Of a stretch of 29,082 nt of DNA, positions 1 to 29,082 are shown piece after piece. The DNA is from a virus: positions 1 to 29,082 of IMG/VR virus record IMGVR_UViG_3300030060_007476. The stretch is one strand, 5' to 3'. Numbering within the stretch: position 1 is the first letter of the stretch; each line of letters begins with the position of its first letter. The notes under the pieces are model-generated. The model was not told the origin of the DNA. It saw only the letters and a program-made list of their open reading frames with translations, and searched no databases. The translations under genes were made by a program, and so were the position numbers.

Positions 1-108
1 CCAGGAGGTAATGGTGATATAGTTAGAGTTATTGGTTATTGTTTAGATGCCAGTGATGGACAGATTTGGTTTGACCCAGATAAAACATTTGTAGAGGTGA
101 CTGCGTAA
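1..108 (+). CDS. C-terminal end of a structural/fibre-like protein (partial)
   Basis: The frame is open from base 1 and closes at TAA 106-108, giving the last 35 residues of a protein that begins outside the window. The visible end (GDIVRVIGYCLDASDG, then IWFDPDKTFVEV) resembles the C-terminal closing segment seen in many phage fibre and structural proteins, where a 'VVGYxLD...YFxPDxTWVE' motif ends the polypeptide. The stop overlaps the ATG of the next gene by one base (TAATG), so the two are probably translationally coupled. The assignment rests on that short motif and on the adhesin-like neighbour, so the product name is tentative. Confidence 0.6.
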   Translation, partial: PGGNGDIVRVIGYCLDASDGQIWFDPDKTFVEVTA

Positions 109-1148
109 TGGCTATAGGTAAAATATCGGCACTTGCAATAGCATCAGTTAATAAGGTATCTGCACTAGCCAAAGCATCTATTGCAAAGGTAAACGAGGTA
201 GTTAATCAATTGTTTGCAAATACCAAAGCCCTATCACATGGCTTTTCAGAAACTTCAGGAAACTATGCATCAATTAAAGGAGATTCAGTAGTTGCTGGTA
301 ATAGAAGTAATGCTGGAGGAGCTGACCTACCAACATCTTTTAATTTTACTCAAGATACTGCATGGTCAGTTAGTTTTTGGGTAAAGGTAGGATGGAATTC
401 CTCACTAAACACAAATATACATTTAATGTGCATAAACAAGGAAAATGATGCAGGTACAAATGATTATTTTAGAATCTATTACAATGAATCAAACAATAGA
501 ATGTATGCACAATATGGAGATAAAGAAGACGGAGTTACCCATACATTCAAGCAGAATTTTTGGTTATTTCATTCACCCAGTGGAAACTATAATACAGCAA
601 GAGTAGCAGCAGGCCTACATACTGGAGGTGGAACAGGTGGAGCTTCTACTTATTGGAGTGCAGCTAATAGAGGTAACGTTGGAGATGATGACTTTACAAT
701 GATAACAGTTACAAAGGGATCAAGTGACTCAGCAGCAAGTTCTAATCTAAAGCTATATTGGAATGCAGTTGATTGTGGAGTAGGTTTCTATTCAAGTGGC
801 CAATCTTCTGGAACAGTTTCAATGGATGCCTCTCAAATAAGACAAATGATTGTTGGTGGAAATCTAAATGTAGGTAGAAAAAAGATGGGTAATAGTTCAG
901 CAACTTTATATAATGATTTTGCCTGGTGGGACGCAGAATTAGATGCTGATGCAGTAACTGCAATATATAATGGTGGTGCACCAATGGATTTAACTAGTGA
1001 TTCTGGTAACTATGACAATAGTTCTGACTTGATAGGTTATTGGACATGGGAAGATGCTGTAGGAGGTGGAGTAGGAGCATCTACAGTACCAGGTGGTGGA
1101 GTTGCAGATATGTATATTAACGGAAATTCAGATATAGTGGTATTTTAA
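108..1148 (+). CDS. LamG/concanavalin A-like lectin-domain structural protein (putative adhesin)
   Basis: 346 residues. Residues 5-26 are two 11-residue repeats (KISALAIASVN, KVSALAKASIA), a short N-terminal helix/anchor type common in phage fibre-associated proteins. From about residue 80 to 320 the sequence reads as a LamG-type jelly roll: WSVSFWVKVGW, then alternating strands with YFRIYYNESNNRMYAQYGD, FTMITVTKG, LKLYWNAVD, FAWWDAELDADAVTAIYNGG and LIGYWTWED. The 'AELDADAVTAIYNGG' turn followed by 'LIGYWTWED' is typical of Laminin_G_3-like domains. Such domains bind sugars, so a role in attachment to host surface glycans is a reasonable inference. No signal peptide is seen. The start overlaps the upstream stop, and a GAGGTG lies about 10 bases before the ATG. 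Family call is good; virion location is inferred from its neighbours. Confidence 0.75.
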   Translation: MAIGKISALAIASVNKVSALAKASIAKVNEVVNQLFANTKALSHGFSETSGNYASIKGDSVVAGNRSNAGGADLPTSFNFTQDTAWSVSFWVKVGWNSSLNTNIHLMCINKENDAGTNDYFRIYYNESNNRMYAQYGDKEDGVTHTFKQNFWLFHSPSGNYNTARVAAGLHTGGGTGGASTYWSAANRGNVGDDDFTMITVTKGSSDSAASSNLKLYWNAVDCGVGFYSSGQSSGTVSMDASQIRQMIVGGNLNVGRKKMGNSSATLYNDFAWWDAELDADAVTAIYNGGAPMDLTSDSGNYDNSSDLIGYWTWEDAVGGGVGASTVPGGGVADMYINGNSDIVVF

Positions 1149-1150
1149 CT

Positions 1151-1396
1151 ATGAAATATTATCATATAACATATTCAGTTTGGGAATCCTTAAATAAGGA
1201 TAACGTATCATATAGAAAGTATAACGCAGACAGGTCTGAAGTTGCTGTTGCAACAACTGATACTGTTTCTACTAATATATCTTCATATAACACGGCAGCA
1301 GAGCTTGCAGAGGCAATTGATGCAATTGAAGAATTTAGTGGATTAGAAGAATGGGAAATATACGAGATATTATATTACCAAGAAATAGACGACTAA
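1151..1396 (+). CDS. Small acidic hypothetical protein
   Basis: 81 residues, starting 2 bases after the adhesin stop and ending 1 base before the next ATG, so it sits inside a tight fibre-region operon. The sequence begins MKYYHITYSVWESLNKDNVSYRK and ends with an acidic stretch (IDAIEEFSGLEEWEIYEILYY). It has mixed alpha/beta character, with no transmembrane segment, cysteine pair or known catalytic motif. I do not recognise the family. Position suggests a fibre-associated or chaperone-like role, but nothing in the sequence proves it. No strong Shine-Dalgarno precedes the ATG, which fits translational coupling to the gene before it. Confidence 0.6.
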   Translation: MKYYHITYSVWESLNKDNVSYRKYNADRSEVAVATTDTVSTNISSYNTAAELAEAIDAIEEFSGLEEWEIYEILYYQEIDD

Positions 1397-1397
1397 T

Positions 1398-1943
1398 ATG
1401 GCAACACAAGCAATAACAGTAGACGGTGTATCGGGAGATACAGGTAATTTTGGAGCTGCATCAGAAGATGATACTTTAGTATCTTCTGTTTCTGATGGAG
1501 ACACAGCAACCCATATTACACCTACATCAGCAAATAGAACCCTTGTTTTCAGCCTACAAGGTGTTAGTGATTATTCAGTTTTTTCTGGCGCAACACTTCA
1601 ACAGGCTCTGGTATCTTTACAAGTATCACAAATAGGTAAAGGAACGGTCTCGGCCACAGCACAATTATTAGATTCATCTGATACTGTATTGGTTACTGGC
1701 GACATCGAAACGTCAGAATCAGAAGCCACTGGTTTTGAATTATCTGCATATGCTCCAGATGCTGGGTTTACTGAAGACTTTCTAAATGGAATGCAGATTA
1801 AATGGATAACGACAAATTCAACTCAACCACGACTATATGATATATCTGTAACTATAACATACGTCGCAGCAGCTTCAACTCCAAATCAAATAACAATTAG
1901 TTTAGGTGCACTTACAATGTCAACGGGAGAAATAACTATATAG
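1398..1943 (+). CDS. Hypothetical beta-rich structural protein
   Basis: 181 residues, rich in Ser, Thr, Ala and Gly, with many short beta-prone stretches (ATHITPTSANRTLVFSLQG, VSATAQLLDSSDTVLVTGDI, QPRLYDISVTITYVAA). It ends in a low-complexity tail (NQITISLGALTMSTGEITI) of the sort found in phage particle proteins and fibre tips. No enzyme motif, TM segment or signal peptide is visible. It directly follows the small 81-residue gene and is the last gene before a promoter-like element at 1968. A structural component of the fibre or adhesion apparatus is likely, but the family is not recognised. Confidence 0.6.
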   Translation: MATQAITVDGVSGDTGNFGAASEDDTLVSSVSDGDTATHITPTSANRTLVFSLQGVSDYSVFSGATLQQALVSLQVSQIGKGTVSATAQLLDSSDTVLVTGDIETSESEATGFELSAYAPDAGFTEDFLNGMQIKWITTNSTQPRLYDISVTITYVAAASTPNQITISLGALTMSTGEITI

Positions 1944-1967
1944 TTGTCCTATTGGGTATCATAACTA

Positions 1968-1975
1968 TATTTATA
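1968..1975 (+). promoter_or_regulatory. Probable late promoter element TATTTATA
   Basis: Exact TATTTATA within CTATATTTATATAATATT, ending 8 bases before the ATG at 1983. It is one of ten exact copies lying upstream of genes in the window. At this spacing the transcript would have almost no leader, and no Shine-Dalgarno is present. Confidence 0.6.
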
Positions 1976-1982
1976 TAATATT

Positions 1983-4301
1983 ATGAAACAATTAACTGAA
2001 TATCTTGTTGACCAAATTTTATTAGAAGATTCTAATATTAAAAACATAGTTGCTATCTATCCTGGTAGGTTTCAACCTATGGGAGCTCATCATGCAAAAA
2101 CATATAGGTTTCTTAAGTCAAAATTTAGTGATGCCTATGTAGCAACAAGTGGCAAAGTTGACCTTCCAAAATCACCATTCTCATTCGCAGAAAAAAAGAA
2201 AATAATTAAGTCTCATGGTATATCTAAAGTTGTACAAGTAAAAAGCCCTTATAAGGCAGAAGAAATACTTAAAAAGTATGACCCTAAAACTACTGCAGCC
2301 GTATTTATGTTTGGCAAAAAAGATGCTGGAAGATTAAAAGGTAAGTTTTTTAGGCCATGGAAAGGTAAAGCTGAAGTTGGATATAAAGATGGTGCATATA
2401 TACTAGAAGCTCCACATGTAAGTATGAATGTACCTGGATATGGTGAAATGAGTGGTACTGCGATTAGAAAAGCATTAGGTGATACTTCAATAGATAAAAA
2501 AGAAAAATTAAAAATATTTAAGGGTATATTTGGTCATACTAAAAATTATGATTTAATCGTTAGTAAACTAGAAAAGCTTAATGAATCTATATTAGAATTC
2601 TGTAAAAATATAAACTTTTCAGAACTAATAGCAGAAATATCTGTCAATCAAACAACAGGAGCAGAAGTTGATGATGGACCACCAACATATTTTATTACGC
2701 CAAAGGGATATGAAAAACAAGGCAAAACATTTGCAGAAATGGTTGGCTATGAAGTACTTGATTATATTATAGGAGATGATTCTAATATCCTAGATTTAGC
2801 TAAAGATGAAAATACTGGAGACTATTCTCAAGGCGTAACATACTTCCCTGCAGGAGTTGCAGGTGTGGGTACACCAACAAATATAAATGACTATAAAGAA
2901 ACAAAAGCATATTCAAACTGGAAATCAAGAATTACAAAAGTTGCACAAGTTGCAGGTATGAAGTTTATAGATTTTATGGGTGCTGAATCTTCTAAAGAGA
3001 AGAAAAATGTAAGTGGCGATTCGATAAAAGAACCTAATAAGTTTGAAAAACAACCAAAAAATATACAAGAAAATTTAGGTCAATGGTTAGCTAATCAAAT
3101 ATTACTAGTTGAAGGTGGAGCTTATGGTCACATGTCACATCCTTTTGATGATAAAGGACTTACGTTCGGAGACTTCAAAAATATTATTGATTTAGCTTTA
3201 CAAGGAAATCTAGACTTAGAACAATCAGCTACTGAAAAAACAGATGGTCAAAATCTATTTATTAGTTGGAATGATAAAATGCTAGCAGCTAGAAATACTG
3301 GAGACTTAAAACGTGGTGGTATGGACTATAAGGCAGTTGCAACAAAGTTTAAGGGTAGAGGAAACATTGAAAAAGCATTTACTTTTGCCATGAAAGACTT
3401 AGCAAAAGCGATAGGTAGTCTTTCACCAAAACAACAAGATAAAATATTTAATAAAGGTAATCATTGGGTAAACATGGAAATTATGTTTCCTGCATCTGCA
3501 AATGTAATTACTTATGACGCTCCATATTTACAGTTTCATAATGTATTAAAATATAAAGATGGTAAAGCTATTGGTGCAGTAAGAGATGGAGCAAGAATAC
3601 TTGCAGGTATGATAGCTCAAGTTAACCAAAAAGTACAAAAGAATTTTTCTATTATAGGTCCTAAAGTCCTTAAGATGAATCCAAGTCAAGACTATTCGGC
3701 AAAAAAACCTTACTTTACTAGTAAGTTAAATAGACTTATGAAAAAGTATAATATGAAAGATACTTCTACATTTGCAGAATATCACCAAGCCTGGTGGGAA
3801 GATTTTGTCGACAAAAATATTAAAGGCATAGATAATAAAACTAAAATGGGTCTTGTTAAGCGTTGGGCATTTTCTGATAAGTCTTTTAGATTAGATAAAA
3901 AGACACTACCAAATGAAGAAACTCTTAAAAAAGCAAAAGAGTTTGATAAAATGAAACATGCAGACCAGGTAAAAAAGAATATGTTACCTTTTGAATTATT
4001 ATTTTTTGAATTAGGTGCAGAAGTTCTTAAAAATGTAGAAGGCTTTTTAGCTGCAAATCCTGATAAAGCAATACAAAATATAAGAAAACAAGTAGCAAAA
4101 GCTATTAGTGATGTTAGAAAAGGTGGAGACCTTAAAAAATTAAACAGAATGACTCAACAGTTAAAAAAGATAGCTTCAATTGGAGGTTTTAAGACTATAA
4201 TTCCTAGTGAAGGTCTAGTTTTTATATACAAAGGAAAAACATACAAATTAACAGGAGCATTTGCACCGGTAAACCAAATTACTGGTATGATGACGTTTTA
4301 A
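1983..4301 (+). CDS. Multidomain nucleotidylyltransferase / KxDG nucleic-acid ligase-like protein, putative virion polyprotein
   Basis: 772 residues. Residues 20-200 form a cytidylyltransferase-like (NMN adenylyltransferase type) domain: AIYPGRFQPMGAHH at 24-37 is the HxGH region and MSGTAIRKAL at 156-165 is the ISSTxxR-type motif. Residues 233-335 are a middle region I do not recognise. Residues 378-772 resemble the covalent nucleotidyltransferase superfamily (RNA/DNA ligases, capping enzymes): motif I EKTDG with Lys419, RNTGD at 437-441, NMEIMFP with Glu499, EGLVF at 743-747 (motif IV) and YKLTG at 754-758 (motif V). The N-terminus (LTEYLVDQILLED) resembles the T4 Alt targeting peptide, and similar segments recur at 212-219 (FSELIAEI) and 364-379 (NLGQWLANQILLVEGG). 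LVE|GG at 375-379 fits the gp21 cleavage consensus. Domain calls are good; packaging, cleavage and substrate are inference. Confidence 0.85.
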   Translation: MKQLTEYLVDQILLEDSNIKNIVAIYPGRFQPMGAHHAKTYRFLKSKFSDAYVATSGKVDLPKSPFSFAEKKKIIKSHGISKVVQVKSPYKAEEILKKYDPKTTAAVFMFGKKDAGRLKGKFFRPWKGKAEVGYKDGAYILEAPHVSMNVPGYGEMSGTAIRKALGDTSIDKKEKLKIFKGIFGHTKNYDLIVSKLEKLNESILEFCKNINFSELIAEISVNQTTGAEVDDGPPTYFITPKGYEKQGKTFAEMVGYEVLDYIIGDDSNILDLAKDENTGDYSQGVTYFPAGVAGVGTPTNINDYKETKAYSNWKSRITKVAQVAGMKFIDFMGAESSKEKKNVSGDSIKEPNKFEKQPKNIQENLGQWLANQILLVEGGAYGHMSHPFDDKGLTFGDFKNIIDLALQGNLDLEQSATEKTDGQNLFISWNDKMLAARNTGDLKRGGMDYKAVATKFKGRGNIEKAFTFAMKDLAKAIGSLSPKQQDKIFNKGNHWVNMEIMFPASANVITYDAPYLQFHNVLKYKDGKAIGAVRDGARILAGMIAQVNQKVQKNFSIIGPKVLKMNPSQDYSAKKPYFTSKLNRLMKKYNMKDTSTFAEYHQAWWEDFVDKNIKGIDNKTKMGLVKRWAFSDKSFRLDKKTLPNEETLKKAKEFDKMKHADQVKKNMLPFELLFFELGAEVLKNVEGFLAANPDKAIQNIRKQVAKAISDVRKGGDLKKLNRMTQQLKKIASIGGFKTIIPSEGLVFIYKGKTYKLTGAFAPVNQITGMMTF

Positions 4302-4309
4302 GAAAGGTT

Positions 4310-4867
4310 ATGAAGAAAAGTATAAGCGAAGAAAAAGTTCAAAGAATGAGAAATATAGTCAAAGGAGACTATACCAAATCTGTAAAAACTCAAATAGGAT
4401 ATAAAAGATTAGAAGAAAAATCTGAAGGAGATGTTTGGGAAGAAGGTAACAAAATTTGGACAATAAAAAATGGTGTAAAACAAAATATATCTAAAATGCA
4501 AAAAGTTAGAGATTTTATTAAAATGCCTTTATGTTGCCCTGAATGTGGTGGAATCATGAAAGGACAGTTTGATAAACACCATTGGAATGTAAATAGAAAA
4601 TGTTTAAGCTGTGTAACTTTAGAAGAGCAACAAATGCGAAACAATGGAACTTATGATAATATAAGAAAGGAACTTTTCAAGAAATCAAAATACTCACAAA
4701 TAGCCGATATAACTGAAGAATTTAATTCATGGATAGATGATAATCCTACCTTTGTAACAGAAATTGGTGAAATAGAAGATTGGTCAGGTGGATTAAATAA
4801 GGCTGAAATAAAGGCAAAATTCAAAAAAGAATTATTAGAGTATAAAAAACATTTAGAAGATATGTGA
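4310..4867 (+). CDS. Zinc-ribbon protein, conserved phage hypothetical
   Basis: 185 residues. The N-terminal part (ISEEKVQRMRNIVKGDY, then GDVWEEGNKIWTIKNGVKQ at 40-58) resembles a conserved protein I associate with T4-like phages. Cys76-x2-Cys79 and Cys98-x2-Cys101, with His90 and His91 between, form a four-cysteine zinc ribbon. The C-terminal third is a charged helix ending in KKELLEYKKHLEDM. Zinc ribbons of this kind usually bind nucleic acid or mediate protein contacts. The gene starts 8 bases after the ligase-like gene, with AGAAAGG before the ATG, so the two are co-transcribed and may work together. The exact function is unknown. Confidence 0.75.
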   Translation: MKKSISEEKVQRMRNIVKGDYTKSVKTQIGYKRLEEKSEGDVWEEGNKIWTIKNGVKQNISKMQKVRDFIKMPLCCPECGGIMKGQFDKHHWNVNRKCLSCVTLEEQQMRNNGTYDNIRKELFKKSKYSQIADITEEFNSWIDDNPTFVTEIGEIEDWSGGLNKAEIKAKFKKELLEYKKHLEDM

Positions 4868-4886
4868 TACTAACCAATGTATCTTA

Positions 4887-4894
4887 TATTTATA
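4887..4894 (+). promoter_or_regulatory. Probable late promoter element TATTTATA
   Basis: Exact TATTTATA in CTTATATTTATATGATAT, in the 57-base gap before the gene at 4925 and ending 31 bases before its ATG. An AGGGAAAA ribosome binding site lies between. Spacing matches most other copies (30-34 bases). Confidence 0.6.
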
Positions 4895-4924
4895 TGATAT
4901 AGATCCATCAATAGGGAAAATAAA

Positions 4925-5179
4925 ATGGCAAGACTAACAAACGAACATCTTCATAGTGAAATAAAGCTTGTAAAGCAAGAAGTTGAATATATAAAAGATA
5001 ATCAAGAACGAATGCAAGCAGACCTCACAATGATAAAGAAGACGTTATTGGGACCAGACGATGGAACTATTTCAAGAGTAAACAAAAATACAGCATTCAG
5101 AAAGTCTACAGGAAAAGTAATATGGTCTATTTGGATAGCACTATTAGGTATAATAACTAAAATTATATTTTGGGATTAA
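4925..5179 (+). CDS. Small coiled-coil membrane protein (possible lysis accessory)
   Basis: 84 residues. Residues 5-42 are a charged heptad-like helix (LHSEIKLVKQEVEYIKDNQ, then ERMQADLTMIKKTLLG). Residues 65-82 are a single hydrophobic segment (VIWSIWIALLGIITKIIF) at the very C-terminus, giving one transmembrane helix. This layout is common in small phage proteins next to holins, such as antiholin or spanin-like factors. The holin-like gene at 5771 lies one gene downstream. Its stop at 5177-5179 is 2 bases from the next ATG. A lysis role is suggested by topology and context only. Confidence 0.7.
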   Translation: MARLTNEHLHSEIKLVKQEVEYIKDNQERMQADLTMIKKTLLGPDDGTISRVNKNTAFRKSTGKVIWSIWIALLGIITKIIFWD

Positions 5180-5181
5180 GT

Positions 5182-5754
5182 ATGAAAACAGAAAGACTAC
5201 AAGAAATAATTAGTGAAGAAGTTCTAAACATGTTAGAAGTTTCTATGACTCGTAAGTTTAGAAAGGCTGTAGAAGAATTACAAAAAGTTCAGCTTGCACA
5301 ACAACAATTAAGAAAAAAGTTTGTTGCAGAAAAGAATCCAAAAAAGAAAGAAAAACTTAAACAAGATATTATTAAAATGCACAAAGTAGTTCAGAAGGCT
5401 GAATCTGACTTTAACTCAGCCATAAAAGCTGAACCAATAGATCTAGATGAAAATATAATAACAGAAGATGTTTTTAAGAGTTTTCAAGCAGATATACCTG
5501 GATCTAAAATAGAAACTGCACACAATACAGAAAATAGAAAATCTGTACAAGCTAGAAAAACAGACAGAACATGGGATGATGGAGTGCCAGTATTAAAGTA
5601 TATTGCAAGAGCACCTAAAAAACCTTCCCCTCTACCAAAGGGAAAATTTAAGATTATAGAAGATTCAAAATATGGTTGGTGGTATTATCAAGTTGGTAGA
5701 AATTGGTATGGAATACAACAAAAAGATTATGGAACACCTCCATTTGAATACTAA
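5182..5754 (+). CDS. Basic hypothetical protein with internal-protein-like N-terminus
   Basis: 190 residues from ATG 5182; a TTG at 5170 in the same frame lies inside the upstream gene and is less likely. The N-terminus MKTERLQEIISEEVLNMLEV is strikingly like the T4 IPIII leader (MKTYQEFIAEA): an amphipathic helix holding (L/I)xE sites at LQE, ISE and MLE. Residues 22-90 are a lysine-rich coiled coil (FRKAVEELQKVQLAQQQLRK, KKKEKLKQDIIKM). A second (L/I)xE cluster follows (IDLDENIITEDVF). The C-terminus is aromatic (KYGWWYYQVGRNWYGIQQ) and looks like a small folded beta domain. I infer a capsid-packaged protein processed by gp21. The enzymatic or DNA-binding role is unknown. Confidence 0.7.
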   Translation: MKTERLQEIISEEVLNMLEVSMTRKFRKAVEELQKVQLAQQQLRKKFVAEKNPKKKEKLKQDIIKMHKVVQKAESDFNSAIKAEPIDLDENIITEDVFKSFQADIPGSKIETAHNTENRKSVQARKTDRTWDDGVPVLKYIARAPKKPSPLPKGKFKIIEDSKYGWWYYQVGRNWYGIQQKDYGTPPFEY

Positions 5755-5770
5755 TTAAGGAGAAATTGTT

Positions 5771-6166
5771 ATGGGAATATTATCAAGCCTATTTTCAGGA
5801 GGAGCCGCTGACCTAGTAAAAGGTGTAGGTGGAGTTATAGATGACTTACATACATCAAAAGAAGAAAAACTAGAAGCTGCTCAAAAAATTAAAGAACTTG
5901 TTGCAACTTATGAAATAGAAATGGAGAAAAATATTAGCGATCGATGGAAAGCCGATATGAACTCAGATTCATGGTTATCAAAAAATGTAAGACCAATGAT
6001 TTTAATATTTTTAGTTGTATGTACAGTTCTTATGATATTTATAGATGCAGGTACAATTGCCTTTCAAGTTGAAGACAAATGGACTGACCTTTTACAGCTA
6101 GTTTTAATGACAACAATTGGTGCTTACTTCGGTGGTAGAAGTTTCGAAAAAGGTAGAAAGAAATAG
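5771..6166 (+). CDS. Holin, GTA-type 3TM holin family
   Basis: 131 residues. The segment DRWKADMNSDSWLSKNVRP (about 58-75) followed at once by a hydrophobic helix (MILIFLVVCTVLMIFIDAG, 76-94) matches the holin family described for gene-transfer agents and many marine phages (GTA_holin_3TM). A second membrane segment lies at about 105-120 (TDLLQLVLMTTIGAYFGG), and the C-terminus is basic (RSFEKGRKK). An N-terminal glycine-rich segment (LFSGGAADLVKGVGGVID) may form the third weak membrane segment. The protein would form lesions in the inner membrane to time lysis. It has an AAGGAG site upstream and lies just before the terminase promoter. Confidence 0.8.
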   Translation: MGILSSLFSGGAADLVKGVGGVIDDLHTSKEEKLEAAQKIKELVATYEIEMEKNISDRWKADMNSDSWLSKNVRPMILIFLVVCTVLMIFIDAGTIAFQVEDKWTDLLQLVLMTTIGAYFGGRSFEKGRKK

Positions 6167-6197
6167 CATTTTTTAGTTTTTTGTTGTTGTAAATATA

Positions 6198-6205
6198 TAT
6201 TTATA
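6198..6205 (+). promoter_or_regulatory. Probable late promoter element TATTTATA before terminase
   Basis: Exact TATTTATA inside AAATATATATTTATATATATG. It ends only 3 bases before the gp17 ATG at 6209, so a transcript started from it would be leaderless or would miss that ATG. This copy is worth experimental attention. Confidence 0.55.
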
Positions 6206-6208
6206 TAT

Positions 6209-7783
6209 ATGAGACAAAAACAATCTCTTAAGCAAATAATTAAGCAAGAATATACTAGATGTGCTTCGGATCCCGTATACTTTATGAAAAAGTATTGCCA
6301 GATCCAACATCCAACGAGGGGTAGAATACCATTCAAACTATACCCTTTTCAAGAACAAAGTTTAGAAGATTTATCTGACCATGACTATAATATTATACTG
6401 AAGTCTAGGCAGTTAGGTATATCTACTCTATCTGCAGGATATTCTTTATGGTTAATGTTGTTTCAAGAAGATAAAAATGTACTTGTAATTGCAACTAAAC
6501 AAGAGGTTGCAAAAAACCTGGTAACTAAGGTTAGAGAAATGCATAACTATTTACCGAGCTGGTTAAAAGGAACAACAGTAGAAGACAATAAACTTTCATT
6601 AAGATTTAAGAATGGATCTCAAATAAAGGCTGTTTCTAGTTCTGGAGATGCAGGTAGATCTGAAGCACTTTCATTATTAGTAATAGATGAGGCCGCATTT
6701 ATAGATAAGATTGATGAAATATGGGCATCTGCTCAACAAACTCTTGCAACAGGTGGTAAAGCTATAATTCTTTCAACACCAAACGGAACAGGTAACTTCT
6801 TTCATAAAACATGGGTAGCAGCTGAAGAAAATAGAAATAAATTTAATACTATTAGACTGCATTGGAGTTTACATCCTGAAAGAGACCAGGTGTGGAGAAA
6901 TGAACAAGAACAATTACTTGGTGCAAAAATGGCCGCACAAGAATGTGACTGTGACTTTGTATCTTCAGGTAATACTGTAATTGAAGGACAAACAGTTCAA
7001 TGGTATAAAGATACCTATATGCAAGAACCTGTTGAAAGAAGAGGTAGATCTGGAGAATATTGGGTTTGGGAATATCCAGATTATTCTAAGGATTATATGG
7101 TAATAGCAGACGTAGCTAGAGGAGATGGAACAGATTTTTCTACTTTTCAGGTTATGGATATAGATAACGTTACCCAGGTTGCAGAATTTAGAGGTCAATT
7201 AACTCCTAAAGACTTTGGTAATATGTTAGTCACTGTTGCAACAGAATATAATGAGGCTTTACTAGTAATAGAAAATGCGAGTGTAGGTTTTGGAGCAATT
7301 CAAAGTGCAATAGATAGACAGTATAAAAATTTATATTATACATATAAGCAAGACGGTGTAACAGACGCAACAACACAAATACAAAAAGGTTATGATTTGA
7401 AAGATAAAAGTCAAATGACTCCAGGATTTACAACATCTAGTAAAACCAGGCCACTTTTAATTTCGAAACTTGATATTTATTTTAGAGAAAGATCGCTAAT
7501 CGTCAGGTCAACAAGACTACTTGACGAGCTAGCTGTATTTATCTGGAAGGGACATAGAGCAGAAGCTCAAAAAGGATATAACGACGACTTAGTAATGGCG
7601 TTAGGTATAGGACTTTGGGTTAGAGATACTGCTCTCAAGCTTAGAAATGACGGTATCAATTTGAGTAAAAATGCCATAGATAATATTGGCAGAAGTGATG
7701 GAATGTATACTCAAACTGAACATAAAGATTGGAAATGGGATACTCCAGGTGGTGGAGAAGATTTGACATGGTTAATTAAATAG
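6209..7783 (+). CDS. gp17: Terminase large subunit (T4 gp17-like)
   Basis: 524 residues, the DNA-packaging motor ATPase and nuclease. ATPase motifs: Walker A region KSRQLGIST at 65-73, Walker B LLVIDE at 156-161, coupling motif LSTPNG at 188-193. RNase H-fold nuclease motifs: IADVARGDG with Asp301, LLVIEN with Glu355, and NDD with Asp459/Asp460. The Walker A has Ile71 where T4 gp17 has the invariant Lys (SRQLGKTT), but Lys65 and Arg67 lie upstream, as in a known variant terminase P-loop. The N-terminus has the usual 'YFMKKYCQIQHP...LYPFQ' entry. It is somewhat shorter than T4 gp17 (610). No Shine-Dalgarno precedes the ATG; the frame has no upstream ATG before the stop at 6164. Followed after 10 bases by the portal gene. 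Confidence 0.95.
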   Translation: MRQKQSLKQIIKQEYTRCASDPVYFMKKYCQIQHPTRGRIPFKLYPFQEQSLEDLSDHDYNIILKSRQLGISTLSAGYSLWLMLFQEDKNVLVIATKQEVAKNLVTKVREMHNYLPSWLKGTTVEDNKLSLRFKNGSQIKAVSSSGDAGRSEALSLLVIDEAAFIDKIDEIWASAQQTLATGGKAIILSTPNGTGNFFHKTWVAAEENRNKFNTIRLHWSLHPERDQVWRNEQEQLLGAKMAAQECDCDFVSSGNTVIEGQTVQWYKDTYMQEPVERRGRSGEYWVWEYPDYSKDYMVIADVARGDGTDFSTFQVMDIDNVTQVAEFRGQLTPKDFGNMLVTVATEYNEALLVIENASVGFGAIQSAIDRQYKNLYYTYKQDGVTDATTQIQKGYDLKDKSQMTPGFTTSSKTRPLLISKLDIYFRERSLIVRSTRLLDELAVFIWKGHRAEAQKGYNDDLVMALGIGLWVRDTALKLRNDGINLSKNAIDNIGRSDGMYTQTEHKDWKWDTPGGGEDLTWLIK

Positions 7784-7793
7784 GGAAAATAAA

Positions 7794-9620
7794 ATGGCAG
7801 ACAAAACATTATTTGGAAGATTAAAAAAGATTTTAGGTCAATCAGCTGTAGTTAGAAGAGTTGGTGATAATAAATTAAAAGTAATAGATCCAGCACGAGC
7901 ACAATCAGCAGGTAATTTAGAAACTAACATGTTGATTGATAGATATAATAGACTTCACTCTACTCCAGGTGGTAAAGGTGTATATGACCCTAGCCAAGGA
8001 TTCAATCAGCTTAGAAATGAGCTGTTTAAGGATTATGAAGCTATGGACAATGACTCTATAATTTCAGCTGCACTGGATATTTATGCAGATGAATCAACAT
8101 TAAAAAATGAGTTTGGAGATATACTAGAAATTAAAAGTGGTAAGAAAGAGATACAACAAATATTACATAATCTTTTTTACGATGTGTTAAATGTTGAGTT
8201 TAATTTATATCCTTGGATTAGAATGATGTGTAAGTATGGAGACTTTTACCTTCAATTACATATTGTTGAAAAACTAGGAGTTGTAGGTTGTAATCCACTT
8301 TCTCCATACGCAGTTTCAAGACAAGAAGGTATAGATCCAGAAAGACCAGAAGCTGTTGAGTTTCAGTATGATGAAACTTACGGTGGAGTTGTTGGAGCTT
8401 ATGGTAAAAGTAAAAATGGAAATAAAATATTTGAAAATTATGAAGTTGCACACTTTAGATTATTACAAGATACAAACTTTTTACCATACGGAAAGTCAAT
8501 GATAGAAATGCCAAGAAAAACTTGGAAACAATTAACTCTTATGGAAGACGCTATGATGATTCATAGAATTATGCGTGCACCACAAAAGAGAGCTTTTAAG
8601 ATAGATATTGGAAATATTCCACCTGCAGAGGTAGATGCTTACATGCAGAAGGTAATAAATAAAATGAAAAAAGTACCGTATATGGATAAAAATACGGGTG
8701 ACTACAATATGAAATTCAACATACAAAACATGATTGAAGACTTTTATTTACCTGTTAGAGGTGGAAACTCTAATACTTCTATCGAAGATATAGGTGGATT
8801 AGAATGGACAGGCGTAGATGATGTAGAATATTTAAGAAACAGAATGATGGCAGGTCTTAGAGTACCTAAAGCATTTTTAGGCTATGATGAAAATGTAGAA
8901 GGTAAAGCTACTCTAGCTGCAGAAGATGTTAGATTTGCAAGAACAATAGAAAGAATCCAAAGAATTTTTGTTTCAGAACTAACTAAAATAGCAATTGTAC
9001 ATCTATATTCTCAAGGATATACTGATGAAGACCTTGTTGACTTTAGTTTAACTCTTACAAACCCATCAACTATAGCAGAACAAGAAAAATTAGATGTATT
9101 TGATAAGAAGGTATCTCTTGCAGATTCAATAAAGAATAATAAAATGTTATCTGAAGATTGGGTATATGAAAATATATGGAAGATGAGTAAAGATGAAGTA
9201 GAACTTGAACGAGAAAAAGTTATTGAAGATATTATACAAGTCTACAGACAAGATATGATTCAGCAAGAAGGTAAAGACCCTGCAAAGGCAGAAGATGAAA
9301 TAGCTGAAAAAATAAAAAAGAAAAATAGGGCTACACTATCTTCATCTGGAGATACTAGAAAAACTAGAGGCGGTAAAGACGATAGTGATGTTGGAAGACC
9401 TGAAGAAGATGTAGATTATGGTACTCAAAGAGCTCCAAGAGGTAGAGATCCTTTAGGAAATGAAACAAGAGTTCGAGATGTAAAGAATAGAGATAGAAGC
9501 ATTAAGTTCGCAGCTAAAGAAGTTGTAAATATGTTGAAAAACGACAAAAAAGTTGCACTAAATGAAAAATCTATGCTTGACGAGAACAATCTATTGTCAG
9601 AAGAAGATACAAAGGAGTAA
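7794..9620 (+). CDS. gp20: Portal vertex protein (T4 gp20-like)
   Basis: 608 residues; T4 gp20 is 524. The portal dodecamer nucleates head assembly and is the DNA channel to which gp17 docks. The N-terminus (FGRLKKILGQS), DYEAMDNDSIISAALDIYAD, the YGDFYLQLH strand, PYGKSMIEMPRKTWKQL, and the long stem helix region (LMEDAMMIHRIMRAPQKRAF) are the recognisable gp20 core. DDVEYLRNRMMAGLRVPKAF followed by LGYD is the typical C-terminal crown entry. The last 90 residues are a charged, low-complexity tail (RAPRGRDPLGNETRVRD) that accounts for part of the extra length. It follows gp17 at 10 bases with an AGGGAAAA ribosome binding site. Confidence 0.93.
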   Translation: MADKTLFGRLKKILGQSAVVRRVGDNKLKVIDPARAQSAGNLETNMLIDRYNRLHSTPGGKGVYDPSQGFNQLRNELFKDYEAMDNDSIISAALDIYADESTLKNEFGDILEIKSGKKEIQQILHNLFYDVLNVEFNLYPWIRMMCKYGDFYLQLHIVEKLGVVGCNPLSPYAVSRQEGIDPERPEAVEFQYDETYGGVVGAYGKSKNGNKIFENYEVAHFRLLQDTNFLPYGKSMIEMPRKTWKQLTLMEDAMMIHRIMRAPQKRAFKIDIGNIPPAEVDAYMQKVINKMKKVPYMDKNTGDYNMKFNIQNMIEDFYLPVRGGNSNTSIEDIGGLEWTGVDDVEYLRNRMMAGLRVPKAFLGYDENVEGKATLAAEDVRFARTIERIQRIFVSELTKIAIVHLYSQGYTDEDLVDFSLTLTNPSTIAEQEKLDVFDKKVSLADSIKNNKMLSEDWVYENIWKMSKDEVELEREKVIEDIIQVYRQDMIQQEGKDPAKAEDEIAEKIKKKNRATLSSSGDTRKTRGGKDDSDVGRPEEDVDYGTQRAPRGRDPLGNETRVRDVKNRDRSIKFAAKEVVNMLKNDKKVALNEKSMLDENNLLSEEDTKE

Positions 9621-9627
9621 TTAGATA

Positions 9628-9635
9628 TATTTATA
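9628..9635 (+). promoter_or_regulatory. Probable late promoter element TATTTATA
   Basis: Exact TATTTATA within TTAGATATATTTATATAAGAG, 33 bases upstream of the ATG at 9669, just after the portal stop. A GAAGGGTG ribosome binding site follows. The right flank TATAAGA is shared with the copies at 20730 and 28099. Confidence 0.6.
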
Positions 9636-9668
9636 TAAGAGATAAAGTATAAGTAGAAGGGTGCAAAC

Positions 9669-10532
9669 ATGGCTAAACATTCGAAAGTAAAAAATACAGG
9701 TATTCTGTTTGAACTTTTAGTTCGACAGATAACAACAGATACACTAAACGGAGTTGAAAAGTCTCCTGCTGTATCTATAGTAAAGGAGTTTTTTGGTAAA
9801 AACAAAAACACTGTAATAAAGAAAGAATTACACTTATTTAGGGTATTATTAGATGAGTCTTGTACTACGGCAACCAGAGCAGATATTGCAATAGATACAG
9901 TTATTAAAGAGAGAGCTAAATTAAACAATGCTCAGCTTAGAAGAGAAAAATATAACCTAATTAAAGAAATAAAAAACAACTATAATATAGAAGAATTTTT
10001 TAAGGCAAAATTAGGAAAATATAAAGTAAATGCGGCTATATCTACATTATTTGAGTCTTGCACAAAAACTTTTACTAGCCCAAAATCAACTTTAACTTCA
10101 AGAGCAAATATAGTAGAACACTTATGTGGCAAAACTACTTCAAATTCTAACGTAGACAGAATGGTAGAGGCATTTAGAAGAGAAGACAAAGATTTAAGAC
10201 TTTTAGCATATAAAGTTTTAGTTGATAAGTTTAATTCTAAATACAACAAACTAGATGAATCACAATCTGCGATACTTAGAGAATACATAAATAATATCTC
10301 AAATACAGAGACACTTAGAAAAAAACTACAATTAGTAATTGCTGAACAACTAAAGGAGTTAAGTAAGAATCTAAGTAAGGTCGATGATAAGATAGTAAAG
10401 ATTAAACTTAAAGAAGTGGCAAAACTACTTAAAACGTCTATTTTAAGAAAAAGAAAAATAGATGAAAAGAAAATTCTTAACATATTAAGATTATCAGAAC
10501 TCGTAAGTGAGGTTAAGAATGCCACAAGATAA
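9669..10532 (+). CDS. Conserved T4-like phage hypothetical protein (post-portal position)
   Basis: 287 residues. Begins MAKHSKVKNTGILFELLVRQ, a start I recognise as conserved in marine T4-like phages at this position, but with no established function. The rest is almost wholly helical and rich in Lys, Leu and Asn (LRREKYNLIKEIKNNYNIEE, KLQLVIAEQLKELSKNLSKV), without membrane segments or catalytic motifs. In T4 the genes between 20 and 21 encode prohead core proteins (67, 68), so a head-core or assembly role is a fair guess from position only. The end overlaps the next gene by 14 bases. Confidence 0.7.
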   Translation: MAKHSKVKNTGILFELLVRQITTDTLNGVEKSPAVSIVKEFFGKNKNTVIKKELHLFRVLLDESCTTATRADIAIDTVIKERAKLNNAQLRREKYNLIKEIKNNYNIEEFFKAKLGKYKVNAAISTLFESCTKTFTSPKSTLTSRANIVEHLCGKTTSNSNVDRMVEAFRREDKDLRLLAYKVLVDKFNSKYNKLDESQSAILREYINNISNTETLRKKLQLVIAEQLKELSKNLSKVDDKIVKIKLKEVAKLLKTSILRKRKIDEKKILNILRLSELVSEVKNATR

Positions 10533-11019
10533 AATAGATATTGATGAGCTTGTAGAATTATTCTTAGAAGACGAGCTTGATGAAATAAGCACAACTGCTG
10601 GTTTGCCAGGATATAATAGTCCTTATGCATTTACAGGTAGAAAGCCTAAGTATGAAAAAATGAGAAAGAAAATTGCAAAAGCAGCTGGCTATACTTTGGC
10701 AAAAAAGAAAAAGAAAAATAAGAAACCTTTGGGAGAAGCTATGAAACATTCAGAAATAATTTCAGAAATATTTGGGTTAAATTACCCTTCATTTAAGAAA
10801 GATGAAACAAAAAATGCTAGACAAAAGGTTAATGGAGCTATTAAGGAAATAAACAAAAGACTTTTTGAGATAGAGCGAATAATAGGTAGAGCTACTAAAC
10901 TTAAAAAGGAAGCTGGTGTTTCTAAAGATAACTATTGGAAGTCAAGTACTCCTAGAATGAGAAAGATAGCTGAGAGATTATTAAAAGTTTCTAATAAGCT
11001 TAGAGAATTATCTGCATAA
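10519..11019 (+). CDS. Helical hypothetical protein, candidate prohead-internal protein
   Basis: 166 residues from ATG 10519; a GTG at 10507 is possible, but AGTGAGG sits correctly for the ATG. The N-terminus is an acidic helix packed with (L/I)xE triplets (ELVELFLEDELDEIST), followed by TTAGLPGYNSPYAF, a motif I have seen in marine T4-like phages. A run of lysines (AKKKKKNKKPLGEA, about 61-74) links to a second half starting MKHSEIISEIFGLN at residue 75. That second half is a basic helical bundle (INKRLFEIERIIGRATKLKK). The overlaps at both ends (14 bases upstream, TAATG downstream) place it in an operon ending near gp21. It may be cleaved by gp21; function unknown. Confidence 0.7.
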   Translation: MPQDKIDIDELVELFLEDELDEISTTAGLPGYNSPYAFTGRKPKYEKMRKKIAKAAGYTLAKKKKKNKKPLGEAMKHSEIISEIFGLNYPSFKKDETKNARQKVNGAIKEINKRLFEIERIIGRATKLKKEAGVSKDNYWKSSTPRMRKIAERLLKVSNKLRELSA

Positions 11020-11156
11020 TGAAAGATAAAAGAAAGAACATAAAAGAAGAGCTATCAAAAGAAGATATTAAGGATATTAGAAAGGCTATTAGAATTGAAA
11101 TAGCTAAAGTATTTTTTGACTTATATAGAAAAAGAGGTACTTGGTATCAAGTTTAG
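11019..11156 (+). CDS. Small conserved basic protein (45 aa)
   Basis: ATG at 11019 overlaps the previous stop (TAATG); stop TAG at 11154-11156. The 45 residues read MKDKRKNIKEELSKEDIKD, then IRKAIRIEIAKVFFDLYRKR and GTWYQV. The pattern 'DIRKAIRIEIAKVFFDLYRKRGTW' resembles very small proteins found near the portal/protease genes in marine T4-like phages. It would fold as one or two amphipathic helices. The tight coupling at its start and the AGGAGA for the next gene overlapping its stop support it as a true gene. Function unknown. Confidence 0.65.
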   Translation: MKDKRKNIKEELSKEDIKDIRKAIRIEIAKVFFDLYRKRGTWYQV

Positions 11157-11165
11157 GAGAATATA

Positions 11166-11327
11166 ATGTATAATTTTACATGGCAAATCTGGAGCAATAG
11201 ACCAGAAAATAAAAAGCTAATTTCAGAAAATATGGAAAAAGCTAAAAAGAAGTTTAATAGAGAAAAGTTTTTGTGGGAAGAAAGAACTAAACACCTACAA
11301 AATCAACATCGAGTTACGAATAAATAA
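11166..11327 (+). CDS. Small hypothetical protein (53 aa)
   Basis: ATG 11166 with a good AGGAGA five bases upstream; stop TAA 11325-11327; an AGAGGAGATAATAT leader for the next gene follows immediately. The 53 residues begin MYNFTWQIWSNRPENKKLIS and continue as a strongly charged helix (EKAKKKFNREKFLWEERTK). No cysteines or membrane segment. I do not recognise it. The ribosome binding site and its exact fit between neighbours are the evidence that it is expressed. Confidence 0.6.
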   Translation: MYNFTWQIWSNRPENKKLISENMEKAKKKFNREKFLWEERTKHLQNQHRVTNK

Positions 11328-11340
11328 GAGGAGATAATAT

Positions 11341-11910
11341 ATGTCTTATGTAGGAAAAACAACATTAAAGGGATACTTCAACGCTGGAGATGTCCCAACA
11401 GAATCAAACTTTCAAGATCTAATAGATTCTTGTCATCAAGGACATGGTTCGTTTCAAATAGTCGCATCAGAATCTGCAGATACTGCCATAACTGGTGATG
11501 GAGATGCAACTGGTGGTATAGTTTATGTTGCCGACCAAGGAACTGCATCAGATCACTTTATAGTGAAATTACCTGAGGCATCAACTAATAATATTGGTCT
11601 TAGCTATAAGGTTATTATAGGAAACAATGCTAATAATGTTAGGATAGGACCAGATGGAACTACAACAAAACTTACAGGTAGTCTTAATATAGCTTGTGAT
11701 GCAGCGGCAAAATCATTATATAGAGCTGCAGATGTAGGAGCAACTCACGTTTCTCTTTCAGTTGCAGAAGCAGGAAAAGGTGGAGCTACTGGTTCTGTTA
11801 TAGAGTTTTTCTATAATTCAGCAACAGGAGTTTCTGTGTTTGGTACAGTATTAGCTGACCATGCATCTCCAACTGGAGCAGATTTATATGGAACAGGTGA
11901 TATAGGATAA
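11341..11910 (+). CDS. Beta-rich structural protein, head-region
   Basis: 189 residues. It begins LKGYFNAGDVPTESNFQDL, the 'F..GDxPTxxxFxDLIDS' entry found at the N-terminus of many phage structural or fibre-like proteins. The rest is glycine-, serine- and threonine-rich beta sequence with regular turns (AITGDGDATGGIVYVADQG, VRIGPDGTTTKLTG, EFFYNSATGVSVFGTVLAD). No catalytic motif or membrane segment. A strong GAGGAGATAATAT leader suggests high expression. It lies immediately before the prohead protease gene, so a head decoration or fibre protein is plausible, but the family is not named. Confidence 0.6.
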   Translation: MSYVGKTTLKGYFNAGDVPTESNFQDLIDSCHQGHGSFQIVASESADTAITGDGDATGGIVYVADQGTASDHFIVKLPEASTNNIGLSYKVIIGNNANNVRIGPDGTTTKLTGSLNIACDAAAKSLYRAADVGATHVSLSVAEAGKGGATGSVIEFFYNSATGVSVFGTVLADHASPTGADLYGTGDIG

Positions 11911-11933
11911 TAAAACTATTGGAGTAATTTAAT

Positions 11934-12566
11934 ATGACTAATAAACAATTATTGATAGATTATACACTTTTCGATGTTTCTCCGCAGATGATTACAGAAT
12001 CTGAGGCTAATAACAATGGAAGAGTTGTTGTACAAGGAGTTCTACAAAGAGCTGGTGCAAAGAATCAAAACGGTAGAATATACCCTAAAGATATTCTTAT
12101 GCGAGAAGTGAAATCATATAAGAAGGTTCAAATAGCCGAAAAAAGAGCTTTAGGTGAGTTAGACCATCCAGAGTCTTCTGTTGTCAATCTACAAAATGTT
12201 TCACACAATGTATTAGATGCATTTTTTGAAGGCGATGATGTAGTAGGAAAAGTAGAAATATTAGATACTCCAGCAGGAAAAATACTAAAAGAATTATTAA
12301 AGGCTGGAATAAAGCTAGGAATAAGTAGTAGAGGATTAGGAAGTGTTAATCAAATAGATGAAAACACAGTACAAGTTGGAAATGACTTTGAACTTATATG
12401 TTGGGACTTTGTATCTAACCCTTCAACACATGGAGCTTTTATGAAGCCAACATCAATAACAGAATCAGTAAATAAAGCTCTAGTTAGTGAATGGGAATCA
12501 TGTGATAAGTATTGCAAGGTTAACTCTATAATTAGAGAAATATTAGTAGATATGGAGATTAAATAA
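11934..12566 (+). CDS. gp21: Prohead core protease (T4 gp21-like, peptidase U35 type)
   Basis: 210 residues, close to T4 gp21 (212). The serine protease matures the prohead by cleaving gp23, the gp22 core and internal proteins after (L/I)xE. GRVVVQGVLQRAGAKNQNGR, then IYP (residues 29-51), is the family's opening strand region. RALGELDHP places the catalytic His at residue 78, and LGISSRGLGSV places the catalytic Ser at 131/132. ELICWDFVSNPSTHGAFM is the typical C-terminal core. MITE|S at 19-23 could be a self-processing site. Its presence shows that the (L/I)xE sites noted in neighbouring proteins have a matching enzyme. The stop overlaps the next start (TAATG). Confidence 0.95.
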   Translation: MTNKQLLIDYTLFDVSPQMITESEANNNGRVVVQGVLQRAGAKNQNGRIYPKDILMREVKSYKKVQIAEKRALGELDHPESSVVNLQNVSHNVLDAFFEGDDVVGKVEILDTPAGKILKELLKAGIKLGISSRGLGSVNQIDENTVQVGNDFELICWDFVSNPSTHGAFMKPTSITESVNKALVSEWESCDKYCKVNSIIREILVDMEIK

Positions 12567-12913
12567 TGGCATTAAGTACAGACGGAACAGGAAAAAACTA
12601 TACTGACTTTAAGAGATTAGGTCATCCTGGTAAATTTAGAGGTGTAGTTGAATGTGGACAAGATACAACAACAAACTTCACAGGTTCTAATTATGGTGGA
12701 TCTGCAGTATTTATTAAGAATACAGCAGGTAGAGCATCAGGAACTACAATAACATTTTCAGATGGTTCTTCTATAACTGCAAACATATTATTTGCTGGAG
12801 GAGATATAGGAGCGCCTGGATTAGTTGAAGCAAGTGTTAGTAAAGTAGTTGTAGCAGATACAAGTAATGCTGAAGTATATGTTTTAATGAGAAATATGAA
12901 CTTCCCAGGTTAA
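12566..12913 (+). CDS. Small beta-rich structural protein
   Basis: 115 residues, starting on the last base of the protease stop codon. The sequence is Gly/Thr/Ser-rich with clear strands (KFRGVVECGQDTTTNFTGS, TTITFSDGSSITANILFAGG, KVVVADTSNAEVYVLMRN), consistent with a compact jelly-roll or beta-sandwich. No membrane or catalytic motif. Its location between protease and an internal-type protein suggests a head surface or decoration protein. The family is not recognised. Confidence 0.6.
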   Translation: MALSTDGTGKNYTDFKRLGHPGKFRGVVECGQDTTTNFTGSNYGGSAVFIKNTAGRASGTTITFSDGSSITANILFAGGDIGAPGLVEASVSKVVVADTSNAEVYVLMRNMNFPG

Positions 12914-12924
12914 GGAGAATAAAA

Positions 12925-13578
12925 ATGAAACTTAGAAAAATATTAGCAGAATCTAAATTAGCTCCAGAACAAAAGAAAACATTCTTAGAGGCTATGTCAA
13001 AATTTAATGAATATGGTAAACACATATACAGAGAATCAGAACTTAGGTCTATTATAGAAAATATGGAAACTTTAATGTCTGGCGCAAGCAACTTTATTAT
13101 TGATGAATCAGATGATTGGTTTGATTCTGTAACTATAAAAAGAGACTCTAAAGATATAAATAATACAGCGAAGGCTTTCACCAAAACTGCTAGAGAAATG
13201 GTTGGAATGCAGCATAGGTTAGAATCTTTGTATGAAGACTTAGGAAATAAACTTGGTAGATATTATGACTTAGGTGAAGCTATGGATCCAGTTGGTAAAG
13301 AAGATGGCGATATAGATAATGACGGTGATAAAGATGGAACTGATAAGTATCTTATGAATAGAAGAAAAGCTATAGGCAAATCTATGAAAAATGAAGCTGC
13401 GCCTAGAATGAAAACTAGTAGACATCGAAAAGAACTTGACCAAGCTATGCAATCTATAATTAGAGCTCAAAATATGATGGCTATTGATATGCCTGGACCT
13501 TACAAGAGAGTTGATAAGGCCTTTAAGCAGATAAAAAAGCAATTTATGAAGTTTAAGGGATTGGTTAATATAGCATAA
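12925..13578 (+). CDS. Putative capsid-internal protein with EF-hand/dockerin-like calcium loop
   Basis: 217 residues. The N-terminus MKLRKILAESKLAPEQ has the short basic helix followed by LAE|S that T4 internal proteins show (FIAE|A), so gp21 trimming after Glu9 is plausible. The middle is helical. Residues 129-140 (DIDNDGDKDGTD) fit a 12-residue EF-hand/dockerin loop with Asp at positions 1, 3, 5, 9 and 12 and Gly at 6, preceded by MDPVGKEDG and followed by KYLMNRRKAIG; I have seen this module in other phage proteins. The C-terminal 60 residues are basic and helical (FKQIKKQFMKFKGLVNIA), suited to contact with DNA or the core. AAGGAG lies before the ATG. A terminator follows. Function unknown; calcium binding is inferred. 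Confidence 0.7.
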   Translation: MKLRKILAESKLAPEQKKTFLEAMSKFNEYGKHIYRESELRSIIENMETLMSGASNFIIDESDDWFDSVTIKRDSKDINNTAKAFTKTAREMVGMQHRLESLYEDLGNKLGRYYDLGEAMDPVGKEDGDIDNDGDKDGTDKYLMNRRKAIGKSMKNEAAPRMKTSRHRKELDQAMQSIIRAQNMMAIDMPGPYKRVDKAFKQIKKQFMKFKGLVNIA

Positions 13579-13600
13579 TTATATCAAAAATAATTGAAAA

Positions 13601-13635
13601 AAAGTTGGCATATATTTTTATATGTCAATTTTTTT
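13601..13635 (+). terminator. Rho-independent terminator before the bS21 gene
   Basis: Arms TTGGCATAT (13605-13613) and ATATGTCAA (13620-13628) pair over 9 bases with one G-U, loop ATTTTT, then a seven-T run at 13629-13635. An A-rich stretch before the stem could extend it. Confidence 0.75.
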
Positions 13636-13648
13636 GTTTATATTATAG
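13636..13648 (+). promoter_or_regulatory. Possible promoter for bS21 (weak)
   Basis: GTTTATATTATAG lies between the terminator and the bS21 ATG at 13680. It is a variant of the window's TATTTATA element and resembles the TATTTATTATAG copy at 17037. A promoter is expected here because a terminator precedes the gene, but the match is loose. Confidence 0.3.
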
Positions 13649-13679
13649 ATAATTAAACGTTTAACTAAAAAAAGAAAGA

Positions 13680-14021
13680 ATGCAAAGAAACAACTACAAA
13701 AAAGACTTCAAGAAGAGGCCATTCAAGAAGCGTCACACTAGAGCCGATTTTTATTTAGAAGGATGTCCTGAAGGTGTTAAGGTACCAGATGGAGATTCAG
13801 GAACTCTAGAAAGAGCCATGAAATATCTAAAGCGCCAGCTAAAAGATTCAGAGAAATTATTTCTATATAAAAATAGAAGATACTATGAAAAACCTTCTCA
13901 TACTAAGAGAGTAAAAATGCAGAGAGCTAAAGCAATGCAAAAAAGAGCTCATGCAATACAAGAGAGAAAGTATGGAAAGAATCAATGTTGGCTTGTCATG
14001 ACAGACAAAGGAGCAAAATAA
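13680..14021 (+). CDS. rpsU: Ribosomal protein bS21 homologue
   Basis: 113 residues. The core at about 34-90 matches bacterial small-subunit protein S21: VKVPDGDSGTLERAMKYLKR, then the charged helix, then RRYYEKPSHTKRVKMQRA with the diagnostic (R)xYEKPS motif, and a basic helix (KAMQKRAHAIQERKYGK). Cellular bS21 is about 60-75 residues; here there is a basic N-terminal extension (KKDFKKRPFKKRHTR) and a C-terminal tail (CWLVMTDKGAK). bS21 sits at the 30S platform near the anti-Shine-Dalgarno region, so a phage copy could bias initiation toward phage mRNAs. bS21 genes are known in phages, including a SAR11 phage. The gene stands alone between two terminators, a moron-like arrangement. Confidence 0.85.
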   Translation: MQRNNYKKDFKKRPFKKRHTRADFYLEGCPEGVKVPDGDSGTLERAMKYLKRQLKDSEKLFLYKNRRYYEKPSHTKRVKMQRAKAMQKRAHAIQERKYGKNQCWLVMTDKGAK

Positions 14022-14045
14022 CAACATTTAATATATTTTTTAACT

Positions 14046-14080
14046 AGAGGGCTAATATTTTTAGCTCTCTTTTTATTTTT
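14046..14080 (+). terminator. Rho-independent terminator after bS21
   Basis: Arms AGAGGGCTAA (14046-14055) and TTAGCTCTCT (14061-14070) pair over 10 bases with one G-U; loop TATTT; T-rich tail TTTTATTTTT follows. It separates the bS21 unit from the scaffold/capsid operon. Confidence 0.85.
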
Positions 14081-14095
14081 GGATATATCTAGATA

Positions 14096-14103
14096 TATTT
14101 ATA
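14096..14103 (+). promoter_or_regulatory. Probable late promoter element TATTTATA before scaffold/capsid operon
   Basis: Exact TATTTATA in CTAGATATATTTATATTCG, between the bS21 terminator and gp22. The leader to the gp22 ATG (14204) is about 100 bases, the longest for any copy, and it includes an in-frame upstream ATG at 14126 that has no ribosome binding site. Confidence 0.6.
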
Positions 14104-14203
14104 TTCGAATACACCATCATCTTATATGGTGTCAATCAAGTATAACCCACCTATTAAGATTCTCAATAATCTTATTTCCAAATTAAAAATTAGGAGAAAC
14201 GCA

Positions 14204-15319
14204 ATGGCAAGTAGCAACTTACTTAAAGAAGCTATCGCTGACGCTAAAGCTGTTAGAGAAACGGCAATCGCAAACGCTAAATTGGCCTTAGAAGAGGCTT
14301 TCACTCCAAGACTTCAATCTATGCTATCTAACAAAATCGAAGAAGAGTTAGATGAGCAGTCAGATTCTTCAGGAATCGGTGCTGGTGACAATAAAGTTAA
14401 CATGGCATCTGGTGACGATGAAGAAAAAAATGCGGAAACTAAGAAAATTAGCAAAGCTTATGGTTCGGAAGACGCAAACCTTAAGGTTGTTGATAAACTT
14501 ACAGAAGCAGATGACGATGAGAAGGACGAGATGAAAGACGATGAAAAAGACGAAATGATGAAGAAAGAAGCGGATATGGATATGGACAAAGAAGACGACG
14601 GAGACGTTACAATAAACATCGATGCAGATGGTGACGAAGACGACGACGATATGGACATGGAATTAGAAGCTATCATCAAAGAACTCGAAGAGGACGAAGA
14701 CGAAAAATCTGAAATGGAAGACGAAAAAGACGAAATGATGAAAGAAATGGAAAAGTCTGAAATGGAAGATGAGAAAAAAGAAATGGAAGACGAAAAAGAT
14801 GAGATGATGAAGGAAGAGTCTGAAATGGAAAAAGAAAAGTCTGAAGAAGATGAGAAAGATGAAATGATGAAGGAAGAAGAAGACCTAAACATTGAATCAA
14901 TCTTAGCAGCGTTGAAAGAAGAAGATGAAGAAAAAGAGGAAGAAGAAAAAGATGAGATGTATAAAGAGCAACTTGAAGAAGCTTATGATACAATCAGATC
15001 TTTGAAAGCTACCTTAAATGAAGTTAATCTTCTTAATGCGAAACTATTGTTCTCAAACAAATTATTCAAGTCTCAAAACTTGACTGAGTCTCAGAAAATG
15101 AGAGTTATTGAAACTTTCGACAGAGCTCACTCATTAAGAGAAGTGAAGCTTGTTTACACAACTTTAGCTGAAAGCCTTAAAACTCCAGTTTCTAAAACTA
15201 AAAAGTTAAGAACTGAAGGTTTAGCTTCAAAAGCGCAAACAACAACTAAGCCAAAACAAGTTATCAGTGAAGGTAACGAAATGGCTAGTAGAATGAAAAA
15301 ATTGGCAGGATTATTGTAA
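14204..15319 (+). CDS. gp22: Prohead core scaffold protein (T4 gp22-like)
   Basis: 371 residues from ATG 14204, chosen because TAGGAGAAAC lies just upstream; an in-frame ATG at 14126 lacks a site. gp22 builds the internal core on which gp23 assembles and is then degraded by gp21. The N-terminus (NLLKEAIADAKAVRETAIAN) and the C-terminal third (LLNAKLLFSNKLF, NLTESQKMRVIETFDRA) match the T4 gp22 layout (LTESQKEKVSALVEG). (L/I)xE sites include KLTE|AD and a near-terminal VISE|GN. The middle (residues about 105-252) is a Glu/Asp/Lys/Met low-complexity region with repeats of the DEKDEMMKE type, far more acidic than the flanks and longer than expected from T4 (269). Followed after 34 bases by gp23. 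Confidence 0.9.
   Translation: MASSNLLKEAIADAKAVRETAIANAKLALEEAFTPRLQSMLSNKIEEELDEQSDSSGIGAGDNKVNMASGDDEEKNAETKKISKAYGSEDANLKVVDKLTEADDDEKDEMKDDEKDEMMKKEADMDMDKEDDGDVTINIDADGDEDDDDMDMELEAIIKELEEDEDEKSEMEDEKDEMMKEMEKSEMEDEKKEMEDEKDEMMKEESEMEKEKSEEDEKDEMMKEEEDLNIESILAALKEEDEEKEEEEKDEMYKEQLEEAYDTIRSLKATLNEVNLLNAKLLFSNKLFKSQNLTESQKMRVIETFDRAHSLREVKLVYTTLAESLKTPVSKTKKLRTEGLASKAQTTTKPKQVISEGNEMASRMKKLAGLL
14516..14961 (+). repeat. Acidic DEKDEMMKE repeats in scaffold gene
   Basis: About six imperfect copies of a GATGAGAAAGATGAAATGATG-type unit coding for DEKDEMMKE, mixed with SEMEDEK units. The repeats are imperfect at DNA level and stay in frame. Confidence 0.8.
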
Positions 15320-15353
15320 TCCGCCTTAACAAAAATTAGAGGAGAATTCTAAA

Positions 15354-16961
15354 ATGGAAAGTATTAACAACCTATTAACAGATGCAGGTGCAGCTCATAG
15401 AAAGCAACTTGACGAAGCAAGAGCACTTACATCAAAATGGGAAAATACTGGTTTATTAGAAGGTATCGGAAATGAGTATGAAAAGTCAGGAATGGCTGTT
15501 CTTTTAGAAAACCAAGCTCGTCAGTTAATCGATGAAAATTCGAGAACTAACAGAGCTGGTGCTAATGCTGAAGAATGGTCTGGTGTGGCTCTTCCACTTG
15601 TTCGAAGAATTTTTGGTGAAATAGCTGCAAAAGATTTTGTATCTGTTCAACCAATGAACCTTCCATCTGGACTTGTATTTTTCTTAGACTTCAAATATGG
15701 AACTGATAAGGCTAACAACGGGTTTACACAAAACACGGATATTATGGGTCTTACTTCAGCTTCAGGCGAATCTACTGGAGGTCTTTACGGACAAGGTAAA
15801 TTCGGATATTCAATGAACGCAACTAGTCAAGTAGTAACTGTTAAGTCTGCTTCAGCTACGTGGGCTGACGTTGATTATGATTCAGATCTATCTGCATCAG
15901 TAGCAGCAGGAACTGTATATGTAGTTTCTTGTTCTGTTTCTGACTTTACTAGACCTGACTTAGAAGGTGTTAAAGCGTTCAGATTCGTATCTGGATCGTT
16001 ATTAACAGAAGCTATGAACCAACCAGCTTACACTAAATTAACTGATGATGAAAGATCTATTTCATTTATTTTAAGTACTGGTGGTGCAACATTACCTATC
16101 GTTCATAACGATGCTGCAGGTAATATTGTTCACTTCTATCAGCAACCAACTGCTGCAACAAGAGGTGATTTTGAAGATACTTCAGGAGCAGATATTTCTA
16201 TTCCAGAAGTAAATGTTGAATTAAGATCTGAGACTATCGTTGCTAAGACACGTAAGTTGAAAGCAGTATGGTCTCCAGAATTTGCTCAAGACTTGAACGC
16301 TTACCACAGTATTGACGCTGAGGCTGAGTTAACTTCAATGTTATCTGAGTATATTTCAATGGAAATCGATCTTGAAATTTTATCAATGTTATCTGAAAAT
16401 GCTCTAACTACAGAGTACTGGTCAGCTACAATTGGTGAAACTCACGATGGTACTACTGACAATGGTGAAGCAGACTGGACGGCAGGCGCTGCTGCAGCTG
16501 CATACAACCAAGGTACATGGTTCCAAACTTTAGGTACTAAAATCCAAAAAGTTTCGAACAAAATCCACGCAAAAACAATGAGAGGTGGAGCAAACTTCTT
16601 AGTTTGTGGACCAGAAGTTGCAACAATCTTAGAATCTATTCCAGGATATGCTGCAGATACTGATGGTAACCAATCATCATTTGCAATGGGTGTACAAAAA
16701 GTTGGTGCACTAAACAACAGATTTACAGTTTACAAAAACCCATACATCCAAAAGGATGAAATTATTATGGGCTTTAGAGGAACTCAGTTCCTTGAAACTG
16801 GTGCTGTTTATGCTCCATACGTACCGCTAATTATGACTCCTTTAGTATACGATCCTACAAACTTTACTCCACGTAAAGGTGTAATGACTCGTTATGCTAA
16901 GAAAGTTGTAAGACCAGAATTCTATGGTAAAGTATTTTGTAAAGACGTTGTAAACGTTTAA
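15354..16961 (+). CDS. gp23: Major capsid protein (T4 gp23-like)
   Basis: 535 residues; T4 gp23 is 521. The N-terminal region KWENTGLLEGIG, AVLLENQARQLIDEN parallels T4 'NKWKPLLEGEG...KIFENQEKDF'. A gp21 cleavage site fits after Glu61 (LIDE|NS), near the T4 site (Glu65), giving a mature protein of about 474 residues. The HK97-fold core follows: ALPLVRRIFGEIAAKDFVSV, QPMNLPSGLVFFLDFKYG, the long insertion, VELRSETIVAKTRKLKAVWS and DLNAYHSIDAEAELTSMLSE, and the C-terminal FRGTQFLETGAVYAPYVPL. AGAGGAGAATTCTAA precedes the ATG. Codon choice looks more varied and C-ending than in neighbours, as expected for the most highly expressed gene. A terminator follows. Confidence 0.96.
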   Translation: MESINNLLTDAGAAHRKQLDEARALTSKWENTGLLEGIGNEYEKSGMAVLLENQARQLIDENSRTNRAGANAEEWSGVALPLVRRIFGEIAAKDFVSVQPMNLPSGLVFFLDFKYGTDKANNGFTQNTDIMGLTSASGESTGGLYGQGKFGYSMNATSQVVTVKSASATWADVDYDSDLSASVAAGTVYVVSCSVSDFTRPDLEGVKAFRFVSGSLLTEAMNQPAYTKLTDDERSISFILSTGGATLPIVHNDAAGNIVHFYQQPTAATRGDFEDTSGADISIPEVNVELRSETIVAKTRKLKAVWSPEFAQDLNAYHSIDAEAELTSMLSEYISMEIDLEILSMLSENALTTEYWSATIGETHDGTTDNGEADWTAGAAAAAYNQGTWFQTLGTKIQKVSNKIHAKTMRGGANFLVCGPEVATILESIPGYAADTDGNQSSFAMGVQKVGALNNRFTVYKNPYIQKDEIIMGFRGTQFLETGAVYAPYVPLIMTPLVYDPTNFTPRKGVMTRYAKKVVRPEFYGKVFCKDVVNV

Positions 16962-16986
16962 TAACATACTAATCATATAATGATTT

Positions 16987-17022
16987 GAGAGGGGCTAGTT
17001 TTTACTAGCCTCTTTCTTTTTT
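16987..17022 (+). terminator. Strong rho-independent terminator after gp23
   Basis: Arms AGAGGGGCTAG (16988-16998) and CTAGCCTCTTT (17005-17015) pair over 11 bases with two G-U; loop TTTTTA; T run at 17017-17022. Confidence 0.9.
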
Positions 17023-17036
17023 CAATAACTTCCTTA

Positions 17037-17044
17037 TATTTATT
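17037..17044 (+). promoter_or_regulatory. Probable promoter element, variant TATTTATT
   Basis: CTTATATTTATTATAG, one mismatch from TATTTATA, sits between the gp23 terminator and the ATG at 17051, which is only 6 bases downstream. No Shine-Dalgarno is present, as at 1983 and 6209. Confidence 0.5.
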
Positions 17045-17050
17045 ATAGTT

Positions 17051-17350
17051 ATGGCAATAAAAGCTAAATGGGAAGAATATCAGGTAACTTGGGAAAATGC
17101 AACTGAAGTATGGGAAGGAGTCTTTCTAGAAGTTGTAAAACAAGTTGGAGATTCAAACCAAGCTGCCATAATAGATGGCTTAGAACCTAAAAAAGTTAAA
17201 AAGCTTATATCATTGGTTTGTAAAAGAGATGGTATAAAAATATACGAAGAATCTAAAGAAAGTATTAAGGCAAAAATAACAGTTGATTCAATACAGTTTG
17301 CTTTAGAAGAAGTATCAAAACCAAGCTTGGAGATAATAGATGCAATATAA
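17051..17350 (+). CDS. Small hypothetical protein downstream of capsid
   Basis: 99 residues. Begins MAIKAKWEEYQVTWENATEV and is mostly helical, with a central KKVKKLISLVCKRDGIKIYE segment that could be a small alpha/beta domain. No known motif, TM segment or signal peptide. The start follows a promoter-like element by 6 bases, and the end overlaps the next ATG by 11 bases, so it heads a new operon after the gp23 terminator. Function unknown. Confidence 0.6.
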   Translation: MAIKAKWEEYQVTWENATEVWEGVFLEVVKQVGDSNQAAIIDGLEPKKVKKLISLVCKRDGIKIYEESKESIKAKITVDSIQFALEEVSKPSLEIIDAI

Positions 17351-17897
17351 AGTATACACAGATAAACAAGAAAACTTTATCTGCGAAATAAACCTAACAG
17401 GAGCATCATTAACAAACGCAAAATCAAGAATCATAGTATCTTCTGACGTTGCAAATATAATGTTTGAAGGAAAAGTAGATTCTTCAGGAAAATGTACTGT
17501 ACCAATCAAAAAATTACAAGGACTTTTACCAGAGGGTACAACTGGAGATATTAAATTAGAAGTTATAGCTGATGATACCTATTTTCAACCATGGAGTTCT
17601 AACTTTATAGTTGAAGCAAGTAAAAAAATAACTGTAGAAGTAAAGTCTCAATCACAAGAAGTTATACAGGAGAGTAAACCAAAGATGAAAGTTATAGTAG
17701 AAACAGATAAGAAAACACATGTAGTAAATATACTGCGTGAAATAAAGAAACATAAAATAACATTAAAAAATATAGACCAAAAAAGAGATGATTTAACAGA
17801 AATTATATCTAATTACCAATCATCTTTTACTTTAACTGAACAAGACAAGTCTTATATTATATCTACGGTATTAAAAGCATTAGAAAAATTTTCATAG
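17340..17897 (+). CDS. Conserved capsid-neighbour protein with Ig-like N-terminal domain
   Basis: 185 residues. Residues 1-100 are beta-rich, reading as a small Ig-like or carbohydrate-binding sandwich (ENFICEINLTGASLTNAKSR, IMFEGKVDSSGKCTVPIKKL, DIKLEVIADDTYFQPWSSNF). The 'LEVIADDTYFQPW' signature is one I have seen in marine T4-like phage proteins near the capsid genes, without known function. The C-terminal 60 residues are a charged helix (NILREIKKHKITLKNIDQKR) ending in a helical bundle (KSYIISTVLKALEKFS). It overlaps the previous gene by 11 bases. A head or neck structural role is inferred from position. Confidence 0.65.
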   Translation: MQYKVYTDKQENFICEINLTGASLTNAKSRIIVSSDVANIMFEGKVDSSGKCTVPIKKLQGLLPEGTTGDIKLEVIADDTYFQPWSSNFIVEASKKITVEVKSQSQEVIQESKPKMKVIVETDKKTHVVNILREIKKHKITLKNIDQKRDDLTEIISNYQSSFTLTEQDKSYIISTVLKALEKFS

Positions 17898-17907
17898 GGT
17901 TATATAG

Positions 17908-19857
17908 ATGGCGGATCTAACGGGAAAGAATATATCAGATACTTATACCCGTCTTGTACAAGTCAGTGAATCACAATTGTATGATGGCGCAGGTGGTATA
18001 TTACCTATTCAATTTGATAGTGAAAATGTAATAATTTCAGGTACACTAACGGCTCAAACCTATGTTGTATCAGAGAGTATTGTAAATGTGTCCTCAGGTT
18101 CTACCATGTTTGGTAATTCTTCAGATGATACTCATACATTTACTGGAAATATAACAGCATCAAATATAACAGCATCAAATCTAGATTTAAGCGATAACAT
18201 AAATTTTAAGGATACTGTAGCTCAAATAGTAACTAACGGAGATGCTATGTTTACCTTTCAGCAGCCAAATCAACAGATACTTGCTGGAATGAACATTAGA
18301 ACCAGCGATGGTCAAGGAATAAAATTTGGCGTTGACAGTGATTATACAATAAAACACGCTTCAACCTTAACCGATGAAAAAAGACTGCTCATAGCAGAAG
18401 GTGGATCTACTCGATACCAATTTGGCATAGGAGGCCACCTAACAGCATCTTCACATGTAAATATTGAATTACAGGGAACAGGAGAGTTTAGAGGAGAGTC
18501 TGCAAATACAACTAATGTAACGGCATCAAATATAACGGCATCAAATATAGAGACAACAAATATAATTGCAACAAATCTAACAGCTTCAGGTGCAATAAGT
18601 GCTAGTGTTATAAATGGAGCCGGTACAGGAATAACACAACTAAATGTTGAAGGTCAAATAACAGCCTCAGGTGATATAAGTGCAAGTGGCGATGTAAGAG
18701 CTCTAGTATATTATCTTAAGGAAGAACTAATTCTCGCCAGTGATGGAACCACATTAAGAATAGGACTTAGTGACGCAGCTAAAGTTAATTCTTATAGAGG
18801 TGTATCTAATTTTGAAGGCAATATAACAGGCTCAGGTACTGTTGATGTTGCTGGATATGTAGAGGGTGCTTTTCATAATGCGACAACAAGTGGAACAGGA
18901 TATAAATTATCAGGAGCAAAAGCATTATTTGTAGATTCAGGAACCGTATTCGGAAGACTTACAACTGACACTGTAATTACAGGTTCAACAATTCAATTAG
19001 GAAGAAATGCAATTGCGCATGTAACAGCTTCAGGTGAAATAAGCGCAAGTGGAACTATATATGCATCAAACTTTCGCGTTCCAGGACAGGGAAGAATATC
19101 ATTTGACCATACTGAAACTGATGACCAATTTATCAAAGGCTTGGATAATTCTATAATCATTGATGCTGATGATAGACTACAATTAAGAGCTGATGACACT
19201 ATTGAAATTCAGGATGAGAGTGATGATATAACAATTACAATAGATCCAACAGGAGGTCACATAACTGCATCTGGTATAATAAGTGCAAGTGAATATAGAG
19301 GACAAACAGTTTCATTACTTACTCATGCCTTTGGGGTGAATAGAGGAAATATTAGTCCAACATTTCAAGCAGGACACATGATATCAGGTAATAAAACCTG
19401 GGCATGGTCAGATAGAGCATGGATAGGAAACTTTCTGTTTGACCCTAGAGATGGTAATATGAACATAATGTCACAATCACATGCCTTTGTTATGCCCTTT
19501 GATGTTGATAATCTTAATGCAACTGTAACTTATGCTTCAAATAGACACAACAGTGATGGTTCAGTTTCTGGAAGTTTTTATCTATTTAAGAGAATACCTT
19601 CAGGACAATTTGAAGCAAGTAGCTCAGTATCACTAATACCATTAGGAGTAAATAGTGAGTTATTTAATCACAATAGTAATGCATCAAGAAGATGTCCTAC
19701 TTTTAATGTATCAACTTCAGCACTACTTCCATCAGGAAATAATAACCCGATTAGTATGAGTAAGGGAGATGAATTATACTTCTTTTATTCAGACAACACA
19801 GGACAAACTGGTGGTAATTGTAGATGCAATATCAACATATCAGCGGAGAAAGTATAA
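17908..19857 (+). CDS. Repeat-rich fibre protein
   Basis: 649 residues. After a short N-terminal segment (SDTYTRLVQVSESQLYDGAG) the protein has scattered modules of the type ITAS(N/G) and ISASG: NITASNITASNLDLS, NVTASNITASNIETTN, LTASGAISASVING, QITASGDISASGDVRA, HVTASGEISASGTIYAS and HITASGIISASEYRG. Such Ser/Ala/Thr beta repeats usually form trimeric fibre shafts. The last 180 residues (from about SLLTHAFGVNRGNISPTF) are repeat-free, with aromatic strands (KTWAWSDRAWIGNFLFDPRD) and cysteines at RRCPT and GNCRCN, fitting a terminal knob or receptor-binding head. The stop overlaps the next ATG. Whether it is a head or tail fibre is open: it lies between capsid and neck genes. Confidence 0.75.
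   Translation: MADLTGKNISDTYTRLVQVSESQLYDGAGGILPIQFDSENVIISGTLTAQTYVVSESIVNVSSGSTMFGNSSDDTHTFTGNITASNITASNLDLSDNINFKDTVAQIVTNGDAMFTFQQPNQQILAGMNIRTSDGQGIKFGVDSDYTIKHASTLTDEKRLLIAEGGSTRYQFGIGGHLTASSHVNIELQGTGEFRGESANTTNVTASNITASNIETTNIIATNLTASGAISASVINGAGTGITQLNVEGQITASGDISASGDVRALVYYLKEELILASDGTTLRIGLSDAAKVNSYRGVSNFEGNITGSGTVDVAGYVEGAFHNATTSGTGYKLSGAKALFVDSGTVFGRLTTDTVITGSTIQLGRNAIAHVTASGEISASGTIYASNFRVPGQGRISFDHTETDDQFIKGLDNSIIIDADDRLQLRADDTIEIQDESDDITITIDPTGGHITASGIISASEYRGQTVSLLTHAFGVNRGNISPTFQAGHMISGNKTWAWSDRAWIGNFLFDPRDGNMNIMSQSHAFVMPFDVDNLNATVTYASNRHNSDGSVSGSFYLFKRIPSGQFEASSSVSLIPLGVNSELFNHNSNASRRCPTFNVSTSALLPSGNNNPISMSKGDELYFFYSDNTGQTGGNCRCNINISAEKV
18151..18180 (+). repeat. Tandem 15-base repeat in fibre gene
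   Basis: Two exact copies of ATAACAGCATCAAAT, coding for NITAS-type repeats. Related units recur near 18517-18546 with C-to-G changes (GTAACGGCATCAAAT). They remain in frame and are part of the fibre shaft. Confidence 0.8.
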
Positions 19858-20030
19858 TGCCAAATATTAGAACAACATCAGAAGAATTTGAAGTTTCCGG
19901 ATCATTAGGTAAAGTACAACAAGAAGTAGAATCTACAGAACCTGCTTTAGAATCACAAGAAACAGTTCAATTTTTAGTTAAAAAGATAGATGAGTTAATA
20001 GAAGAGGTAAATATATTAAAGAATAATTAG
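19857..20030 (+). CDS. Small coiled-coil hypothetical protein
   Basis: 57 residues from ATG 19857, which overlaps the fibre stop (TAATG) and follows GGAGAAAGTATA. An upstream in-frame ATG at 19824 lies within the fibre gene and lacks a site. The protein begins MPNIRTTSEEFEVSGSLGKV and ends in a heptad-like helix (VQFLVKKIDELIEEVNILKNN). It may be a fibre-assembly chaperone or trimerisation partner by its coupling to the fibre gene, but this is inference. Confidence 0.6.
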   Translation: MPNIRTTSEEFEVSGSLGKVQQEVESTEPALESQETVQFLVKKIDELIEEVNILKNN

Positions 20031-20047
20031 ACGTAGGAGAGGTTATT

Positions 20048-20716
20048 ATGGCAAGAGATTTTGTAAATGGTCAAAAAAATAATAAGAAAGGATATAGATT
20101 CTTATTATCACTAAATGAAGAACAAAAACTAGCAAAAGCACAAATACTACAAAACGATGTATCAATAATATTAGGTAAAGCTGGTAGTGGAAAAACACTT
20201 CTTGCTTGTCAGATTGCACTTCATGGAATATTAGAAAAAAACTATAAAAAGATAATTATTACTAGACCAACAATTAGTAAAGAAGACCTTGGTCATTTAC
20301 CAGGAAATATGGAAGAAAAAATGTCTCCATGGGTAGCTCCAATATATGGTAATATGTATCAATTATTAAGAAAAGAAAGAGTAGAGCAAATGATAACTAA
20401 AGGTCAAATAGAAATTGTACCTGTTAGTTATATGAGAGGTAGAACATTCTTAGATTCTTGTGTAATAGTTGATGAGTGTCAAAACTTAGACCATGACCAA
20501 ACACTTATGATTCTGCAAAGAATAGGATTAAATAGTAGAATGATGTTTTGTGGAGATACTGACCAAGTAGACTTAAAACGAAATGGAGAAAGTGGTCTAG
20601 GCTTTTTAAGAGGAGTAAAAGAGGTAGATGGTTTACATACAATTGAACTACTTTCTAACCACAGACATCCAATTTTAGAAGATATATTAAACTACTATAA
20701 AAACCATAAAATTTAA
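20048..20716 (+). CDS. phoH: PhoH-like P-loop ATPase
   Basis: 222 residues. Walker A GKAGSGKT at 43-50, the conserved IIITRPTISKEDLGHLPG segment, EKMSPWVAPIYGNM, VSYMRGRTFLDSCVIVDECQ with Walker B (VIVDE), and MFCGDTDQVDL identify the PhoH family. The family is related to helicase/NTPase cores, is probably linked to RNA metabolism, and is widespread in marine phages; the link to phosphate starvation is by name and early work, and the phage role is unsettled. The sequence is the C-terminal ATPase domain only, with no PIN domain. TAGGAGAGGTTATT precedes the ATG. It lies among structural genes, which is common in marine T4-like phages. Confidence 0.93.
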   Translation: MARDFVNGQKNNKKGYRFLLSLNEEQKLAKAQILQNDVSIILGKAGSGKTLLACQIALHGILEKNYKKIIITRPTISKEDLGHLPGNMEEKMSPWVAPIYGNMYQLLRKERVEQMITKGQIEIVPVSYMRGRTFLDSCVIVDECQNLDHDQTLMILQRIGLNSRMMFCGDTDQVDLKRNGESGLGFLRGVKEVDGLHTIELLSNHRHPILEDILNYYKNHKI

Positions 20717-20729
20717 TGGATAAATTTGA

Positions 20730-20737
20730 TATTTATA
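20730..20737 (+). promoter_or_regulatory. Probable late promoter element TATTTATA before neck operon
   Basis: Exact TATTTATA in TTTGATATTTATATAAGAATAG, 33 bases before the ATG at 20771, with CAGGGAAAAATATG as the ribosome binding site and start. The right flank TATAAGAATA is shared with the copy at 28099. Confidence 0.65.
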
Positions 20738-20770
20738 TAAGAATAGTTAACTAAAATATCAGGGAAAAAT

Positions 20771-21919
20771 ATGGCAACTCAAATACCAATTTGGACAGGA
20801 ACATCAACCTTTGCTTTAGGCCAAACACCTTTTGGATTCTACGATTCAGAAACAGCATTTGTAAATGATGTAGATAATACAGCTGCATGGTGCGCTAAGA
20901 GATTAGGTTATCCTATTGTTGATGTAGAACTTCAGTCAGGTAGCTTTTATGCAGTGTTTGAAGAAGCAATAACTGAATATAGTTCTCAAGTAAACTATTT
21001 TAATATTAAAGAAAATTTACTAACACTACAAGGTACAGCATCTGGTTCTAATCTTACTCATAGAGAAATAACACCTAATTTTGATAGAATGATAACTCTT
21101 GCTACTCAATATGGAACTGAAGCAGGAGCAGGAGGAGATGTAACGTATAAGACGGGTTCTATAACTGTCAGCTCAGCTTCTGGTCAAACATATAACTTAG
21201 ATAGTTTATGGGCAAATGTATCTGAGAGTGGTAATCAAATAGAAATAAAAAGAATATTCTATGAGCCAGCACCAGCTGTAACTAGATATTTTGACCCTTA
21301 TGTTGGTACTGGAGCTGGATCTGAACAAATGCTACAAGGTTTTGGTTGGGGACAATATACACCAGCTGTTAATTTCTTAATGTTGCCTATGTATGATGAC
21401 CTTCTTAGAGTACAAGCTATAGAATTTAATGACCAAATAAGAAAGTCTGCATATACATTTGAACTAGTAAATAATCAATTACGTGTCTATCCAATACCAA
21501 CAGACACAGCTAAGATATATTTTCAATATATAGTTAGAAACGATAGAAAGAATCCATTAAAATCTGACGCCTCAACAATAACAGACTTCTCAAACGCAAC
21601 ATATAATAATATGAAGTATGTAGAGATAAACCATGCAGGAAAACAGTGGATTAGAAAATATACATTAGCATTAGCAAAAGAACTTTTAGGTAGTATTCGT
21701 AGTAAATATGGAAGTATACCTATTCCTGGTGGTGAAACAAACCTAGATGGTGATACATTAAGAAATGAAGCTTCTACTGAAAAAGAAAACTTAATGAATA
21801 TGCTTAGAGAAGATTTGGAACAAACAAGCAGAAGAAACATGTTAGAAAGACAAAAAGATGAGGCTGAGTTTATGGGTGAAACACTCAACAGAATACCTTA
21901 TCCAATTTATATAGGTTAA
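20771..21919 (+). CDS. gp13: Neck protein (T4 gp13-like)
   Basis: 382 residues; T4 gp13 is 309. gp13 with gp14 closes the filled head and makes the tail attachment site. The beginning (FALGQTPFGFYDSETAFVND, then WCAKRLGYPIVDVELQSG) and a helical entry FEEAITEYSSQVNYFNIKEN are as in marine T4-like neck proteins. The C-terminal part LALAKELLGSIRSKYGSIPI, PGGETNLDGDTLRNEASTEK is the gp13 signature around the 'PGG..L.G..L..EA' turn. The end is a charged helix and IPYPIYIG. It is the first gene after a promoter-like element and is followed by gp14 after 2 bases. Confidence 0.8.
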   Translation: MATQIPIWTGTSTFALGQTPFGFYDSETAFVNDVDNTAAWCAKRLGYPIVDVELQSGSFYAVFEEAITEYSSQVNYFNIKENLLTLQGTASGSNLTHREITPNFDRMITLATQYGTEAGAGGDVTYKTGSITVSSASGQTYNLDSLWANVSESGNQIEIKRIFYEPAPAVTRYFDPYVGTGAGSEQMLQGFGWGQYTPAVNFLMLPMYDDLLRVQAIEFNDQIRKSAYTFELVNNQLRVYPIPTDTAKIYFQYIVRNDRKNPLKSDASTITDFSNATYNNMKYVEINHAGKQWIRKYTLALAKELLGSIRSKYGSIPIPGGETNLDGDTLRNEASTEKENLMNMLREDLEQTSRRNMLERQKDEAEFMGETLNRIPYPIYIG

Positions 21920-21921
21920 TT

Positions 21922-22488
21922 ATGGCATTATTTGGAGGACAAAGAGATATAAGCCTATTCAGGACTTTGAATAGAGAGTTGATAAATGAAATTATCGATG
22001 TAGAAGTTGATATTTTCAAGTCAGCAATTTATGATACTGTTGGTAATCTATATGGAGAGGCTCTAAATAAAGTGTATAAACCTGGTGTAAGAGTAGCTTG
22101 TTTAGTAGACCACGAAGAGGAAGAATGGCAAAGTGATGAATTTGGACCTGATGTTAGTCAAACGTCTAAATTTAGATTCTTAAGAGATGATTTATTACCA
22201 GCTGGTAGTATTGGAACTCCTGCTGCAAACGTAGTATTAGAAGTTGGAGATATTATCTGGTGGGACGCAATATATTGGGAAGTAGATGCAGTTGTAGAGC
22301 ATCAGTATTTATTTGGTAAAAACCCTAAAACAGATAAAGGATTTATTGATGGTCAAAGAACAGATTCTTTAGGTGGAGAGTTTGGTTCTAGTTTCTCAAT
22401 AATAGTAAATACACATGAAACAAGAAAAAGTAAATTAAGACTAGAACAAATACGATCTGGTACAAATAATAGAATATCTAATCTATAA
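21922..22488 (+). CDS. gp14: Neck/head-completion protein (T4 gp14-like)
   Basis: 188 residues, shorter than T4 gp14 (256). Segments YGEALNKVYKPGVRVACLVD, FGPDVSQTSKFRFLRDDLL, VVLEVGDIIWWDAIYWEVD and FGSSFSIIVNTHETRKSKLR are characteristic of the short gp14-type neck proteins of marine T4-like phages, whose beta core resembles other head-tail connector proteins. It forms a ring below gp13. The order 13-14-15 is preserved, with a TAATG overlap to gp15. Confidence 0.8.
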   Translation: MALFGGQRDISLFRTLNRELINEIIDVEVDIFKSAIYDTVGNLYGEALNKVYKPGVRVACLVDHEEEEWQSDEFGPDVSQTSKFRFLRDDLLPAGSIGTPAANVVLEVGDIIWWDAIYWEVDAVVEHQYLFGKNPKTDKGFIDGQRTDSLGGEFGSSFSIIVNTHETRKSKLRLEQIRSGTNNRISNL

Positions 22489-23414
22489 TGGCAAAAAGAA
22501 CTAATAACATAGCAAGTAATAGAGCCAGTCAAATAAGTAAAGGCGAATCAAAGGTTAAAGATATAACCATAGGACTTTATGATGTTGATGAAGCAATAAC
22601 TTTTTACTTCAATCAAGTAATAAAACCTAAGGTTGATGATGGAGAAGAAGTAATAGATGTACCTATTGTTTATGGTTCTCCAGAGAGATGGAAATCTGTG
22701 CAAAAGTCTGGTGTATTTAGAGACGATAAAGGAAAAATACAAATACCTGTAATCATGTATAGACGAACAAATCTTGAAAGAGTAGAAGGTATGATGGGTA
22801 ATAAAATAGATGCAGCAGATCCTAATAATGTTATTAGACAATTTGCAACTAGATATAACCCTAGAAATAGATATGATAGATGGAATATATTACAAGGTGT
22901 AAAACCATCTAAAGAGTACTATAATGTTATTATACCAGATTATGTAAAGATAACGTATGAAGTTATAGTATGGACAGAATATGTTGCACAACAGAATAAG
23001 ATAATTGAAGATATAAACTATAATGCAAACTCTTACTGGGGTGATAAAAATAGTTTTAAGTTTTTAGCAATGATGGACAGTTTTACAACTGAAAATACAT
23101 TAGAACAAGGACAGGATAGGTCAGTTAGAGCAAACTTTCAAATAACAATGAATGGTTATATTATACCAGATAATGTGCAGAAAGATGCAAGTAACTTTGC
23201 AAAGAGAGTATTTACAGCTAAACAGTTAACTACTACAGAGTTTGTATTTAATGATATAGATAAACCAGTAAACCAAAATTCATCTAATGTTAATTCAACA
23301 GGTTCACTTATAGATGAAGGAAGTACACTGGATTCAACAAAAAGAAGACTTGAAGGAAGCGGAGATCCGGCAAGTAATAAGTTAATAGATAAGTATAAAA
23401 ATAGTAATTTTTAG
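22488..23414 (+). CDS. gp15: Tail terminator / proximal tail sheath stabiliser (T4 gp15-like)
   Basis: 308 residues; T4 gp15 is 272. gp15 caps the finished tail and joins it to the neck. The pattern of VPIVYGSPERWKSVQKSG, IQIPVIMYRRTNLERVEG, RYNPRNRYDR, VKITYEVIVWTEYVAQQNKI and VRANFQITMNGYIIPDN follows T4 gp15 (VPITYAS, YNPSPIKMIYELSIFTRYE, WSLTFEVNGWMYP). The C-terminal 60 residues are a polar, likely flexible tail (NQNSSNVNSTGSLIDEGST). The start shares the last base of the gp14 stop. Confidence 0.85.
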   Translation: MAKRTNNIASNRASQISKGESKVKDITIGLYDVDEAITFYFNQVIKPKVDDGEEVIDVPIVYGSPERWKSVQKSGVFRDDKGKIQIPVIMYRRTNLERVEGMMGNKIDAADPNNVIRQFATRYNPRNRYDRWNILQGVKPSKEYYNVIIPDYVKITYEVIVWTEYVAQQNKIIEDINYNANSYWGDKNSFKFLAMMDSFTTENTLEQGQDRSVRANFQITMNGYIIPDNVQKDASNFAKRVFTAKQLTTTEFVFNDIDKPVNQNSSNVNSTGSLIDEGSTLDSTKRRLEGSGDPASNKLIDKYKNSNF

Positions 23415-23424
23415 GAGAAAGTAA

Positions 23425-23736
23425 ATGGTTATAGATACCGATATCGAGCAAAAGCTCAAAGAACATAGACAAACTAAAAAAGCAGAAACTGAAAAAACAG
23501 TTGAATCTGCAGATCTTGAAAAATTAAAAACACTACAAGCCGATATGGATAATCTTGTTGTTGCATTTGGTCAACTTGCTATTCAAGAAAGTGCAATGGT
23601 AAAACAGAGAGAAGAGTTAGAAAAGCTTTTAGATGATATAAAAACAAGAGAACTTAACTTGGCCTCTGAACTTAGTAAGAAGTACGGAGAAGGATCGTTA
23701 GACATATCTACAGGTAAATTTTCAGCTTCTAGATAG
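23425..23736 (+). CDS. Coiled-coil hypothetical protein
   Basis: 103 residues, almost fully helical with heptads (LEKLKTLQADMDNLVVAFGQ, KQREELEKLLDDIKTRELN) and a short extended C-terminus (KKYGEGSLDISTGKFSASR). The 'LxxELxxKYGxGxLDIxTGxF' ending is one I have seen in small proteins of T4-like marine phages next to the sheath or neck genes. GGAGAAAGTAA lies before the ATG, and it is the last gene of the neck operon. It may be an assembly factor; function unknown. Confidence 0.65.
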   Translation: MVIDTDIEQKLKEHRQTKKAETEKTVESADLEKLKTLQADMDNLVVAFGQLAIQESAMVKQREELEKLLDDIKTRELNLASELSKKYGEGSLDISTGKFSASR

Positions 23737-23756
23737 TATTTTGGGAATCCACCAGA

Positions 23757-23764
23757 TATTTATA
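23757..23764 (+). promoter_or_regulatory. Probable late promoter element TATTTATA before tail sheath
   Basis: Exact TATTTATA in CCAGATATTTATATATAG. The ATG of gp18 is 69 bases further, giving a leader long enough for regulation, with AGGAGAAAAAAAC as ribosome binding site. Confidence 0.6.
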
Positions 23765-23833
23765 TATAGTTAAGAAATACTTAGAACTTAGAGTGTTTTT
23801 CATAAAGTAAACATACATATAGGAGAAAAAAAC

Positions 23834-26302
23834 ATGGCCGAAAGAATTGTTAGCCCAGGTGTTTTTACACAAGAAAACGACCTATCATTTTTGCCAGTTG
23901 GTATTGGAGAAATTGGAGCTGCTATCATAGGTAATACCCAAAAAGGTGTTGCGTTTGAACCGCAGGTAATCAGATCTTTTAATGAATTCCAAGACCAATT
24001 CGGAGCAGGAACAGACGGAACATACGTTCCTTACACAGTAAAAGAATACATAAGACATGCCGGAGCTGTAACGATTGTTAGAACTCTAGGTTTAGCTGGA
24101 TATAGTAATAGCAATTCTGCTTTAGCATATACATTTTTATCAGGTTCTGGTAATGTAACTCAATCAGGATTCATTGGAGCAGTACTTCACCCAACAGCAA
24201 GAGATGAAGATGCCGCTTTTGCAGGTGATGAAAACATCGGAGCATTTGCAGCAGGTAATGTAGACTTTGTTAATGGTGTAGTATCTCACAGCTTTACAAA
24301 TACAGAGGCTACAACAAATCTTACATTCTCTTTTGATGAAGATAATGCAGATTATATTCTTAACTGTTTAGGTCAAAGTTCAGGTAGATATGTACCTGCA
24401 ACTGCTTTAGATTCTGCAACAACACCAGTACAAGCTGTATATGTTTACTCATTATTTAACTCTGAGTCTATGGCACAACATATTGAAGATTCAAGCTTCT
24501 CCAACCTTACAGGAACAGGAGGAATACAATTAACAACAATGACTTCTTCTAGAATGGATCTAGACTTTAACGGTGGAACATACTCTCCAATTGGAGCGGC
24601 TGGATATTCTCACGCATGTACTCCTTTTGTACGTTCACAAACTGTTAATGGAAGTACATTTAGATTATTTAAGGTACATACATTAGGCCATGGTAATGCA
24701 GTTAATGATGACTTCAAAATATCTATTTCTAACGTAAAGAAAGCTGGTTCTGTAAAAGGAGACGATTATGGTTCATTTACTTTACAAGTTAGAAAATATG
24801 ACGATACAGACACTAGACCTGTATCTATAGAAACTTATGCAAATTTAAGTATCGATCCAGATAATCCAAACTTTATTGGACGTAGAATTGGAACACAATA
24901 TAGATCTTATGATTCTTCAGGAAAACTAATTGTAAACGGAATGTATCCTAATATTTCAGAATATATTAGAATAGAGGTAGATGAAGCTGTAGATAATAAA
25001 GTAGTTTCACCAAAACTTGTACCATTTGGACACGATGCTTATAAGTCACCATTCTCAATGACTATAAATACTAATAACGGACCAGTTGCTACGGTAACTG
25101 CAGGTTATCCACCAGCTGTTATGGTTGTTTCTAAGTCACACGATGATTCAAAAACATTCTTTGGATTTGAATTTAATTCAGACAACGCTAAAGGAAACTA
25201 CAACTACGTAGCTCCATTATCTGATACGGCTGCAGAAGTACACAACAAAGCACTTAGCTTAGATACAATGGCTCAATCAGGATCTGGATTTGTAACTTTA
25301 GATTCACCATTAAAATATAAGAAATTCTCAATGGCCTTCCAAGGAGGTTTTGATGGAGTTAATCCAGCATTAAGAGTTTCAACAGGAGTAGATTTATCAG
25401 GAGCAAACTCGTTCGGACACGATGTAAGTACAGCAACTGCAACTGGATACACAGTATATAATAAAGCGATTAACGCAATTGCAAATCCTGATGAGATTGA
25501 TATTAACCTTATCGTAACTCCAGGTATATTAAACACTAACTCAACAGCAGTTATTGGAAGAGCAATAGAGGTTTGTGAGGATAGAGGTGATGCATTCTAT
25601 ATCTTCGATCCAAATAACTCATTACAAGGTGATAGTATAGCAAGTGCAACATCACAAGCAGATTCTTATGATACTAACTATGCTGCAATGTATTATCCTT
25701 GGGTAAAAATATTAGATTCTGCAACAAACAGATTTAAGTTTGTACCACCATCTGTTGTTATTCCTGGTGTATATGCATTCAATGACAAAGTAGCTCACCC
25801 TTGGTTTGCACCTGCAGGTCTTAATAGAGGTAGTTTAACTACAGTACTTGATGTATACACAAGATTAACGCACGCAGAAAGAGATGAATTATATGAAGGT
25901 AGAATTAACCCAATCGCAGTATTCCCAAGAACTGGAGTTTGTGTATGGGGTCAGAAAACACTTCAAGCAAAACCATCTGCTTTAGATAGAATTAACGTAC
26001 GTAGATTATTGATCGCTGCTAAGAAGTTTATTGCTTCTGCAACGAAATATCTTGTATTTGAAAACAACACGACTGCAACTAGACAAAGATTCTTAAATAT
26101 TGTTAATCCATATTTAGAGTCAGTACAACAAAACCAAGGTTTATATGCATTCCGTGTAATTATGGACGAAACAAACAATACACCAGATATAATTGATAGA
26201 AATATAATGAAAGGTGAAATATTCTTACAGCCTGCAAAAGCTGCAGAATTTATCATTATTGACTTCAACATTATGCCAACTGGTGCATCGTTTGATGAAT
26301 AA
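23834..26302 (+). CDS. gp18: Tail sheath protein (T4 gp18-like)
   Basis: 822 residues against 659 for T4 gp18. The contractile sheath protein. N-terminal SPGVFTQENDLSFLPVGIGE, AAIIGNTQKGVAFEPQVI and FNEFQDQFGAGTDGTYVPYT form the conserved opening. The C-terminal core INLIVTPGI, WVKILDSATNRFKFVPPS, HPWFAPAGLNRGSLT, VFPRTGVCVWGQKTLQ, INVRRLLIAAKKFIASATKY and the closing FIIIDFNIMPTGASF are the diagnostic sheath motifs for the interlocking arms. The extra length lies in the variable middle (about residues 100-470), which forms the outward-facing domains in the family. Strong ribosome binding site and own promoter-like element fit high late expression. Confidence 0.95.
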   Translation: MAERIVSPGVFTQENDLSFLPVGIGEIGAAIIGNTQKGVAFEPQVIRSFNEFQDQFGAGTDGTYVPYTVKEYIRHAGAVTIVRTLGLAGYSNSNSALAYTFLSGSGNVTQSGFIGAVLHPTARDEDAAFAGDENIGAFAAGNVDFVNGVVSHSFTNTEATTNLTFSFDEDNADYILNCLGQSSGRYVPATALDSATTPVQAVYVYSLFNSESMAQHIEDSSFSNLTGTGGIQLTTMTSSRMDLDFNGGTYSPIGAAGYSHACTPFVRSQTVNGSTFRLFKVHTLGHGNAVNDDFKISISNVKKAGSVKGDDYGSFTLQVRKYDDTDTRPVSIETYANLSIDPDNPNFIGRRIGTQYRSYDSSGKLIVNGMYPNISEYIRIEVDEAVDNKVVSPKLVPFGHDAYKSPFSMTINTNNGPVATVTAGYPPAVMVVSKSHDDSKTFFGFEFNSDNAKGNYNYVAPLSDTAAEVHNKALSLDTMAQSGSGFVTLDSPLKYKKFSMAFQGGFDGVNPALRVSTGVDLSGANSFGHDVSTATATGYTVYNKAINAIANPDEIDINLIVTPGILNTNSTAVIGRAIEVCEDRGDAFYIFDPNNSLQGDSIASATSQADSYDTNYAAMYYPWVKILDSATNRFKFVPPSVVIPGVYAFNDKVAHPWFAPAGLNRGSLTTVLDVYTRLTHAERDELYEGRINPIAVFPRTGVCVWGQKTLQAKPSALDRINVRRLLIAAKKFIASATKYLVFENNTTATRQRFLNIVNPYLESVQQNQGLYAFRVIMDETNNTPDIIDRNIMKGEIFLQPAKAAEFIIIDFNIMPTGASFDE

Positions 26303-26318
26303 AAATTAGAATAGGCGA

Positions 26319-26326
26319 TATTTATA
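26319..26326 (+). promoter_or_regulatory. Probable late promoter element TATTTATA before tail tube
   Basis: Exact TATTTATA in AGGCGATATTTATATTAAAG, 31 bases before the gp19 ATG at 26358, with AGAGGAGAACACTAA as ribosome binding site. Confidence 0.65.
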
Positions 26327-26357
26327 TTAAAGATATACTAATAGAGGAGAACACTAA

Positions 26358-26849
26358 ATGGCTAACTTAATCGATCCAAATGAAGCAATGTTTACGGCAT
26401 TTGAGCCTAAACAGCAAAACAGATACATTTTCTATATTGAAGGTATACCAGCTTTCTTAATCCATAAAGCTGCTAGACCTAAAATTACACAAGAAACTGT
26501 AACTCTTGAGCACATCAACGTTACTAGATACGTTAAAGGAAAATCTAAATGGGATGTTGTAGCATTAACATTATATGACCCAGTTGTACCTTCAGGTGCA
26601 CAGGCAGTTATGGAATGGGTAAGACTACACCACGAATCAGTAACTGGTAGAGATGGTTACGCGGACTTCTATAAGAAAGACGTGACAATCAATGTACTTG
26701 GACCTGTAGGTGATAAAGTAGAAGAATGGACAGGTAAAGGTGCATTTATCACAGAAGCAGATTTCGGAACGTTAGATTGGACAGCCACCAATGCATACAA
26801 CGAAATTGCAATGTCTATTCAGTGTGACTACTGGATCTTACAATTCTAA
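26358..26849 (+). CDS. gp19: Tail tube protein (T4 gp19-like)
   Basis: 163 residues, exactly the length of T4 gp19. Forms the inner tube through which DNA passes. NRYIFYIEGIPAFLIHKAAR, PKITQETVTLEHINVTRYVK, GKSKWDVVALTLYDPVVPSG, AQAVMEWVRLHHESVTGRDG and the final NEIAMSIQCDYWILQF are the standard tube-fold strands and helix. It has its own promoter-like element and is followed directly by a terminator, so it can be transcribed as a single-gene unit. Confidence 0.95.
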   Translation: MANLIDPNEAMFTAFEPKQQNRYIFYIEGIPAFLIHKAARPKITQETVTLEHINVTRYVKGKSKWDVVALTLYDPVVPSGAQAVMEWVRLHHESVTGRDGYADFYKKDVTINVLGPVGDKVEEWTGKGAFITEADFGTLDWTATNAYNEIAMSIQCDYWILQF

Positions 26850-26872
26850 TAATATCTTTAATATACAAATAG

Positions 26873-26908
26873 AAAGACTCCTAACTAAAAAAAAGTTAGG
26901 AGTTTTTT
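26873..26908 (+). terminator. Rho-independent terminator after gp19, possibly bidirectional
   Basis: Arms ACTCCTAACT (26877-26886) and AGTTAGGAGT (26894-26903) pair over 10 bases with loop AAAAAAA; T run at 26903-26908, with AGAAAG before the stem. Confidence 0.88.
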
Positions 26909-26929
26909 ATTCTTTTTAGTTTAGTAGTA

Positions 26930-26937
26930 TATTTATA
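26930..26937 (+). promoter_or_regulatory. Probable late promoter element TATTTATA
   Basis: Exact TATTTATA in AGTATATTTATATATG, after the gp19 terminator and 47 bases before the ATG at 26985 (TTGGAGAAATAAGTT leader). Confidence 0.65.
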
Positions 26938-26984
26938 TATGTATATATCAAACGTAAACGTTATGAACATTGGAGAAATAAGTT

Positions 26985-27842
26985 ATGGCAGAAAAGTCTT
27001 TAACAGATGAACAAATCAAACAACAGCTTGTTGCTGAAAATAGTAAAACTGTAAACGAATCAAAAGGAAAAACAGAATATAAGTTTCCAACAGAAGTTAT
27101 AGATTTACCTAGTAAAGGTAAGTTATATCCTGAAGGACATCCACTCAAGTCAGGTACTATAGAATTAAAGTATATGACAGCAAAAGAGGAAGATATTCTA
27201 ACCTCACAAAACCTTATACAAAAAGGTGTTGTATTAGATAGATTATTACGTGCACTTATCGTTACACCTTGTAATTATGATGATATTCTTATTGGAGATA
27301 AAAATGCAATCATGGTAGCAGCAAGAGTTATGGGATATGGTTCAGAATATAAAGTAGAAATTGAAGACCCATTTACTCCTGGTGAAAAACAAGAAACTCA
27401 TATTGATTTACAACAATTACAAGATGCTGAAGTAGATTGGAGTTTAATTGGTGATGAAAATGCCTTTGATTTTGAATTACCGACTGCAAAACGAACTATT
27501 ACATTCAGACTTTTAACGCATGGTGATGAAGGTAAAATTACAGAAGAAGTAAAGGCACTAAAAAAGAACTTCAAAACTAGAGGATATGCTGGAGTAGATG
27601 CACAGTTAAGTACAAGACTTAAGCACATGATAGTTGCAGTAGACGGAGATTCAACTCCTAAGACTATTAGAGAGTTTGTTGATAATCAATTCTTATCTAG
27701 AGATACAAGAGCATTTAGAGAACAAATAAAGAAAGTTTCACCAGATATTGATATGACCTTTACATTCGTATCAGATATAACTGGACAAGAAAGGGAAATG
27801 TCAATCCCACTTGGTGTCAACTTTTTTTGGCCTGGGGCCTAA
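26985..27842 (+). CDS. gp26: gp26-like baseplate/tail assembly protein, probable frameshift donor
   Basis: 285 residues. Residues 34-285 resemble the T4 base plate protein family (T4 gp26): EVIDLPSKGKLYPEGHPLKS, GTIELKYMTAKEEDILTSQN, LLRALIVTPCNYDDILIGDK, AIMVAARVMGYGSEYKVEIE and the C-terminal IPLGVNFFWPGA. T4 gp26 is shorter (208). The gene ends just after a seven-T run (27822-27828) at which a second frame, without any ATG, opens for 82 further codons. This arrangement, a few genes before a tape-measure-like gene, parallels the lambda G/GT tail assembly chaperone pair. Baseplate hub subunit and tail assembly chaperone are both possible; the family match is firm, the exact role less so. Confidence 0.82.
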   Translation: MAEKSLTDEQIKQQLVAENSKTVNESKGKTEYKFPTEVIDLPSKGKLYPEGHPLKSGTIELKYMTAKEEDILTSQNLIQKGVVLDRLLRALIVTPCNYDDILIGDKNAIMVAARVMGYGSEYKVEIEDPFTPGEKQETHIDLQQLQDAEVDWSLIGDENAFDFELPTAKRTITFRLLTHGDEGKITEEVKALKKNFKTRGYAGVDAQLSTRLKHMIVAVDGDSTPKTIREFVDNQFLSRDTRAFREQIKKVSPDIDMTFTFVSDITGQEREMSIPLGVNFFWPGA

Positions 27843-28077
27843 TTATAGGCCCGTTCTGCATAAGCAAATCTTTCAACTTTGCTATAACTCAAAAGGTGGG
27901 TTCACTTTTTCGGATGTTTACGACCTGCCTGTATACCTTAGAACTTATTATTTTAAGCTTCTTGATGAACAACTCAAATTTGAAGCTGAAGAAATAGAAA
28001 AGGCTAAGAACTCTGGTGGCAAATCTTCAGGACCACCAAAAGTACCTACATTTGCTAGAAATGCTCGTCCTAAATAG
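27811..28077 (+). CDS. Frame +1 extension of gp26-like protein (probable frameshift product)
   Basis: An open frame +1 to gp26, with TTG/GTG triplets but no ATG codon in 88 codons, and no ribosome binding site. From residue 7 it reads GLGPNYRPVLHKQIFQLCYN, SKGGFTFSDVYDLPVYLRTY and a charged tail (FKLLDEQLKFEAEEIEK, PPKVPTFARNARPK). The 'HxQIFxLCYxxxGGFTxxDVYxLPVxLR' pattern is a compact helical domain that looks conserved and coding, and I have seen similar C-terminal extensions next to gp26-like proteins. A +1 (or -2) slip on the T-run would give a fusion of about 363-364 residues. Separate initiation at TTG is the alternative. Confidence 0.7.
   Translation: MVSTFFGLGPNYRPVLHKQIFQLCYNSKGGFTFSDVYDLPVYLRTYYFKLLDEQLKFEAEEIEKAKNSGGKSSGPPKVPTFARNARPK
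27822..27828 (+). other. Candidate programmed frameshift site (T7 run)
   Basis: In the gp26 frame the codons are AAC TTT TTT TGG; the T-run allows tRNA-Phe to re-pair after a +1 or a -2 shift into the frame of the downstream extension. The zero-frame stop is only 11 bases further on (TAA 27840-27842). No clear downstream pseudoknot was identified by eye. Confidence 0.55.
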
Positions 28078-28098
28078 CTAAAAAACTAAGCTCCTATA

Positions 28099-28106
28099 TA
28101 TTTATA
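28099..28106 (+). promoter_or_regulatory. Probable late promoter element TATTTATA
   Basis: Exact TATTTATA in CCTATATATTTATATAAGAATA, 29 bases before the ATG at 28136, with AGAGGGAACAAT as ribosome binding site. It would drive the small basic gene and the tape-measure-like gene. Confidence 0.65.
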
Positions 28107-28135
28107 TAAGAATAAATAGATATAGAGGGAACAAT

Positions 28136-28435
28136 ATGTCACAAGAAAAAAATTTACGATCTCAAATCAGAGAAATTGTTAGATCTGTTATTAAAGAAGA
28201 AAACTTTATCAGTCGTTATCTTAGAAATATGGCTAAGAGGATTGAGAAAAGGGAGTTCGATAGAATAATGTCTAAAAGTCCTGCACTTAAAAGAGATATA
28301 CAAAATATCATTAAAAAAGCAGACGAAAAAGTGACAAAACAAATAACACAAAGACAAAAAGATTTTATTAAGGATTTGGTTAAAATGGGAAAAGCAGATC
28401 CTAAAGATCCTAAAATTGCAAAGTATCTAAAATAA
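28136..28435 (+). CDS. Small basic protein with amphipathic N-terminal segment
   Basis: 99 residues. The N-terminus (NLRSQIREIVRSVIKEENFI) is an amphipathic helix containing an IKE|E triplet, like the tags seen on other genes in the window. The rest is very basic and helical (RYLRNMAKRIEKREFDRIMS, VTKQITQRQKDFIKDLVKMG, KDPKIAKYLK). No membrane segment or known fold is seen. It starts after a promoter-like element and lies 10 bases before the tape-measure-like gene. Capsid- or tail-internal DNA-contacting protein is a guess; function unknown. Confidence 0.65.
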   Translation: MSQEKNLRSQIREIVRSVIKEENFISRYLRNMAKRIEKREFDRIMSKSPALKRDIQNIIKKADEKVTKQITQRQKDFIKDLVKMGKADPKDPKIAKYLK

Positions 28436-28445
28436 GTTTTAAGCT

Positions 28446-29082
28446 ATGGCTAGTGCAAAAGAAAATAGAGAAAACGAAGAATTACTGAAGTCTATTCAGT
28501 CTATTACTGAAAGAACAATGCAGCTGAATAAAGAGAATGCTGCTATAGTTCAACAAATTGCCGACAGTCAAGATATGGCCAAGCAAGCCCAACTGGAAGC
28601 TGCTGCTGAACAATCAAAAAATTTAGCCGATAGTAAAGCCCTAGCAAATATAGATGCAATACGAGCAATTCAAGCACGAGCAATTGCAGATGGTACACTA
28701 GACACCTTTGATGCTCAGTCATTGATGAAAGAACAATTAGGAGATACTTCAGAGCTGAGTGCAGAGGTATTAGATTTTGTTAATCAACAAGCTGACAAGA
28801 TGGCAGAAATCACCGAAGAGATGAAAAAGCAAGATGTTTTTGGTGAATCTAGAGCTGATCGTATGAAAGAAGCAAATGATTTAGCTAAAGAAAATACCAA
28901 AACTATGCGAGATATACTGGGAACCACTGCCCAGACCGTAGAAGCCTTAACTAGTATGAGATCTCTAGCTGCAGCTGTCTTAGTTTTCCTAGCAGATACT
29001 GCAAAAGAATCTTTCAAACTTCAACGATCTCTTGGTACAAACAATGCTCTTTTAGATACATTTACTATTGGTGCAACTACCA
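28446..29082 (+). CDS. Likely tail tape-measure protein, N-terminal part (partial)
   Basis: ATG 28446; the frame stays open to the window end (212 codons seen). The sequence begins ASAKENRENEELLKSIQSIT and runs as long coiled-coil helices rich in Ala, Gln and Glu (IQSITERTMQLNKENAAIVQ, DSQDMAKQAQLEAAAEQSKN, ADKMAEITEEMKKQDVFGES). About residues 174-188 there is a weakly hydrophobic helix (MRSLAAAVLVFLADT), then KESFKLQRSLGTNNALLD. Long helical protein, hydrophobic segment and place after the gp26-like frameshift pair all suit a tape measure, which sets tail length. Without the rest, other tail or baseplate proteins cannot be excluded. No clear ribosome binding site is seen (TTTTAAGCTATG), so it may be coupled to the gene before. 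Confidence 0.65.
   Translation, partial: MASAKENRENEELLKSIQSITERTMQLNKENAAIVQQIADSQDMAKQAQLEAAAEQSKNLADSKALANIDAIRAIQARAIADGTLDTFDAQSLMKEQLGDTSELSAEVLDFVNQQADKMAEITEEMKKQDVFGESRADRMKEANDLAKENTKTMRDILGTTAQTVEALTSMRSLAAAVLVFLADTAKESFKLQRSLGTNNALLDTFTIGATT

Follow-up and report, generated by a model that had tools for sequence, protein, structure and literature searches.

Polyvalent proteins are single phage polypeptides that combine many enzyme domains of dissimilar kinds, shuffled between phages (Iyer et al. 2017, PMC5512222). Their packaging and injection are presumed, proteolysis has been proposed to set their domains free, and an embedded protease domain occurs in some members, not all (PMC5512222). 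The terms 'NMNAT', 'adenylyltransferase' and 'capsid targeting' are absent from the text of that study, and 'prohead' occurs only in the title of a reference. IPI-III and Alt of T4 start with a short peptide ending in (L/I)xE, and the prohead protease gp21, whose specificity is L/I-X-E with the cut after Glu, is encoded in the same genome; each of these proteins is a single cargo, and Alt is an enzyme that is delivered with the DNA and cut at both ends (PMC9026906). Surveys of phage NAD+ and RNA-repair enzymes cover, in their available text, separate parts of what is described below (PMC9503650, PMC7824862). According to the available text of the former, in other phages the fusion partner of NadM is Nudix and that of NadR a kinase, not a ligase-like domain (PMC9503650), and a fusion of an NMNAT with a ligase was not found described in the available text of either of these openly licensed sources. 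The closest pairing is found in cyanophages, where a cytidylyltransferase adjoins or is fused with DUF6267 (phrog_455; T4-GC190); an NMNAT-like domain is likewise paired with a KxDG domain, but there the KxDG domain precedes the NMNAT-like one and the two are often separate genes.

Here we describe a 772-aa protein that is probably, judging from its sequence and that of its relatives, a polyvalent cargo protein with domains separated in trans by the prohead protease. It is encoded in a 29-kb fragment of a T4-like marine phage (IMG/VR record IMGVR_UViG_3300030060_007476), the whole of which (29,082 nucleotides, the window) was analysed; there are 0 Rfam matches and 0 tRNAs in the window. The gene belongs to the head-gene module, where it stands a short way before gp17, and the same fragment encodes an S77 prohead protease (11934-12566). 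The features referred to below are as follows (all on the plus strand; a bar marks a predicted cut).

1983..4301 (+): gene of the 772-aa putative polyprotein, in the order tag, NMNAT, middle domain, tag, ligase-like domain, stop included (open reading frame, relatives)
1983..2027 (+): N-terminal tag MKQLTEYLVDQILLE, capsid-targeting-like, residues 1-15, predicted cut after Glu15 (tag conservation)
2028..2636 (+): NMNAT/NadD/NadM/PPAT-like nucleotidyltransferase, residues 16-218 (PDB profile matches, Foldseek)
2628..2639 (+): site 2, IAE218|I219 (conservation vs controls)
2637..3071 (+): middle domain with DDGP at 230-233, residues 219-363 (low-confidence model)
3063..3074 (+): possible cleavage position IQE363|N364, preceding the internal tag
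3072..3113 (+): internal tag NLGQWLANQILLVE, residues 364-377 (likeness to N-terminal tags of relatives)
3105..3116 (+): site 3, LVE377|G378 (conservation vs controls)
3114..4298 (+): RNA-ligase-like domain, residues 378-772 (model, Foldseek, motifs)
3237..3248 (+): KTDG, motif I, predicted nucleophile Lys419 (motif invariant in ligase-domain alignment)
4209..4256 (+): EGLVF (motif IV) and YKLTG (motif V), residues 743-758 (motifs invariant in ligase-domain alignment)
6209..7783 (+): terminase large subunit (gp17), downstream of the polyprotein gene
7794..9620 (+): portal (gp20; PF07230, E 5e-68)
11934..12566 (+): prohead protease (gp21, Peptidase_S77; PF03420, E 1.2e-31), the proposed processing enzyme
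15354..16961 (+): major capsid protein (gp23; PF07068, E 6.8e-79)

Positions 1983-4301 form a single open frame of 772 aa, with stops abundant on the opposite strand. The protein was found in 19 viral contigs (65-98% identity; full length in at least 13), and its C-terminal domain has at least 557 relatives. A frameshift or pseudogene was rejected, given an uninterrupted frame that relatives conserve. The whole protein has no match in Pfam or PHROGs, nor in the PDB by phmmer, and these Pfam and PHROGs searches found no peptidase domain in it, the protease being a separate gene. Two other genes of the head module may be mentioned. At 12925-13578 (+) lies a protein with a segment GE|[39 residues]|AAP, and similar segments are present in cyanophage proteins (L109, L112, L151). 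At 13680-14021 (+) lies an open frame resembling ribosomal protein S21 (PF01165, E 7.2e-6, just under the cut-off); in phage Mel-JY01, rpsU is annotated near the prohead protease.

Like polyvalent proteins, this protein contains at least two unlike domains (NMNAT and ligase-like folds) that are shuffled among its relatives; unlike those members with a protease of their own, its cutter would be gp21 acting in trans, with tag peptides as separators. Like the T4 cargo processed by gp21, it starts with a peptide ending in (L/I)xE in a genome with an S77 prohead protease, but here the tag recurs between the domains of one chain.

The initial annotation had proposed a NadM-like nucleotidylyltransferase, an unrecognised middle domain and a ligase-like domain, to be checked by structure prediction against NadM/NadR and Rnl-type ligases. 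The two outer folds were recovered, but the model of the middle domain is of low confidence, and this domain is still without a known family or fold after a profile search. In the N-terminal domain GRFQP (28-32) and SGTxxR (157-162) are kept, as in NadM, NadD and PPAT adenylyltransferases, and the model of residues ~21-209, of good confidence, matches NadD, NadM and PPAT in Foldseek (E 2.6e-4 to 1e-3, prob 1.0); a profile of the domain finds the same families in the PDB. A NadD/NadM/PPAT-like Rossmann adenylyltransferase fold is supported by the predicted structure. HxGH, by contrast, is GAHH here, with Gly for the first His throughout the clade; distant relatives (L021, L090) have HRGH or HKGH. 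NMN is a candidate substrate of this NadM-type domain. A profile of the NMNAT of this family is linked to the cyanophage cytidylyltransferase at E 2.6e-5.

The C-terminal domain, according to its model, moderately resembles RNA ligases. KTDG starts at Lys419, and Glu499, EGLV (743-746) and YKLTG (754-758) likewise lie at the residues first assigned to them. In an alignment of 29 diverse sequences (A4, whose numbering is used here) E48, K49, D51 and G52 are invariant, as are E373, G374, V376, K385, T387 and G388. The order KxDG, EGxV, KxTG is that of the RNA ligase / covalent nucleotidyltransferase superfamily. The model of residues 371-772 has a pLDDT of 82.8 and a pTM of 0.79, and its best five Foldseek matches in the PDB are all T4 RNA ligases 1 or 2, at weak E-values (0.015-0.13); in BFVD, phage RNA ligases follow from E 1.3e-3 behind direct relatives and unnamed proteins. 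Unlike T4 RNA ligases 1 and 2, the domain has its motifs I and IV ~320 residues apart and contains a long helical insert between them. It has no match to a Pfam RNA ligase, and the Pfam model of DUF6267 (PF19782) matches neither the domain nor the 772-aa protein; hhalign relates the domain weakly to DUF6267 (E 0.18), and the fold match to S-PM2 has E 4.8e-3. Microcystis phage Mel-JY01 has the NMNAT and the ligase-like domain fused in a 639-aa protein (WWT39297.1), with GGLGGHM at the predicted cut. Divergent proteins with the two domains in reversed order occur in L145 and in L146 (CP070664.1), a 2.8-Mb WOR-3 MAG chromosome. The latter holds one such protein, with no obvious tag, possibly in an integrated element.

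Nine (L/I)xE motifs occur in the 772-aa protein. Three of them had been singled out as cleavage sites, LLE13-15|D16, IAE216-218|I219 and LVE375-377|GG (sites 1 to 3, with Glu15, Glu218 and Glu377); they were found at exactly these residues and are the best kept of the nine, with [LIV]xE in 88, 96 and 92% of relatives, respectively. All three fall in low-confidence segments of the model (residues 11-15, 212-307 and 371-382; rows from database records were left out of the structure-model alignments). LNE199-201, in a confident helix without an obvious joint, is kept as [LIV]xE in 85% of relatives, the region around IKE348 and IQE361 is unalignable among relatives, and the three remaining motifs are kept in 11-28%. 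Since E201 is nearly as conserved as the named sites, conservation of (L/I)xE alone is no proof of cutting.

Of 27 relatives, all have I or L at P3 of site 2 and 26 have Glu at P1; P1' is mostly A (12), S (8) or I (3), and the surrounding residues are variable. The pattern [LI]xE|[AGS] occurs no more than 20 residues before the middle domain in 31/47 sequences of a non-redundant set, versus 1.7 in control windows of the same proteins (500 draws, maximum 8) and 3.3 in shuffles. Before the ligase domain (site 3) it is present in 29 of 33 sequences of a non-redundant set, compared with 0.8 in controls and 3.6 in shuffles with the following Gly held fixed. In one ligase clade (20 loci) the Glu of site 3 is replaced by Met, and an upstream [LI]xE is found in only nine of these loci, versus 3.0 expected. 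Site 1 follows a different pattern: Glu15 is kept in 22/27 relatives, but P1' is D, E, N or K instead of A, G or S. The strict pattern is not clearly enriched before the NMNAT (4/25 versus 1.4 expected, non-redundant set), whereas the relaxed [LIVMFW]xE is present in 24/25 (versus 6.4), and 28 of 31 N-terminal tags contain [LI]xE, against 13.6 +/- 2.6 after shuffling. Most relatives thus have A, G or S after the cut at sites 2 and 3, not at site 1; the published rule is only L/I-X-E (PMC9026906). All these site counts overstate independence, because the sequences are related. Chance (L/I)xE motifs were ruled out by the control windows and shuffles. Finally, a Glu precedes (S/N)LGxWLANQ in relatives, in a region too gappy to score, and there may be four cuts in the chain, which would release the internal tag (364-377) as well.

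The tags behave as movable parts. The likeness noted at the outset between YLVDQILLED at the N-terminus and WLANQILLVEGG within the chain holds across relatives too, the internal tag resembling their N-terminal tags (MSLGNWLAENIIKE and others). One tag type precedes different domains in five loci: MNKLSKWLVDSIVNE stands before an NMNAT (L074), MNKLTKWLTKPFLEE before a KOW-like domain (L068) that also follows a tag in L045, MNKLTKWLVESILTE|A before a domain also known from other cyanophage proteins at 77-79% identity (L051), and MSLKKLVEEITKPIIEE|G before a kinase (L077). This junction is retained by the kinase, stand-alone or fused, as E|G. Where it stands alone, in a gene upstream of and overlapping the start of the polyprotein gene (L008, L010, L013, L028, L036), it starts MIKLxDILNE|GVYDPGIFKA (e.g. 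MIKLVDILNE|GVYDPGIFKA), and in Melnitz MKTFAELQE|GVYDPNIFKA; fused kinases read xxxE|GVNDPGIFKA (e.g. NINE|GVNDPGIFKA). Agrobacterium phage Atu_ph07 has a large protein (L108:1775-4111) with the kinase module behind VTE|GVNDKHIFKA and unrelated flanking domains. Similarly, stand-alone ligase-like proteins start with MIRLKKLLSEVLLNE|GGAYGHM or the like (L086, L100), and the same tag, MIRLKKLLSEVLLNE, is found with its Met inside longer fused proteins (L091, L101).

In a 410-kb contig (L147, ONIZ01000001.1), 12 of the 22 open frames between 1447 and 9571 start like MKSIxxYIxE, where 0.5 would be expected, and a stand-alone ligase-like gene is one of the twelve. These frames lie near genes that, by eye only, resemble those of a prohead protease and a capsid protein, and they constitute a putative battery of capsid-targeted proteins. 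A small tagged protein that is found fused elsewhere may have a second example in gp122 of phage Bellamy (L103:1340-1495), which is MKSFKQFQE|SWSNKYKKS and recurs as MNE|GWSDKYKKS within a longer protein of P-TIM68 (L104:1243-2364), beside the major head gene.

Relatives of the 772-aa protein range from 414 to 1907 aa, with modules swapped. Their inserts include, by Pfam, a Zeta_toxin/AAA_33 kinase, a polyA-polymerase/CCA head (E 2.3e-29), Nudix (7.9e-12), Zn_protease (PF05618) and DUF5661; a Pol-beta-type transferase module is weakly suggested. A further insert resembles AAT-like Ntn hydrolases (E 6.5e-5 and 1.5e-4, just under the Pfam cut-off), single-sequence searches of Pfam and the PDB and a profile search of the PDB having returned nothing for this module. 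Ntn hydrolases require a free N-terminal nucleophile. The predicted nucleophile Cys follows a Glu in 26 of the 26 loci fetched and in phage MA9V-2, and Glu-Cys is also present in stand-alone Ntn genes of two contexts (MKMPKNILNE|C and MTSADNNAFINE|C); cutting at this Glu would free the Cys. The stand-alone AAT/Ntn-hydrolase-like genes, in which a short N-terminal peptide precedes and the Cys comes after ILNE or FINE, are L138:2980-3849 and L139:1474-2298 (gp239 of Chryseobacterium phage MA9V-2).

Cytidylyltransferases or NMNATs related to the N-terminal enzyme have been found in virions of the cyanophages S-SZBM1 (PMC9146016), S-SCSM1 (PMC9602691), S-CREM2 (PMC10665884) and S-SM1 (T4-GC190, PMC3037559), although virion-associated enzymes may be carry-over according to the authors of one of these studies (PMC10665884). 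The cytidylyltransferase S-SZBM1_140, a member of the S-SZBM1 virion proteome (PMC9146016), starts MRFRQFIIE|A, like a T4 capsid-targeting peptide, and adjoins a DUF6267-like gene. The cytidylyltransferases of S-CAM1 and ACG-2014e are without a tag. In S-PM2 the end of a DUF6267-like protein is joined to the transferase in p142, annotated T4-GC190; this DUF6267-like part is distributed between the annotated genes p141 and p142 (L150:767-2546), an arrangement suggestive of a frameshift or a misplaced gene start.

That the 772-aa protein itself is cleaved, packaged and injected we infer from these patterns. The polyprotein would be made with the head proteins, and its N-terminal tag would serve as a capsid-targeting sequence (CTS) bringing the chain into the prohead core, a role proposed because of its likeness to T4 IPIII and Alt and to tagged relatives. 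Because the sites are conserved, gp21 is the presumed cutter: cutting after Glu at (L/I)xE, it would remove the N-terminal tag, free the nucleotidyltransferase, middle and ligase-like domains and release the internal tag as a peptide. The freed enzymes would remain in the head with the DNA and then enter the host, as is suggested by the related cytidylyltransferases in purified cyanophage virions. There the nucleotidyltransferase could restore NAD+ or a dinucleotide related to it, while damaged RNA could be sealed by the ligase-like domain, so that translation and NAD+ would survive the first minutes of host defence. We infer this tie to host takeover or repair from the kinds of domain present and from the modules (kinase, CCA/polyA polymerase, Nudix, Pol-beta-type) that the chains of relatives contain.

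A virion polyprotein cut by gp21 had been the central claim of the initial annotation. In its favour are the conserved sites at the joints, the movable tags, the stand-alone tags inside fusions and the related cytidylyltransferases in virions, but site 1 lacks A, G or S and one clade has Met at site 3. This Met, together with the conserved E201 in a helix without an obvious joint, would fit a chain that is never cut and acts in the cell as a whole, bifunctional nucleotidyltransferase-ligase, its conserved Glu residues belonging to the edges of domains or to helices of the linkers; a functional pairing for which cleavage is not needed is likewise indicated by fusions in both orders and by separate genes that adjoin. 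We nevertheless consider such an enzyme improbable, since Glu is kept in low-confidence linkers whose neighbouring residues vary freely, the same Glu precedes modules that are stand-alone N-termini, and an Ntn hydrolase in need of a free N-terminal Cys always has this Cys after Glu.

The strong conservation of internal sites 2 and 3, and gp21 in the same genome, also make it unlikely that the protein is packaged uncut or trimmed only at its N-terminus, i.e. that it is a polyvalent protein (Iyer et al. 2017) entering as one chain like the N4 virion RNA polymerase, even though the head-module location and the conserved N-terminal tag would suit this and uncut packaged polypeptides have precedent (PMC5512222). 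Hardly likely at all is a function outside the virion, in which an auxiliary metabolic protein for NAD+ salvage and RNA repair would act in the cytoplasm at a late or middle stage and its gene would lie beside head genes by chance: the available text of the surveys usually assigns phage NadM/NadR and RNA ligases to the infection phase (PMC9503650, PMC7824862), but the CTS-like tags and the detection of related cytidylyltransferases in virions argue against it.

Beyond this protein, a cargo chain cut by gp21 may represent a more general scheme, to which we would give an even chance. Capsid-targeting peptides would double as separators in cargo polyproteins of T4-like and related large phages, so that enzyme modules could be inserted behind a tag and cut apart by the prohead protease in the maturing head; some modules, such as Ntn hydrolases with their Glu-Cys joint, would be switched on only by the cut, and a single gene would send a kit for RNA repair and NAD+ along with the genome. 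If this is true, head maturation doubles as a delivery system, in which the protease that is known to trim shell and scaffold proteins also frees a set of enzymes from one precursor. It would explain the repeated presence of NMNAT-like proteins in cyanophage virions, and NAD+ loss and RNA damage would be among the challenges that abundant marine phages meet in the first minutes of infection. The cargo list of a phage could then be read from its sequence by way of tag-like segments, which would provide an annotation rule for the hundreds of long marine phage proteins that lack annotation.
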